From the NCBI RefSeq assembly GCF_000724085.1, contig NZ_CCDL010000001.1, positions 930,001-994,000 on the forward strand: a DNA stretch of 64,000 nt, in the 5' to 3' direction. The notes beneath the pieces were generated by a model, which saw only the letters and a program-made list of their open reading frames with translations, was not told the DNA's origin and did no database searches. Below, piece by piece: positions 1 through 64,000 of this stretch (its first letter is position 1; each line of letters opens with the position of its first letter). Source of the stretch: Oceanobacillus manasiensis (GTDB lineage: Bacteria; Bacillota; Bacilli; Bacillales; Amphibacillaceae). The position numbers and the translations under genes were made by a program.

Positions 1-420
1 GGCGGTATTGACCCTGCTGCCTTCCATCGTCCAAAACGTTTTTTCGGGGCAGCGCGTAATATTGAAGAGGGCGGAAGCTTTACAATTCTGGCAACGGCAT
101 TAGTGGACACTGGTTCACGAATGGATGACGTCATTTACGAGGAATTTAAAGGTACCGGAAACATGGAACTTCACCTTGATCGCAATCTTGCACAACGCCG
201 AATTTTCCCAGCCATCGATATTCTTCGTTCAGGTACACGAAAAGAAGAGTTGCTTGTAGGTAAAGGTCACCTTGATAAAATCTGGGCTATCCGCAAAACG
301 ATGCAGGACTCAAATGAATTTCTTGAACGTTTCCTAAGAAGATTGAAAGCCTCAGAAAATAATGAGGAATTCTTTAAGCAAATGGACGAAGAGATGAAGC
401 GTAAGGGGACAAAAAAGTAG
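1..420 (+). CDS. rho: Transcription termination factor Rho, C-terminal part
   Basis: The frame is open from base 1 to the stop at 418-420 and gives 139 residues of the Rho motor domain; the start lies outside the window. The visible part holds the [20 protein letters not shown] stretch, the [20 protein letters not shown] region and the RRIFPAIDI segment, which are conserved in the Rho ATPase core and secondary RNA-binding loops. Rho is a hexameric RNA helicase that ends untranslated transcripts. The gene order rho-L31-tdk-prfA matches B. subtilis. A sigmaA-type promoter just downstream means rpmE2 does not depend on read-through from rho. Confidence 0.95.
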
Positions 421-461
421 TTATCCCCTTAGATTGGAAATGATTTTTTAATTGCTTACTA

Positions 462-490
462 TTGCAATCAAATACCCTGACTGTTATAAT
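462..490 (+). promoter_or_regulatory. SigmaA promoter of rpmE2
   Basis: TTGCAA (462-467) and a perfect TATAAT (485-490) are separated by 17 bases. The predicted transcript start lies about 90 bases before the rpmE2 start codon. Confidence 0.75.
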
Positions 491-586
491 CTTTTTATGT
501 GAGTTTTGATAAGGTATTGCACCTATGACGGCTCTTACAATAACTCTGTTTCAATAGATTCAGGGCAAAAAGGAGTGGAAGAAGAA

Positions 587-832
587 ATGAAAAAGGATAT
601 TCATCCAGAGTACAGAAAAGTAGTATTTCTTGATACTAGTTCAGATTTCAAATTCTTGAGTGGTTCTACACAAAGCTCAGAAGAAACAATTGAATGGGAA
701 GATGGTAACACATACCCATTAATCCGTGTTGAGATTAGTTCAGATTCTCATCCTTTCTACACTGGTAAACAAAAAGCTGACAAAGTCGGCGGACGTGTTG
801 ACCGATTCAAGAAAAAATATAATATGAATTAA
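587..832 (+). CDS. rpmE2: Ribosomal protein L31 type B
   Basis: An 81-residue L31. The start ATG at 587 follows AGGAG at 571-575 and gives the standard N-terminus [16 protein letters not shown]; longer in-frame readings start inside the leader. The zinc-binding CxxC pair of type A L31 is absent and the protein contains no cysteine, so this is the zinc-independent type B paralog. In B. subtilis the gene between rho and tdk is the zinc-containing type A rpmE, and the type B copy (ytiA) is elsewhere under Zur. Here type B occupies the housekeeping position. L31 sits on the large ribosomal subunit near the central protuberance. Confidence 0.93.
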
Positions 833-886
833 TCGTGAAATGATAACCATGTCCTTTTTACAGGACAGGCACACATTTCATGCAGG

Positions 887-924
887 AAAACAGGCAAATC
901 GTCTATAAATTTGCCTGTTTTTTT
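887..924 (+). terminator. Rho-independent terminator after rpmE2
   Basis: AAAACAGGCAAAT pairs with ATTTGCCTGTTTT around a short loop and runs into a T-tract. Confidence 0.85.
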
Positions 925-950
925 ACTTTTATTATTACATAAATTCAAAA

Positions 951-982
951 GCTAAAGCACCTATTCCAATTGGTGCTTTAGC
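951..982. repeat. 11-bp inverted repeat upstream of tdk
   Basis: GCTAAAGCACC (951-961) and GGTGCTTTAGC (972-982) are perfect complements separated by 10 bases. No T-run follows on the plus strand; on the minus strand the stem is followed by TTTT, so it could act as a weak minus-strand terminator or as a leader hairpin in front of tdk. Confidence 0.6.
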
Positions 983-1020
983 TGACTGATTTGGATAAAA
1001 TGGAAAGGAGCGCGTCGCTC

Positions 1021-1641
1021 ATGTACGTGATGAAACAAAGTGGTTGGGTCGAAGTGATTTGTGGGAGTATGTTTTCTGGAAAGTCAGAGGAGCTCATTAG
1101 AAGAGTGCGCCGTGCGACATATGCAAATCTGACCGTTCGTGTATTTAAACCTGCCATTGACAACCGATATGATAAAGAATCTGTCGTTTCCCATAATGGG
1201 ACGTCAATCATTGCACGCCCTGTAAAAAGCTCTGATGAAATGTTGCAATATGTAGACAAGGGTGTAGACATTATTGGAATTGACGAAGTGCAGTTCTTTG
1301 ACGAAAATGTTGTAGAAGTTGTGGAAGAACTTGCTAACCAAGGGATTCACGTACTCGTAGCAGGCTTGGATACTGATTTCCGCGGGGAGCCATTTGGACC
1401 AATGCCTAAGTTAATGGCGTTGAGCGAATCCGTTACAAAGCTAAATGCGATATGCCCGGTTTGTGGATCGCCTGCAAGCCGTACGCAACGTTTAATAGAT
1501 GGAAAGCCTGCATCCTACGATGATCCCATCATACTTGTTGGTGCATCTGAATCGTACGAGCCACGTTGCCGTCATCACCATGAAGTACCAAACAAACCGA
1601 CAAATCAAATCCTTTCCGGATTATCCAACCCATTAAAGTAA
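1021..1641 (+). CDS. tdk: Thymidine kinase
   Basis: Makes dTMP from thymidine and ATP in the pyrimidine salvage pathway. 206 residues from ATG 1021 ([18 protein letters not shown]), chosen because AAAGGAG at about 1002-1008 precedes it and Bacillus Tdk begins the same way; an in-frame TTG at 991 would add ten atypical residues. Visible signatures are the P-loop GSMFSGKS near residue 20, the Walker-B-like IGIDEVQFF near 90, and a C-terminal zinc site made from CPVC and RCRHHH. This is the type II, tetrameric TK1-like family. Confidence 0.96.
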
Positions 1642-1665
1642 AAGCGCCTTTCTAGGCGTTTTTTT
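1641..1665 (+). terminator. Terminator after tdk
   Basis: A short stem CGCC/GGCG, preceded by AAA and followed by seven T residues, begins at the tdk stop codon. Confidence 0.7.
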
Positions 1666-1720
1666 CATGGTAAACGTGCGAGCGATTACATTTTCTACCT
1701 CAGTGCTTTTGAATATAATT

Positions 1721-1749
1721 TTGACCTTCCTATATGAGTGTATTATAAT
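1721..1749 (+). promoter_or_regulatory. SigmaA promoter of prfA-prmC
   Basis: TTGACC (1721-1726), a 17-base spacer, then TATAAT (1744-1749), about 30 bases before the prfA start. Confidence 0.8.
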
Positions 1750-1779
1750 TATACTGTTAATCTGAAAGAGGTGACCGTG

Positions 1780-2850
1780 ATGTTAGATCGTCTACAAACA
1801 TTAGAAGATCGTTACGATAAATTAAATGAAATGTTAAGTGATCCTGAAATTATAAGTGATACGACTAAGCTACGTGAGTATTCTAAAGAACAATCAGGAC
1901 TAGAGGATGTAGTCCAGGCTTATCGTGAATACAAGGACACAAATTCTCAACTTCAGGATGCGAAAGAAATGCTGGAGGATAACCTTGATAGTGATATGCA
2001 GGAAATGGTGAAGCTTGAAATTGCAGAACTGCAGGAATCCAAGGAAGAGCTAGAAGAAAAAATGAGAATTCTCTTGTTGCCGAAAGATCCAAATGATGAC
2101 AAGAACGTGTTTATGGAAATTCGTGGTGCTGCAGGTGGAGATGAAGCGGCCTTATTTGCAGGAGATCTATATAGAATGTATTCCCGTTATGCAGAGCAGT
2201 ATGGCTGGAAAACAGAGGTTATGGAAGCAAGTTCCACAGGTGTTGGGGGATACAAGGAAATTATTTTCATGATAAATGGAAGTGGTGCCTACTCCAAGCT
2301 TAAGTATGAAAACGGCGCACATCGTGTACAACGTGTTCCTGAGACGGAATCTGGCGGACGTATTCATACATCTACTGCTACAGTTGCTGTGCTTCCCGAG
2401 GCAGAAGAAGTGGAAATTGATATAAATGAAAAGGATATTCGTGTCGATACCTTTGCATCAAGTGGACCTGGTGGGCAAAGTGTTAACACTACCATGTCAG
2501 CTGTACGACTAACGCACGTACCTACAGGAGTTGTCGTTTCCATCCAGGATGAAAAGTCGCAGATTAAGAATAAAGAAAAAGCGATGAAGGTTCTTCGTGC
2601 TCGTATATATGATAAATACCAACAGGAAGCCCAGGCAGAAATTGATGAGAACCGTAAATCAGCTGTCGGTACAGGGGACCGCTCGGAACGTATTCGAACA
2701 TATAACTTTCCACAAAATCGGGTTACAGACCACCGGATTGGTTTGACTATCCAAAAGCTTGATCAAATACTTCAAGGTAAGATGGATGAGTTTGTTGATG
2801 CTCTTTTAGTTGAAGAACAGACGAAGAAGTTGGAACAGCTAGGTGAATAG
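1780..2850 (+). CDS. prfA: Peptide chain release factor 1
   Basis: RF1 reads UAA and UAG in the A site and triggers peptide release. 356 residues from ATG 1780, which follows GAAAGAGGTG; upstream in-frame codons overlap the promoter. The catalytic GGQ lies in [10 protein letters not shown] near residue 230, and the tripeptide anticodon region PxT appears as PET in [14 protein letters not shown]. The stop codon lies next to the prmC start, so RF1 and the enzyme that methylates its GGQ glutamine are co-translated. Confidence 0.97.
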
Positions 2851-2851
2851 T

Positions 2852-3703
2852 ATGAATAATCTAAAACAATACGAAGTCCTTAATTGGGCTTCTCTTTTTT
2901 TAGAAGAATCGCAACGTGAGGTTGGGGTGGCGCAATTATTGCTCCAGCATCATCTTGGTAAAAGTCGATCGCAATTCTATGCAGACATGCAAGAGATTGT
3001 CCCTGAAGAGATTGCTGCGTCATTTGCAAAGGACATAAAAGAGCATGCTCAAACCGGTATTCCTGTGCAGCATTTGATGGGGAAGGAGTCCTTCTATGGC
3101 AGAGAGTTTGTTGTTACTGGCGATGTGTTGATACCCCGTCCGGAAACGGAAGAGCTGGTACAACATATCATAAAGTCTTTACCTGCAAATGCCCCTTTGA
3201 CAATTGTGGATGTCGGTACAGGAAGTGGGATTATAGCGATTTCGCTAGCTTTGGAATTACCGCATGCGACCGTTTATGCAACAGACATTTCGGAGGAAGC
3301 CTTAGCAGTTGCCAGGCGTAATGCTTCATTGCTCGACGCAAACGTAACTTTTTTTCAAGGGAATTTCCTCCGTCCTTTGGAAGATGTCGGCATATCTATA
3401 GATGTGCTTGTCTCAAATCCTCCTTATATTGCCAGATCAGAAGCAACTACTTTATCGGACACGGTGAAAAATTTTGATCCAGAGTTGGCTCTTTTTGCGG
3501 AAGAAGAAGGATTGGCAGCGTATAAGGAAATTGTGAAACAGGCAAAAAACGTTATGAAATCAGATGGAAGACTGGCTATGGAAATCGGACATACCCAAGC
3601 AGAAGCCATTACTTCTCTTATAACACAGGAGTTTCCTTCCTATAAGGTACAGACCATAAAAGATATAAATGGAAAAGATCGTATTATTTCAGCAGCCCGC
3701 TAA
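2852..3703 (+). CDS. prmC: Release factor glutamine methyltransferase
   Basis: Transfers a methyl group from S-adenosylmethionine to the glutamine of the GGQ motif in RF1 and RF2. 283 residues. ATG 2852 is chosen because AGGTGA (2841-2846), at the end of prfA, is its SD sequence; GTG 2843 lies inside that SD. The N-terminal helical substrate domain is followed by a Rossmann fold with VDVGTGSGIIAISLALELP near residue 120 and the substrate-binding NPPY in VSNPPYIARSEA. Confidence 0.96.
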   Translation: MNNLKQYEVLNWASLFLEESQREVGVAQLLLQHHLGKSRSQFYADMQEIVPEEIAASFAKDIKEHAQTGIPVQHLMGKESFYGREFVVTGDVLIPRPETEELVQHIIKSLPANAPLTIVDVGTGSGIIAISLALELPHATVYATDISEEALAVARRNASLLDANVTFFQGNFLRPLEDVGISIDVLVSNPPYIARSEATTLSDTVKNFDPELALFAEEEGLAAYKEIVKQAKNVMKSDGRLAMEIGHTQAEAITSLITQEFPSYKVQTIKDINGKDRIISAAR

Positions 3704-3721
3704 GTGTGGGCTGCTTTTTTG
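3691..3721 (+). terminator. Terminator overlapping the prmC stop
   Basis: AGCAGCCC and GGGCTGCT pair around the stop codon and are followed by TTTTTT. Confidence 0.85.
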
Positions 3722-3840
3722 GTGAATTTACCGAGAGTTATTAACCTTAATTGTTCACTTATATAAAAGCACGCCGTTAAAAGGAATTGTAACGGCCGAT
3801 GAACTGCAAACCCTGCGCACTAACAAAATAAAATGCATTT

Positions 3841-3900
3841 CATCGCCCCCAGTACCATCACCAGCCTACTTCCCCTCCCACCCGGCCGACCGACCGACCA
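3841..3900. other. Cytosine-rich intergenic block with GACC repeats
   Basis: Within the 300-base gap between prmC and spoIIR, this stretch is strongly C-rich on the plus strand, unlike the AT-rich surroundings, and ends in tandem GACC units (CCGACCGACCGACCA). There is no open frame of note and no T-tract hairpin. Origin unknown. Confidence 0.5.
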
Positions 3901-3966
3901 TTAAAGAGAGTGAATCTTATCCTTCAATCTATAAATCTCTTTTTTTAAAACTATTTAAGATTACTA

Positions 3967-3996
3967 GTTTAAAATCATAATGGCTTGCCCATACTG
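3967..3996 (+). promoter_or_regulatory. Candidate sigmaF promoter of spoIIR
   Basis: GTTTA (3967-3971), exactly 15 bases, then GCCCATACTG (3987-3996). This fits the sigmaF pattern GYWTA-N15-GGnRAnAnTR except in two -10 positions. spoIIR is a known sigmaF gene in B. subtilis. Confidence 0.5.
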
Positions 3997-4027
3997 TTGC
4001 TAGTAGACAAAGTTGGAAGGGGCTTGA

Positions 4028-4639
4028 ATGATGAGAAAACTACTATTTATTGCATTTATATTTATTTTTTTACTAATAACATTTCCGCTAGTAGGAATGA
4101 GTCAGCTTGGTGAAAAGCAGGATGAACAAGGTTATCAGGTTATCCCTGATGATGCAATTCGATTGAGGATTCTAGCGAACAGTGATAATGAAGCAGATCA
4201 AGAGTTAAAGCGAACCGTTCGTGATGAAGTAAATGAAGTTATTACCGAGTGGGTAGCTGATATAACGGATATTGAGGAAGCTCGCCAATTAATAGAATCG
4301 CGTATTCCAGAAATAAATGAAATAGTTAAAGAGGTACTGAAAAGTGAAGGTTCTACAGGATCCTTCGAAGTAGAATATGGCTCAAATATCACCTTTCCTG
4401 CCAAGCTTTACGGCGACTTTGTTTATCCAGCAGGAGAGTATGAGGCAGTTTTGATCACGATTGGAGAAGGAAAGGGAGATAATTGGTGGTGTGTTTTATT
4501 TCCACCCCTTTGTTTTCTTGATTTCTCTAATGGTACTACGGTAGCCGCAGCTGAAGAAAGTGTGGACGAGGGCCAACAAGTGGAAGAGGAAAAAACAGAG
4601 GTAAAGTTTTTCCTGTTTGAATGGTTTGGCTGGTCATAA
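4028..4639 (+). CDS. spoIIR: Stage II sporulation protein R
   Basis: SpoIIR is secreted from the forespore and activates the SpoIIGA protease, which processes pro-sigmaE in the mother cell. 203 residues; ATG 4028 is followed at once by a second ATG, with GGAAGGGG upstream. A signal segment (residues 3-25) is followed by the family core DDAIRLRILANSDNEADQEL and RDEVNEVI, and by the FPAKLYGDFVYPAGEYEAV and NWWCVLFPPLCF segments typical of SpoIIR. The tail ends in an acidic stretch and FFLFEWFGW. The position after prmC matches B. subtilis. Confidence 0.93.
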   Translation: MMRKLLFIAFIFIFLLITFPLVGMSQLGEKQDEQGYQVIPDDAIRLRILANSDNEADQELKRTVRDEVNEVITEWVADITDIEEARQLIESRIPEINEIVKEVLKSEGSTGSFEVEYGSNITFPAKLYGDFVYPAGEYEAVLITIGEGKGDNWWCVLFPPLCFLDFSNGTTVAAAEESVDEGQQVEEEKTEVKFFLFEWFGWS

Positions 4640-4707
4640 TCTCTTCGTCTCGGCATACACTAGAGTAATAGAACAAAAACTATTAAAAATAGTAGAGGTG
4701 ATCAAGT

Positions 4708-5109
4708 ATGAAGCTAATTCTAGCAAATCAGGCGGATGAGAAGAAGTTAGAACTGTTTCTGGAAAAGAATGAGAGTATAAATAAAGCTAGCTTAATAAGG
4801 GCTGGGTATGTCGTAGAAGTAGCGGAAGAAATTGTGGGTTGTTTTTCTTTGGAAACAATGGAGGAAGGGATTTATTGGTTAAAGCAATTATATATTAATC
4901 AAACAAATGCTTCTAAACTTCCAGTTCTTTTAGAGTCTATTTTAACTTTAGCAAAACAAAAACAGGCTAAAAGTGTTTATGTACACAGTCACCAGCCAGT
5001 GGTGGATATTTTATTAGAAGCACTGCAGTTCCATCCACAAAAGGAAAAGTTATTCGTGGATAAGTACAGGAGAGAAGAAGGAAATTGGTGGTTATACCAT
5101 GTTTCCTGA
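4708..5109 (+). CDS. GNAT-like acetyltransferase, YwlB position
   Basis: 133 residues with SD AGAGGTG before ATG 4708. The sequence has the mixed alpha/beta pattern of a small GNAT domain: VVEVAEEIVGCFSLE as central strands and YWLKQLYINQTNASKL where the acetyl-CoA loop would begin. The usual R/QxxGxG/A pyrophosphate loop is not clear, so activity is uncertain. It lies between spoIIR and ywlC, where B. subtilis has ywlB, also a GNAT-like protein. Identification rests on position and fold pattern. Confidence 0.6.
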   Translation: MKLILANQADEKKLELFLEKNESINKASLIRAGYVVEVAEEIVGCFSLETMEEGIYWLKQLYINQTNASKLPVLLESILTLAKQKQAKSVYVHSHQPVVDILLEALQFHPQKEKLFVDKYRREEGNWWLYHVS

Positions 5110-5118
5110 TTTAATATA

Positions 5119-5265
5119 AGGTTATCCACAAAAACAGTGGATAACCTGTTTAAAAACTGTGTATAAGTCGTGAATTTTGTTTATAAGTTTTCATTTTTAA
5201 AAGAGAAATAGCATAAAATAAGGAGGTGGCCTGTGGATAAATGCAGGTCTTTTCTGTTGTGGAAA
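5119..5265. promoter_or_regulatory. Cluster of DnaA boxes upstream of ywlC
   Basis: Three sites match TTATNCACA perfectly: 5122-5130 (TTATCCACA), 5158-5166 (TGTGTATAA, minus) and 5232-5240 (TGTGGATAA, minus). Near matches lie at 5136-5144 (AGTGGATAA) and around 5259 (TGTGGAAAA). The first and fourth form a perfect 11-bp inverted repeat, 5119-5129/5137-5147. I recall that B. subtilis has a strong DnaA-binding site upstream of ywlC, so this may be a conserved initiator-titration or DnaA-controlled site. Confidence 0.65.
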
Positions 5266-5367
5266 AGATGTGGGTATCCACTAAGCTTGGGTAAATTAGC
5301 AGTTTCCTCTTTCATAGCCCTTTTAGTTGCAACGCGTGCCTTTGCGAAATATGGGGTAATCTACTAA
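5233..5367 (+). CDS. Small predicted membrane or exported peptide, 44 residues
   Basis: A GTG start at 5233 is preceded by a near-perfect SD AAGGAGGTGG (5220-5229). The product begins VDKCRSFLLWKRCGYPLSLG, which is basic, then has one hydrophobic segment (LAVSSFIALLVATRAFA) and a short tail KYGVIY. AFA before K resembles a signal peptidase cleavage site. A DnaA box (5232-5240) covers the start codon. I do not recognise the family. An overlapping ATG at 5241 in another frame would make only 17 residues. It could be a chance frame, but SD quality and membrane pattern argue for translation. Confidence 0.45.
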   Translation: MDKCRSFLLWKRCGYPLSLGKLAVSSFIALLVATRAFAKYGVIY

Positions 5368-5394
5368 AATGAGGTAAGGAAAAGAGGGACACGT

Positions 5395-6417
5395 ATGGAT
5401 ACGAAACGATGGTATGCTAAAGATTTACAACAAGATGAACAGGGCGTAATTCGGTTTGCGGCGGAATTGTTAAAGGCCGGGGAGGCGGTTGCTTTCCCTA
5501 CTGAAACGGTTTATGGGCTAGGAGCAGATGCGACAAATGAAATGGCAATTAATAAGATATTTCAGGCTAAGGGCCGTCCACAGGACAATCCCCTAATTGT
5601 TCATGTGGCGACAGCTCAGCAGCTAAAAGAACTTGTATCAGCCGTTCCTGCCTATGTGGATAAATTAATTGAAGCATTTACCCCTGGCCCACTAACATTC
5701 GTATTGCCTAGTAATGGTCGATGCGCTCAAAATGTGACGGCGGGATTAGATTCTGTTGGGGTTAGGTTGCCTGGTCATCCATTGGCATTAAAATTATTGG
5801 AAGAAGCAGCTATACCTGTTGCTGCACCCAGTGCGAATTTGTCTGGGAAGCCAAGCCCAACAACTGCAGATCATGTCTGGTCGGATTTGAATGGGAGAAT
5901 TTCAGCGATCCTTGATGGTGGCGCCACGGGTGTAGGCTTGGAATCAACGGTGCTTGATTGTACACAGGCTATCCCGATTATTCTTCGCCCTGGCGGAATT
6001 ACAAAGGAACAACTTGAGGAAGTGGTGGGGACCGTAATGGTTGATCCTGGTTTAGCTAATGAAAAAGAACACCCGAAATCTCCTGGAATGAAATACAAAC
6101 ATTATTCCCCAGATGCCCCTTTATGGATAGTGAAGGGGTCTGCTGAAAAGCTACAACAGGTAATTGACACAGAAAAAGAAAAAGGTCACCTTATTGGGGT
6201 GATGGCAGCTAGTGACACTGTGTCGGCAATCCGAGCTGATGTGAAAAAAGATTTGGGCGGTAATATGGGAACAGTCGCCTCCACCATTTACGACGCTTTA
6301 CGAGAGTTTAACAAACACAATGTGGACCTTATAATATGTGAATCTTTTTCGGAAGAAGGAATAGGACAGGCAGTTATGAATCGATTAAAAAAAGCTGCTA
6401 GTCAATATATTCAGTAG
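5395..6417 (+). CDS. ywlC: L-threonylcarbamoyladenylate synthase, Sua5 type
   Basis: Makes threonylcarbamoyl-AMP from threonine, bicarbonate and ATP, the first step of t6A formation at tRNA position 37. 340 residues, the long Sua5 form: a YrdC domain (about 1-205) with FPTETVYGLGADA and KGRPQDNPLIVH for nucleotide binding, STVLD near 185, then a linker with the SPGMKYKHYSP motif and a C-terminal Sua5 domain. It follows the DnaA-box cluster and starts at ATG 5395 after a GAGG-containing leader. Confidence 0.95.
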   Translation: MDTKRWYAKDLQQDEQGVIRFAAELLKAGEAVAFPTETVYGLGADATNEMAINKIFQAKGRPQDNPLIVHVATAQQLKELVSAVPAYVDKLIEAFTPGPLTFVLPSNGRCAQNVTAGLDSVGVRLPGHPLALKLLEEAAIPVAAPSANLSGKPSPTTADHVWSDLNGRISAILDGGATGVGLESTVLDCTQAIPIILRPGGITKEQLEEVVGTVMVDPGLANEKEHPKSPGMKYKHYSPDAPLWIVKGSAEKLQQVIDTEKEKGHLIGVMAASDTVSAIRADVKKDLGGNMGTVASTIYDALREFNKHNVDLIICESFSEEGIGQAVMNRLKKAASQYIQ

Positions 6418-6489
6418 CAAATAAAGGTTGTCCTCATAATCCCTCTTGGACATGCATATAGTTTAGAAGCATGTTCAAGGGGGATATTG

Positions 6490-7041
6490 ATGTCAGGATA
6501 TGTTGGGGAATTCATATCAATTTTATTTTTGGCCTTTGCGCTTGGCATGGATGCATTTTCCGTAGGTCTAGGTCTTGGAATGCAGCGTCTGCGGCTAAAG
6601 CGTATTGCCTTGATAGGTATTGTAGTTGGTCTTTTTCATATTATGATGCCATTTATTGGCATAGTGTTGGGGCAATTCATTTCAGAAGGAATTGGGCAGA
6701 TTACCATTTTATTAGGTGGCCTCCTGCTAGTAGGAATTGGCGCCCAAATGCTTTTTTCTGCTTTTAACCATGAAATGAAAAAAGTTATAGAACCTGTTGG
6801 CACAGGACTGTTGATCATGTCATTTGGTATCAGCATTGATAGTTTTTCTGTTGGGCTTGGTCTAGGGATGTCTGGTGTTAAAACAGCACTTGTGTTATTC
6901 ATGTTCGGAGCAGCTAGTATGCTTCTTTCCTGGGTTGGAATGTTAATTGGAAAAAAGGTCCGTGGCTTATTAGGTGCTTATAGTGAAATACTTGGTGGCA
7001 GTATTTTGGTGGCGTTTGGAATGAAAATAATATTTGGTTAG
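6490..7041 (+). CDS. mntP: Manganese efflux pump MntP
   Basis: 183 residues, six transmembrane helices in two homologous halves. Each half carries the family acidic motif: ALGMDAFSVGLGLGMQ near residue 17 and GISIDSFSVGLGLGMS near 115. It exports Mn2+ across the cytoplasmic membrane. ATG 6490 is preferred because AAGGGGGA lies 6-13 bases upstream; TTG 6487 is also in frame. The short leader has no room for the yybP-ykoY manganese riboswitch that precedes some mntP genes. Same locus as ywlD in B. subtilis. Confidence 0.93.
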   Translation: MSGYVGEFISILFLAFALGMDAFSVGLGLGMQRLRLKRIALIGIVVGLFHIMMPFIGIVLGQFISEGIGQITILLGGLLLVGIGAQMLFSAFNHEMKKVIEPVGTGLLIMSFGISIDSFSVGLGLGMSGVKTALVLFMFGAASMLLSWVGMLIGKKVRGLLGAYSEILGGSILVAFGMKIIFG

Positions 7042-7054
7042 AGGAAAATGTTTA

Positions 7055-7084
7055 GGCTCTGGTATATCGCCAGGGTTTTTTTAT
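7055..7084 (+). terminator. Terminator after mntP
   Basis: CTCTGG pairs with CCAGGG (one G-T pair) around TATATCG and runs into seven T residues. Confidence 0.75.
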
Positions 7085-7296
7085 TTTCACAAGCATGTTT
7101 TACTTCATGTAACTGACATGTCCTCTTGTAATGTGCTATATTTATACTAGAGATTTTTTTCACGTTAGAAACGTATAAAATTTTAGCTAGGAAGCAACGG
7201 TGACATAGTTAAAATTTTGAAGTCCCAAGTATAAGGAAAACGTAAACATTCGCTAAGAGTCGAGCGAGTGCGCGTTTTTCTAAGCGGAGGTTGTTT

Positions 7297-7899
7297 ATGA
7301 AGATATTATTTGTCTGTACAGGGAATACATGCCGAAGTCCAATGGCTGAGGCGCTTGTTAAATATAAAATACCTGAAGCGGAAGTGCAATCAGCAGGGGT
7401 TTATGCAGGTGCTGGTGAACGGGCAAATGTGAATGCTGTAGAGGTGTTAAAACAGCGTGAAATCACACTACATCATAACTCGCAACCTGTTACAGAGAGC
7501 TTGCTACACTGGGCGGATGTGGTTTTAACAATGACGACCCAGCATAAACAGTCCTTAATTATGTCTTTTCCAGGCTTTCAGGAAAAGTATTTTACTTTAA
7601 AGGAATATGTTTCCGAGTCAGATAAGAAAATTTGGAATGAGTTAAAGCAAGCGTATGCTGATTATGAAGAGAAGCGTTCTTTATTTATCCAAAAGAACCA
7701 ACATAAATTAGATAACATACGTCTTGATAAGGAACTTAGGGACTTTTTGGCAAAGGACCTTGAGCATATAAGAAGCCTTGAAGCAATGCTGATTAATTAT
7801 GATATCTCTGATCCATTTGGTGGCAGTGTAGAAGTCTACCAAAAAACACTGAATGAGATGGAAGAATACATTGATCTTTTAAAGAAGAAGATGACCTAG
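7297..7899 (+). CDS. ywlE: Protein-arginine phosphatase YwlE with charged insert
   Basis: Low-molecular-weight phosphatase fold. The catalytic loop is CTGNTCRS at residues 7-14; Thr11 is the residue known to give YwlE its phosphoarginine specificity, countering the McsB kinase. The general-acid Asp lies in ISDPFGGSVEVY. At 200 residues it is about 50 longer than B. subtilis YwlE: a lysine/glutamate-rich helical insert (about residues 108-155) sits between LKEYV and the DPFGG loop. ATG 7297 is chosen over TTG 7291 because of AAGCGGAGG at 7282-7290. Confidence 0.9.
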   Translation: MKILFVCTGNTCRSPMAEALVKYKIPEAEVQSAGVYAGAGERANVNAVEVLKQREITLHHNSQPVTESLLHWADVVLTMTTQHKQSLIMSFPGFQEKYFTLKEYVSESDKKIWNELKQAYADYEEKRSLFIQKNQHKLDNIRLDKELRDFLAKDLEHIRSLEAMLINYDISDPFGGSVEVYQKTLNEMEEYIDLLKKKMT

Positions 7900-7958
7900 A
7901 ATTAAACCTAAACTGTTTAAACGAAAACGCACAGACTAAGCATAAGGGGAGATTTTTA

Positions 7959-8402
7959 ATGAAGGTAATTATCACGGCAGATCATGCTGGCGTAACGGTG
8001 CGCAATGTAGTAAAGGATTTGTTAGAGGAAATGGGCATTGACTATGAAGATACGGGATGCAGCTGTGAATCTTCAGTTGATTATCCTGATTATGCGTTAC
8101 CTGCCGCAGAGCGGGTAGCAAATGGGGAATTTGATCGTGGGATTTTCATCTGTGGGACAGGAATTGGAATGTCAATTGCAGCCAATAAAGTGAAAGGCAT
8201 TCGCTGTGCGTTAACACATGATATGTATTCAGCTAAATTAACCAGGCAGCATAATGACTCAAATGTACTAGCACTTGGAGAGCGCGTAATTGGTCCAGAC
8301 CTTGCCCGTGAAGTAGCTAAAGTTTGGCTTGAAACAGATTTCCAAGGTGGTCGCCATGAAAATCGCATTGGTAAAATCGGCACCTATGAAAAAGATGCCT
8401 GA
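7959..8402 (+). CDS. rpiB: Ribose-5-phosphate isomerase B
   Basis: Interconverts ribose 5-phosphate and ribulose 5-phosphate in the non-oxidative pentose phosphate pathway. 147 residues with the substrate-binding TADHAG at the N-terminus, the catalytic cysteine in ICGTGIGMSIAANK, and the phosphate-binding RQHNDSNVLALG. Same position as ywlF. It complements the oxidative genes zwf and gnd later in the window. Confidence 0.95.
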   Translation: MKVIITADHAGVTVRNVVKDLLEEMGIDYEDTGCSCESSVDYPDYALPAAERVANGEFDRGIFICGTGIGMSIAANKVKGIRCALTHDMYSAKLTRQHNDSNVLALGERVIGPDLAREVAKVWLETDFQGGRHENRIGKIGTYEKDA

Positions 8403-8428
8403 TGGTCCAATGAACAGAGGTGGATAAC

Positions 8429-9004
8429 ATGACGAGTTTTTATGAGAGTTTGAAAGCAGAGTTGTCAGAAATTGTCCAGGAGTGGAGTACCGGGGAGTAT
8501 TTGCGAGAAGCTCTGCCGTTCGTCATTGGCTGTTCTACTAGTGAAATAGCTGGAGAGCGAATTGGTACTTCAGGAAGTGAAGCAATCGCAGAAGAAGTCT
8601 TTATGTCTGTTAAGGATTTACAGGCCAAAACGGGAATTGTTCCTGTTTTTCAATGCTGTGAGCATCTTAATCGTGCACTTGTCATGGAACGGGAAGTGAT
8701 GGAACGACTTCAATTGGAAGAAGTGTCAGTTGTTCCTGTGAAAACGGCAGGTGGAGCAATGGCTACCTATGCCTTTCAACATTTTCAAAACCCGGTTGTA
8801 GTGGAAACAATCCAGGCCCATGCTGGAATGGATATTGGAGAAACGATGATTGGTATGCACCTAAAACATGTTGCAGTACCGCTAAGGTTCAAGCAACGTT
8901 TTGTTGGGAAAGCACGTGTAACTACTGCCATCACAAGACCTAAATTGATTGGTGGTCAACGTGCACAGTATGAACGTATACAAGCTAATACTAGCTGTAA
9001 ATAA
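8429..9004 (+). CDS. ywlG: YwlG/DUF436 family protein
   Basis: 191 residues. ATG 8429 follows AGAGGTGG (8416-8423); GTG 8420 is inside that SD. The sequence matches the conserved Firmicutes family with VIGCSTSEIAGERIGTSGSE near residue 30, QCCEHLNRALVMERE near 75 and AHAGMDIGETMIGMHLKHV near 135. Several conserved Cys and His residues suggest metal or thiol chemistry, but function is unknown. It is always found between rpiB and glyA in Bacillus. Confidence 0.9.
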   Translation: MTSFYESLKAELSEIVQEWSTGEYLREALPFVIGCSTSEIAGERIGTSGSEAIAEEVFMSVKDLQAKTGIVPVFQCCEHLNRALVMEREVMERLQLEEVSVVPVKTAGGAMATYAFQHFQNPVVVETIQAHAGMDIGETMIGMHLKHVAVPLRFKQRFVGKARVTTAITRPKLIGGQRAQYERIQANTSCK

Positions 9005-9026
9005 ATGTACATAGGGGGCTTTACGT

Positions 9027-10262
9027 ATGGAGCATGTAAAACAAGCAGATAAGGAAATTTTTGAAGCAATTCAGGCGGAGAAATCCCGCCAGCAGGATAA
9101 GATTGAATTAATCGCATCTGAGAATTTTGTTTCTGAAGCCGTAATGGAAGCAATGGGGTCTGTTTTAACTAATAAATATGCAGAAGGCTATCCTGATAAA
9201 CGCTATTACGGAGGCTGTGAGCACGTTGATGTAGTGGAAAATTTAGCGCGTGATCGTGCCAAAGACCTTTTTGGGGCAGAACATGTGAATGTACAGCCAC
9301 ACTCGGGTGCGCAGGCAAATATGGCTGTTTATTTTGCTGCACTTGAGCCAGGAGATACAGTGCTAGGTATGAACCTTAATCATGGAGGACACCTCACTCA
9401 CGGGAGCCCTGTAAATTTCAGTGGAACATTGTATAATTTTGTAGATTACGGTGTAGATAAGGAAACCGAGCAGCTTGATTATGCCTCTGTACTTGAAAAA
9501 GCAATGGAAGTAAAACCAAAGTTAATTGTTGCTGGGGCTAGTGCATACTCTCGTATTATTGACTTCTCCAAATTTAGAGAAATTGCAGACACTGTAGGTG
9601 CCTATTTGATGGTTGATATGGCGCATATTGCTGGACTTGTTGCTACAGGCTTGCATCCAAATCCAGTACCTTATGCTGACTTTGTAACCACAACTACCCA
9701 TAAGACGCTACGCGGACCTAGGGGTGGCATGATCCTTTGTAAAGAAGAATACGCGAAGAAAATCGATAAATCTGTCTTTCCAGGAATGCAGGGTGGACCA
9801 CTTATGCATATTATTGCAGCGAAAGCAGTATCGTTTAAAGAAGCGTTGTCTGATGATTTTAAAACATACACGAAGCAAATCATTCAAAATGCGAAGACAC
9901 TAAGTAAAGCATTGAATGAAGAAGGTGTTCGCATCGTTTCTGGTGGTACGGACAATCATCTATTACTATTAGATGTTACACCACTTGATTTAACTGGAAA
10001 GGTTGCTGAAAAAGTCCTAGATGATATTGGGATTACGACAAATAAAAATACCATTCCATTTGATACTTCAAGTCCATTTATTACAAGCGGGGTACGCGTG
10101 GGAACTGCTGCAGTAACCTCACGTGGTTTTGGTGAAGAAGAAATGAAGGAAATTGCTTCCATTATTTCCTTAACATTAAAGAATCATGAAGATACTTCCA
10201 AATTAGAAGAAGCGAAAGAACGTGTAGCAAAGCTTACGTCTAAATTACCTCTCTATGCTTAA
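9027..10262 (+). CDS. glyA: Serine hydroxymethyltransferase
   Basis: PLP enzyme that converts serine and tetrahydrofolate into glycine and 5,10-methylene-THF. 411 residues, the normal bacterial length. The PLP-binding lysine is in [15 protein letters not shown] near residue 227, the N-terminus has IELIASENF, and [18 protein letters not shown] is the folate/serine-site signature. It starts 22 bases after ywlG and ends the ywlE-to-glyA cluster. Confidence 0.97.
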
Positions 10263-10265
10263 TAT

Positions 10266-10296
10266 AAAGGATGTCCATTTTGGGCATCCTTTTATT
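10266..10296 (+). terminator. Terminator after glyA
   Basis: AAAGGATG and CATCCTTTT pair, with inner bases of the stem also complementary, followed by a T-rich run. Confidence 0.8.
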
Positions 10297-10347
10297 TGAA
10301 TGTTTTTTAGCCAACAATGAAAAGGAGATGCGCTTTTGTTTTTTAAC

Positions 10348-10376
10348 TTGAAAGCAGCGCTTTTTTTCAGTACAAT
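10348..10376 (+). promoter_or_regulatory. SigmaA promoter of upp
   Basis: TTGAAA (10348-10353), 17 bases, TACAAT (10371-10376), about 30 bases before the upp SD. A T-run in the spacer follows partly complementary GCGC/GCGC arms. Confidence 0.7.
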
Positions 10377-10414
10377 TTGAAGGATGTATTAATACTAAAG
10401 GAGTGATCGGCAAA

Positions 10415-11044
10415 ATGGGTAACGTATTCGTACTGGATCATCCGTTAATCCAGCATAAGCTAACCTACATAAGGAATAAGGAAACAGGAACAAAGGAATT
10501 TCGTGAACTAGTGGATGAAGTCGCAATGCTAATGGCTTTTGAAATTACAAGAAATCTTCCATTGCAGGATAAGACAATTCATACTCCTGTAGTAGAAACA
10601 CAGGCGAAGGTGCTTTCGGGTAAAAAAATTGGTCTCATTCCGATTTTGCGTGCCGGCCTTGGAATGGTTGATGGGGTTTTGAAATTAATTCCTGCTGCAA
10701 AAGTTGGCCATGTTGGACTCTATCGTGATCCAGAAACATTTCAGCCAGTTGAATATTATATTAAATTACCATCTGATATAAATGAACGTGAGTTAATCGT
10801 AATTGACCCTATGCTTGCAACGGGTGGTTCAGCAAATGATGCGATCCATTCCTTGAAAAAGCGTGGTGCGGAAAACATTCGTCTAATGTGTCTAATCGCA
10901 GCACCAGAGGGTGTAGAAATGATTAAAGAAGAACACCCAGACGTTGATATTTACCTAGGTGCTTTAGATGAAAAGCTTGATGAGAAAGGCTATATTGTTC
11001 CAGGTCTTGGAGATGCTGGTGACCGTTTATTTGGTACTAAGTAA
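10415..11044 (+). CDS. upp: Uracil phosphoribosyltransferase
   Basis: Makes UMP from uracil and PRPP. 209 residues from ATG 10415, giving the family N-terminus [25 protein letters not shown] lies 8 bases upstream, while GTG 10403 falls inside that SD. The PRPP-binding loop is [14 protein letters not shown] near residue 130, and the C-terminus [17 protein letters not shown] binds uracil. It follows glyA as in B. subtilis. Confidence 0.96.
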
Positions 11045-11065
11045 ACAAGGATAGGAGTGCCTGTT

Positions 11066-12178
11066 ATGCAGAATCGTATAAAAGTAATGACTATTTTTGG
11101 AACTAGACCGGAAGCGATCAAAATGGCCCCGCTTGTTTTGGAATTACAAAAGCGTCCAGAGGAATTTGAATCGATTGTAACGGTAACGGCACAACATAGG
11201 GAAATGCTTGATCAAGTTCTTGGAATCTTTAACATAAAACCAGATTACGACTTGAATATTATGAAGAAGCAGCAGTCTCTTGCGCAAATAACCACTAGAG
11301 CCCTCGAAGGCTTGGATGAGGTTATGAAGCAGACCAAACCTGATATCGTGCTTGTACATGGTGACACGACAACTACCTTTGCGGCATCTCTTGCTGCCTA
11401 CTATAACCAAATTGCAGTAGGTCACGTGGAAGCTGGTTTGCGTACATGGGATAAATATTCTCCGTACCCAGAAGAAATGAACCGCCAGCTAACTGGTGTC
11501 ATGGCAGATTTACATTTTGCACCAACAGACAAATCAAAGCAAAATCTTCTAGATGAAGGTAAGCCTGATGAACGGATTGCAGTAACGGGTAATACGGCTA
11601 TTGATGCATTGAAAACAACAGTAGACAGTGCGTACACTAGTCCGCTCCTTGACGCTATTGGGGATAAGCGTTTGGTGCTTATGACAGCACATCGCAGGGA
11701 GAATCTTGGGAACAACATGGAGCAGATGTTTCGGGCAATTAAGCGATTGGTAGAGACACATGAAGATATTCATGTCATTTATCCTGTCCACTTAAACCCA
11801 GTTGTGCAAGATACAGCAAATACTATATTGGGCGATGATGAACGCATTCAATTAATCGAGCCACTTGGTGTAGTCGATTTTCATAACTTTGCTTCCAGAT
11901 CACATCTCATTCTGACTGATTCCGGTGGTGTGCAGGAAGAGGCGCCATCTCTTGGCGTACCTGTTCTTGTATTAAGAGACACAACAGAACGACCAGAGGG
12001 GATTGCGGCAGGTACCCTTAAGCTTGCTGGTACAGATGAAGAAAACATCTTTGCCATGGCGAACGAGCTCCTATCTAATGACGAGGCTCATAAGGAGATG
12101 GCGAAAGCTTCTAATCCTTATGGTGATGGACAAGCCTCCAGAAGAATAGCAGACGAAATTTTAACGTATTTTAAATAA
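11066..12178 (+). CDS. mnaA: UDP-N-acetylglucosamine 2-epimerase
   Basis: Non-hydrolysing epimerase that makes UDP-ManNAc for the wall teichoic acid linkage unit. 370 residues; AGGAG at 11053-11057 selects ATG 11066. Two Rossmann-like halves carry FGTRPEAIKMAP at the N-terminus, HVEAGLRT near residue 125, AHRRENLG near 210 and the UDP-contacting SGGVQEEAPSLG near 290. tagO, also needed for teichoic acid linkage, lies at 55 kb. The gene closely follows upp and may share its promoter. Confidence 0.93.
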   Translation: MQNRIKVMTIFGTRPEAIKMAPLVLELQKRPEEFESIVTVTAQHREMLDQVLGIFNIKPDYDLNIMKKQQSLAQITTRALEGLDEVMKQTKPDIVLVHGDTTTTFAASLAAYYNQIAVGHVEAGLRTWDKYSPYPEEMNRQLTGVMADLHFAPTDKSKQNLLDEGKPDERIAVTGNTAIDALKTTVDSAYTSPLLDAIGDKRLVLMTAHRRENLGNNMEQMFRAIKRLVETHEDIHVIYPVHLNPVVQDTANTILGDDERIQLIEPLGVVDFHNFASRSHLILTDSGGVQEEAPSLGVPVLVLRDTTERPEGIAAGTLKLAGTDEENIFAMANELLSNDEAHKEMAKASNPYGDGQASRRIADEILTYFK

Positions 12179-12184
12179 CCGAAT

Positions 12185-12213
12185 GGCCACCCATCGAACT
12201 GGGTGGCTTTTTC
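12185..12213 (+). terminator. Terminator after mnaA
   Basis: GCCACCC and GGGTGGC pair around ATCGAACT and are followed by TTTTT. Confidence 0.85.
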
Positions 12214-12317
12214 TATGTCGTTTGTCGGGTTTTTCATCACTATGAAAAGCCAACACTCTCCCTCTTGCATAAATTCTCCTTCTTTTTCAAAAACTAATCT
12301 GAAAAGGAGGGCTTGGA

Positions 12318-14489
12318 ATGCGTCGCGTTTTATACTTCGTTAGCATAGTCGTTTTAATGCTGGCCTACCCACAACCGATCTCTGCTGAGAGAAGCGAAAC
12401 ACAGTCGCTAATCATAGAAGTGGACGGTGATCCCAACGTACATAAAGAATATATTGAAGCACACCATCCATTTGTCGAGGTGGTTGCATCATATGAAACA
12501 TTATTTAAGGGTTTAGCCATAAAAGGAACACCAGCAAGACTTGCCAAAATGGAAGCAATGCCCTTTGTAAAATCCGTCCATACAGTCCAGCAGTACGATG
12601 TGACGGTAAACAACCAATTGAAAGACGACTCTTTACCGGAAGATGTTGTTTTTCCAGAAACATTTAATAATACGAGCTATACAGGAAAAGGTGTAAAGGT
12701 CGGTGTAATTGATACAGGGATCGATTACAACCATCCTGACTTAAAGACGAACTATGTAAAAGGCTACGACCTTGTAGATCTTGATGATGATCCGATGGAG
12801 ACAAAACCGAATCAGGGAATTCCGACACTACATGGTACCCATGTGGCTGGGATTATAGCAGCGGATGGCGAGATGAAAGGTGTTGCACCAGATGCCGAGA
12901 TTTATGCGTATCGCGCACTTGGTCCTGGGGGAAGTGGTACATCTGTCCAAGTAATTGCCGCAATGGAGCAGGCAGTCAAGGATGGTGTGGATGTGATGAA
13001 TCTATCACTTGGGAATAATGTAAATGGGCCGGACTATCCAACAAGTTTAGCTGTTAACAGGGCGGCTGAACTAGGAGTAGCAGTTGTCATTGCAAATGGA
13101 AATAACGGACCGGCAGAATGGACTGTTGGATCACCAGCCACAGCGTCCAAAGCAATCTCGGTCGGTGCTACTAGTCCTGCCAGACAAAATCCATACCTTT
13201 ACGCAAGATGGAAAGATAGGGGAATTGGGATAACTCCCATGGTCGGATCCATTCCATGGAAGTTGGACACATTTTACCAGATAGCAGTAGCTGGGCAGGA
13301 TGCGTCAAGAAAAATTGCAGTATTGCAGCGTGGGAAAGTTCCTTTTTATGACATGGCAAAACAAGCTGAAGAGGAAGGTGCTGTTGCTGTGGTCATCGCT
13401 AATAGTGAGGCAGGAGCATTTCAAGGTTCTATAGAAAATGCAAAGGATCCGGTTACCATACCAGTAGCGTCTATATCAAAAGAGGATGGAGAATGGCTTC
13501 AGTCCATGTCGGAAAAAGATAATCTGCAATTGGAGACCCAGTATAATCAACTACCAGTTTCTGTTGCTGATTTTAGCTCCCGCGGTCCGGTTACAATCAA
13601 TTGGGATATTAAACCGGATATTCTGGCACCAGGGACGAATATCATGAGCTCTGTCCCGGGCGGTTATAAAGCCTTACAAGGTACAAGTATGGCAGCACCT
13701 CATGTAGCCGGAGCGATTGCTTTAATGAAGGAGGCACACCCTGATTGGTCAAATGATCAGATTGTTGGTGCTTTAAAAACAACCGCATGGCAGATGGAAC
13801 AGGATGATAAAGCAATAGAGCCAATTATGCAAGGTTCTGGTGTGATGAACCCGGACGAGGCTATACACGCTTCTACTATTATTGAGGATCCTGCTCTTTC
13901 TTATGGGAAATTTATATCCTACAGAGAAGAAAAAACAAAGCAGCTGACCATCACAAACCAATCCGATGAGCAAAAAACGTACACATTTGCTATTCCAAAA
14001 AAGCAACGCGGCATACAATGGAGTTTGCCGCAAAGGTTCTCTTTAAATCCAGGTGAGAAAAAAACAGTCCCAGTTAATCTTGCTATTACGTCAGAATTGT
14101 TGAATCAAGGCGTGCATCAAGGATGGTTGAGTATAGCAGAAGGAGAAACAACCTATCAACTTCCCTACTTATTTATAAATAAAACCGCGGATGATCCAAA
14201 AGCGATGGGCTTTGAATTTTCACTTGAGGCTTTTTCTAGCGAAGCGTATACGTATCAAATCTATCTTGCGGAAACAGCGACCAGTGTCAAAATTGATCTG
14301 TATGATCCAGATAGTCTATTATTTGAACGTACTTTTTTAAATCTGGACGAAGTTACTACAGGTGAGAATAAAGGGAAGCTAACAAAGAAAGAAATTGGTG
14401 AAGCAGGTCACTATTTAGCGCTCATTACAGTTAAGTTAGATGATGGTAGTTTTGCTTCGTATCAGACAGAAATAACCATCAAGCCATAG
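12318..14489 (+). CDS. Secreted subtilisin-like serine protease with PA domain
   Basis: 723 residues. A signal peptide (MRRVLYFVSIVVLMLAYPQP, cleavage near ISA) is followed by an I9-type propeptide (about 30-95) and an S8 catalytic domain. The triad is Asp132 (IDTGIDYNHPDL), His172 (HGTHVAG) and Ser457 (GTSMAAPHVAG). A protease-associated domain is inserted between His and Ser (IAVLQRGKVPFYDMAKQAEE). The C-terminal 200 residues look like beta-sandwich domains. This is the Vpr/minor extracellular protease type; no sortase or S-layer anchor is visible. Strong SD AAAAGGAGGG. B. subtilis has no protease between upp and the atp operon. Confidence 0.9.
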   Translation: MRRVLYFVSIVVLMLAYPQPISAERSETQSLIIEVDGDPNVHKEYIEAHHPFVEVVASYETLFKGLAIKGTPARLAKMEAMPFVKSVHTVQQYDVTVNNQLKDDSLPEDVVFPETFNNTSYTGKGVKVGVIDTGIDYNHPDLKTNYVKGYDLVDLDDDPMETKPNQGIPTLHGTHVAGIIAADGEMKGVAPDAEIYAYRALGPGGSGTSVQVIAAMEQAVKDGVDVMNLSLGNNVNGPDYPTSLAVNRAAELGVAVVIANGNNGPAEWTVGSPATASKAISVGATSPARQNPYLYARWKDRGIGITPMVGSIPWKLDTFYQIAVAGQDASRKIAVLQRGKVPFYDMAKQAEEEGAVAVVIANSEAGAFQGSIENAKDPVTIPVASISKEDGEWLQSMSEKDNLQLETQYNQLPVSVADFSSRGPVTINWDIKPDILAPGTNIMSSVPGGYKALQGTSMAAPHVAGAIALMKEAHPDWSNDQIVGALKTTAWQMEQDDKAIEPIMQGSGVMNPDEAIHASTIIEDPALSYGKFISYREEKTKQLTITNQSDEQKTYTFAIPKKQRGIQWSLPQRFSLNPGEKKTVPVNLAITSELLNQGVHQGWLSIAEGETTYQLPYLFINKTADDPKAMGFEFSLEAFSSEAYTYQIYLAETATSVKIDLYDPDSLLFERTFLNLDEVTTGENKGKLTKKEIGEAGHYLALITVKLDDGSFASYQTEITIKP

Positions 14490-14853
14490 TTTCTTTGTAC
14501 GTTCACAAAAATGTCACGAAATCACGCTTGGAAATGATATATAATAGGAAGGAAGGCATTCAGGAAAATCTTTGCCTCCTTCCTGAATCTTCCACAGCAT
14601 GCGCATATAATCATAATGGGTAAATGTCAGTTACAATCACATAACTGAAAGTCCACCCAACAAATCTGGAAACCTTTTGTCGAAATGAAGGTTGTTCATC
14701 TAGTACGTGAATAGATTGTCCACATTCACGATATAGTGAGAATTTATCTCTGTTTATTCCTTAAATAAGTTCCTCTGGAATAGACACAAAATCAATCAAA
14801 AATGGTATTAATTTGGGAATTATAGTTAAATCAAAAAACATTCTAATAACTAA
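14490..14853. other. Intergenic region with overlapping hairpins
   Basis: No gene is seen. At 14546-14584 AGGAAGGAAGGC can pair with GCCTCCTTCCT, and at 14558-14588 ATTCAGGA can pair with TCCTGAAT. The two stems share the bases TCCT and so exclude each other. Neither is followed by a T-run. A TATAAT at 14540-14545 has no convincing -35. Confidence 0.4.
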
Positions 14854-14882
14854 TTGACAATAGGTAGGGGCTATTGTACACT
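14854..14882 (+). promoter_or_regulatory. Candidate atp operon promoter with internal dyad
   Basis: TTGACA (14854-14859), 17 bases, TACACT (14877-14882). The spacer contains a perfect 7-bp inverted repeat, ACAATAG (14857-14863) and CTATTGT (14871-14877), which overlaps the -35 and the first -10 base and could be an operator. Confidence 0.6.
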
Positions 14883-14899
14883 TGCTTAGTGTGGGGGAT

Positions 14900-15121
14900 G
14901 TGATAATTTCACAATCACTGCAAAACGTCCAAAACTCCGCCATGCGCGCAATTCTCCAGCTTCCTTTTTTTCTCTTAATCTATTACATAGCAATCATCTT
15001 TACGTGGATAGGCTTGGGGAACGGGATTTTTCGCAAAAGTATAGCATGCTGTGAAAACGAAACCATTTGCTTGAACGCTGGTATATCAACGATTTGCGGT
15101 TTTGGATTTTTAGGAGAGTAG
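14900..15121 (+). CDS. Small hydrophobic protein in the atpZ position
   Basis: An open frame ending six bases before atpI, with one clear membrane segment (MRAILQLPFFLLIYYIAIIF) and a weaker second one, and the end GFGFLGE. It has a Cys-rich turn (CCENETIC). In alkaliphilic and some other Bacillaceae a two-helix protein, AtpZ, is encoded here, and it ends similarly (about FLGE), so this may be a diverged or decaying atpZ. GTG 14900 is a weak start candidate after GGGGGA; TTG 14882 overlaps the promoter. Homology and start are both uncertain. Confidence 0.35.
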   Translation: MIISQSLQNVQNSAMRAILQLPFFLLIYYIAIIFTWIGLGNGIFRKSIACCENETICLNAGISTICGFGFLGE

Positions 15122-15127
15122 AGTAAT

Positions 15128-15529
15128 ATGTTTGATTACGAAAGTATGGTTACGCGTCAGCGTAAATGGATGCTCTATCTTCTTGCAATAATGGTGCTTG
15201 GAGCCGGATTTTTGCCCCATCCACGAATTTTTAATGGTCTTCTTTTAGGTACGGTTGTTAGCTTCTATAACTTATGGTTGCTACAGCATAAAACGACATA
15301 TCTCGCAAATGCTGTTGCATCAAATAGTAAAATTAGAGGTGGACTAGGTACTTTTTCAAGACTGGCTGCAGTCATGTTAGCAGTTTTAATCGCCATTCGT
15401 TTTGAAGAGCATTTCCACATTATAGCATTAGTAGTTGGGATTGTTACTTCCTATGTCGTATTAGGACTGGATTTGACGTTGCGGATGTTCTCCTATAAAA
15501 AGAAGCATAAGGAGAATAAAGATAAGTAG
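15128..15529 (+). CDS. atpI: ATP synthase accessory protein I
   Basis: 133 residues with four hydrophobic segments (about 15-33, 37-53, 76-92, 96-117) and a lysine-rich C-terminus. VTRQRKWMLYLLAIMVLG and LLGTVVSFYNLWLLQHK match the Bacillus AtpI pattern. AtpI is a membrane protein implicated in c-ring assembly and Mg2+ supply for the F1Fo complex. ATG 15128 follows AGGAGAG. Confidence 0.88.
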   Translation: MFDYESMVTRQRKWMLYLLAIMVLGAGFLPHPRIFNGLLLGTVVSFYNLWLLQHKTTYLANAVASNSKIRGGLGTFSRLAAVMLAVLIAIRFEEHFHIIALVVGIVTSYVVLGLDLTLRMFSYKKKHKENKDK

Positions 15530-15547
15530 TGTTTTTAGCTTCAATGA

Positions 15548-16294
<747 letters not shown>

Positions 16295-16337
16295 TAAAAA
16301 CATAAAAAAAGGTTTAATATAAAAGGAGGAAGTTTAA

Positions 16338-16550
<213 letters not shown>

Positions 16551-16676
16551 ACGGACGTCCTTCATAGGATTTAAATGGCGAGGATTAGTAACAAGAGTCT
16601 TCGCCATTGCTTTATGTATGTCTATAAACAACGATAGCATAAACAGATGTGGAAAACTGTGAAAGGAGTGAAATGA

Positions 16677-17204
16677 GTGTACTCATATATTGACGTATTG
16701 ACAATCGGGGCAAGCGTCGGAGGTTTCAGAGTAGGAGACATGCTAACACAATTGTTCTTCTTCCTCCTCTTACTATTCCTTGTGAAGAAGTTTGCTTGGG
16801 GCCCTGTTATGAATATGATGCAAAAACGTGAAGAATATGTAGCAGGCGAGATCGAATCTGCTGAGAAAAGTAGATTGGATGCAGAAAAGGCATCCAAGGA
16901 AGCCGCTGCACAGCTTAAACAGACGAAGCAAGAAGCACAAAAAATGATAGAAGATGCTAGAATGGCAGGTACGACGCAGCAAGAGAACATTATAGCAGCA
17001 GCTCGTGCAGAAGCTGAGAAAATTAAGCAGGACGCACAAGCAGATATTCAAAACGAAAAAGAAAAAGCGTTGCAGGCATTACAGGATAAAGTAGCTTCTT
17101 TATCTGTACTTATTGCTAGCAAGGTTATTGAAAAAGAAATTAGTGAACAAGATCAAGAAAAGCTAATCAATGATTACATCAAAGAGGCAGGAGAAGAGCT
17201 ATGA
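16677..17204 (+). CDS. atpF: ATP synthase subunit b
   Basis: 175 residues: one N-terminal membrane helix (LFFFLLLLFLVKKF) then a long charged coiled coil forming the peripheral stalk. GTG 16677 is the start because AAAGGAGTG ends 6 bases upstream. An ATG at 16673 in another frame makes only MSVLIY and stops, overlapping the GTG. The C-terminus IASKVIEKEISE matches Bacillus AtpF. The stop overlaps the atpH start (ATGA). Confidence 0.95.
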   Translation: MYSYIDVLTIGASVGGFRVGDMLTQLFFFLLLLFLVKKFAWGPVMNMMQKREEYVAGEIESAEKSRLDAEKASKEAAAQLKQTKQEAQKMIEDARMAGTTQQENIIAAARAEAEKIKQDAQADIQNEKEKALQALQDKVASLSVLIASKVIEKEISEQDQEKLINDYIKEAGEEL

Positions 17205-17749
17205 GCAATCAAACAACGGTAGCGAAGCGTTATGCCGAGGCTCTTTTCCAGCTAGGTATTGAGAAGGCTGTATTGGATCAATTCAGAGAAGAGATGCTTA
17301 CAGTAAAAGAAGTGTTTCAACAGAACAAAGAACTTTATACATTCCTGACGCATCCTCGTATTAAGCAAGAGGACAAGAAAAAGGTTGTGGAAGTACCCTT
17401 TCAAGGTCTACATAAAGATATCGTAAGCACACTGAATCTACTTGTGGAACGTCATCGGGTTGAGATAATTCCAGCCATTATCGATCATTTTATCCATTTA
17501 GTAAATGATGCCAAAGGAATAGCAGAAGCAACAGTATACTCTGTTCGTGAATTAACGGATCAAGAACGCCGTGAATTGGAATTCTCTTTCGCTAAGCGAT
17601 TCAAAAAGTCCGCCATTAAACTTCATAATGTTGTGGACCCTACGATGATTGGCGGGGTCAAAATCCGTGTCGGTAACACGATTTATGATGGTTCTATTAG
17701 TGGGAAGCTGAGAAGGCTCGAACGAAATATTGTATCTGCAAACAAATGA
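17201..17749 (+). CDS. atpH: ATP synthase subunit delta
   Basis: 182 residues. Helical N-terminal domain (KRYAEALFQLGIEKAVLDQF) and the C-terminal signature DPTMIGGVKIRVGNTIYDGS. It links F1 to the b stalk. ATG 17201 overlaps the atpF stop by four bases, indicating coupled translation. Confidence 0.96.
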   Translation: MSNQTTVAKRYAEALFQLGIEKAVLDQFREEMLTVKEVFQQNKELYTFLTHPRIKQEDKKKVVEVPFQGLHKDIVSTLNLLVERHRVEIIPAIIDHFIHLVNDAKGIAEATVYSVRELTDQERRELEFSFAKRFKKSAIKLHNVVDPTMIGGVKIRVGNTIYDGSISGKLRRLERNIVSANK

Positions 17750-17761
17750 TGACAGGGGTGA

Positions 17762-19276
<1,515 letters not shown>

Positions 19277-19386
19277 AACATTAAAATAGCAGCATTTTTA
19301 AAAATGAACAGTGAAAATAAGCAGGCATAGGAGTAACAAACCGCTACTTCTGTCCTGTGTCTATTCCTGTTACGAAAGGGTGGTGA

Positions 19387-20250
<864 letters not shown>

Positions 20251-20278
20251 GCAGCCAATTTAAAAGATATCGAATTAG

Positions 20279-21757
<1,479 letters not shown>

Positions 21758-21758
21758 A

Positions 21759-21817
21759 AGACAAGTGGCAAGATTGGTGATTAGCCATGAAATACATGGC
21801 TATTACAAACCTTGTCT
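21759..21817 (+). promoter_or_regulatory. Two-stage hairpin between atpD and atpC
   Basis: An inner perfect 8-bp stem, TAGCCATG (21782-21789) with CATGGCTA (21795-21802), is enclosed by an outer 7-bp stem, AGACAAG (21759-21765) with CTTGTCT (21811-21817). It ends five bases before the atpC SD and has no T-tract, so mRNA processing or translational tuning is likelier than termination. Confidence 0.5.
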
Positions 21818-21823
21818 GTCTAA

Positions 21824-22231
<408 letters not shown>

Positions 22232-22242
22232 GCAAATATAAG

Positions 22243-22280
22243 AAAATCCCCCACAACAATTATGTTGTGGGGGATTTTTA
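22243..22280 (+). terminator. Terminator of the atp operon
   Basis: AAAATCCCCCACAACA pairs perfectly with TGTTGTGGGGGATTTT around ATTA. It is likely to work in both directions. Confidence 0.93.
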
Positions 22281-22391
22281 CCTATTTAGGGTTGTGTATT
22301 ATGCCATATATAACAAGAAAATTTTATATTAGTCATAACTGGAAAAACCCCATTTAAACCTGTAAGATAGTCATGTACTTTATTATGTCGT

Positions 22392-22405
22392 ATTTCCCGG
22401 GAAAT
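22392..22405. promoter_or_regulatory. 14-bp perfect palindrome upstream of ywzB
   Basis: ATTTCCCGGGAAAT is a perfect palindrome about 60 bases before ywzB. It could be a repressor site; nothing else supports that. Confidence 0.3.
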
Positions 22406-22462
22406 TGCCGGAGGAAATTGACGTAAGATAGGGAAATAAATCAGTTTTATAAGGTGGTATAT

Positions 22463-22693
22463 ATGTTTTCTATAGGACAACTGGCAATCGTTAGTATGTT
22501 ATCGCATTTAATTTTCATCTACTTGACTTGGAGGGTGGTTCAAGCAATTAATTTTGACCCACTCATCAGAAAAGGAAGAGCCGGAGAGGCGAGAGTGTTG
22601 CTACTTCTAATAACCATAGTAGTTGGTTCAGGAGTAAGTAGATTTTTCCTGGAAATTCTTCAATGGTCAAGAGACCTAATGTTTTTGTTTTAA
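22463..22693 (+). CDS. ywzB: DUF1146 membrane protein YwzB
   Basis: 76 residues from ATG 22463 (AAGGTGG at 22451-22457). Two membrane helices at about 4-28 and 44-63 flank the conserved basic turn INFDPLIRKGRAGEARVLL, typical of the family. Function unknown. It lies directly after atpC, as in B. subtilis. Confidence 0.85.
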   Translation: MFSIGQLAIVSMLSHLIFIYLTWRVVQAINFDPLIRKGRAGEARVLLLLITIVVGSGVSRFFLEILQWSRDLMFLF

Positions 22694-22750
22694 ACAGAGA
22701 CTCTCTTAATCTAGTAAATTGTCGTGATTTGTAGTGTATGTTAGTAGTTT

Positions 22751-22798
22751 CCCCTGTACATACTATAGTTACTATAGTATGAATACGGGGGTTTTTTT
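22751..22798 (+). promoter_or_regulatory. Terminator-like hairpin ending at the ywmB start codon
   Basis: CCCC (22751-22754), GTA and an 11-bp arm CATACTATAGT (22759-22769) pair with ACTATAGTATG (22771-22781), TAC and GGGG (22787-22790). Seven T residues (22792-22798) follow and lead straight into ATG 22799. The only SD-like sequence for ywmB, GGGGG, lies in the 3' arm. The structure can both end transcription from ywzB and hide the ywmB ribosome site. Confidence 0.65.
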
Positions 22799-23506
22799 AT
22801 GAGAAAAACAGCACTACTTCTATTATTTGTTTTACTATTAACGACTAGAACAGCCACAATGGCAGACTATAACGATGAATTACTTGATATAATACATTAT
22901 ACAGAATCCATTAATCTACCTATAAATGACTGGAGCGTCACTATTCGAGAACAAGTGTCTGCTAAGAAAGCTACAGATTTAATTAAAAAAATGAAAAAAG
23001 AGGGTTTAAAGGAGACAAAAAAGGAAAAAGCAAGTAGTGTAAACTATTTGCTACATGACATACAGAATTCTACTGACGTCGACGTATATTATAATGTTAT
23101 TGTTCATAGTGGGAAAGCGGAGTTAATTGCAGTAATAGAAGGGCAAGGTTGGTCTGAAAAAACGTTGGACACATATGTTGAGAAGATCGTTAATGTGAAA
23201 AACAATTTATTCACAGATATGGCACAAACATTCGCTTGTCTAACAACAACAGATGATGCTATAATTAGTAGTGATTATTTTTTCAAAGATTTTACAAAAA
23301 AATTCGATATTCAACATCAAAGTAAGCAATTCGACAACAACGAAAATTCAGCGCATAATTTTATTTTTTACGGGTATACACCACTATGGACCCAGGAAAT
23401 AAGTCTAGACAATACACCAATGAACATACAAGTAGCTGTCACGGAGAATGCAGAAGGACATCTTACTTATACGATAGGAACACCTATCCTAATAAATGAA
23501 TATTAA
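22799..23506 (+). CDS. ywmB: YwmB/DUF1779 family secreted protein
   Basis: 235 residues with a signal peptide (residues 1-21, TALLLLFVLLLTTRTATMA). The domain pattern (strand-helix repeats, VDVYYNVIVHSGKAELIAVI and DMAQTFACLTT) and the position just before murA fit YwmB, whose crystal fold resembles the TATA-box-binding protein. Function unknown, thought to be envelope related. Translation may be limited by the upstream hairpin. Confidence 0.75.
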   Translation: MRKTALLLLFVLLLTTRTATMADYNDELLDIIHYTESINLPINDWSVTIREQVSAKKATDLIKKMKKEGLKETKKEKASSVNYLLHDIQNSTDVDVYYNVIVHSGKAELIAVIEGQGWSEKTLDTYVEKIVNVKNNLFTDMAQTFACLTTTDDAIISSDYFFKDFTKKFDIQHQSKQFDNNENSAHNFIFYGYTPLWTQEISLDNTPMNIQVAVTENAEGHLTYTIGTPILINEY

Positions 23507-23540
23507 TATTATGAAATTGGATCTGAAGGAGATTTGAAAT

Positions 23541-24869
23541 ATGGAAAAAATCATCGTAAGAGGCGGACACCAATTGAACGGCACCGTTAAAGTGGAAGGT
23601 GCGAAGAACGCCGTATTACCTGTTCTAGCCGCAAGCCTTATTGCAAGTGAAGGGAAAAGCGTTATTACAGAAGTCCCTGAACTAGCTGATGTATATACTA
23701 TAAATCAAGTATTAAGCAATATGAATGCTGATGTGAAATTTGAGAACAACACTGTAACGGTAGATGCCTCCCAAAAATTAAAGACAGAGGCACCTTTTGA
23801 GTATGTTCGAAAAATGCGCGCATCTGTATTAGTACTTGGACCATTACTTGCACGATATGGCCATGCGAATGTAGCAATGCCAGGTGGGTGTGCGATTGGG
23901 TCTCGTCCGATAGACCTTCATTTAAAAGGTTTTGAAGCTATGGGAGCTGAAGTCCATGTTGGAAATGGTTTCGTTGAAGCACATGTTAACGGACGTCTTA
24001 AAGGTGCAAAAATTTACCTCGATATGCCAAGTGTTGGTGCCACAGAGAATATTATGATGGCCGCTGCGCTTGCTGAAGGAAAGACCATTCTTGAAAACTG
24101 TGCGAAAGAACCAGAAATCGTAGACCTAGCTAACTATCTGAACAAAATGGGTGCAAAAATTATCGGTGCAGGTACGGAAACGATCCGCATTGAAGGCGTA
24201 GAAAAATTATACGGTACGGAACACGCTATTATTCCTGACAGAGTAGAAGCTGGTTCGTTTATGGTTGCAGCAGCAATTACTGGAGGAAATGTCTTAATTG
24301 AAAATGCAGAAAGTGAACATTTACGTTCTGTTATTTCAAAACTTGAGGAGATGGACGTAACCGTAACAGAGGAAAATGGTGGCGTTCGAGTAATTGGTCC
24401 AAAGACTTTGAAAGCAACGGATATTAAAACGTTGCCACATCCAGGCTTTCCTACTGATATGCAATCCCAAATGATGTCACTTATGTTATGTGCAGAAGGT
24501 ACAAGTGTTATTACGGAAACGGTCTTTGAAAACCGCTTTATGCATGTAGAAGAGTTTCGCCGAATGAATGCAAAGATGAAAATAGAAGGCCGCAGTGTAT
24601 TCATTGAAGGTCCTAGTGACTTACAAGGAGCGGAAGTCGCTGCAACTGACCTTCGTGCTGCTGCTGCATTAATTCTTGCTGGATTACGTGCAGATGGCTA
24701 CACAAGGGTTACGGAACTCAAGCATCTCGATCGTGGCTATGTAAACTTTGCCGGTAAGCTTGCTTCACTTGGTGCAGATATTGATCGAGTGGATGAAAAT
24801 GGTAATTCCATCGAACCTTTTGTACAGGTAGAGGTTCAAGAAAATGATTACGTGGCTAAACTGTCTTAA
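23541..24869 (+). CDS. murA: UDP-N-acetylglucosamine 1-carboxyvinyltransferase
   Basis: Adds enolpyruvate from PEP to UDP-GlcNAc, the first committed step of peptidoglycan synthesis. 442 residues. The PEP/fosfomycin-binding cysteine lies in [15 protein letters not shown] near residue 117; [16 protein letters not shown] at the N-terminus and [18 protein letters not shown] near 305 are family signatures. In B. subtilis murAA precedes spoIID directly; here the dpp-ykf operon lies between them. Confidence 0.97.
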
Positions 24870-24901
24870 TACGAATCAAATATAGGATCCAAAATATGTA
24901 G

Positions 24902-24931
24902 AGCAGGAGAATTTATTTCTTCTGCTTTTTT
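24902..24931 (+). terminator. Terminator after murA
   Basis: AGCAGGAGAA pairs with TTCTTCTGCT (one mismatch), followed by TTTTT. The next 180 bases hold no clear gene. Confidence 0.8.
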
Positions 24932-25119
24932 GTATGATAAAATTTTTAATTAAATTATTCTTAATAGTGTGAATTTTAATTTAATAAAAGGTATCCTTAA
25001 TCATTATGAGTGTTTAAATCATGTGCTTAGAAGAAGAACTAGCTGGACCACAATACATAAAGGTTGTTGCATAAACGAAATATTTGTCAGAATTCTGTCT
25101 TTTATTTTTGTTAAATATA

Positions 25120-25140
25120 TGTTAAAATTGAGAGAAAATT
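25120..25140 (+). promoter_or_regulatory. Extended -10 promoter and CodY-like box of the dpp operon
   Basis: TGTTAAAAT (25120-25128) is an extended -10. It overlaps AATTGAGAGAAAATT (25126-25140), which matches the CodY consensus AATTTTCWGAAAATT at 12 of 15 positions. The B. subtilis dpp operon is known to be CodY-repressed, so nutrient control is likely conserved. A perfect palindrome CAGAATTCTG lies just upstream. Confidence 0.6.
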
Positions 25141-25171
25141 GATAACAATTCAAAAAGAAGGGGCAGACTTC

Positions 25172-25996
25172 ATGAAGTTATATTTATCGGTAGATATGGA
25201 GGGGATTACCGGTCTACCTGACTATACATATGTAGATTCAAGTAAACATAATTATGAACGTGCTAGAAAAATAATGACCGAGGAAACAAATTACGTAATT
25301 GAAGCAGCTTTTCAACAAGGGTGTACGGAAATTGTGGTAAATGATAGCCATTCTAAAATGAATAACCTATTAATTGAAGCGCTTCATCCTGAGGCTTATT
25401 TAATAACAGGTGATGTAAAACCATATTCTATGATGCAAGGGCTAGATGAGTCATTTGATGGAGCAATATTTGTCGGGTATCATGCACGGGCTGGCCAATT
25501 CGGTGTAATGTCTCATGCGATGATACATGCGGTTCGAAATTTTTATATTAATGACCATGTCATCGGTGAAATGGGACTGAATGCTTATTTAGCCGGTTAT
25601 TATAATGTACCATTACTTATGGTGACAGGAGATGATCAGGCAGCTAAGGAAGCTGAAGATCTTATTCAGGGAATTAGTACTGCTGCAGTAAAGTCATCCA
25701 TTTCTCGCTCTGCGGTTAAAAGTCTTTCTCCGAAAAAAGCAGGGGAACTTTTAACTAAACAGGTAGGAGTTGCTTTAGAAAATAGGCAAAAGGTACAGCC
25801 TCTTATCCCACCAGAAAAACCTGTGCTTCGAATAGAGTTTACGAACTACGGACAAGCGGAATGGGCAAACCTGATGCCAGGTACGGAGATAGAGAAAGGA
25901 ACCACCATTGTACGATTTGAAGCTAAAGATATGAAGGAAGCATATCAGGCAATGCTTGTGATGACAGAGCTAGCTATGAATACAACATTTTCCTAG
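25172..25996 (+). CDS. dppA: D-aminopeptidase DppA
   Basis: Zinc-dependent M55 peptidase that releases N-terminal D-amino acids, such as D-Ala-D-Ala products, in the cytoplasm. 274 residues from ATG 25172 (AGAAGGGG 8 bases upstream). All expected metal and catalytic positions are present: Asp8, Glu10, His60, His104, His115 and Glu133. First gene of the dppABCDE-ykfABCD unit, spaced 15 bases from dppB. Confidence 0.95.
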   Translation: MKLYLSVDMEGITGLPDYTYVDSSKHNYERARKIMTEETNYVIEAAFQQGCTEIVVNDSHSKMNNLLIEALHPEAYLITGDVKPYSMMQGLDESFDGAIFVGYHARAGQFGVMSHAMIHAVRNFYINDHVIGEMGLNAYLAGYYNVPLLMVTGDDQAAKEAEDLIQGISTAAVKSSISRSAVKSLSPKKAGELLTKQVGVALENRQKVQPLIPPEKPVLRIEFTNYGQAEWANLMPGTEIEKGTTIVRFEAKDMKEAYQAMLVMTELAMNTTFS

Positions 25997-26011
25997 AGGG
26001 GGCAGGCACAT

Positions 26012-26944
26012 ATGCTGAAGTACATAGCAAAACGATTACTGATTATGGCTGTTACACTCTGGGTCATTGTTACGCTTACCTTTATATTAATGATCTCTAT
26101 TCCAGGCTCGCCACTAAACAGTGAACGAAACACAAATGAAGTTGTACAGGCAAATTTAGAAGCGCATTATAATCTCGACGAGCCATACTACGTACAATAT
26201 ATGCTTTACATAAAATCAATTGTAACCTTTGATTTTGGTCCATCTATTAAACAGCCGAACCAGACAGTAAATGATTTGCTAGGCAGGGGATTTCCAATCT
26301 CCTTTGAGCTAGGCATTATTACGATTATAGTGGCATTAATTTCAGGAATTACGCTTGGAATTCTTGCAGCATTACGTCATAACGGTATCATTGATTATCT
26401 GGCAATCAGTCTAGCAGTGCTAGGTATATCAATTCCCAATTTCGTCCTAGCAACATTATTAATTCAAAAATTAGCTGTAGATTGGAACATATTACCACCT
26501 GCTACATGGTCAAGCCCAGCGCATATGGTGTTACCAGTTATTGCGTTGGCAACAGGTCCAATGGCAATTATTGCACGGCTGACTCGCTCCACTATGCTGG
26601 AGGTTCTGACACAGGATTATATTAAAATGGCAAGAGCAAAAGGTCTATCGCCTTGGAAGATCGTCTTAAAGCACGCATTGCGTAATGCATTAATGCCTGT
26701 TGTAACGATCATGGGAACTCTACTTGCCGGAATATTAACGGGTACGTTTGTTATTGAAAAAATATTCGCGATACCTGGAATGGGTCGCTATTTTGTGGAA
26801 AGCATAAATCAACGTGATTATCCGGTAATTATGGGAACAACCGTTTTTTACAGCGCCTTTTTAATATTCATGCTCTTCCTAGTAGATATCGTTTACGGTA
26901 TTTTAGATCCAAGAATTAAGCTGCACAAGAAGGGAGGGGCTTAG
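26012..26944 (+). CDS. dppB: Dipeptide ABC transporter permease DppB
   Basis: 310 residues with six predicted membrane helices. The EAA loop that contacts the ATPases reads YIKMARAKGLSPWKIVLKHA near residue 205. The N-terminus (MLKYIAKRLLIMAVTLWVIV) is typical of the DppB/OppB family. One base separates its stop from dppC. Confidence 0.95.
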   Translation: MLKYIAKRLLIMAVTLWVIVTLTFILMISIPGSPLNSERNTNEVVQANLEAHYNLDEPYYVQYMLYIKSIVTFDFGPSIKQPNQTVNDLLGRGFPISFELGIITIIVALISGITLGILAALRHNGIIDYLAISLAVLGISIPNFVLATLLIQKLAVDWNILPPATWSSPAHMVLPVIALATGPMAIIARLTRSTMLEVLTQDYIKMARAKGLSPWKIVLKHALRNALMPVVTIMGTLLAGILTGTFVIEKIFAIPGMGRYFVESINQRDYPVIMGTTVFYSAFLIFMLFLVDIVYGILDPRIKLHKKGGA

Positions 26945-26945
26945 T

Positions 26946-27893
26946 ATGGAACAAAACAATATGAAGCGTTCTCCTGGTAACATCCCTGATGAATGGTTTT
27001 CATGGAAGGGAAAGGATACCGAAGCTGCTGAAACAGTTGCTCGTCCATCCCTATCATATTGGCAAGATGCATGGCGCAGACTAGTAAAAAATAAACTGGC
27101 TATGGCTGGGTTACTATTCCTAGTTTTGCTTGCACTTTTTGCCATATTTGGCCCTATCTTATCTCCTTACGAGGTAAACAAGCAGGATTTGCCAAACCAG
27201 TATCAGCCACCATCCTCCGACCATTGGTTTGGAACAGATAACGCAGGAAGAGACGTGTTCACACGCACATGGTATGGTGCTCGTATTTCCTTGTTCGTTG
27301 GTTTGATGGCAGCACTTATTGATTTATCAATCGGAATAATTTATGGTGGTCTTTCTGGATACAAGGGTGGCCGCACAGATAATATTATGATGCGTATCAT
27401 TGAAGTCCTTTACGGGCTACCTTATTTACTAGTTGTTATTCTTTTGTTAGTTGTATTAGGTCCAAGTTTAAGTACGATTATCATTGCATTGACGGTAACA
27501 GGGTGGGTTGGAATGGCCCGAATAGTGCGAGGGCAAGTTCTGCAGATTAAAAACTATGAATTTGTCCTCGCTTCCAAGTCGTTTGGTACAAAGACACCTC
27601 GGATTATCCGAAAAAACCTGTTACCGAATACAATGGGGCCAATTATTGTTCAAATGACACTGACGGTTCCGAGTGCCATATTTGCAGAGGCTTTCCTAAG
27701 TTTTCTCGGTCTTGGTATACAGGCTCCCTTTGCAAGCTGGGGTGTAATGGCAAATGATTCGTTAGGTGCCATCCTGTCTGGGAATTGGTGGACCTTGTTC
27801 TTCCCAGCATTTTTCATATCCTTTACGATGTTTGCATTTAATGTATTAGGTGATGGACTACAGGATGCCCTGGATCCAAAACTGAGGAAGTAG
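26946..27893 (+). CDS. dppC: Dipeptide ABC transporter permease DppC
   Basis: 315 residues. OppC-type N-terminal segment (YWQDAWRRLVKNKLAMAGLL) precedes the first helix, and the cytoplasmic loop YEFVLASKSFGTKTPRIIRK is the EAA motif. Forms the membrane channel with DppB. Confidence 0.95.
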   Translation: MEQNNMKRSPGNIPDEWFSWKGKDTEAAETVARPSLSYWQDAWRRLVKNKLAMAGLLFLVLLALFAIFGPILSPYEVNKQDLPNQYQPPSSDHWFGTDNAGRDVFTRTWYGARISLFVGLMAALIDLSIGIIYGGLSGYKGGRTDNIMMRIIEVLYGLPYLLVVILLLVVLGPSLSTIIIALTVTGWVGMARIVRGQVLQIKNYEFVLASKSFGTKTPRIIRKNLLPNTMGPIIVQMTLTVPSAIFAEAFLSFLGLGIQAPFASWGVMANDSLGAILSGNWWTLFFPAFFISFTMFAFNVLGDGLQDALDPKLRK

Positions 27894-27901
27894 GTGACGA
27901 A

Positions 27902-28903
27902 ATGGAAAAAATACTTGAGGTAAAGGACCTACATGTAACCTTCCGTACATATGGTGGAACGGTAAAAGCAGTAAGAGGTGTCGATTTTCATTTAAATAAA
28001 GGCGAAACACTCGCAATCGTAGGGGAATCTGGTTGTGGGAAAAGTGTAACGTCGAATGCAATTATGCGACTTATCCCTAACCCACCTGGCAAAATATCAA
28101 ACGGATCAATTCGATTCAAAGAGAAAGAGATTACGAGATTGTCAGAGAAACAGATGCGGTCAATTCGAGGTGTGGATATCTCCATGATTTTTCAAGACCC
28201 GATGACTGCCTTAAACCCTACCTTAACCATTGGCACACAGTTAGTTGAGGGGCTGCAACAACATCGAAAGATTTCACCTACTGAGGCCAAGGCAAAGGCA
28301 CTTGATATGCTAGAGCTTGTTGGGATTCCAAACGCTACGGAACGTTTGAAACAGTATCCACATCAGTTTAGTGGGGGTATGCGCCAGCGGATTGTCATTG
28401 CGATGGCTCTCATTTGTGATCCAGAGCTTTTAATAGCAGATGAGCCCACAACTGCACTTGATGTTACGATTCAGGCACAGATTTTGGAGCTTTTCGAAAG
28501 AATACAAGAGTCTACAGGCGTATCGATCATTTTAATTACACACGATTTAGGTGTAGTAGCTAAAATAGCTGATCGTGTTGCCGTGATGTATGCCGGAAAG
28601 ATTATCGAGGTTGGAACTAAAAGAGAGATTTTCTATGAATCGCAGCATCCTTATACGAAGGGGCTACTCAACTCGGTACCACGGCTCGACCTACAAGGCG
28701 AGAAACTAACGCCTATTGATGGAACACCACCTGATTTATTCTCGCCTCCAGAGGGATGCCCTTTTACTGCAAGGTGTCCATTCGCCATGGAGGTGTGTGA
28801 TAATGTTTACCCTGTAACTACAGCTCGGTCTGATTCACATAAGGTGGACTGCTGGTTGCAGGATGAAAGGGCAAAGCAGTTATTGGCAACTGCCGAAAAA
28901 TAA
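27902..28903 (+). CDS. dppD: Dipeptide ABC transporter ATPase DppD
   Basis: 333 residues. Walker A GESGCGKS, signature FSGGMRQR and Walker [13 protein letters not shown], then the C-terminal oligopeptide-ATPase extension with the Cys-rich [14 protein letters not shown] motif. It probably pairs with YkfD, encoded at the other end of the operon. Confidence 0.96.
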
Positions 28904-28922
28904 GACAAAGGGGGCAATAAAG

Positions 28923-30572
28923 ATGAAAAAGAAGTTACTAGTTTTTCTAATGGCTGCTATGGCAATATTTGTTTTGGCAGCATGTACTGCAAATGAAGAT
29001 GCAGGAACAGAGACGAATGAGGAAGAGGAAAATACTGGAGAAGAGGAAAACACAGCTTCAGGTGAAAAAGTATTGTACATGAATAACGGAACAGAGCCAA
29101 CTTCATTTGACCCTGCAGTAGGGTTTGATGCCGTTTCATGGAATCCATTAAATAACTTAATGGAAGGATTAACACGTTTAGGTGAGGATGATACTCCTCA
29201 GGCTGCGATTGCAGAGGACTGGGATTTATCAGACGATGGAACAGTCTATACTTTTCACATTCGTGAAGATGCCAACTGGTCTAATGGCGACCCAGTTGTG
29301 GCCGAAGACTTTGTTTTTGCTTGGGAACGCTTGCTAAACCCAGAGACAGGTTCAGCAGCTGCTTTCTTAGGTTACTTTATTGAAGGTGGAGAAGCATATA
29401 ACAGTGGAGAAGGTTCTGCAGAAGACCTAGGAATCGAAGCAGTAGATGAGAAAACATTCGAAGTAACCTTGGCAGAACCAACTGGGTATTTTCTACACGT
29501 CATATCCAATCCTGCTTTCTTCCCAGTAAACGCTGCTGTTGCAGAGGAAAACTCAGAATGGTTTGCAGAAGCAGATTCGTTTGTGTCAAACGGGCCATTT
29601 ACTTTGGAATCATGGGAACATGATAGTGAAATGGTTTTCGTTAAAAACGAAGAATATTGGGATGCAGATACTGTGAAGTTAGATAAAGTTCACTGGGCAA
29701 TGGTTAATGACACGAATACAGAATACCAAATGTTTGAAGCAGGGGAACTTGATGTAACCGAACTTCCATCAGAGATGGCGGAACAATTAATAGACGAAGA
29801 GAATGTTGTCATAAAAGATCAAGCTGGATTATATTTCTATCGTTTTAACGTAACAGAAGAGCCTTTCCAAAATGCGAAGATCCGTAAAGCCTTCGCGCTG
29901 GCTGTTAACCAACAGGACATAGTGGAATATGTAACGAAAAATGGTGAAGAAGCCGCAACAGCATTTGTATCTCCTGGTTTCGAGAGCCCTTCTGGTAATG
30001 ATTTCCGAGATGAAAATGGAGATTTAGTTGAGTACAACCCAGAAGAGGCAAAACAGCTGTTAGAAGAGGGGATGGAGGAGGAAGGCTATGATGAGCTTCC
30101 GGAAGTTACACTATCCTACAGCACAAGTGATGCCCATAAAGCGATAGCAGAGACAATGCAGAGTGCATTCTCAGAGAATCTTGGTATTGATGTTGTATTA
30201 GAGAATACGGAAGCTAGTGTGTTCCTAGATGATCAAAAAGCATTAAATCATCAGCTTTCCAGAAGTTCTTTCATCTTTGACTACGGTGATCCGGTAAACT
30301 TCCTAGAAAGCTTTATAACTGATTCTTCTATGAACCGTACTGGCTGGTCAAACGAGGAATATAATGAGTTAATTGCCAACGCAAAATCGGAATCAGATGA
30401 GGAACAACGTTGGGAATATATGTATGAAGCAGAAAGACTATTAGCTGAAGAAATGCCAATCTTCCCAATCCACTACTATAACCAGGTGCATATGTACAGT
30501 GATCCTGTTTCAGGTATTGTGCGTCACCCAGTAGGCTATGTAGAACTAAAATGGGCAGATAAAAGCGAATAA
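28923..30572 (+). CDS. dppE: Peptide-binding lipoprotein DppE
   Basis: 549 residues from ATG 28923, after AAAGGGGG. A lipoprotein signal ends in the lipobox LAAC (Cys near residue 20), followed by an acidic Glu/Thr-rich linker and an SBP_bac_5 domain (NGTEPTSFDPAVGFDA, LVNPETGS-like LLNPETGSAAAF, NNAKIRKAFA-like QNAKIRKAFALAVN). Captures peptides outside the membrane; by operon context these are murein tripeptides or dipeptides. Confidence 0.94.
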   Translation: MKKKLLVFLMAAMAIFVLAACTANEDAGTETNEEEENTGEEENTASGEKVLYMNNGTEPTSFDPAVGFDAVSWNPLNNLMEGLTRLGEDDTPQAAIAEDWDLSDDGTVYTFHIREDANWSNGDPVVAEDFVFAWERLLNPETGSAAAFLGYFIEGGEAYNSGEGSAEDLGIEAVDEKTFEVTLAEPTGYFLHVISNPAFFPVNAAVAEENSEWFAEADSFVSNGPFTLESWEHDSEMVFVKNEEYWDADTVKLDKVHWAMVNDTNTEYQMFEAGELDVTELPSEMAEQLIDEENVVIKDQAGLYFYRFNVTEEPFQNAKIRKAFALAVNQQDIVEYVTKNGEEAATAFVSPGFESPSGNDFRDENGDLVEYNPEEAKQLLEEGMEEEGYDELPEVTLSYSTSDAHKAIAETMQSAFSENLGIDVVLENTEASVFLDDQKALNHQLSRSSFIFDYGDPVNFLESFITDSSMNRTGWSNEEYNELIANAKSESDEEQRWEYMYEAERLLAEEMPIFPIHYYNQVHMYSDPVSGIVRHPVGYVELKWADKSE

Positions 30573-30658
30573 TTTATCTTATAAAAAGATTAAGGTTGCA
30601 ATAAAGTTTTTCACTATTACCTCTGAGACGAATAATTAACAAAGCATTAGGAACCTAA

Positions 30659-30760
30659 GGAAAATACTGCGCATTCCTGGGGCGGCTGGTATGCCTGTGT
30701 ATGTTACACAATACGGGGGCATACCGAGGCCTTACCTCCCCAAGGAATCTACATATTTTC
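30659..30760. repeat. Long imperfect palindromic element between dppE and ykfA
   Basis: Nested arms: GAAAATA (30660-30666)/TATTTTC (30754-30760), ATTCCT and GGGG (30673-30682)/CCCC-A-AGGAAT (30738-30748), GGTATGCC (30688-30695)/GGCATACC (30718-30725), and TGTGTA/TACACA at the tip. It sits alone in a 468-base gap inside the operon. It begins like the repeat at 43473 (GGAAAAT, GCGCA, ATTCC), so it may be a mobile or RNA hairpin element. The rest of the gap has only short inverted and direct repeats (for example TTCATAATTG twice) and a lone TATAAT at 30962. Confidence 0.6.
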
Positions 30761-31040
30761 TCAGCTGAATAGTGTTTCGTCATGGGATTGGTTTAGCACG
30801 CTGAGCGAATTCGAACACTAGATAATAGTCTTCGAATACGTTCGGCGTTTGCTTTCTCCAAGTTCATTCGTCCCAGCTTCAAACCTATACATACATACAT
30901 AATACATAAGGATTCATAATTGGCGGTTGTTAGCCGTTCTCTATTAAACATAGCAATCAACTATAATAGTAGTTCATAATTGATTATCGCTCTGAGGATA
31001 TAGTTAAGGAATTCTAAAAGGAAAAGAGAGTTGGGGTATC

Positions 31041-31958
31041 ATGATTTGTCCAGAAAAGCTGCAAAAAGGTGATCACGTTGGGATAATTGCACCAGCTGGC
31101 CCAATAGATAACGAAAAAATACAGGTTGCAGTTCCTTTTTTTGAAAAGTTGGGACTCCAACCAATACTTGGGAAGTATATACAGCAAAAAAATGGCTACC
31201 TTGCTGGAACCGACCAACAACGGTTGGAAGATCTACATGACATGTTTGCAGACCCTAGTATTAAAGCGATCATTTGTGCACGCGGAGGATATGGTACTGG
31301 ACGAATCGCTGCAAACCTTGATTATGAGCTAATCAAGCAAAACCCTAAAATTTTTTGGGGTTATAGTGATATTACTTATTTACATACAGCAATAAGGCAA
31401 AAAACAGATCTCGTAACATTTCATGGACCAATGGTTGTCTCAGATATAGCGAGGAACGAGTTTGATTCGCTTTCTGCTTCCCGGTTTAGCCAACTGTTTA
31501 AATCGGACACTTACACGTACACAGAGGAAATTTCCCCCCTACATGTTATCTCACCTGGAGAAGCAGAAGGTGAGATTGTTGGTGGGAACCTTTCCTTACT
31601 AGTTAGTACATTAGGAACTCCTTACGAAATAGATACAAAGGATAAAATCTTGTTTATAGAAGATATTGGTGAAGAACCATACAAGGTGGATGGGATGCTG
31701 AACCATCTCCGTGTAGCTGGAAAGCTTGAAGAAGTTGCTGGGATTGTGGTGGGTGACTTCGCAAATGCAACACCAACCCTCGATTCTAGTTTCACGCTAC
31801 AAGAGGTTTTGGATGATTATTTTCATGCACTGGGAAAACCTGTGCTTTCCGGATTTAAGATAGGGCACTGCTTCCCACATGTTGCCGTACCATTTGGTGT
31901 TACTGCAAAGCTTTCCAGCAATAAAAAAACACTTAAGATAGAGCCGGGTGTTCGTTAA
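31041..31958 (+). CDS. ykfA: LD-carboxypeptidase YkfA
   Basis: 305 residues, family S66. The nucleophile is Ser109 in FWGYSDITYLH; ARGGYGTGRI near residue 80, the Glu region IEDIGEEPYK and the His region FKIGHCFPHVAVPFG complete the Ser-Glu-His set. Cleaves between L- and D-residues, removing the terminal D-Ala from murein tetrapeptides in the cytoplasm. Confidence 0.93.
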   Translation: MICPEKLQKGDHVGIIAPAGPIDNEKIQVAVPFFEKLGLQPILGKYIQQKNGYLAGTDQQRLEDLHDMFADPSIKAIICARGGYGTGRIAANLDYELIKQNPKIFWGYSDITYLHTAIRQKTDLVTFHGPMVVSDIARNEFDSLSASRFSQLFKSDTYTYTEEISPLHVISPGEAEGEIVGGNLSLLVSTLGTPYEIDTKDKILFIEDIGEEPYKVDGMLNHLRVAGKLEEVAGIVVGDFANATPTLDSSFTLQEVLDDYFHALGKPVLSGFKIGHCFPHVAVPFGVTAKLSSNKKTLKIEPGVR

Positions 31959-31976
31959 GGAAGTGGAGGAGATACA

Positions 31977-33086
31977 ATGAACATTAAAGATATAGAAACC
32001 TTTCGGGCGGCTATTCCGCTCCATACGCCTTTTAAAACCGCGTTACGTACAGTTACTGTGGCAGAAACAGTCCTTGTAAAAATCACGTGCGACGATGGGA
32101 TTACTGGCTGGGGTGAAGCTCCCCCGACCCATGTTATTACAGGTGACAGCCTATCAGGAGTAGAATTTGCGATAAATGGTATATTGAAGCCAATCATTAC
32201 GGGTGCTTCCCTGCAAAAGCGGGAGCATATTTTTGAGATGATAGGAAAAGGACTTGTGGGGAACTATAGCGCAAAAGCTGCAGTAGACATGGCATTGTAT
32301 GACTGTTTGGCGCAGGAGGCAGGCATGACGCTATCTTCATTTCTAGGTGGATATAAGGATACTATTGAGTCCGATTATACGGTAAGTGTGAACACACCAG
32401 AGGAGATGGCTCTAGATGCACAACGCTATGTGCAAGACGGCTTTTCAATTTTAAAAGTCAAAGTTGGCAAGGACCTTATCGAAACCGACATAAAAAGGAT
32501 CCAAGCAATCCGCGGAAAAATAGGTCCAGATATAAAAATTCGCTTAGATGCAAACCAAGGCTGGAAGGCGAAAGAGGCAGTTAGAGCTATTCAAAAAATG
32601 GAAGATCTCGGATTAGATATTGAACTAGTAGAGCAACCCGTAAAAGCGAACGATTTGGAAGGATTACGCCAAGTGACAACACATACTGATACCTTAATCA
32701 TGGCTGACGAGAGTGTTTTTACTGCCGTCGATGCCAAAAAGGTACTGGAGACGGGGGCGGCAGATCTCATAAATATTAAGCTTATGAAATCTGGTGGGAT
32801 ACACGAGGCTATGAAAATAGCAAAGCTTGCTGGCATTTACAATGTGGAATGTATGGTAGGTAGTATGATTGAAACAAAGCTAGGCATTACAGCTGCAGCT
32901 CATTTCGCAGCAAGCCAACCTAATATTACGCGCTATGACTTTGATGCTCCGTTAATGCTTACAGGAGATCTCCTTCAAGGGGGAATTACGTACGAACAAT
33001 CCACTATTAATCTGGGAAATGAGCCTGGACTCGGCATAACAGGGATAAATGAAGCATTTTTGCAATCCAAAATTACAATGAACTAA
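31977..33086 (+). CDS. ykfB: L-Ala-D/L-Glu epimerase YkfB
   Basis: 369 residues, enolase superfamily, muconate-lactonizing subgroup. The KxK catalytic motif is ILKVKVG near residue 160; metal ligands lie in RLDANQGW, VEQPV and MADES, and a second lysine in IKLMKSGG. Converts L-Ala-D-Glu from murein into L-Ala-L-Glu, which ordinary peptidases can split. SD GTGGAGGAG. Confidence 0.95.
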   Translation: MNIKDIETFRAAIPLHTPFKTALRTVTVAETVLVKITCDDGITGWGEAPPTHVITGDSLSGVEFAINGILKPIITGASLQKREHIFEMIGKGLVGNYSAKAAVDMALYDCLAQEAGMTLSSFLGGYKDTIESDYTVSVNTPEEMALDAQRYVQDGFSILKVKVGKDLIETDIKRIQAIRGKIGPDIKIRLDANQGWKAKEAVRAIQKMEDLGLDIELVEQPVKANDLEGLRQVTTHTDTLIMADESVFTAVDAKKVLETGAADLINIKLMKSGGIHEAMKIAKLAGIYNVECMVGSMIETKLGITAAAHFAASQPNITRYDFDAPLMLTGDLLQGGITYEQSTINLGNEPGLGITGINEAFLQSKITMN

Positions 33087-33105
33087 AGATAGAAAGGAGA
33101 ATAGT

Positions 33106-34059
33106 ATGGTTAAACAATCGTTTGATCAATTTTCTAATACGTTACATGTAACAGCAGTACAGGTCGCGACAGTTTGGACCTCACCTGATTCTGCTCGAGC
33201 TATCGACAAACTTGGGGTAACTGTTCCAGCTGATATGCAAGAGTGGATAAATGGGTTGACCTACGAACAAAACCTTGCCTTATGTGAAGAGAATAGAGTT
33301 CAATCTCAGTTGCTATATGGACAGCCGGTAATCATTACGGAAACACAAGGGGATTGGGCACATGTTGTCATTCCAGATCAGCCATCCAAGAAAGACGAAA
33401 GAGGCTATCCAGGGTGGATGCCACACGCACAATTACGTGAGGTAAATAAAAGCGACTGGCAAAGTGAACACACGGCGGCTGTTAGCAGCAAGAAGGCATG
33501 GTTACAGACGGAATCAGGTCAACGGGAGATGGAACTAAGCTATCTTACCATGCTGCCAGTAGTCAAGGTTGGAGAGACCCTTGTCGAAGTGAAAACCCCA
33601 CACGGGAATCGCTTTTTACAAGCCGAAGAAGTAATCGTATTTCCAACAGAAAAAGGATTGAATAAAGGAAATGGCCAGAAGATAGTGAAGGCGGTCGAGG
33701 ACTTTCAAGGATTAGATTATTTTTGGGGTGGAATGAGTGCATATGGTTATGATTGCTCCGGACTAGCGTATGCGGCCCATAAAGCGAACGGTTATCAAAT
33801 TGCCCGAGATGCAGGGGACCAAGCTAAAGCGGGGGAAGAAGTTACATTCGACAAATTACAGACAGGCGACTTACTATTTTTTGCTTATGAAGAAGGGAAA
33901 GGGCGCTTACACCATGTAGGTATTTATTATGGTAATGGCAAGATGCTGCATTCTCCACAAACAGGAAAAGGAATAGAGATAATCGAACTGGCCGGTACGG
34001 TTTACGAAAAAGAGCTTTGTGCTGCAAGACGTTATTGGCTCGAGACAGAGGAGAAATAG
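33106..34059 (+). CDS. ykfC: Gamma-D-glutamyl-L-diamino acid endopeptidase YkfC
   Basis: 317 residues. Two N-terminal SH3b-like domains (about 10-175) precede an NlpC/P60 domain with Cys in YDCSGLAYAAHKANGY and His in LHHVGIYYGNGKMLHSP. No signal peptide is visible, consistent with cytoplasmic cleavage of imported L-Ala-gamma-D-Glu-diaminopimelate peptides. Confidence 0.94.
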   Translation: MVKQSFDQFSNTLHVTAVQVATVWTSPDSARAIDKLGVTVPADMQEWINGLTYEQNLALCEENRVQSQLLYGQPVIITETQGDWAHVVIPDQPSKKDERGYPGWMPHAQLREVNKSDWQSEHTAAVSSKKAWLQTESGQREMELSYLTMLPVVKVGETLVEVKTPHGNRFLQAEEVIVFPTEKGLNKGNGQKIVKAVEDFQGLDYFWGGMSAYGYDCSGLAYAAHKANGYQIARDAGDQAKAGEEVTFDKLQTGDLLFFAYEEGKGRLHHVGIYYGNGKMLHSPQTGKGIEIIELAGTVYEKELCAARRYWLETEEK

Positions 34060-34062
34060 TTT

Positions 34063-35070
34063 ATGAACGAGAAACTACTAGAAGTCAACCAGTTGAAAAA
34101 GCATTTTGATGTAGGAAAAGGAAAAGTTCTAAAAGCAGTTAATGATGTTTCCTTTTATGTGAAGCCCGGTGAAACCTTTGGATTAGTAGGAGAATCGGGT
34201 TGTGGGAAATCTACCATTGGTCGTACCATTTTGGGGCTTTACGATAAAACGGAAGGTAACGTGATTTATGATGGAAAAGATGTGCATAGCTTAACAGAAA
34301 AAGAAAAGTTTAATCTTTATCGTAAAATGCAGATGATTTTTCAAGATCCATATGCCTCCCTGAACCCTCGTTCTACTGTGCGTGAGGTAATCGGTGAACC
34401 AATGGAAGTGCATGGCTTATTCAAGTCCAAAAAGGAACAACTAGAGCGTGTATATGAATTGCTAGAGGAAGTGGGATTAAACCGAGACCATGCTAATCGT
34501 TATCCTCACGAATTTAGCGGAGGACAGCGCCAGCGGATTGGGATAGCCAGAGCCCTTGCTTTGGAACCAGAATTTATTATAGCGGATGAGCCGATTTCCG
34601 CGCTTGATGTATCTGTACAGGCACAGGTGGTCAATTTATTGAAAGAACTACAAGTGGAGAAGGGGCTGACCTTCCTATTTATCGCCCATGATCTTTCCAT
34701 GGTAAAGCAAATATCTGACAGGATTGGGGTAATGTATTTAGGTAACCTTGTGGAGCTTACTACAAGTGAGGCATTATATGAGGAGCCATTGCATCCATAT
34801 ACACAGGCACTTCTATCTGCCATCCCTATCCCTGACCCGGATATTGAGGAAAGTCGAGAGCGCATTATCCTTGAAGGGGAGTTACCTAGTCCGATTGACC
34901 CTCCGAGTGGCTGTGTTTTTCGTACAAGATGCCCTTTCGCAATGGAAGCGTGTGCTGAAGTAACCCCGATTTGGCAAGAAGTAGAAGAAGGGCATTACGT
35001 TGCCTGCCATCTATATAATAACGAAATAGAAGACAAGACACCGTTGAAAGACCCAGCTATACATCAGTAA
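34063..35070 (+). CDS. ykfD: Peptide ABC transporter ATPase YkfD
   Basis: 335 residues, OppF-type. Walker [10 protein letters not shown], signature FSGGQRQR, Walker [13 protein letters not shown] and the C-terminal [14 protein letters not shown] motif. It starts three bases after ykfC. It is the natural partner of DppD in the two-ATPase peptide importer. Confidence 0.95.
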
Positions 35071-35096
35071 ATATCTCTTTAGCTTATAAAAATTCA

Positions 35097-35124
35097 AGCC
35101 TACGTAAAATTGCGTAGGTTTTTT
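35097..35124 (+). terminator. Terminator of the dpp-ykf operon
   Basis: CCTACG and CGTAGG pair around TAAAATTG and are followed by seven T residues. Confidence 0.85.
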
Positions 35125-35223
35125 TCATTCTTGTGTTCTATTGTTTTCCCTTTCTGTATACGTTTAATAGTAGGATTGCTAGATTTGATTGGCAATATCA
35201 TTTACAGAGGATGGGGGATTGTG

Positions 35224-36408
35224 ATGAAAAAAGGGAACTATAAACTTGGAAAAACAACTAAACTAAAAAAGAAGTCCATACAAGAACGAATAAATGCGAA
35301 ACAGAAAACGGCCATTACACTACAGAATCCTAGAAAAGAAACGAAGAAAAACAACCCCTTCTTAATGAAGCATAAGAAAAATTACTATTTAGGGAAGCAA
35401 ACAAAAAAGTGGAAGCTACCCACAGCCATCTTTCTCGCAGGTCTATTTTGCCTTATCCTATTTATCCCCACCATGATTGTCATTACATTTGGGGATGATA
35501 AAGGAAATGAAGCAACAAGTCAGGAGAAGGAAACAGACAAATCGGTTGAGCTTGAATCTTCTCCCTTTTCCGTGGCAGTTATGCGCTCTGATTTAGACAA
35601 AGTGGATAATGTTCCGCTAGAGACATACGTAGCTGGAGTAGTAGCTTCAGAAATGCCAGCAGATTTTGAAATGGAGGCATTGAAAGCACAAGCTCTTGCT
35701 GCTCGTACTTATATCGTAAACTATAAGCTGCACGGAGATATAACAGAAGAAGCAGATGTAACGGATACCGTTCAGCACCAGGTGTATAAGGATGAAACAG
35801 AATTACAAAAGCTCTTTGGTGATGAGTATGAAAAAAAGATGAATAAAATTAAAGAAGCAGTGAATGCGACAAAAGGAGAAGTGCTTACCTATAAAAAGGA
35901 TCTGATCACACCTGCATTTTTCTCCACAAGTAATGGGTTTACAGAAAACTCAGAGGATTATTGGGAGAATGAACTACCATATCTGCGTAGTGTAGAGAGC
36001 CATTGGGATGAAGCTACACCAAAATTCCTTAACCAGGAAACATATTCGATCGAGCATGTTGGGAAAGCACTCGCTACAAATCTCCCAAATGATACAGCGC
36101 TCTCCATTGAGATTACCAGAACAGATGGAAAACGGGTGGAGCAACTGACGTTAAATGAAGATACATTTAGCGGGCGGGAAGTAAGAGAGAAGTTGAAGCT
36201 GCGTTCCAGTGACTTCACTATAGAGCAAAAAGATGACCACCTCATTTTTACTACGAAAGGCTATGGCCACGGAATCGGCATGAGCCAGTACGGCGCAAAC
36301 GGCATGGCCGAGGAAGGGAAAACCTACAAAGACATAGTGAATTATTATTATAAGGATATTGAAATCAGTACGATTACGGATACAGCACCAGCCCTCGTTG
36401 TAAAATAA
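35224..36408 (+). CDS. spoIID: Stage II sporulation protein D with long basic N-terminus
   Basis: SpoIID is the mother-cell lytic transglycosylase that thins septal peptidoglycan during engulfment with SpoIIM and SpoIIP. ATG 35224 follows GGGGGA; 394 residues. The catalytic Glu is in AGVVASEMPADFEMEALKAQ, and GHGIGMSQYGANGMAEEGK is the C-terminal SpoIID signature. Before the membrane helix (about residues 78-98) there is a roughly 75-residue Lys/Arg/Asn-rich region, whereas in B. subtilis the helix is at the very start. ATG 35365 would shorten it but has no SD. A longer reading from 35110 overlaps the ykfD terminator and is rejected. Confidence 0.92.
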   Translation: MKKGNYKLGKTTKLKKKSIQERINAKQKTAITLQNPRKETKKNNPFLMKHKKNYYLGKQTKKWKLPTAIFLAGLFCLILFIPTMIVITFGDDKGNEATSQEKETDKSVELESSPFSVAVMRSDLDKVDNVPLETYVAGVVASEMPADFEMEALKAQALAARTYIVNYKLHGDITEEADVTDTVQHQVYKDETELQKLFGDEYEKKMNKIKEAVNATKGEVLTYKKDLITPAFFSTSNGFTENSEDYWENELPYLRSVESHWDEATPKFLNQETYSIEHVGKALATNLPNDTALSIEITRTDGKRVEQLTLNEDTFSGREVREKLKLRSSDFTIEQKDDHLIFTTKGYGHGIGMSQYGANGMAEEGKTYKDIVNYYYKDIEISTITDTAPALVVK

Positions 36409-36426
36409 AGCGAGGGTTTTTTTTAT
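36391..36426 (+). terminator. Terminator after spoIID
   Basis: CCCTCG and CGAGGG pair across the stop codon and are followed by eight T residues. Confidence 0.87.
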
Positions 36427-36602
36427 TTTAACTTTAATCGTGAGTGGAGCAAGTATCTCAAAGAGCGCCTCCGTATCAGGTTCGCTGTAAGGTCATCCCA
36501 CAAGGGAAGCCAGCGCTCTCTAAGGTTTGCATAAAGGAACCTCTTACTATTCCCGTCTTCGAAAAAAAAATGCATCTTTTTATAAAATTTTTTTCTCTTC
36601 AT

Positions 36603-36632
36603 GTATAGATCTTCCATTTTCTGATCAGAATG
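36603..36632 (+). promoter_or_regulatory. Candidate sigmaF promoter of spoIIQ
   Basis: GTATA (36603-36607), exactly 15 bases, then GATCAGAATG (36623-36632), one mismatch from GGnRAnAnTR. spoIIQ is a known sigmaF gene. The preceding 170 bases hold only short inverted repeats, such as AGAGCGC (36462) with GCGCTCT (36513). Confidence 0.7.
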
Positions 36633-36651
36633 GTTGTTGAGGTGATGATCA

Positions 36652-37533
36652 ATGAATGAAGAAAACAAAGCTTCAAAAAACAAATGGAGCCGTATTTTCA
36701 AGAAAAAGTGGTTTTTCCCAGCAGTCTATCTGACAATTGCTGCCTTGCTTCTTTCCGTTGTCGTATGGTACCAAAACATGGATAACCAGATTCCTGATGC
36801 ACAGGAAGACCAGGAAAACTATGTTCCAACACCAAATGAAGAGGAAGCAGAGCCTGTTTTAGAACATCAAGAAGTTATTCAAATGCCATTAGCGGATCAA
36901 GAACAAGCAGAAATCGTAACTAAATTCTATGATTACAACGCAGATCAAGAAGATCAGGAAAATGCTTTGGTTCTATATAACAACCGTTATTACCAGAGTA
37001 CTGGTGTAGATATTGCATCAGCAAGTGGTGAAACATTTGATGTTGTTGCTGCACTAACTGGAACAATTGAGGAAGTAAAAGAAGATCCGCTTTTAGGTAA
37101 TGTTGTCGTAGTGTCACATGAGAATGATGTTAAGACATACTATGCAAGCCTTGAAAAGGTAAGTGTAAAAGCAGGGGCAGAAGTGAAACAAGGTGATCAA
37201 CTAGGAACTGCAGGAAAGAACTTGTTTGGTCAAGATAGCGGAACACACGTTTACTTTGAACTCAGAAAAGAAGATAAGCATGTGAACCCAGAAGACTTCT
37301 TTAATCAACCAGTAAGTAGTCTAGAGAGTGCTCTTGAAGAAGCGGTAGACAGCACTGAATCAGATGAAGCAACGGAATCATCTGAAGAAGAGGCTGTGGA
37401 AAATGAAGCTTCTGAAGAGAATGCCGATGATGAAGATAAGACTGAAGAAGAAGACGCGCCTGCTGATGAAGAGGAAGATGACGCATCAAACGAAGAATCC
37501 AATGATGCAACCGACTCATCTGAGAGTGCATAA
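36652..37533 (+). CDS. spoIIQ: Stage II sporulation protein Q
   Basis: Forespore membrane protein that zips with SpoIIIAH and recruits mother-cell complexes during engulfment. 293 residues: basic N-terminus, one membrane helix (about 21-41), and a LytM/M23 domain (about 110-225) with STGVDIASASGETFDVVAAL and GTHVYFELRKEDKHVNPEDF. The first zinc-binding His of M23 peptidases is Ser here, so the domain is probably inactive, as in B. subtilis. The last 65 residues are almost only Glu, Asp, Ser and Ala. SD GAGGTGAT. Confidence 0.93.
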   Translation: MNEENKASKNKWSRIFKKKWFFPAVYLTIAALLLSVVVWYQNMDNQIPDAQEDQENYVPTPNEEEAEPVLEHQEVIQMPLADQEQAEIVTKFYDYNADQEDQENALVLYNNRYYQSTGVDIASASGETFDVVAALTGTIEEVKEDPLLGNVVVVSHENDVKTYYASLEKVSVKAGAEVKQGDQLGTAGKNLFGQDSGTHVYFELRKEDKHVNPEDFFNQPVSSLESALEEAVDSTESDEATESSEEEAVENEASEENADDEDKTEEEDAPADEEEDDASNEESNDATDSSESA

Positions 37534-37544
37534 GAAAAGTAAGA

Positions 37545-37583
37545 AAGATCCTAGTACTTTAATAGAGTCTAGGGTCTTTTTTT
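37545..37583 (+). terminator. Terminator after spoIIQ
   Basis: AAGATCCTAG pairs with CTAGGGTCTT and leads into a T-run. Confidence 0.82.
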
Positions 37584-37778
37584 GTTGTTGACTAAGTTTT
37601 TATTTAAAAAAGAAAGTGATTATAATGATGCAAAATTTGTCGAACGATAGCTAATATTCTAGGAGATAAATGTGTTATTATAAGTATTAATAGAATTTCT
37701 TGCTGTTAATTAGCGAAAAAAATAGTAGTCTTCTTCTAAAATAAACGTAAAAGGATGGTAGAAAGGAGATTCCCTACT

Positions 37779-38792
37779 ATGGTTATGCCCTCAATATTTA
37801 TCTCAGATAAAGGAAAAGATAACCTATCACTAAGAGAACTTGTAGAAATACTTTATCAAGAACACCCGGAAGAAAGTGTAATAGAATTAACAAGGGAATA
37901 TTGCTTGCACTCAAATTCCAATGACATCCTCAAGAAGGGGATGGAGTTTCTCTATATGAATGGGTTTTATACAGACTTAGAGACCCTGATAGAGAAAAAC
38001 CATCATTCCCTCAACGCTTCGACCCGTAAGTGGGCATTAGTCTATCAACATGTTTTGGATAGAAGGCTAAAAAAATGCCTGCCCCATGAATCGCTCCAAA
38101 GAATAAAATGTATTGAGACAAACGACCCTGAGTTGAAATGTCTTGTGGAGTTCTTCAAGGTAACAACGTATTATGAGCTTAATCAATTCAGTAGATTAGG
38201 GAATTTTCTCGATATACAACAAGAATTGTTTGCGGGGGTTGAAGATAGACTATTGCTGTCTTTTTTCAAAATACGTTTAAACCAAATTCTGCTTACCTAT
38301 CATCTTACAAGAAATGAACTTATTATGGCTCGCAAATATGCATTTAGGGTCTTAAATCAAACCCAAAATCCAAGGACAATGGCGAGCATGCATATAAAAC
38401 TGGGTCTATCCTATACCTTTGATACATACTTACAGGGCATGTATCATCTTAACGAAGCGTTAAAGGTTGCAAAGCAATACGGATTGGAAAAAGTAGTGAA
38501 GCTTGTAGAACAACGAAATATTCCTTTTCTTTCAGCACACTTTAATCAAGTTGGGAATATATCTTCCCCAGATCCGAGTGAACAGGCACACATTGAAATT
38601 GCCAAAGGAAACACTCAAAAAGCAATTGAATTATTGCATGACCTACCTTTAGACAGTCCCTTTCAGCTATATTATCTTGGGAAAGCGAAACAAGATAAAG
38701 ATCTCCTTCTTCAATCCTATAATTTTTTTATCGAAAGACGAAGTGACTACTTCTTTAGTAAGTTACCACTTACGTTATTAAGAAAACTTTAA
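37779..38792 (+). CDS. AimR/Alo-like peptide receptor lacking most of the HTH
   Basis: 337 residues from ATG 37779; AAGGAGA (37763-37769) is the SD, while ATG 37755 has an SD touching it and an in-frame stop lies at 37737. The protein resembles AimR, the arbitrium lysis-lysogeny receptor of SPbeta-like phages. Shared positions include LTREYCL (SPbeta MKDYCL), a TPR-like body, EQAH near residue 267 followed by a helix with KAIELLHDL, and LYYLGKAKQDKD with a final KLPLTLLRKL block. AimR has a roughly 60-residue HTH in front; here only its last helix (about SLRELVEILYQE) remains. No phage genes surround it. Related non-phage systems (AloR-AloP) are reported in Paenibacillus. A candidate peptide gene follows at 38920. 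It may sense a peptide and bind protein rather than DNA, as Rap proteins do. Confidence 0.8.
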   Translation: MVMPSIFISDKGKDNLSLRELVEILYQEHPEESVIELTREYCLHSNSNDILKKGMEFLYMNGFYTDLETLIEKNHHSLNASTRKWALVYQHVLDRRLKKCLPHESLQRIKCIETNDPELKCLVEFFKVTTYYELNQFSRLGNFLDIQQELFAGVEDRLLLSFFKIRLNQILLTYHLTRNELIMARKYAFRVLNQTQNPRTMASMHIKLGLSYTFDTYLQGMYHLNEALKVAKQYGLEKVVKLVEQRNIPFLSAHFNQVGNISSPDPSEQAHIEIAKGNTQKAIELLHDLPLDSPFQLYYLGKAKQDKDLLLQSYNFFIERRSDYFFSKLPLTLLRKL

Positions 38793-38795
38793 GCC

Positions 38796-38814
38796 TGAGG
38801 GGGGCTGCCCCTCA
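38796..38814 (+). promoter_or_regulatory. GC-rich hairpin between receptor and peptide gene
   Basis: TGAGGGG (38796-38802) and CCCCTCA (38808-38814) pair around GGCTG, four bases after the receptor stop. No T-run follows. A second CCCCTCAC at 38829 could pair in its place. It may stabilise or process the mRNA and set the receptor-to-peptide ratio. Confidence 0.5.
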
Positions 38815-38919
38815 CCCACATTCTTTTACCCCTCACATCAGTCATCCATAGTGATTTTTATTTGTTTAAAAGGTTCAGCTTTTTCTTTTACTGCTAAAAT
38901 CCCTTAAGGAGGCAATAAA

Positions 38920-39072
38920 ATGAAAAAGTTAACTTCTTTTCTATTGATGGCAGTTTTAACGGTTCTGATTTCCTTGGTTTCTGGCACTTTATCTACAAAC
39001 ATCTCGATTTTGCTCGATCCTGGGCTTGGAGATATGGATGTATACGATCCTGGGTTAGGTGACATGGATTAA
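38920..39072 (+). CDS. Secreted pre-peptide with duplicated DPGLGDMD
   Basis: 50 residues. SD AAGGAGG (38906-38912) lies 7 bases before ATG 38920. The N-terminus MKKLTSFLLMAVLTVLISLV is a classic export signal, followed by SGTLSTNISILL and two identical 8-residue units DPGLGDMD separated by VY, the second being the C-terminus. The two DNA copies differ at three third-codon or synonymous positions (CTT/TTA, GGA/GGT, GAT/GAC), so the peptide unit appears selected. Layout (receptor, then exported pre-peptide with the signal at the C-terminus) matches AimP, Phr and AloP precursors; the acidic sequence differs from the known GMPRGA-like arbitrium peptides. Likely the cognate pheromone of the receptor upstream. 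Confidence 0.8.
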   Translation: MKKLTSFLLMAVLTVLISLVSGTLSTNISILLDPGLGDMDVYDPGLGDMD

Positions 39073-39560
39073 CATCTGTCTTCTGTAGGTAAAAAGAGAG
39101 AGATTCACATAGGAACTTCAACGGTTTTATGCTTTATCGGATAAAAGAAAAGCTGAGCCTTATTTTTAATGAAGTGATTAATTCTTCTCGATTTAGATAG
39201 TAAACAAACTCCCTTTTAGATCTCCTGAATAAATACTTCTCGTCCTACTTTTACAAAGATGCAATTTTAATCATAATCCCGCCATCTCCTTAATAAAATG
39301 TTACAAACCAAGCATTCAGTAATTTCTGAGGTGAGAGCTTGTGTGGCTTAACGTTACTTATGCGAAGTATCCTCGTTTTGTATGGAAAAATTACAGAATA
39401 TTAGGTCAATATTGAGTGGAAGGTGGTTAGGACCTTTCGCTTCAATATACATATTGATGAACAAACAACAGAATATCAGTACTCCAATGTGAGCCACTTA
39501 AGATGAACACCTTGTCTCGATAGACACCTCGGAATTAACCAACATAGGGAGGCGAACGGT
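39073..39560 (+). other. 490-base non-coding region with strong RNA hairpin
   Basis: No gene is seen. At 39409-39448 ATATTGA and GTGGAAGGT pair with ACCTTTCGC and TCAATAT (16 pairs, two G-U, one bulge) around GGTTAGG, giving a stable RNA hairpin without T-tract. A smaller TGTCT/AGACA hairpin lies near 39515. The region must also contain the spoIIID promoter (expected sigmaE type), which I could not place. It might hold a regulatory RNA, as AimX follows aimP in phage, but nothing proves this. Confidence 0.4.
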
Positions 39561-39845
39561 GTGCACGACTACATCAAAGACAGAACCATCAGGATAGGAA
39601 ATTATGTATTGGAGACAAAAAAGACTGTCCGCGTAATAGCAAAAGAATTTGGTGTTTCTAAGAGCACTGTCCATAAGGATTTGACAGAGCGCTTGCCACA
39701 AATTAATCCTGAACTTGCGTTAAAGGTAAAGGAAATTCTTGAATATCACAAAGCTATTAGACATCTACGTGGAGGGGAAGCAACTAGGAAAAAGTACAAG
39801 ATTGAACCACAGGTAAAAGAGACGGAACCAAAACCGGTAGGATAA
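39561..39845 (+). CDS. spoIIID: Sporulation transcriptional regulator SpoIIID
   Basis: 94 residues, GTG start at 39561 with AGGGAGGCG upstream. The helix-turn-helix RVIAKEFGVSKSTVHKDLTE occupies about residues 24-43, and the basic region IRHLRGGEATRKKYK is the second DNA contact. Mother-cell activator/repressor in the sigmaE-to-sigmaK stage. The order spoIIQ ... spoIIID-mbl is as in B. subtilis. Confidence 0.96.
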   Translation: MHDYIKDRTIRIGNYVLETKKTVRVIAKEFGVSKSTVHKDLTERLPQINPELALKVKEILEYHKAIRHLRGGEATRKKYKIEPQVKETEPKPVG

Positions 39846-40058
39846 GTGTAATTATTTTACTACGGCAAAATAATGTTGGAGGAGAAAACAGACCTAGAAA
39901 GGTTCGTTTTCTCCATATTTACGTTGGCAGTAAATTAGTAAATGTAGTAAAGACGTACTAAAAAAACATTAAAAGAAACAATTTTTTCCATAAAAATCAC
40001 ACAAAACCCCCATTTTTTTCTAATACTATGCAGTTAATTGTTGAACTTTGTGGTAAAA

Positions 40059-40141
40059 TATAATATTAGAAGTCCGTGCTCAAAAAGAGGATGAAAAAGG
40101 AACGATGTGTCCTTTTTACCGGACTCTTTGAGCAACCTCTT
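40059..40141 (+). promoter_or_regulatory. Promoter -10 and structured leader of mbl
   Basis: TATAAT at 40059-40064 (weak TTGTTG 15 bases upstream) puts the start of the RNA near 40071. From there GCTCAAAAAGAG (40078-40089) pairs with CTCTTTGAGC (40124-40133) and an inner AAAAAGGA pairs with TCCTTTTT. AGTCC (40071) can instead pair with GGACT (40121), and AAGAGG (40085) with CCTCTT (40136). Alternative folds suggest a regulated or protected leader. The 210 bases from the spoIIID stop to here hold nothing else. Confidence 0.45.
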
Positions 40142-40191
40142 GTAGGAATATGTAAAAATTGAATTAATTTATAGTAGGAGGATCTTGATTC

Positions 40192-41193
40192 ATGTTTTCT
40201 AGGGATATTGGAATTGACCTTGGAACTGCCAATGTTTTAATTCACGTAAAAGGAAAAGGTATCGTTTTAGACGAACCATCAGTTGTTGCAATGGACCGCT
40301 ATACTGGAAAGGTACTCGAAGTTGGCGAGGAAGCAAGGCGCATGGTTGGACGTACACCAGGAAACATTGAAGCCATCCGTCCATTAAAAGATGGAGTAAT
40401 TGCAGACTTTGATGTAACAGAAGCAATGTTAAAGCATTTCATAAATAAAATTAGTGTTAAAGGGCTCCTTTCAAAGCCAAGGATGCTAATTTGCTGCCCG
40501 ACCAACATTACAAAGGTAGAACAAAAGGCAATTAAAGAAGCAGCAGAGAAATCTGGTGGGAAAAAGGTTTACCTTGAAGAAGAGCCAAAAGTAGCTGCAA
40601 TTGGTGCAGGAATGGATATATTCCAACCAAGCGGTAACATGGTCGTTGATATTGGTGGTGGAACGACAGATGTTGCTGTTTTGTCCATGGGGGATATTGT
40701 TACCTCGGAATCCATTAAAATGGCTGGGGATAAATTCGATGTCGAAATTCTTCAATACATAAAGAAGCAGTATAAGCTTCTGATTGGAGAACGCACAGCA
40801 GAGGATATTAAAATAAATGTTGCCACAGTTTTCAGAGATTCCCGAAATGAGGAAATGGAAATTCGTGGCCGTGATATGGTTTCCGGTTTACCGAGAACGA
40901 TTACCGTTTATTCTGCTGAAATCGAAGCAGCATTACGCGAATCTGTTTTCCTTATAGTACAGGCTGCGAAATCTGTTTTAGAAAAAACACCGCCTGAACT
41001 ATCTGCTGATATTATTGACAGAGGTGTCATTTTAACAGGTGGCGGAGCTATGATACATGGTATAGACCAGCTACTTGCTGAAGAATTGAAGGTTCCAGTC
41101 TTAGTAGCAGAGGAACCAATGCACTGTGTAGCAAAAGGCACAGGTATTATGCTAGAAAATATTGATAAACTTGAAAGAAAAAAGGTCGTTTAA
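40192..41193 (+). CDS. mbl: MreB-like cell-shape protein Mbl
   Basis: 333 residues, actin fold. Phosphate-1 loop DIGLGTAN-type sequence DIGIDLGTANVLIHV, ATP-binding DIGGGTTDVAVLSMG near 160 and LTGGGAMIHGIDQLL near 287 are present. Guides lateral wall elongation. It follows spoIIID and precedes flhO, which distinguishes Mbl from MreB and MreBH. SD AGGAGG. Confidence 0.95.
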   Translation: MFSRDIGIDLGTANVLIHVKGKGIVLDEPSVVAMDRYTGKVLEVGEEARRMVGRTPGNIEAIRPLKDGVIADFDVTEAMLKHFINKISVKGLLSKPRMLICCPTNITKVEQKAIKEAAEKSGGKKVYLEEEPKVAAIGAGMDIFQPSGNMVVDIGGGTTDVAVLSMGDIVTSESIKMAGDKFDVEILQYIKKQYKLLIGERTAEDIKINVATVFRDSRNEEMEIRGRDMVSGLPRTITVYSAEIEAALRESVFLIVQAAKSVLEKTPPELSADIIDRGVILTGGGAMIHGIDQLLAEELKVPVLVAEEPMHCVAKGTGIMLENIDKLERKKVV

Positions 41194-41287
41194 CTTATAA
41201 AGCGGCAAGCTTATACCGATAAAAAAGAATACCCTTAAATAAAAAAGTTTAAACCATAATATTTTTAACGAGAGGAGGGGGAGCAGT

Positions 41288-42091
41288 TTGCTAAGAGGTT
41301 TTTACACCGCAGCAAGTGGAATGATTGCCCAACAGCGTACACAGGAAGCTTTATCTAATAATATTGCCAATGCTAATACACCTGGCTATAAAGCAGATCA
41401 GACATCCTTAAAGGCATTTCCAGAGATGTTAATGCAGCAAATGGGCGGAAAAACAATTCCGACCTCCAACTCTTTAAATTTCCCTGTTCAAAACCCAATC
41501 GGTCCATTGAACACCGGAGTATATGTACAGGAAGCAGCGCCTAACTTCATGCAAGGAGATATTCGTGAAACGTCCGTGTCGACGGATTTGGCACTAGTTA
41601 ACGGCATATTACCTGATGAAGCTGGTGCTCTTCTGTTTTCCGTACAGAACGAAGATGGCGATGTTCGCTACACGAGAAATGGTAATTTCACTGTGGATGG
41701 ACAAGGATTCCTTGTGACAAATCAGGGGTATTATGTCCTTGATCAGGCAGGGAACACAATTCAGACAAATGGTATGGAATTTACTGTGACAGAAGATGGT
41801 CTCGTTCAAACAGAAGCAGGAGAAAGTGTACTTGGGATTTCGTATACAGACGATGCCAATGGGTTAGCGAAAGAGGGGAATGGCCTTTATAACGGCGATG
41901 CAGGTGCTGTTCCAGCTGGCGCAACCTATACCGTTCAACAAGGATTTCTGGAGCGGTCTAATGTTGATTCCCTTCAATCTATGACACGTATGATGGAATC
42001 TTACCGATTGTTTGAAACAAACCAACGTGTGCTAAGAGCTTATGATGAGAGCATGGGAAAAGCTGTTAGTGAGATTGGAAGGCTTACATAG
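41288..42091 (+). CDS. flhO: Flagellar hook-basal body protein FlhO
   Basis: 267 residues, TTG start at 41288 after GGAGGGGG. N-terminal rod motif MLRGFYTAASGMIAQQRTQE with LSNNIANANTPGYKA, and C-terminal heptad helix MMESYRLFETNQRVLRAYD, define the FlgF/FlgG family. Forms part of the rod/hook base outside the membrane by type III export, so no signal peptide. Confidence 0.92.
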   Translation: MLRGFYTAASGMIAQQRTQEALSNNIANANTPGYKADQTSLKAFPEMLMQQMGGKTIPTSNSLNFPVQNPIGPLNTGVYVQEAAPNFMQGDIRETSVSTDLALVNGILPDEAGALLFSVQNEDGDVRYTRNGNFTVDGQGFLVTNQGYYVLDQAGNTIQTNGMEFTVTEDGLVQTEAGESVLGISYTDDANGLAKEGNGLYNGDAGAVPAGATYTVQQGFLERSNVDSLQSMTRMMESYRLFETNQRVLRAYDESMGKAVSEIGRLT

Positions 42092-42109
42092 TCGGAGTAG
42101 GAGGTACAT

Positions 42110-42940
42110 ATGTCCAGAACAATGATCCAAGCAGCAGTAACGATGAATCAGTTGCAAAACAAACTTGATTTGATTGGGAATAATATGGCGAACAGCCAGA
42201 CAACAGGATATAAAAATCGGCAAGCTGAATTTTCATCCCTTTTATTCCAACAAATTAATAATATGACTGACCCGGCTGGAGCAGAAGGACGATCGACTCC
42301 AGATGGTATCCGTGTAGGGAATGGAGCCAAGCTTGGCTCCATTAACATGGATTTTACAACGGGTAGTATAAAGGAAACAGGTAGAGAGCTGGACGTTGCA
42401 TTATTACAGGATAACCATTTCTATCAGGTTCAAGTGACAGAGAATGGTATCCCGGAAACACGCTACACCCGTGATGGGGCTTTTTATTTAAACCCAGTTA
42501 ATAATAACGAAGCAGTTATGCTTACAGATGGGAAAGGTAATCCGATTCAGGGCGAGAATGGGAATATTATTATCCCAGAAGGATTTGATTCGATTTCTAT
42601 TGATGAATCTGGACAAATAAATGTACAGCGTGGGAACCAAGTAGAAAATGCCGGTTCACTTGGTGTTGTTGAAGTTGTAAGACCGCGTTTACTTGAAGCA
42701 GCAGGGGAAAATGGCTTTAGGCTTCCTGATTTAGCTGGTTTAGGTTTTGCTATGAATGAAGTGGTACAAGCTCCTGCCACCCAAACCTTAGTAAAAAGTG
42801 GAGCGTTAGAAAATTCTAATGTGGACATATCAAAGCAAATGACGGATCTTATCTCAACACAACGAGCCTACCAGTTTAATTCACGAACCATTTCGATGGG
42901 TGACCAAATGTCTGGATTGATTAATCAGCTAAGGTCATAA
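42110..42940 (+). CDS. flhP: Flagellar hook-basal body protein FlhP
   Basis: 276 residues. Paralog of FlhO with DLIGNNMANSQTTGYKNRQA at the N-terminus and MTDLISTQRAYQFNSRTISM at the C-terminus. Begins 18 bases after flhO and is probably co-transcribed with it. Confidence 0.92.
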   Translation: MSRTMIQAAVTMNQLQNKLDLIGNNMANSQTTGYKNRQAEFSSLLFQQINNMTDPAGAEGRSTPDGIRVGNGAKLGSINMDFTTGSIKETGRELDVALLQDNHFYQVQVTENGIPETRYTRDGAFYLNPVNNNEAVMLTDGKGNPIQGENGNIIIPEGFDSISIDESGQINVQRGNQVENAGSLGVVEVVRPRLLEAAGENGFRLPDLAGLGFAMNEVVQAPATQTLVKSGALENSNVDISKQMTDLISTQRAYQFNSRTISMGDQMSGLINQLRS

Positions 42941-43025
42941 CACTATGTAAGCTATGATTTGCTATGTTAAAATGCAAGAAAGGCATAGGCTAATCATGTA
43001 AATAGGAAGTAGGGAGAAACAAACC

Positions 43026-43364
43026 ATGTCAACGGAACGAGAGGCGAAACAAAGTAAGGAGCAGCAAACCCGCAAAGCATACAAAAAGGGTGCTAAAAAA
43101 GAGGCAACGATGGAGGCGAGCGAGTCCAAACAATCAAGGAAGAAACAAAAGGCTGAGAAGAACAGCGCTAAAAAGAAAAAAAGAGTTAGACTGCGCATAT
43201 TCCCAATTTGGCTGCGTATCATCGTCGTCCTGCTTTTAGCTGCGATCGCTCTCGTTGCTGGTCTTATGGTGGGCTATGGCTTGATAGGAGATGGAACACC
43301 TTTAGACGCATTGAAAACCGAAACCTGGCGACATATAATCGATATTGTCACAAAAACAGAATAA
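43026..43364 (+). CDS. EpuA-type small membrane protein
   Basis: 112 residues: a 55-residue Lys/Glu/Ser-rich cytoplasmic stretch, then RLRIFPIWLRIIVVLLLAAI, one membrane helix, and GYGLIGDGTPLDALKTETWR outside. This C-terminal half is the signature of the family named DNA-directed RNA polymerase subunit beta/EpuA (PF11772), where the name reflects occasional linkage, not polymerase function. Found after flhP in several Bacillaceae. True role unknown. Confidence 0.75.
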   Translation: MSTEREAKQSKEQQTRKAYKKGAKKEATMEASESKQSRKKQKAEKNSAKKKKRVRLRIFPIWLRIIVVLLLAAIALVAGLMVGYGLIGDGTPLDALKTETWRHIIDIVTKTE

Positions 43365-43393
43365 GAGACATAAAGACCCTTTATAAACTAAAA

Positions 43394-43453
43394 ATCCGGA
43401 CAATCACCTAAATTTTATTGCTAAAATTTGAGTTTATTGTCCGGATATTTTTT
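43394..43453 (+). terminator. Strong terminator after the flhOP unit
   Basis: ATCCGGACAAT pairs with ATTGTCCGGAT, with an inner AAATTTT/AAAATTT stem, followed by TTTTTT. Confidence 0.88.
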
Positions 43454-43472
43454 GCCATTTTGATAGAGTGGA

Positions 43473-43612
43473 CTGTTATAGCGTAGGAAAATGCGCAGAT
43501 TCCGGTGGGAATAGCACGAGTAGAACGACCCTGAAGAAGCGACTTCTTGCTTGTGAGGATTCTAAGCCGTGCACACGGAAGGCGAAGTATTTTCCGAAAC
43601 ACAGAATAACAG
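43473..43612. repeat. Bacillaceae-type intergenic palindromic repeat
   Basis: Arms CTGTTAT (43473)/ATAACAG (43606) and GGAAAAT (43486)/ATTTTCC (43589) enclose GCGCAGATTCCGGTGGGAA, ATAGCACGAG, GAGGATTCTAAGCCGTGC and CGGAAGGCGAAGTATTTTCC. From memory this matches a repeat common between genes in many Bacillus relatives (motifs GCGCAGACTCC, GGGAACAGCACG, CGCGGAAAGCGAAGTATTTTCC). No coding capacity. Confidence 0.7.
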
Positions 43613-43634
43613 TCACCAATTTATTGTTTTTTTT

Positions 43635-43801
43635 AACGGCTCTCTGCGCTTTTGATCGTCTAGCTACAAGAGCCAGAAACTAGGCGACTTCCCTTAGCGC
43701 TTTGCGATAAGTCATCATCGATTCGTTACCTCATCGTGATTCCTTTATCTCAGTTACTAAGGTCCATTCGCTACGTTTCTAAACGGCTCTCTGCGCTTTT
43801 G
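43635..43801. repeat. Second intergenic repeat bounded by 20-bp direct repeats
   Basis: AACGGCTCTCTGCGCTTTTG occurs at 43635-43654 and 43782-43801. The inside has CGTCTAGCTAC and AACTAGGCGACTTCC, resembling another common Bacillaceae repeat that runs from CGTCTAGCT to GCGCTTTT. Non-coding; probably a decayed repeat copy or a small insertion with terminal duplications. Confidence 0.5.
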
Positions 43802-43805
43802 TTTG

Positions 43806-43955
43806 TTACTTGGTTATTTTTTTCCCTGTTACGAGACGGTAAATTAAAACAACCAGGGCAATTACAAGTAGGATATGAACTAATCCGCCTGCTACATCAA
43901 ATGCAAACCCGATAGCCCATAAAATGAGTAGTATAATTAAAATCGTCCAAAGCAT
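43806..43955 (-). CDS. lmo0937-type small membrane protein
   Basis: 49 residues on the minus strand; ATG at 43955 with SD GAAAGGAGGACA. Two hydrophobic helices (MLWTILIILLILWAIGFAFD and VHILLVIALVVLIYRLV) joined by a short loop containing AGG, ending TGKKITK. This is the pattern of the lmo0937 family of tiny membrane proteins. The Listeria member is a general-stress gene, and a sigmaB-like promoter lies upstream here. Function unknown. Confidence 0.78.
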   Translation of the reverse strand: MLWTILIILLILWAIGFAFDVAGGLVHILLVIALVVLIYRLVTGKKITK

Positions 43956-44010
43956 GAGGTTGTCCTCCTTTCAGGTGTTGTTGCTTATTATTAATTGTTT
44001 ACTTTGATTA

Positions 44011-44036
44011 ATACCTTATTTTAAGCGGTTTTAAAC
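44011..44036 (-). promoter_or_regulatory. SigmaB-like promoter of the lmo0937-type gene
   Basis: Read on the minus strand: GTTTAA (44036-44031), 14 bases, AGGTAT (44016-44011), against the sigmaB consensus GTTTAA-N12-14-GGGTAW. Confidence 0.6.
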
Positions 44037-44088
44037 TTTTCTTTGCTATACTATATACATAACCCCATTAAAAGATAGGAGAATGAAC

Positions 44089-44508
44089 ATGGAAATTGAA
44101 CAAATAAAAGAGACAATTCCCCACCGTTATCCATTTTTATTAGTTGATAAAGTGGTTGAAATGGAAGAGGGAAAACATGTTAAAGCATTAAAGAACGTTA
44201 GTATTAACGAACCATTCTTTCAAGGACATTTTCCAGAATATGCTGTTATGCCAGGGGTGCTAATTATTGAATCCCTTGCACAAGCAGGAGCAATGGCGAT
44301 GCTTGGCATGGAAGAAAACAAAGGAAAAATTGGCTTTCTTGCAGGTGTAGATAAATGCCGTTTTAAACGTCAAGTAAGACCTGGTGACCAGCTTGAATTA
44401 GATGTGGAAATTACTCGATTAAAAGGCCCAATTGGCAAAGGGAAAGGGATTGCAAAGGTTGACGGTGAAGTAGCTTGTGAAGCAGAAATTACGTTTGCCA
44501 TAAAGTAA
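44089..44508 (+). CDS. fabZ: 3-hydroxyacyl-ACP dehydratase FabZ
   Basis: Dehydrates beta-hydroxyacyl-ACP in type II fatty acid synthesis. 139 residues from ATG 44089, with AGGAG 7 bases upstream; ATG 44083 is too close to the SD. Hot-dog fold with catalytic His47 ([15 protein letters not shown]) and Glu61 ([10 protein letters not shown]). Follows the flhOP region as in B. subtilis (ywpB). Confidence 0.96.
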
Positions 44509-44584
44509 ATAAAGAGATGTTCCTGAGCTGTACTCTCAACAAAAAACAATTTTAAAAAAATTATTATGGACATGTATCACTTCT

Positions 44585-44625
44585 TTTAAAATGGTTATGC
44601 TAAACGCGATAGCATACATTTTAAA
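44585..44625 (+). promoter_or_regulatory. 15-bp hairpin touching the lipoprotein SD
   Basis: TTTAAAATG and TATGCT (44585-44601, two-base bulge) pair with AGCATA and CATTTTAAA (44611-44625). The 3' arm runs into the SD AAAGGAGG (44623-44630), so the fold could limit translation of the next gene. No T-run. Confidence 0.5.
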
Positions 44626-44637
44626 GGAGGAATTGAC

Positions 44638-44931
44638 ATGGATAAGAAATTTTTATTGAAGCTAGGTGCCCCGTTATTAGCACTTTCTTTGGTTGCGGCA
44701 TGTGGAACAGATGATGGAAATGATCCTGCTGATGAGGAAGCTCCAATGAACCAAGAAGACGATAATAACAACGAGAATCCTATGGAAGAAGATAACAATG
44801 ATCAAGGCGGTATGAATGGTGACGGCTCCGGTATGGAGGGAGATCCAGGAACAGACCAAGAAGATGGTATGGATACAGAGGACCGCAATAAAACAGATGA
44901 AGAAGAGAACATGGGTGCAGGAAACCAATAG
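44638..44931 (+). CDS. Small acidic lipoprotein
   Basis: 97 residues. A signal with lipobox LVAAC (Cys near residue 22) is followed by about 75 residues made almost only of Asp, Glu, Asn, Gly, Met and Gln, with repeated MEE/MNGDG/DGMDTED motifs. No folded domain is recognised; it is likely a surface-anchored disordered tail. SD AAAGGAGG. Confidence 0.7.
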   Translation: MDKKFLLKLGAPLLALSLVAACGTDDGNDPADEEAPMNQEDDNNNENPMEEDNNDQGGMNGDGSGMEGDPGTDQEDGMDTEDRNKTDEEENMGAGNQ

Positions 44932-45040
44932 CTCTATTTTCGTCAGTTCATTTTAAGTTAAAAGCAGAACCCTTTCATGATGACAATGTCAGTAGTTTAT
45001 CATAGAGAGGTGATTCTGCTTTTCTGTGTTACAAATAGAC

Positions 45041-45086
45041 AAAAAAGCGTGACATCCCGCCTAATCGCGAGAGTCACGCTTTTTCT
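45041..45086. terminator. Bidirectional terminator
   Basis: AAAAAAGCGTGAC pairs with GTCACGCTTTTT, with A-run and T-run at opposite ends. It lies between the plus-strand lipoprotein and the minus-strand yjfB-like gene. Confidence 0.87.
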
Positions 45087-45118
45087 ATGTGGATCTAACG
45101 TATCATCCGTTCTTTCCC

Positions 45119-45307
45119 TTACCCTTTAAAATCAATTTGTTTACCAAGAGAAGGGTGTGGGGCAGCAGGGCTGTCTTGTTCAAGCATTTTCATCAAATCT
45201 TGCCCTTGCTGTTCCATCATTTTCATTGAGTTGTCCATCACGGCAATGCCAGCATTTGAACGAACGTGTTGATTTGCCATTGCCATGGAAAGTGCTGCAA
45301 TATCCAT
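45119..45307 (-). CDS. YjfB-family putative motility protein
   Basis: 62 residues starting MDIAALSMAMANQHVRSNAG, the hallmark of the YjfB family (PF14070). Rich in Met and Gln, no signal or membrane helix. B. subtilis yjfB belongs to the motility regulon; function is unknown. The SD on the minus strand is a run of G residues 5 bases before the ATG. Confidence 0.8.
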   Translation of the reverse strand: MDIAALSMAMANQHVRSNAGIAVMDNSMKMMEQQGQDLMKMLEQDSPAAPHPSLGKQIDFKG

Positions 45308-45334
45308 ATAACCCCCCCAAGCTATGTTAGTTTG

Positions 45335-45343
45335 ATTATAGCA
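45335..45343 (-). promoter_or_regulatory. Extended -10 promoter of the yjfB-like gene
   Basis: On the minus strand TGCTATAAT is a perfect extended -10 about 30 bases before the gene. No good -35 is seen, and no sigmaD pattern. Confidence 0.5.
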
Positions 45344-45378
45344 TACACAAGGAGGAGTGGTTTACTGAGTCAGAAAAC

Positions 45379-45534
45379 TTAAGCGTCTTCATCCTTTTTC
45401 TTCTTTTCTTTTTCTTCCTCATTCCCCTGAGCTGATTCCATATCGTTGGATTGTAGCTGGGAGCCTTGTTCACTATCCTTATGATCATTTGTAATATTAT
45501 CGGTTTTTTTCTTAGGTTCTTGTTTGTCTGCCAT
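45379..45534 (-). CDS. Small charged hypothetical protein, 51 residues
   Basis: ATG at 45534 on the minus strand, preceded by AAGGAGGAC. The product starts MADKQEPKKKTDNITNDHKD and ends in a Glu/Lys run (NEEEKEKKKKDEDA). Low complexity, hydrophilic, no domain recognised. The strong SD and clean end suggest a real gene, perhaps in one transcript with the yjfB-like gene downstream. Confidence 0.6.
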   Translation of the reverse strand: MADKQEPKKKTDNITNDHKDSEQGSQLQSNDMESAQGNEEEKEKKKKDEDA

Positions 45535-45659
45535 GTTTAGTCCTCCTTACAAATTAATCTCACTATTAGTTGTTCCCGTTTTTCTCTCATAGAAACATTT
45601 CTTTATTACGATTGCAGAAAGAATTAACAGGAAAGCTACTTTGGTCGTAATTTAGTATC

Positions 45660-45680
45660 AAATCTAAATATTTTAGATTT
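45660..45680. promoter_or_regulatory. 21-bp perfect palindrome upstream of comK
   Basis: AAATCTAAA-TAT-TTTAGATTT. It lies just before a weak sigmaA promoter (TTACCA at 45694, 18 bases, TAAAAT at 45718). It is a candidate operator for the comK gene. No perfect ComK box (AAAA-N5-TTTT) was found. Confidence 0.5.
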
Positions 45681-45758
45681 ATCTGAAAAATTATTACCAA
45701 ATGATTAAAAATCATAGTAAAATAGACACATAAAATTGTTGAAAGGAAGGGGTAACAG

Positions 45759-46250
45759 ATGGGGGATACGATAACATCAGTTTACATTATTACACCACAT
45801 ACAAAGGCAATTATTAGCCATGAATCTGCTTATTACAAATCATTAATTTACGAGACAGGGGAAGAACGACATTCTATTCATAATCCAACACAAATAATTG
45901 ACAATAATTGTCTCATATTCGGTGCCAGTCGTGAGGGTAGAAAGAAGTCCGTTAAAGACATCCTCGGAGCTTCAAGTAAGCTACCGCTCCCTGTGATCCC
46001 ACAGGTTGGTGTGTACATGATTCCTACTGCTTCTTCCAAGAACAAAGATTGTGTTTGGATTTCCTACCACCAGGTAGCTTCTTACGAACAGCAGGGTGAT
46101 AAGACGTATATCACCTTTTTGGATGGAACAGGCATCCATGCCGCCACAACAAAAAGCTCCTTTGATATGCAATACAAAAGGACGAGTCAGCTCATCGTCC
46201 ATATGAATCGTAGTATTATTTTTGGAAGAGCAGCCTTTCCAACAATTTAA
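45759..46250 (+). CDS. comK: Competence transcription factor ComK, short form
   Basis: 163 residues; ATG 45759 after GGAAGGGG. ComK landmarks in order: TQIIDNNCLIFGASREGRKK (B. subtilis has LQIVDRSCRFFGSSYAGRKA), LPVIPQVGVYMIPTASS, CVWISYHQVASYEQQ and KSSFDMQYKRTSQL. ComK activates DNA-uptake genes. It ends about 30 residues earlier than B. subtilis ComK, so the C-terminal FMLYPK segment used for MecA-ClpCP degradation is missing. Confidence 0.85.
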   Translation: MGDTITSVYIITPHTKAIISHESAYYKSLIYETGEERHSIHNPTQIIDNNCLIFGASREGRKKSVKDILGASSKLPLPVIPQVGVYMIPTASSKNKDCVWISYHQVASYEQQGDKTYITFLDGTGIHAATTKSSFDMQYKRTSQLIVHMNRSIIFGRAAFPTI

Positions 46251-46274
46251 GGATAAAAGGTCGTTCTAAAACGG

Positions 46275-46303
46275 AAAGCGCCATAAATGTATGGTGCTTT
46301 TTT
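46275..46303 (+). terminator. Terminator after comK
   Basis: AAAGCGCCAT pairs with ATGGTGCTTT and is followed by T residues. Confidence 0.8.
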
Positions 46304-46332
46304 GTTGTCATAAAATAGACACAATTTAAAAC

Positions 46333-46394
46333 TTGTATAAGACCGCTTTCAACTAGTAAAGTAGATAAAGAAGGAGTGACTGACCAGTTAGTCA
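46333..46394 (+). promoter_or_regulatory. Promoter and TetR-type operator of the efflux operon
   Basis: TTGTAT (46333-46338), 18 bases, TAAAGT (46357-46362). At 46377-46394 lies the dyad TGACTGAC-CA-GTTAGTCA (7 of 8 pairs), a form typical of TetR-family operators, placed just after the expected transcript start. Probably the site where the next gene's product represses itself and the pump. Confidence 0.65.
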
Positions 46395-46449
46395 TTAAAA
46401 TAACTGAAACCAATTATATATGTAATCGTACAAAGGAACAGGTGTTTAA

Positions 46450-47331
46450 ATGAATGAAAAAAAGATGAAGCTGATAGAGTGTGGCATGAGGCTGTTTGCT
46501 CAAAAAGGATATTATAATACGTCCATTCAGGAAATTGCCAGCGAATCCGGAATATCAAAAGGTGCGTTTTACATTCACTTCAAATCAAAAGAAGATTTTA
46601 TAGCCACTTCATTTGAATATTTCCATCATAACCTTTCGGAAAAATTAGAAGAGGTCATGGAAGAAAGCGACGACCCGAGAAAGAGCCTTGCCAATCAAAT
46701 AACGGTCTTGTTTGATTACTTATATAAGCATAAGGACAGTATTATGATGTTTATTCGTGAAAACATCTCGATTGGTGAAGATACAGATAAACTGATGGAG
46801 CATTTTAAAGTAGAGAATTTTAACTGGCTAAAAGGCAACATTACAGCCATTTACGGTAAATCTGCTCAACCTTTCCTAATTGATTTAGTTATCCAATTAG
46901 GTGGTTTATTAGATGGCTATTTCAAGTGGATTGTGCTCGATCATGTATCCATTGAAAAGGAAAAAGCAGGGGCTTTTCTTGTTAGAAGGCTTGATGATCT
47001 TATGATGGGGATGTTGGATCAACAAGAAATGGCATTAGTTACGTTTAAACAAATTCCAGAAGAATACACACAAACGGAAGATACAGAAGAAGGTCAACCA
47101 TCTTCCGAATCGTTGATAACCATAATGAGAGATAAGCTATCAGATTTATCAGCCCCAAAAGAGGAAATACAAAGGCTAAGAGAAGTATTAGAAGTATTGG
47201 AAAGTGAATTTCAGAAAAAGGAACGACAAGCAGTGGTTATCCAAGGCCTACTTGCACATTTTAAAAATTACCCAAGCTTAAACAAAGAAAGTTATATGTT
47301 AAGCAAAATTGCTGGCATTAAACTTCTATAA
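46450..47331 (+). CDS. TetR/AcrR-family regulator of RND efflux
   Basis: 293 residues, long for the family. The HTH occupies about residues 7-52 (GYYNTSIQEIASESGISKGA, FYIHFKSKEDF). A helical ligand domain follows, then an extra roughly 80-residue C-terminus with a coiled coil (KEEIQRLREVLEVLESEFQK). It heads the adaptor-pump operon, as YerO does for SwrC in B. subtilis. Confidence 0.88.
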   Translation: MNEKKMKLIECGMRLFAQKGYYNTSIQEIASESGISKGAFYIHFKSKEDFIATSFEYFHHNLSEKLEEVMEESDDPRKSLANQITVLFDYLYKHKDSIMMFIRENISIGEDTDKLMEHFKVENFNWLKGNITAIYGKSAQPFLIDLVIQLGGLLDGYFKWIVLDHVSIEKEKAGAFLVRRLDDLMMGMLDQQEMALVTFKQIPEEYTQTEDTEEGQPSSESLITIMRDKLSDLSAPKEEIQRLREVLEVLESEFQKKERQAVVIQGLLAHFKNYPSLNKESYMLSKIAGIKLL

Positions 47332-47364
47332 TAAATTGTTAATTAATGGAGAGGAGTTACATAC

Positions 47365-48219
47365 ATGAAAAGATGGATGATAGGTATTACTGCAGTTTTC
47401 CTAATTGGATTACTTGCTGCTTGTAATCAAGAGGAGGACACACAGGAGGATGAGAAAAGAGTTATTCCAGTAGAAACACAGGAAGCAGTGAATGATAACC
47501 TTGTGATAGAAAAGACTTTATACGGTAGAACAGCACCAGGAGCAACATCACCAATCATGGTTCAAAATGCTGGAGAAGTAGATTCACTAGAAGTTGAAAA
47601 TGGGGATATGGTGGAAGAAGATGATTTGATCGCCACATTGACTACACCAGCAGGTAACCAAAATATAAGGGCATCTCGTGATGGGGAAGTTACACAGCTA
47701 AACGCTGCGGAGGGCGATATGGTAAGTACGGAAGAACCGTTTGCTGTCATTGCTGACCTTGCTGAGTTAAGAGTTAATTTTACCGTTACATCGGAGTTAG
47801 TTCCACATCTAAGCACAGGAGACAAACGTCAGGTCGCTTCTGGAGATGAGGAATATGAAGCAGAAATTAGCTCTGTCGATTCCATGCCAGGTGAAAACGG
47901 GCTGTATCCTGTTCAAGCCACGTTTAATAATGAAGAAGCTGACTTATTACCGGGTATCATTGTATCTATGAAAATCCCTGAGGAGACCATTAGTGATGCG
48001 ATCATTGTACCTACAGAGGCGCTTAATGAAGGAAACGGAGAATCCTTTGTTTATGTAGTAAAAGAAAATAAAGCAGTGCGCGTCGTTGTGGAGATTTTGC
48101 AAACCCAATCAGAGAACACGGCAATTGAAGGTGATGTTTCAGAAGGTGACCAAGTTATAGTAAGCGGCCATTTAGGGCTAACTGATGGTGACCAAGTGAG
48201 CATCGCGGGAGGGGAGTAA
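47365..48219 (+). CDS. RND efflux adaptor lipoprotein
   Basis: 284 residues. Lipobox LLAAC (Cys near residue 20), then the barrel-sandwich (lipoyl-like) halves ending GEVDSLEVENGDMVEEDDLI and ASRDGEVTQLNAAEGDMVS with no coiled-coil hairpin between them, then a beta-barrel and a C-terminal domain (VSEGDQVIVSGHLGLTDGDQ). Without the hairpin it cannot reach an outer-membrane channel, as expected in a Gram-positive. Acts with the RND pump encoded 3 bases downstream. Confidence 0.85.
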   Translation: MKRWMIGITAVFLIGLLAACNQEEDTQEDEKRVIPVETQEAVNDNLVIEKTLYGRTAPGATSPIMVQNAGEVDSLEVENGDMVEEDDLIATLTTPAGNQNIRASRDGEVTQLNAAEGDMVSTEEPFAVIADLAELRVNFTVTSELVPHLSTGDKRQVASGDEEYEAEISSVDSMPGENGLYPVQATFNNEEADLLPGIIVSMKIPEETISDAIIVPTEALNEGNGESFVYVVKENKAVRVVVEILQTQSENTAIEGDVSEGDQVIVSGHLGLTDGDQVSIAGGE

Positions 48220-48222
48220 GTT

Positions 48223-51200
48223 TTGAAAATAGTAAATACATCCGTTAAACGCCCGGTTGGCGTTATCATGATTGTGCTGGCAATCATTGCACTAGGAGTA
48301 GTTTCCTTACGAAGTCTAACAATCGATCTGTTTCCCAAAATAGATTTACCCGTGGCTGTAGTCGCCACCTCCTATCAAGATGCTGCGCCAGAAGAAGTAG
48401 AGAATTTGGTCAGTCGGCCAATTGAATCTGCAGTTAGTACAGTAGAAGGTATCGAAACAGTACAGTCACAATCCCAGGCCGGGTCATCCTTGGTTGTCAT
48501 GATGTTCAGTAATGGCACAAACCTTGATCAGGCATTGTTGGATGTTAGGGAAAGTATTGACCAGGTTAGCGGTTCCTTACCTGGACAATCAGGGGATCCT
48601 AGAATCATGCGTTTTAACCCTGACCAACTTCCCGTCATGTGGGTAGGATTGACAGGAAAGGATACAGCCTCTTTAACAGAAGTTGCCGATGAGCAAGTAG
48701 TCCCTCTTTTGGAAAGACAGGATGGCGTAGGTTCTGTAAACGTTGAAGGTAGCAAAGAAAGAGAAATTAAACTTGTTTTAGACCAAGAAAGATTGCAGCA
48801 ATATGGTGTATCAGCCCAAACGATTGCCCAGACACTTGGGAACACGAATCAAAATGCTTCGGTCGGAACGGTGGAACAAGGGAATAAAGATCTACAGCTC
48901 CGAATGACCGGCCAATTCGAATCAATAGAAGATATTGAAAAAACAATTATCCAAACAGAATCCGGCAGCACTGTCCATGTAGAAGACCTGGCAGAAGTGG
49001 AAGACTCATTTAAAGAGGAGTCGAGTACAACGCTTGTAAATGGAAAGCCTTCTGTCGTACTATCCATTCTTAAAAAGACAGATAGCAATACCGTAGATGT
49101 TGCCACAACTGTGGAAGATAGTTTAGCAGAGATAAGAGATAACCTACCAGCAGATGTCGGGTTAGACGTGATCATAGATACATCAGAGTTTATTCAGATG
49201 TCGATTGATTCTGTCGTACAAAACATTCTTATAGGTGGGCTTATATCCATCTTTATCCTGTTGCTATTTTTAAAAAGTTTCCGAGCGACATTAGTTATTG
49301 GATTATCAATTCCAATAGCCATTATTGCAACCTTTACATTGATGTATTTTACAGGAGAAACACTAAATATCCTTACATTAGGTGGATTGGCATTAGGTCT
49401 CGGTATGATGGTGGACAGTTCCATCGTTATTTTAGAGCACATATACTCTTACCGTAAGCGAGGGTATAGTCTTGTGGAATCAGCAACGAAGGGCGCATCT
49501 GAACTGGCACCAGCTGTAATTGCGTCTACTACGACGACATTAGTAGTATTTTTGCCAATTATTTATGTAGAAGGAATTGCGTCAGATCTTTTTACACCAT
49601 TAGCCTTAGCAGTATCGTTCTCCTTAATTGCTTCTCTTGTTGTGGCGATTACGCTCGTTCCAATGCTTTCATCTAAATTGCTTTCAAAAGCAATGGAGGA
49701 CAATGGTAGAAGATACTGGTTTGACCGATTCCTAGGCTGGTTGAACAATAAGTATCGTAGTGTATTAAAATGGGTGCTTGGCCATAGAAAGACATCCATT
49801 ATTGGTTCTGTGCTAGCAATTGTTCTAAGTCTAGGTCTGATTCCGTTTATTGGAGCAGAGTTTATTCCATCTGCTGACCAAGGACAAGTAGAAGTCCGAG
49901 TCGAAACAGAATTAGGAAGCACCCTTGAACAAACTGAAAGTATTGTAGAGCAGGTGAATGAAAGACTAACTGAATTTGAAAGTGATATTGAAACCAATTA
50001 TGTCAGCATTGGTGGAGGTTCTGGCATGGGCTTCGGTGGTGGTGGCGGCAATACTGCTACGTACACCATGCAGTTAATTCCATCAGGTGATCGTGATGCC
50101 TCCACTGCAAATATCGTGCAAGACATGGATAAAGCTTTACAAGACATCGCAGGTGCAGAAATAACAGTCAGCTCAATGGACTCAGGTATGGGCACAGGTG
50201 ACCCAATTCAGATTAAACTGAACGGTCCAGAGCATGAGGTGCTCACGGAGCTTTCAGAGCAAGTGGTCAACAGGATTTCTGAAGTAGATGGTGTCTATAA
50301 TCCTGAAAGTGCTGCAGATGAAGGTATTCCACAAATGAATATAGTAGTGGATAAAGAAAAAGCAGCAATGTATGGACTAACACAGGAACAGGTTACCGGA
50401 CAGATCCAGTTACAATTTACTGGCCAGGTCGCGACACAGTATCGTGAAGCAGGTCAGGAAATGGATGTTACAATGACCTATCCTGAGGACGAACGTTCTA
50501 GCATCAACGATTTACAGGATACCAAAATACAAACTCCTTCTGGGGATGTCATTCCACTTGAAGAGGTAGCCGATTTTGAGAGCATGCAGGGGCCAGCTGC
50601 ATTAAGTCGGGAAAATCAGCAACCGCAAATGAATGTAACGAGTCAAATAGCAGATCGTGACCTCGGAAGCGTCGTTGCTGATGTGGAAACTGCAATGGAT
50701 GAAATGAATTTACCTGAGGGATATAATTATTCCATCGGCGGTCAGGCCCAAGATATGGCAGAGTCATTCAGTGATCTGGCATTAGCCCTGGTATTTTCCA
50801 TCTTTCTGGTTTATGCGGTAATGGCAATTCAGTTTGAAAACTTCCTGTTTCCACTGATCATTATGTTTGCAATGCCTACGACGGTTGTCGGGGTGTTACT
50901 AGGTTTATTTGTGGTAGGTATTCCGCTAAGTATCCCAGCGTTTATCGGAATTATCATGCTCGCCGGTATCGTGGTAAACAATTCTATTGTACTGGTTGAC
51001 TACATTAATATTTTGCGACGAAACGGTAAAGATCGTTACGAGGCTATTTTAGAAGCGGGACCAAGCAGGCTACGTCCAATTTTGATGACAACATTAACAA
51101 CCATTTTAGCAATGGTTCCACTTGCCCTAGCATTAGGGGAAGGAGCGGAAACGCAACAACCGCTCGCAGTAACGATCATCTTTGGACTTGGAGTATCAAG

Positions 51201-51294
51201 TATCTTTACACTATTACTCATACCAGTTGTGTACACATTATTTGACGACCTAACAGCAAAAATAACGAAAAGAAGGAAAAAGAAACAAGCATAA
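48223..51294 (+). CDS. RND-family efflux pump, SwrC-like
   Basis: 1023 residues, TTG start at 48223 (MKIVNTSVKRPVGVIMIVLA) after GGGAGGGG. AcrB/MMPL-type architecture: one helix, large outer loop, six helices, second helix-loop-six helices. The proton-relay Asp lies in GGLALGLGMMVDSSIVILEH near residue 398, and the second half has GIVVNNSIVLVDYINILRRN. A Gly-rich stretch (GGGSGMGFGGGGG) lies in the second loop. B. subtilis SwrC exports surfactin and similar compounds; the substrate here is unknown. Confidence 0.93.
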   Translation: MKIVNTSVKRPVGVIMIVLAIIALGVVSLRSLTIDLFPKIDLPVAVVATSYQDAAPEEVENLVSRPIESAVSTVEGIETVQSQSQAGSSLVVMMFSNGTNLDQALLDVRESIDQVSGSLPGQSGDPRIMRFNPDQLPVMWVGLTGKDTASLTEVADEQVVPLLERQDGVGSVNVEGSKEREIKLVLDQERLQQYGVSAQTIAQTLGNTNQNASVGTVEQGNKDLQLRMTGQFESIEDIEKTIIQTESGSTVHVEDLAEVEDSFKEESSTTLVNGKPSVVLSILKKTDSNTVDVATTVEDSLAEIRDNLPADVGLDVIIDTSEFIQMSIDSVVQNILIGGLISIFILLLFLKSFRATLVIGLSIPIAIIATFTLMYFTGETLNILTLGGLALGLGMMVDSSIVILEHIYSYRKRGYSLVESATKGASELAPAVIASTTTTLVVFLPIIYVEGIASDLFTPLALAVSFSLIASLVVAITLVPMLSSKLLSKAMEDNGRRYWFDRFLGWLNNKYRSVLKWVLGHRKTSIIGSVLAIVLSLGLIPFIGAEFIPSADQGQVEVRVETELGSTLEQTESIVEQVNERLTEFESDIETNYVSIGGGSGMGFGGGGGNTATYTMQLIPSGDRDASTANIVQDMDKALQDIAGAEITVSSMDSGMGTGDPIQIKLNGPEHEVLTELSEQVVNRISEVDGVYNPESAADEGIPQMNIVVDKEKAAMYGLTQEQVTGQIQLQFTGQVATQYREAGQEMDVTMTYPEDERSSINDLQDTKIQTPSGDVIPLEEVADFESMQGPAALSRENQQPQMNVTSQIADRDLGSVVADVETAMDEMNLPEGYNYSIGGQAQDMAESFSDLALALVFSIFLVYAVMAIQFENFLFPLIIMFAMPTTVVGVLLGLFVVGIPLSIPAFIGIIMLAGIVVNNSIVLVDYINILRRNGKDRYEAILEAGPSRLRPILMTTLTTILAMVPLALALGEGAETQQPLAVTIIFGLGVSSIFTLLLIPVVYTLFDDLTAKITKRRKKKQA

Positions 51295-51301
51295 TTAACA
51301 A

Positions 51302-51334
51302 GGCTCCTCGCAGTTGGCGGGGAGTCTTTTTTTT
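51302..51334 (+). terminator. Terminator of the efflux operon
   Basis: GGCTCCTCGC pairs with GCGGGGAG-T-C and is followed by eight T residues. Confidence 0.87.
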
Positions 51335-51474
51335 AGATGTGTGGAAGTGACTGTTCAGGAGAAGGTATCGGCGGAGAGAGGGAGGATATCAGCCGGTTGG
51401 AGGAGATAACACCCAATATGGGGGAATATCACATTAGCGGACCTGCATCAATCAATTAGACCAGTGTCACGCAC
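51335..51474. other. Intergenic block rich in GGAGA and ATATC motifs
   Basis: Between convergent genes lies purine-rich sequence with loosely repeated motifs (GGCGGAGAG, GGATATCAGCCGG, GGAGGAGATA). Similar blocks occur between genes in other Bacillaceae as far as I recall. No convincing gene. Confidence 0.35.
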
Positions 51475-51502
51475 AAAAAACAGCCCCGCATTTTGCGGGG
51501 CT
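51475..51502 (-). terminator. Terminator of zwf
   Basis: On the minus strand AGCCCCGC-AAAAT-GCGGGGCT, then G and six T residues. Confidence 0.9.
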
Positions 51503-51517
51503 GCTCTTCATCATACT

Positions 51518-53005
51518 TTATTCACTCTTTGCAACGTCCCACCAGTGGAAGCCGTCATTTTCTAAAAGCTGGTTGGCTGCTTCAGGTCCCATGGAGCCAG
51601 AAGCGTAATTAGGAAAGTCAGCTTTTACTTCTTCCCATCTGTTTAGAACAGTGTCAATGAAAGCCCAAGAATGAGCTACTTCATCCCAGTGGGTGAAATT
51701 GGTTGTATCACCTATCATGCAATCGTATAGAAGCTTCTCATAAGCCTCTGGCGTATTAATGCCACTTACACCGTTATTTGTGTAAGAGAGCTGGATTGGC
51801 TCGGCGATGGATCCCATGCCAGATTTTTTCGCATTCAAGTATAAGGTAATGCCCTCATTTGGCTGAATGTTAATGACAAGCAAATTAGGATGCTTTTCCG
51901 CCTCCTCTTTATAGTAAAGATTCATCGGAATATCTTTAAATTCTACTACGATTTTGGTGCATTTTTCCGCCATGCGTTTTCCTGTGCGAATATAGAAAGG
52001 AACACCAGCCCAACGGTAATTGTCGATCATTACCTTACCAGCCACGAATGTTTCGGTGTTAGAGTCATGAAGCTCTTCTACTTCTTCACGATAACCAGCT
52101 ACTTCGTTTCCTTTCATTGTTCCCTTGCCATATTGCCCTCGAACGAAATAATCATCTACTTGCTCTGGCTCAAGCTGGCGTAGTGCGCGTAATGCTTTTA
52201 CCTTTTCCGAACGTATTTCATCAGTGGTCAGTTTAATCGGTGGTTCCATTGCAAGCAATGCTACCATTTGCAGCATATGGTTTTGGACCATGTCTCGTGC
52301 TGCACCTGAATGATCATAATAGCGAGCGCGATCTTCTACACCTAGCTCCTCACTAGAGGTGATTTGCACATTGGAAATAGATCGATTATTCCACAAGTGT
52401 TCAAATATACCATTAGCAAAACGAATAACTTCAATGTTTTGCACCATTTCTTTGCCCAAATAATGGTCAATACGATAGATTTGATCCTCGTCAAATGCTA
52501 CCCGAATCTCTTTGTTCAACTCTTTTGCTGACTTGAGATCATGACCAAATGGTTTTTCAATAACAAGTCGTGTCCAACCATCACTATTTTTCAAACCATT
52601 TTCCTCAAGACGATGGGCGATAGAGCCGAAATATTCCGGTGCCATGGCCAAATAAAAGATCCTGTTTCCACCAGTTTCATATGTAGACTCCAAGTTGGTA
52701 ATTAAACCGTTAAGTTCCGTATAGGATTCAGCTTGTGTTACATCAAACGAATGGTAGTAAAAGTGTGAAGTAAATTCCTCTGCATCATCTTCTATAGAAA
52801 GAGAATTTTGCAAGGACTCTTTCACATTCGTGCGAAATACGTCATTGGTCCATGGTCTTCTTGCCAAGCCAACGACCGCAAAGTCATCGCCGATTTTACC
52901 ACTTTTATATAGTTTATAAATGGAAGGAAAAAGCTTTCGCTTCGCTAAATCCCCTGTTGCGCCGAATATAACAATTACTGCTTTAGGTGTGTGTAAGTTA
53001 GTCAA
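51518..53005 (-). CDS. zwf: Glucose-6-phosphate 1-dehydrogenase
   Basis: Oxidises glucose 6-phosphate to 6-phosphogluconolactone and makes NADPH. NADP-binding FGATGDLAKRKLFPS is near the N-terminus; the catalytic RIDHYLGKEMVQN and substrate-binding IEKPFGHD are present. A TTG start at 53005 (495 residues) is preferred because GGAGAGG lies six bases before it. ATG 53020 adds five residues but has no SD and contains that SD in its own codons. gnd, the next oxidative step, lies 3 kb away on the other strand. Confidence 0.95.
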   Translation of the reverse strand: MTNLHTPKAVIVIFGATGDLAKRKLFPSIYKLYKSGKIGDDFAVVGLARRPWTNDVFRTNVKESLQNSLSIEDDAEEFTSHFYYHSFDVTQAESYTELNGLITNLESTYETGGNRIFYLAMAPEYFGSIAHRLEENGLKNSDGWTRLVIEKPFGHDLKSAKELNKEIRVAFDEDQIYRIDHYLGKEMVQNIEVIRFANGIFEHLWNNRSISNVQITSSEELGVEDRARYYDHSGAARDMVQNHMLQMVALLAMEPPIKLTTDEIRSEKVKALRALRQLEPEQVDDYFVRGQYGKGTMKGNEVAGYREEVEELHDSNTETFVAGKVMIDNYRWAGVPFYIRTGKRMAEKCTKIVVEFKDIPMNLYYKEEAEKHPNLLVINIQPNEGITLYLNAKKSGMGSIAEPIQLSYTNNGVSGINTPEAYEKLLYDCMIGDTTNFTHWDEVAHSWAFIDTVLNRWEEVKADFPNYASGSMGPEAANQLLENDGFHWWDVAKSE

Positions 53006-53221
53006 AAAAAGCCTCTCCATTTCATGTGAGATAATACATAATTTTATAAGGAAAAAAATGATAAATCAACTAATCAAACCGGACGTTGTCGAATCACACG
53101 TTATGAAAGCGTATTATGTGAGACTGAAATGAGCTTGGTGCTCATGCTATTATTTTCGAGGTGGCTGCATTTTAGCTTGTACATAAGCCTTAAAACCTAT
53201 GCAGTAAAAACGGTAGCTAGC

Positions 53222-53662
53222 CTATGGTTTCAACCAATCCCACGATTTACGAAATAATTGATTTACTACTTCAGAAAACATCAGCCCGATGGCGATGGCA
53301 CCAGCTAGCAACATTACTTTTGCGGATAATTGAACCGCATGGAAGTAATCATTTTCTACAAAATTGCGCATTGCATCATATGCAATGCCTCCTGGCACGA
53401 GTGGAATAATGCCGGAAACATTAAAAATAATAATAGGAGTGCGGTACAGCTTTGCACAAATATGGCTGAGAACAGCTACGAGCATGGCTGCAAAAACCGT
53501 TGCTGGTACCACGTCAATTCCTTCTGCTACTAAAATATAATATAAAAGCCATCCGAACATACCGACAAGCCCACACTGGATTAGAGCATTTCGCGGGGCG
53601 TTAAATAAAATACCGAAACCAGCTGCGGCTATAAAGCTTGTAATACATTGTGCCAAAATCAT
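53222..53662 (-). CDS. ThrE-like exporter, C-terminal half
   Basis: 146 residues; ATG 53662 follows GAGGTGA, and GTG 53671 lies in the SD. About five membrane helices, with FNVSGIIPLVPGGIAYDAMR in the middle, typical of the DUF3815/ThrE_2 half of threonine/serine exporters. It works with the gene just upstream; together they equal one ThrE protein. The 215 bases between it and zwf hold no clear gene. Confidence 0.82.
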   Translation of the reverse strand: MILAQCITSFIAAAGFGILFNAPRNALIQCGLVGMFGWLLYYILVAEGIDVVPATVFAAMLVAVLSHICAKLYRTPIIIFNVSGIIPLVPGGIAYDAMRNFVENDYFHAVQLSAKVMLLAGAIAIGLMFSEVVNQLFRKSWDWLKP

Positions 53663-53692
53663 AAAAATCACCTCATTCTAATCAAACTCACG

Positions 53693-54436
53693 TTATATAA
53701 AAGCAAAGACCACAGCTACTCCTGCGCCAATAGCAAAGGCTGTTAGCATTGCCTCTACACCCTTTGACACACCAGCTACCAAGTGACCAGCCATCAAGTC
53801 TCTCACTGCATTTGTAATATGCAAACCAGGGACGAGTGGCATGACAGCCCCAATAATGATCTTATCCAGGTTTATTCCAATTGAAAAATGCAGAAAACCT
53901 ACGGCAAGAATGCCTATAACAAAGGAGGCGAAAAACTCTGCAAAAAAACGGGTTTCGACAAGCTTTTCAAACCCAATCATTGCAGCAAATCCAACTCCAC
54001 CAGCTAAAAAAGCTGGCAGAAAATCATGCCATAGTCCACCAAACATAATGGCAAAGCTGCCACTAACTAAAGCAGCAGCTAATATCAGGAGCCAGGATGG
54101 ATACTGTTCTTTTGAAGATGAAACGCCTTTTAATAATAAAAGAGCTTCCCGTGGGTCAAGTCCTCCTGCCACAATTTGCCGAGATATATTATTTACTTCC
54201 GCTATTTTATGTAAATCTGTGGAACGTTTCGAGATACGTCTGAAGTGGGAGGCTTCCTCACTGTCCGTAGAAAAATTAATCCCAGTCGGGGTTGCATAGC
54301 TTTCTGCCTCGGTCAATTCAAAAGCACCTGCCATTCGGTTCATTGTGTCTTCTACACGATAGGTCTCTGCACCGCTCTCAAGCATAATTTTCCCTGCAAG
54401 TATACATACATTGGAAATTACTCTCCGTTCATCCAT
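53693..54436 (-). CDS. ThrE-like exporter, N-terminal half
   Basis: 247 residues. A cytoplasmic N-terminal domain with LESGAETYRVEDTMNRMAGA and YATPTGINFS, then five membrane helices with GAVMPLVPGLHITNAVRDLM. This is DUF1212/ThrE-type. In Corynebacterium ThrE exports threonine and serine; two-gene forms are common in Bacillaceae. Substrate here not proven. The SD before the ATG is weak. Confidence 0.82.
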   Translation of the reverse strand: MDERRVISNVCILAGKIMLESGAETYRVEDTMNRMAGAFELTEAESYATPTGINFSTDSEEASHFRRISKRSTDLHKIAEVNNISRQIVAGGLDPREALLLLKGVSSSKEQYPSWLLILAAALVSGSFAIMFGGLWHDFLPAFLAGGVGFAAMIGFEKLVETRFFAEFFASFVIGILAVGFLHFSIGINLDKIIIGAVMPLVPGLHITNAVRDLMAGHLVAGVSKGVEAMLTAFAIGAGVAVVFAFI

Positions 54437-54505
54437 TTGATTACCGCACTTTCATTTATTGATATGATAAAAGTATAAGGGGTTGTGATCATAAAGAAAA
54501 GACAA

Positions 54506-54556
54506 AAAAATACCTGTAGTTAAGACACGCTTTTCGAGTGTCCTTACTACAGGCTT
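54506..54556 (-). terminator. Long-stem terminator of the c-like gene
   Basis: CCTGTAGT and AAGACAC (plus strand 54513-54528) pair with GTGTC and TTACTACAGG (54538-54553) with small bulges. On the minus strand seven T residues follow; on the plus strand TTTT follows, so it may stop both strands. Confidence 0.85.
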
Positions 54557-54571
54557 TTGATAACGAATAAT

Positions 54572-54973
54572 TTATGGTGCCATCATAAATAATGAAACTA
54601 ATGCAATAATCGGAATGCCTAAAGCTAAAGCTAAACTAATAAGTGTAAAAGATTGTACAACTGGCTTCGCTTCAGGAGTGACATCCACATTTCGTTGCAG
54701 GAAAATAAAGAAAATAGCATAAGCCATAAGAAAAAGAACAATGAAACCGGGAATATAAAGCTCGTTTATTGTGTTAACGGGAGCAAGATTTATGTAGCCA
54801 TAGACTATCAACAATAGTGGAATTATTTCACAGAGTGCAACGCCGATAATAAATTTCTGTTGGATGCTTTGCTGTGAGCTAGGATTCTCTTTCAGTTTTC
54901 CCACTAACACTTTATATAGAGTAAGAATTGGGATAACGGCTAGTACTGCGGCTGCGACAAAATAATAGGCCAT
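54572..54973 (-). CDS. Four-helix protein resembling a duplicated ATP-synthase c subunit
   Basis: 133 residues; ATG 54973 lies 9 bases after AGGAGG (ATG 54979 would leave only 3). Helix 2, IQQKFIIGVALCEIIPLLL, matches helix 2 of the window's own AtpE ([18 protein letters not shown]) at 9 of 18 positions, including the ion-binding Glu (Glu49 against Glu54). Helix 4, LISLALALGIPIIALVSLFM, matches the same AtpE helix at about 10 of 20 positions but has Leu118 at the Glu position. Helices 1 and 3 are hydrophobic partners, and the loops are KENPSSQQ and RNVDVTPEAK. The shape recalls V-ATPase proteolipids with one carboxylate per four helices. No family name is known to me. Confidence 0.75.
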   Translation of the reverse strand: MAYYFVAAAVLAVIPILTLYKVLVGKLKENPSSQQSIQQKFIIGVALCEIIPLLLIVYGYINLAPVNTINELYIPGFIVLFLMAYAIFFIFLQRNVDVTPEAKPVVQSFTLISLALALGIPIIALVSLFMMAP

Positions 54974-55078
54974 TTTCATACACCTCCTTTCTAACACGTG
55001 ATAATACGATAAGCGGCAATAAAGGTTTCACTTTTCTCTGTGAATAGCAACTGGAGGAGCACTGGTTTAAAAAGATAC

Positions 55079-55108
55079 TTGCTTGAAGCTTCCTATTTTC
55101 GATATAAT
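55079..55108 (+). promoter_or_regulatory. SigmaA promoter of tagO
   Basis: TTGCTT (55079-55084), 18 bases, TATAAT (55103-55108), 60 bases before tagO. Confidence 0.6.
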
Positions 55109-55167
55109 CTAAGAAAGTTCTACACAATATTAATTGTCTCAGTCATCATGAATAATAGGAGAAATAT

Positions 55168-56247
55168 ATGTTTAATTATGTCGACTTCACTATTGCGTTT
55201 CTAATTGCTGCTGTATCATCCCTAGTTTTAACATATCCCGTTATAAAACTTGCTAACGTTATTGGGGCAGTGGACCTGCCGAACCACCGAAAAGTACATA
55301 AGAGTGTAACACCAAGATTAGGTGGTATTGCCATTTTCCTTGGTGCGTTTTTGGGTGCCCTTTATTTACAACCTAGTCACCCGCACTTACCCGAAATTTT
55401 AATAGGTGCATTAGTAATACTCCTGACAGGTGCATTGGATGATCGGTTTAGCATCAGGCCAGTAGTTAAGCTGACCGGCCAGCTCGTCGCAGCCTCATTC
55501 CTCGTTTCCTCAGGTCTTATTATTGAAAAGCTGACCTTGCCATTTATTGGTACAATCGAGTTAGGTTTTGTTAGTGTACTTATTACTGTGCTATGGGTTG
55601 TTGGGATAACGAATGCGATAAATCTGATTGATGGATTGGACGGGCTGGCAACAGGTGTCACGACAATTGCCTTAATTAGTATTTTTATCATGGCGCTGAT
55701 TGACGCACAACTACTAGTTGCCTATTTAAGTATCGTTCTAATTGGAGCGAATCTTGGTTTCTTAGTCCATAACTTTTACCCTGCAAAAATTTATATGGGG
55801 GACTCAGGGTCTAATTTTCTCGGATATATGATCGCTGTGGTTTCCATGCTTGGTTTGTTTAAAAATATCGCCTTGTTTAGTTTTATTATTCCAGTTATTG
55901 TGCTAGCAGTGCCGATATTTGACACCCTTTTTGCTATCGTAAGAAGGGCTTACAACAAAGAAAATATTATGATGGCAGATAATAAACATGTCCATTATCA
56001 AATTCTTCATGCAGGCTATAGCCACCGTACTACGGTACTGATCATATATGGTTTTAGTGCGTTGTTTGGAGCGATGGCGATTCTTTTCTCGAATGCGAAT
56101 ATTACCATTTCATTTGTAATTACACTTTTCGTGCTTGCACTTTTACATATATTTGCAGAGCTTGCTGGGATCGTGATGGGTGGAAAAAGACCAGTTCTTG
56201 ATTCGATTAGGAGACTATTTAAAAGGAAACAAAAATCAAAGAGTTGA
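55168..56247 (+). CDS. tagO: Undecaprenyl-phosphate GlcNAc-1-phosphate transferase
   Basis: Starts wall teichoic acid by moving GlcNAc-1-P from UDP-GlcNAc to undecaprenyl phosphate. 359 residues with about eleven membrane helices. Motifs of the MraY/WecA/TagO family: HKSVTPRLGGIAIFLG near residue 45, GALDDRFSIRP near 89, NLIDGLDGLATG near 152, MGDSGSNFLGY near 210 and the loop NKHVHYQILHAGYSHR. The C-terminus is basic. mnaA at 11 kb supplies the next sugar. Confidence 0.94.
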   Translation: MFNYVDFTIAFLIAAVSSLVLTYPVIKLANVIGAVDLPNHRKVHKSVTPRLGGIAIFLGAFLGALYLQPSHPHLPEILIGALVILLTGALDDRFSIRPVVKLTGQLVAASFLVSSGLIIEKLTLPFIGTIELGFVSVLITVLWVVGITNAINLIDGLDGLATGVTTIALISIFIMALIDAQLLVAYLSIVLIGANLGFLVHNFYPAKIYMGDSGSNFLGYMIAVVSMLGLFKNIALFSFIIPVIVLAVPIFDTLFAIVRRAYNKENIMMADNKHVHYQILHAGYSHRTTVLIIYGFSALFGAMAILFSNANITISFVITLFVLALLHIFAELAGIVMGGKRPVLDSIRRLFKRKQKSKS

Positions 56248-56357
56248 ATAATTACAACTTAGAAAGTAGACTCTAAAGGTTGATTAGATGACGGAAGACT
56301 TTACGTAGTATATGCTATAGAAAGCATAGATATATTTAACAGAAAGAAGGAATTCTA

Positions 56358-57767
56358 ATGGCAAAACAACAAATTGGTGTTATCGGCTTGGCAGTAATGG
56401 GTAAAAACCTTGCCTTAAATATTGAAAGTAGAGGCTACTCGGTTGCAGTGTTTAACCGCTCACCTGAGAAGACAGAAGCGTTTTTAAACGAAGAGGCAAA
56501 GGGCAAGAACTTTGTCGGTAGCAGCTCGATTGAAGAATTTGTTCAATCACTGGAAAAGCCTCGTAAAATTATGCTAATGGTTAAAGCAGGTCCAGCAACG
56601 GATGCAACCATTGAATCATTAAAACCTCACTTGGAAAAAGGCGACATTTTAATTGATGGTGGTAACACACTATTTGAAGATACTATCCGTCGTAATAAGA
56701 GCTTAAGCGAATCTGGCATCCATTTCATCGGTACAGGCGTATCAGGTGGAGAAGAAGGCGCACTTAAGGGTCCATCTATTATGCCAGGTGGGCAAAAAGA
56801 GGCTTATGATTTAGTAGCACCAATCTTTGAAGCTATTGCTGCTAAAGTAGATGGCGACAGCTGTACGACGTACATTGGCCCAGATGGAGCTGGTCATTAC
56901 GTAAAAATGGTGCATAACGGAATTGAATATGGTGACATGCAATTAATCTCAGAAGCATACTTCATTCTGAAGCATGTATTAGGCTTAGAGGCAGAAGAGC
57001 TACATGAGGTATTTACAGAATGGAATAAGGGTGAGCTTGACAGCTACTTAATCGAAATTACAGCAGATATCTTTACGAAAAAAGATGATGAGACAGGTAA
57101 GCCAATGGTAGACGTTATTCTAGATAAAGCTGGCCAAAAAGGTACTGGGAAATGGACAAGCAAAAATGCACTTGACCTAGGTGTTCCACTTCCATTGATT
57201 ACAGAATCTGTTTTTGCTCGTTACATTTCATCACTAAAAGAAGAACGTGTCCATGCAAGCAAAACAATTTCAGGACCGACACCTCAACCTTATGAAGGGG
57301 ATAAAAAAGAGCTTATTGAGGCAATTCGCAAAGCATTATACATGAGCAAAATTTGTTCGTACGCTCAAGGATTTGCTCAAATGCGTTCACAGTCTGATGA
57401 AAATGGCTGGGACTTAAACTATGGCGATATTGCAATGATCTGGCGTGGAGGCTGTATCATCCGTGCACACTTCCTGCAAAAAATTAAAGAAGCCTATGAC
57501 CGCGATGCTGAATTGAAAAACCTTCTGCTTGATCCATACTTCAAGGAAATTGTCGAAGGTTATCAGTCAGCACTACGTGAAGTTGTTGCTGTTGCAATTA
57601 AAAATGGTATTGCTGTTCCGACGCTTTCCAGTGCTGTTGCTTATTATGACAGCTACCGTAGTGAGGATCTTCCAGCAAACCTTATCCAGGCACAGCGTGA
57701 TTACTTCGGTGCACATACGTTTGAAAGAAAAGATAAAGAAGGCGTATTCCACCATAGCTGGTTCTAA
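56358..57767 (+). CDS. gnd: 6-phosphogluconate dehydrogenase
   Basis: Decarboxylating, NADP-dependent; makes ribulose 5-phosphate. 469 residues. Rossmann motif [18 protein letters not shown] with the NADP-selecting NRSPEK, substrate site [20 protein letters not shown], catalytic Lys in [17 protein letters not shown] and C-terminal [18 protein letters not shown]. Together with zwf and rpiB it covers the oxidative branch in this window. Confidence 0.97.
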
Positions 57768-57784
57768 AATAAAAAGCATAAAGC

Positions 57785-57822
57785 AAACCCGACAACTGCG
57801 TCCAAGCAGCTGTCGGGTTTTT
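57785..57822 (+). terminator. Terminator after gnd
   Basis: AAACCCGACA and CTGC pair with GCAG and TGTCGGGTTT, followed by T residues. Confidence 0.88.
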
Positions 57823-57878
57823 AGTAGGAAAGATGAACAAAAGAACCAAGCAAATGCTCAAATACCGCAATAGCAAAA

Positions 57879-57908
57879 GGCCTACCATCTTTCGTAAGAT
57901 GATAGGCC
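57879..57908. terminator. Hairpin between gnd and the BCCT gene
   Basis: GGCCTACCATC and GATGATAGGCC pair (one mismatch). The minus strand continues with TTTTGC and the plus strand with ATTTTCATTTTT. Probably the terminator of the minus-strand transporter. Confidence 0.65.
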
Positions 57909-57961
57909 ATTTTCATTTTTGTACTTCTTTACCACCGCTAATGGATGTAGGAAGTGTGGTA

Positions 57962-59479
57962 CTAGTTTTGTTTTTTCCGTTCACTAATACCTTTTTCTTT
58001 ATTATAGTCCTCATTCAATGCTTTATACAGAGATATCATCATAAACAGCAATATAAAGGCGAAAGGAAACGCCGAGACGATCGATGCGGTTTGTAATGCA
58101 TCTAATCCTCCTGAAGCAAGTAGTACAGAAGCGGTTGCTGCCTGGATGAGTCCCCAAACCAATTTAATTTTGCTTGGTGGATTTAGACTACCATTTGTCG
58201 TTTGCATGCCCAGAACGAAGGTTGCAGAGTCAGCAGACGTAATAAAGAAGGTAGTGACTAACAGTATCGCTAGCACGGTCAATACGGAAGCAAAAGGGAA
58301 GGAGTCAAATAGTGCAAACAATGTCTCCTCTTGTGCTAAATCAGTTAACCCATTTGTTACCCCATGGAGTTCTTGGAATAAAGCGGAACCACCAAAAACG
58401 ACAAACCATAGTGCACAAACAATAGTTGGGAGGAAGAGGACGCCTATAACAAATTCACGAATTGTTCTCCCTTTTGATATTCGGGCAATAAATGTTCCAA
58501 CAAATGGGGACCATGCAATAAACCATGCCCAATAGAAAACAGTCCAGTCTTGAACCCAACCATTAAAATTCTCATCAAAGGAACCAGTTTGGAAACTGAG
58601 ACCCGGCAATGCTTCCAGATAGGAACCAACCGTTGAAATAAATGTATTAAGAATAAAATTTGTCGGACCGATAATTAAAGTTAACAAAAGCAATAATGCC
58701 GCTAGAATTAGGTTTGTATTACTTAAGTATTTCATACCTTTACTAATGCCTGTCCAGGCAGAAAACATAAACAGTATGGTTATAATGATGATAATAACGA
58801 GCTGTGTCGTGAAATTATTCTCTATACCAGAAACGAAGGATATACCTCCACTAATTTGTGAAGCTCCTAATCCTAGTGAGGTAGCCACACCAAAAACGGT
58901 AGCAAATACTGCAATCACATCAATCGTTTTTCCAACCCAACCTTTTGTTCTTACACCAAGTAGGGGTTCGAAAGTTGCGCTAATAAGCCCTGGTGCACCT
59001 CTTTTAAATTTAAAGTAAGCAATAGATAATGCGATAATGGTATAAATAGCCCATGTGTGTAATCCCCAGTGAAACACAGAATAACGAAGTGCATTTTTAG
59101 CTGCTTCTACGCTTTCTGGATCTGCTTCAGGAGGAGCAGCAAAGTGGGCTAAAGGCTCGGCAGCACCCCAAAAGATAATACCGATTCCCATTCCTGCACC
59201 AAACAGCATGGCAAACCAAGTGATTTTACTATATTCAGGCTTATCACCTTGTTTTCCTAAACGCATTTTTCCAAAACGGCTAAAGATTAGGTAGATAGAA
59301 AATATCAAAAATGTCGAGACAGAAACAATATAAAACCACCCGAAGTTTGATGTCAAAAAGCTTTGTGCTTGTGTTGTAATATTTTCTAGATTTGATGGTG
59401 CAAGTACGCCCCATAAAACAAAAACGGCGGATAGAAGCAACGATATCCAAAAGACTTGTCCAATTTTACCCATAAACAA
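57962..59479 (-). CDS. BCCT-family betaine/carnitine/choline transporter
   Basis: 505 residues, twelve predicted membrane helices. The Trp-rich substrate segment reads WTVFYWAWFIAWSPFVGTFI near residue 310, followed by ARISKGRTIREFVIGVL, the family signature; the glycine-rich GAGMGIGIIFWGAAEPLAHF lies near 95. OpuD-like and probably a Na+-coupled osmoprotectant importer. TTG 59479 is 6 bases after AAAGGAG; ATG 59473 is the alternative. The long charged C-terminus known to sense osmolarity in BetP is short here. Confidence 0.93.
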   Translation of the reverse strand: MFMGKIGQVFWISLLLSAVFVLWGVLAPSNLENITTQAQSFLTSNFGWFYIVSVSTFLIFSIYLIFSRFGKMRLGKQGDKPEYSKITWFAMLFGAGMGIGIIFWGAAEPLAHFAAPPEADPESVEAAKNALRYSVFHWGLHTWAIYTIIALSIAYFKFKRGAPGLISATFEPLLGVRTKGWVGKTIDVIAVFATVFGVATSLGLGASQISGGISFVSGIENNFTTQLVIIIIITILFMFSAWTGISKGMKYLSNTNLILAALLLLLTLIIGPTNFILNTFISTVGSYLEALPGLSFQTGSFDENFNGWVQDWTVFYWAWFIAWSPFVGTFIARISKGRTIREFVIGVLFLPTIVCALWFVVFGGSALFQELHGVTNGLTDLAQEETLFALFDSFPFASVLTVLAILLVTTFFITSADSATFVLGMQTTNGSLNPPSKIKLVWGLIQAATASVLLASGGLDALQTASIVSAFPFAFILLFMMISLYKALNEDYNKEKGISERKKQN

Positions 59480-60246
59480 TTCTATCTCCTTTCAAAACGT
59501 ATAATCAAAACAATATATAGTATAGGTTAGTAAGGCATCTTTTATAAAAGTTAATAACATAGTCCAAAATTACGTACCAAATAATCTTTCCTTTATAAAA
59601 AACCTATATAGAACGCCCTTTCTATTTTTAACATAACGCAGTGATGGTAGCAACCGAAATGAACAAGTAAAACTGTACGTTTTTTACAAACGGTAATAAC
59701 TATAAAAAGCCTTTACAAGCAAAGATACCGCTTACAAAAGAGGGTGAAAAGTATTGAATTACCTTAGGAAAAGGTTTGACTATTATAGGATTATATTGGT
59801 AATTTATTGAGATGGCTCGAATTATTGTTCAACAAACCGTATACTAATTAATGATAGATTATGTGAGAGGTTAACTATCTATTTATTTTTATGAGTTAAC
59901 GGGTGCTAAAACCCCGTTTTGTTCAACTAATACTAAGTGGAGAAAAACGTTAACTACTTATTGAAGTTTCAGTTTATAGTTTAGGTCTTTTGAAGGAGGC
60001 TCCTTTGTTAGTTCAACTAATGAAGATTCGCCTTCTTTTTTTGTTTTTCTGCAGCATAATGTGGAGAATAATGTAGAAATAAATCTAAAATTCTGAAAAA
60101 ACAAGACCTATTTACCCAGGACTATTGGCGCTATTCCAATCTAAGGAAATTCTGTATGATATTAATATCTGAATATTATGTCACGAAAAATTCAGAGAAG
60201 GAGGAATTGTTCATTTAGTAGACTACTATTTTAGAGGGGGAGAGAA
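59480..60246. other. Divergent intergenic region of 767 bases
   Basis: No gene is seen. It separates the minus-strand transporter from the plus-strand protease. GTTCAACTAAT occurs at 59921 and 60011. AACGGG (about 59898) can pair with CCCGTT (about 59912) followed by TTGTT, and AAGGAG-G-CTCCTT (about 59994) is a small palindrome. GTTAACT-like words recur at about 59870, 59895 and 59950. Regulatory meaning unknown. Confidence 0.4.
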
Positions 60247-63200
60247 ATGCGAAAGAAGATTGCCATTATATTTTTAGCAGTATTGTTAGCTTTTAGTAAC
60301 TTTGCCACGGTTAGTGCGGCTGAGAAAACACTACCACAGAATGCCAAGAAAAAGGACAAGGCCAAAACCACAGAAATAAAGGAAACAGAAGATCCTGACA
60401 AGGAAGTCCGAGTCATTGTTGAGATGGATGATGAAGCTCCAGTCGAAAAAGCTACCAAAAAAGGTATTATGTTTAATAAAATGCCTGAAAAAGAAAAGAA
60501 GAATTTAAACAAGGCTGCTAAAGCGAAACAAAAGGCAGTAAAAGACGAAATGAAACAAAAGAAAGTAAAAGCAAAATACTTACAAGAGTTTACAACAGTC
60601 GTTAACGGCTTTAGTGCTGAAGTAAAGCAGGGAGACCTTGAACTTATTAGAGAACTTCCCGATGTAAAAACAGTCTCAATCGTGACAGAGTACGAACAAC
60701 CAAAGGTTAAACCAGAAATGAAATATAGTAAAGAACTCGTAGAAGCACAAAAGGCTTGGCGGGATTATGGTTATAAAGGTGAAGGGATGGTAGTTGGTAT
60801 TATCGATACTGGTATCGACTATACCCACCAAGATATGATCCTTTCTGATGGCATAGAGGGTGACCTTTCCAAGAAATTTGTTGAGGACACCATTAGTGAG
60901 GAAGATTTACCAGGGAAATTCTATACAGAAAAAGTACCTTACGGATACAACTACATGGATGAAAATGATGAAGTGCGTGAAATCCATAGTGGTGCTAGTT
61001 ATCACGGGATGCATGTAGGCGGAACAGTTGCCGCGAACGGGGACGAGGATAACGGTGGTATTCTTGGAATCGCTCCAGAAGCACAACTGTTAGCACTGAA
61101 AGTATTCGGAAATGATCCAGAACTTCAAACAACATATGGTGACATTTACATTAAAGCAATCGATGATTCCATCAAGCTTGGTGCAGATGTTCTAAACATG
61201 AGTCTTGGGTCACCATCAGGATATGTGAATGCAGATGCTCCAGAACAACGCGCGGTATCTCGTGCAGTAGATAATGGTATTTTGATGTCCATTTCTGCTG
61301 GTAACTCCGCATTGTTTGGCGATGGATTTTTCTACCCATATGCATCCAACCCAGACTATGGGGTAAGTGGTTCACCAGGGGTTGCAAATGATTCTACACA
61401 AGTAGCATCCTTTGAAAACACTTATATGGACGTTGATGCACTTCAGTATAGCATTGACGGAGAAGCTGGAAGAGCAGCATTCTTTTCTGCTGGTAACACC
61501 TTACCTTCCACTGATGGAGAACAAATCGAAGTTCTTACAGCGGGACTTGGGCATCCGGGAGACTTCGAAGGTAAAGACTTCACAGGAAAATATGCATTAA
61601 TTCAGCGTGGCGAGCTTGCTTTTACAGAAAAAGCAATTAACGCACAGAACGCAGGAGCAGTAGGGGTAATTGTATACAATAACACAGATGGAATTGTAAA
61701 TATGGCTTCAGATCCATCCATCACAATCCCGTATTTGTTTATGTTAAAGAGTGATGGGGACAGACTTGCAGAAGCGGCTCAAAATGGACAAGCAGTTACG
61801 ATAGCATTTAACGGAGAAAAGACCCAAATGGAAAACACAGATGCTGGAAAAATGAGTGCTTTTTCTTCATGGGGGTTAACTCCAAACCTTGATTTTAAAC
61901 CAGAAATCACAGCACCAGGTGGTCAAATTCTTTCCACATTAAATGATGGACAGTACGGCCTAATGAGTGGAACGTCCATGGCAGCACCACATGTATCAGG
62001 CGGAAGTGCGCTTGTACTTCAGCGTGTGGATGAGGAGTTTGGCTATGGGAATGCAAACCGGGTTAATCATGCGAAAAACTTAATGCTAAATACGTCAACA
62101 CCAGTTGATTTTGATGGTGCTCCTGTCTCACCACGACGCCAGGGTGCTGGATTGATGCAAATCCATGCTGCACTATCAACGCCAGTAGTGGTGACAGAAT
62201 CAGCATCTAATGAAGCGAAAGTAGCTTTAAAAGAGATTAATAGTAATGAAGTGACATTTGAATTAACAGCAGAAAACTATTCGGATGAAGCTGTTACGTA
62301 CGATGTGTCGGCAAATGCACAAACAGATACACCCGTTAATGGTGGAAGCGCCATTGTTACAGCACCAAATATGTTTGGTGGAAATGACCTTGGTGACATC
62401 GCTACTGTAAACGGCGAGCCACTATCAACAATTGAAGTTCCGGCTAATGGACAGACAAGCCTTGAAGTAAGCATTGATCTTAGTGGAGTAGACGCTTCAC
62501 TTGCAGAAATTTTCACTAATGGGTATTGGGTAGAAGGGTTTGTTACGTTTACAGACCCAACTGATATGAACCCAGAATTAACCGTACCGTATGTAGGCTT
62601 CAAAGGCGCTTGGGATGATGCACCAATCTTTGATACACCATTATGGGATGCAAGCTCATTCTATGGCATGACAGGTATCGCTACGGATACTGGTGGAGGT
62701 AGCTATGGATTCCTTGGTGAAAACTTAGAAACTGGCGAATTTGATCCGGAAAAGATAGCCTTCTCACCAAATGGGAATGGAGTCCAAGACAATGCGTTGC
62801 TTATTCTTTCCTTCCTGCGAAATGCAAAAGAAGCGAAATTTAATGTACTAGACGAAGACAAAAAGGTCGTACGGACTATCCGATTAGAATCAGATTTACG
62901 TAAAAACTACTACGATGGTGGGCGTGCCCCTGAGTATTCCTTGTCAGCAAACCGGGCTTGGGATGGAAAAATTAACAACAAGTTAGCTGAAGATGGACAG
63001 TACTATTTGCAAGTAGAAGCAGTTATTGATTATCAAGATGCGGAAAAACAAACATTAGATCTACCAGTAATTCTTGATACAACAGCTCCTGAAGTAGATG
63101 CAACCATTGATCAAGACGGCGAAGTACTAACAGTGGCTGTAGATGATGGTGAAGGTAGTGGACTTGCTACATGGGACGTGCTTGTGGACGGTGAATCTGT

Positions 63201-64000
63201 GCTGGAAACACCTTATACAGAAAGTGTAACAGAACATGAACTGACAGATTTTGATGCTGAAAGCACTGTAACCGTGGTAGCAACAGACTATGCAGGAAAT
63301 GAGCAGGAAGAAGAGGCAGTAGTTGAAGAGCCAGCAGATACAACTGTACCAGATTTACATTTACTCACACCGGAACTGTTAGAGGCGTATGATTCAAGAG
63401 AAGTGCTCTTCTCTGGTTATGTAACAGATGAATCAGGGGTGAAAGAGGTCACGGTAGATGGGCAACAAGCTGAACTTGTCTACAATGAAGAAGAGGATCG
63501 TTATGACTTCTCTCTAACTCTTTCACATAAAAAGGATGACTTCTACTTCCGTCACATTAAAGCAGTAGACAATGCCGGAAATGAAACAGAAATCGGCAGA
63601 AGATATTTCGTTGACACAGAAGCAGCCACAATAAAAGTTAAGGCACCAAAGAAAACGAAAGAGGATAGCGTAACGGTTTCAGCAACGATCAAAGACAATT
63701 TTGATGATATTAATCTATATGTAAATGGGAACCATGTCTTTACACATGACATCTCCTCACCATATGGCAAAAAACGCTTTAAAGAGACAATCGAAGACAT
63801 TGAGCTTAATCTAGAGGACGGAGAAAATGTTTTCGAATTCAAAGTAGTAGACCTAGCTGGTCATGAGACAGTGGAAGAAGTCGTGATTACAAAGCAAGCT
63901 AAAAAGGAAAAAGAGAAGGACAAGGGAAAAGATAAGGACAAAGAGAAGTACGATTTTGTTGGCTATATCTTTGAGCGAGTATTCTCCTTTATCGGCAAGC
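60247..64000 (+). CDS. Large secreted subtilisin-like protease, 3' end cut by window
   Basis: 1251 residues are visible and the frame is still open at base 64000. ATG 60247 follows GAGGGGGAGA. Signal peptide with VSA near residue 24, Lys-rich propeptide (I9) to about 160, then S8 domain with Asp187 (GIIDTGIDYTHQD), His253 (SYHGMHVGG) and Ser577 (SGTSMAAPHVSGG). A PA domain (about 440-550, YALIQRGELAFTEKAINAQN) is inserted. Beta domains of the C5a-peptidase/lactocepin type follow (about 640-900, with FSPNGNGVQDNALLILSF), then repeated Ig-like modules (VDNAGNETE, VVDLAGHETV) and a Lys/Glu/Asp linker. Any wall anchor lies beyond the window. Confidence 0.92.
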   Translation, partial: MRKKIAIIFLAVLLAFSNFATVSAAEKTLPQNAKKKDKAKTTEIKETEDPDKEVRVIVEMDDEAPVEKATKKGIMFNKMPEKEKKNLNKAAKAKQKAVKDEMKQKKVKAKYLQEFTTVVNGFSAEVKQGDLELIRELPDVKTVSIVTEYEQPKVKPEMKYSKELVEAQKAWRDYGYKGEGMVVGIIDTGIDYTHQDMILSDGIEGDLSKKFVEDTISEEDLPGKFYTEKVPYGYNYMDENDEVREIHSGASYHGMHVGGTVAANGDEDNGGILGIAPEAQLLALKVFGNDPELQTTYGDIYIKAIDDSIKLGADVLNMSLGSPSGYVNADAPEQRAVSRAVDNGILMSISAGNSALFGDGFFYPYASNPDYGVSGSPGVANDSTQVASFENTYMDVDALQYSIDGEAGRAAFFSAGNTLPSTDGEQIEVLTAGLGHPGDFEGKDFTGKYALIQRGELAFTEKAINAQNAGAVGVIVYNNTDGIVNMASDPSITIPYLFMLKSDGDRLAEAAQNGQAVTIAFNGEKTQMENTDAGKMSAFSSWGLTPNLDFKPEITAPGGQILSTLNDGQYGLMSGTSMAAPHVSGGSALVLQRVDEEFGYGNANRVNHAKNLMLNTSTPVDFDGAPVSPRRQGAGLMQIHAALSTPVVVTESASNEAKVALKEINSNEVTFELTAENYSDEAVTYDVSANAQTDTPVNGGSAIVTAPNMFGGNDLGDIATVNGEPLSTIEVPANGQTSLEVSIDLSGVDASLAEIFTNGYWVEGFVTFTDPTDMNPELTVPYVGFKGAWDDAPIFDTPLWDASSFYGMTGIATDTGGGSYGFLGENLETGEFDPEKIAFSPNGNGVQDNALLILSFLRNAKEAKFNVLDEDKKVVRTIRLESDLRKNYYDGGRAPEYSLSANRAWDGKINNKLAEDGQYYLQVEAVIDYQDAEKQTLDLPVILDTTAPEVDATIDQDGEVLTVAVDDGEGSGLATWDVLVDGESVLETPYTESVTEHELTDFDAESTVTVVATDYAGNEQEEEAVVEEPADTTVPDLHLLTPELLEAYDSREVLFSGYVTDESGVKEVTVDGQQAELVYNEEEDRYDFSLTLSHKKDDFYFRHIKAVDNAGNETEIGRRYFVDTEAATIKVKAPKKTKEDSVTVSATIKDNFDDINLYVNGNHVFTHDISSPYGKKRFKETIEDIELNLEDGENVFEFKVVDLAGHETVEEVVITKQAKKEKEKDKGKDKDKEKYDFVGYIFERVFSFIGK

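Follow-up and report, generated by a model that had tools for sequence, protein, structure and literature searches.

The window analysed here comprises 64,000 nucleotides of the 3.8 Mb genome of Oceanobacillus manasiensis, and the features of the locus under study are listed in Table 1. With names checked against NCBIfam, the order of genes is spoIID, spoIIQ, receptor, propeptide, spoIIID and an MreB-family gene at 40192-41193. The first-pass annotation had described a 337-residue AimR-like protein followed 127 bases later by a 50-residue pre-peptide with its own Shine-Dalgarno sequence, and both the coordinates and the frames proved correct. Upstream of its ATG the receptor frame is open for just 13 further codons, with an alternative ATG at 37755. 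The closest named relative at the locus is that of Oceanobacillus jordanicus (L056), at 84% identity.

Two further features of the region were observed. A 29-nt inverted repeat at 38870-38898 and 39133-39161 brackets the whole peptide gene, and both arms are kept in the closest relative. The RNA fold around the peptide gene and the repeat was unremarkable (z -1.5, 10 of 100 shuffles being equally good), and no Rfam match at gathering score was found over 37000-40200. Just before spoIID lies an Opp/Dpp-type peptide-import ATPase (34063-35070), with an ATPase 78-84% identical to it in seven other loci; it is a possible route for re-import of a peptide, or may serve only cell-wall peptide recycling.

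Table 1. Features of the spoIIQ-spoIIID locus, in window coordinates.
Feature	Position	Strand	Evidence
spoIIQ, upstream flank	36652..37533	+	NF053738, 316 bits; synteny
Spo0A box ahead of the receptor gene, TGTCGAA with conserved CGA extension	37638..37647	+	sole match of TGTCGAACGA in the window
Extended -10-like site TGTTATTAT, putative receptor promoter	37673..37681	+	aligned across relatives; pattern matched in the window
Receptor ribosome-binding site AAAGGAG	37762..37768	+	direct reading; same in closest relative
Receptor gene (ATG to stop, 337 aa), AimR-family TPR protein without HTH and without C-terminal dimerisation helix	37779..38792	+	profile, fold, alignment, dN/dS
Propeptide ribosome-binding site AAGGAGG	38906..38912	+	direct reading; identical in closest relative
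Propeptide gene (ATG to stop, 50 aa), two DPGLGDMD units behind a signal-like N terminus	38920..39072	+	
DPGLGDMD unit 1	39016..39039	+	3 codons differ from unit 2, all synonymous
DPGLGDMD unit 2, C-terminal	39046..39069	+	sole match of the coding pattern plus stop in the whole genome (G000)
spoIIID, downstream flank	39561..39845	+	TIGR02844, 142 bits; synteny

A profile built from 23 receptors was run on 154 genomes of the family, and a relative of the receptor was found in 122 of them and in 39 of 46 genera. In an order-wide sample the profile matched 58 of 299 genomes, with strong matches (E < 1e-60) confined to families f1, f2, f7 and f36. The proposal of a chromosomal receptor with its own secreted-type peptide between spoIIQ and spoIIID was borne out in that most relatives examined keep this site: among the best 80 named loci of 115 relatives, 61 have spoIIQ upstream and spoIIID downstream, three have spoIIQ only, one has spoIIID only and 15 lie elsewhere. 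The locus counts given below refer to 140 distinct receptors (160 rows less 20 identical ones), of which 89 are at the spoIIQ/spoIIID site and 23 next to argS; this is a chosen set made up of the nearest genomes, the best 80 named loci and selected regions, and is not a random draw. Carriage by a temperate phage was not found, the locus being a syntenic chromosomal site. The phage collection gave 12 matching records with 22.5-25.1% identity to the receptor, three plasmid records matched with 21.9-25.7% identity, and patterns made from the family of the window receptor matched nothing in viral contigs.

The 23 argS-site receptors form a second AimR group, just ahead of a YwiB-like gene and argS, and none of them is followed by a peptide gene (0/23). 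They may listen to the peptide of the spoIIQ site. Loci L049 and L111 belong to this group, and L141 and L144 in it carry three receptor genes in tandem. One candidate peptide, at the argS locus L046, was rejected, being a 27-residue stretch without leader or octapeptide. In family f36 the receptor is at the spoIIQ-spoIIID site in all five genomes examined, without an octapeptide gene, and the f36 loci L143 and L146 have a different small open reading frame with a hydrophobic start. Receptors away from spoIIQ in f7 (L051, L157-L159, L180) and f36 (L149, L152, L154) have related, differing peptides, among them DPGDPGMG, DPGDGGIG and DPYIDGMG. Genome G006 has two receptors (L027, L028, L187, L188): the copy between spoIIQ and spoIIID has no peptide gene, and the copy elsewhere is followed by a leadered peptide gene, with another open frame 493 nt farther that has the same DPGYGDVD end.

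Profile, sequence and fold all place the window receptor in the AimR protein family. The profile and fold comparison that the first-pass annotation had suggested gave strong matches, namely to Pfam PF22871 (AimR; E 5.8e-80, 269.1 bits, cut-off 26.7) and to AimR structures at Z of about 31. It also matched NCBIfam NF038310 (E 1.4e-59, 202 bits, cut-off 70), phrog_1728 of PHROGs (E 3.7e-54) and, by sequence, the AimR chains of the PDB (E 7.7e-13). The AlphaFold2 model has a mean pLDDT of 91.9, and its top 16 Foldseek matches are all AimR. In VIA-align 13 AimR entries reached Z 29.9-32.0 with 316-330 residues aligned, against at most 21.6 for Rap and 16.6 for NprR. The receptor is under purifying selection, with dN/dS of 0.061 between the window and O. 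jordanicus copies and 0.04-0.17 in all nine pairs compared. One of the nine is a peptide-less Oceanobacillus pair (dN/dS 0.05), so that a receptor can be useful without a signal of its own. A quick IQ-TREE of 142 rows, with receptor starts taken as first Met or open frame, split 136 rows including the window receptor from six including two phage AimR (SH-aLRT 99, midpoint root, with a long-branch warning). In one clade (SH-aLRT 99) 84 of the 86 rows are spoIIQ/spoIIID-site receptors. L053, within the six-row group of phage AimR, has no evident HTH either.

In SPbeta AimR the HTH occupies residues 1-59, with DNA contacts N30, N32 and Y35, and the protein dimerises via its last helix through L380, L383, L384 and L386 (PMC6458997). 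The trimmed structural alignments of the window model begin at AimR residue 33-45 and run through 366-374 of 386. In the alignment the window receptor has no counterparts of N30, N32 and Y35 and, ending at AimR position 374, none of the last 12 residues including the dimer residues L380-L384. Since the frame extends for so few codons upstream, an HTH does not fit before the receptor. The same holds widely: in 84 of the 89 distinct site receptors the stretch ahead of the place of AimR residue 46 is shorter than 40 residues (median 20, AimR 45), lengths that are upper bounds because starts were taken as first Met or open frame, and in the remaining five the open frame is longer, with room for additional N-terminal sequence. 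The description of the receptor as AimR-like accordingly stands as to family and falls as to function as an AimR transcription factor. With both the HTH and the C-terminal dimer helix missing, a gene switch of the aimX kind is unlikely, and it is rather by holding a protein partner that the receptor would act.

The peptide-contacting residues gave a mixed picture, in which single positions are tentative as the mapping is a sequence alignment at about 20-25% identity. E268 and D323, which match AimR E300 and D360, are present in all 62 of the peptide-bearing site receptors. N202, N206 and T236, by which AimR anchors its peptide, are not kept, which counts against the reading preferred below, and AimR R228 aligns with R199 of the window receptor, a position that is R in just 13 of the 62. 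An AlphaFold2 run of one receptor and leaderless peptide as a single chain (L169, stop TAA read as Gly) gave a confident receptor with pLDDT 36 for the last block, so the docking was not confident.

The arrangement that marks an RRNPP(A) pair, in which a small propeptide with a signal sequence comes after a TPR receptor, was found at the locus, the signal being judged by hydropathy. The suggested search of relatives at spoIIQ-spoIIID showed that most keep a conserved peptide gene of the DPxxG type: it follows 66 of the 89 distinct site receptors, 62 with a ribosome site and four leaderless ones in Gracilibacillus that emerge when a ribosome site is not required, and is not recognisable at 23. 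In the named set alone it is present at 52 of 65 site loci. An open reading frame with ribosome site, ending in DPxxG and 2-4 further residues no more than 500 nt downstream, was found at 49 of the 89 site loci, and the same scan gave 0/89 on the antisense strand, 0/23 at the argS paralogues and 0.01 per 89 in shuffled sequence. A motif-free scan for a ribosome site and a hydrophobic leader in the first 35 loci gave matches in 20, all of which have at least one DP-G-type or DPDPPVG-type end; two of the 25 matches have neither. Among 61 octapeptides D, P and G were imposed by the search motif and positions 6-8 were free; 49 have D or E at position 6, 55 have I, L, V or M at position 7 and 56 have D, G or F at position 8.

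Twelve distinct propeptides contain several units, from 2 to 14 each. Compared with the C-terminal unit, the other units differ by 156 synonymous and six nonsynonymous codon differences, the latter being four in L108, one in L117 and one in L123, and in nine of the 12, the window included, all differences are synonymous. Units were counted at 5/8 identities, which omits NPGFGEMI (L022), DPGRVGIL (L130) and the interleaved units of L057. That the codon differences are almost all synonymous strongly indicates that selection acts on the octapeptide itself as the product. The propeptides of L117, L108 and L057 have 9 to 14 tandem octapeptide units, and in L057 DPWLGELD units alternate with DPEAGAMG-like ones. 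Orphan peptide genes in trans were searched for with a one-form pattern in 19 genomes. In 14 of them a site receptor has no adjacent peptide and the examined loci include no peptide-bearing copy; 13 of these 14 gave no match. The remaining match, L186, is a 28-codon open stretch whose sole ATG leaves 15 residues and no leader, and was taken as chance.

All 13 Gracilibacillus site loci (L163, L165, L166, L168-L176 and L047) have a short open frame that ends in DPD[YF]GD[IV]G and lacks a hydrophobic leader. For the PrgX-TraA-ComR-Rgg group, leaderless pheromones have been described as a possibility (PMC12700828). With the ligand kept and the leader absent, either the export has changed or the signal has become internal, and the missing leader counts against simple secretion in that genus.

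The alignment of the upstream regions of the relatives shows a conserved TTTGTCGAACGAT, in which TGTCGAA is the Spo0A core motif (PMC3485338). Searched for on the same strand within 330 nt upstream, perfect TGTCGAA is present ahead of 66 of the 89 distinct site receptors, against about 2/89 in shuffled sequence, and absent from 23. By the ribosome-site rule these are 49 of 62 peptide-bearing receptors (shuffled mean 1.4) and 17 of 27 peptide-less ones (0.6). Upstream of other receptors it was found in 3/23 at argS and 1/28 elsewhere, and for the neighbouring genes of the same loci in 0/85 for spoIIID, 1/85 for spoIID and 5/84 for mbl; it also occurs upstream of spoIIQ in 20/87 loci, which, like the 23 site receptors without a perfect box, counts against the reading preferred below. 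When TGACGAACGA is included (TG[TA]CGAACGA variants), a box is present at 78 loci. An extended -10-like site lies 28, 29 or 39 nt past the box in 56 of these, at other distances in 13 and was not found in nine; the main spacings, 28/29 versus 39, are about one helical turn apart. A scan of the region for sigma-70 promoters gave seven promoter-like sites against 7.1 expected. The 0A box stands in promoter position, as for members of the Spo0A regulon; its place upstream of the -10 suggests activation, and the receptor is probably under Spo0A control. A role in late sporulation had earlier been drawn from the neighbouring genes; the box of the receptor points to entry into sporulation instead.

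SpoIIID is present in 147 of the 154 family genomes, including all 122 with the receptor; 25 of the 147 lack the receptor, as do 7/7 SpoIIID-negative genomes. The association has a Fisher p of 9e-6, which is not corrected for kinship, and is phylogenetically weak since the SpoIIID-negative genomes represent three genera only. RapH_N was found in 13 of the 154 genomes (12 above cut-off), ten of them in genus g15, from which the tree includes two receptors, both on a very long branch and without a peptide. PF18801 (RapH_N) has no match in the window's genome, and the Pfam scan of the receptor gave AimR only. A Spo0B-type domain occurs in that genome and shows only that a phosphorelay is possible. 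NprR is listed for Virgibacillus (PMC9765709).

Taken together, a Spo0A-controlled, Rap-like pair of a protein-binding pheromone receptor and its pheromone, belonging to the arbitrium clan and working unlike phage arbitrium, is the reading that is preferred here, with a little better than even confidence. Rising Spo0A~P would bind the 0A box at 37638 and switch on the receptor gene from the extended -10 promoter; box, spacing and conservation are observed, and the regulation is what they suggest. The signal sequence would direct export of the propeptide, and cleavage would yield an octapeptide, mostly of the form DPxxG[DE]x[DGF] and in the window the twice encoded DPGLGDMD, which would report cell density. 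Re-imported via an oligopeptide permease, it may bind the TPR groove in which E268 and D323 are kept. The most likely partner is a protein of the Spo0A pathway or close to it, and by altering the hold of the receptor on this protein the peptide would exert a density-dependent feedback on the commitment to sporulation. The peptide-less site receptors, the 25 SpoIIID-positive genomes that lack a receptor and the unconfident docking weigh against this reading.

Spo0A governs biofilm and competence-like states too. The module may accordingly sense its peptide with an output other than sporulation, the partner of the receptor belonging to such states; this is unlikely, though it deserves to be kept in view, for the box tells only that the gene may follow Spo0A and the 25 SpoIIID-positive genomes without a receptor live without it, while the stable residence of the receptor between spoIIQ and spoIIID and its absence from every SpoIIID-negative genome speak for a link with sporulation. 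That the receptor is still a DNA-binding regulator, reaching spoIIID or the receptor promoter by a different surface or by way of a partner, was judged improbable. The adjoining spoIIID would be an obvious target, as receptors of the superfamily with a DNA-binding domain are held to control adjacent genes (PMC10075063), and in five of the 89 site receptors the open frame could accommodate additional N-terminal residues; against this stand the short N termini of the other 84 and the missing counterparts of N30, N32 and Y35 in the window.

Very improbable is the reading in which a host receptor eavesdrops on, or soaks up, the arbitrium peptides of phages, as was proposed for chromosomal AimR genes without propeptides (PMC9765709). 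It would fit the 23 peptide-less argS-site paralogues, the 23 peptide-less spoIIQ/spoIIID-site receptors and the occurrence of DPG, which is widespread in peptides of the AimR subfamily (PMC12700828). It does not fit the peptide of its own that accompanies most site receptors, the empty search of viral contigs and the low identity of the 12 phage records. A wider proposal, of less than even confidence, is that after losing its DNA-binding domain a receptor of the arbitrium clan was fixed at spoIIQ-spoIIID in the ancestors of at least two families and serves as a Spo0A-controlled sporulation pheromone system where Rap is missing, a second and independent invention of Rap-Phr, the Gracilibacillus pheromone having later become leaderless and either exported otherwise or a private intracellular signal.

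If true, the preferred reading would provide a candidate sporulation pheromone system for a large group of halophilic spore formers, among them Oceanobacillus, Virgibacillus, Lentibacillus, Ornithinibacillus and Gracilibacillus, and for this system the ligand sequence, the residues of the receptor and the site in the promoter can each be specified. It would also revise the published view of chromosomal AimR genes as mostly eavesdroppers on phages, as well as the claim that the receptor superfamily has no HTH-less members besides Rap, and it has a bearing on whether arbitrium came to phages from the dormancy control of bacteria.

With AimR-AimP of SPbeta-type phages the locus shares the receptor family, the TPR fold, the equivalents of E300 and D360, and a layout in which the receptor gene precedes that of a secreted propeptide carrying the mature peptide at its C terminus. 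It differs in that the window receptor is chromosomal, has a Spo0A box and lacks both HTH and C-terminal dimer helix, and in that the peptide is an octapeptide DPxxG.., often repeated, instead of the xxxRGA of phages. In Rap-Phr of B. subtilis, too, a TPR receptor without HTH precedes the gene of a secreted peptide in a sporulation context, the likeness in mechanism being by analogy only, but Rap is of another clan, and the window receptor has no RapH_N match and a lower fold score against Rap than against AimR. Rap were stated to be the only RRNPPA members without HTH (PMC9765709), and the one further HTH-less subfamily described is likewise of the Rap clan (PMC12700828). As the known HTH-less members are all of the Rap clan, the window-type receptor would have lost its HTH independently, within the AimR clan.

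AloR-AloP and subfamily 08 of Paenibacillaceae are also non-phage systems of the same structural clan C, and the DPG motif is common to the peptides of subfamily 08 and AimR (PMC12700828). All Alo receptors of P. polymyxa, however, have an HTH (PMC7425212), and the spoIIQ-spoIIID site is not among the published descriptions of these systems in the text available. AimR-like genes outside prophages are in print, with Virgibacillus listed as having AimR (PMC9765709), as are those of subfamily 21 of Alkalihalobacilli (PMC12700828). Chromosomal AimR homologues were mostly called propeptide-less eavesdroppers, a propeptide being given for 11% (PMC9765709). Neither for these homologues nor for subfamily 21 does the available text of the two papers describe a missing HTH, a place between spoIIQ and spoIIID, repeats of DPxxG or boxes for Spo0A, and no text on HTH-less AimR relatives at spoIIQ-spoIIID, or on their repeats or boxes, was found in the open-licence literature, whose supplementary tables may list individual pairs. 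Chromosomal AimR homologues are known already; what is new here is the perfect Spo0A core (TGTCGAA) ahead of 66 of the 89 site receptors.
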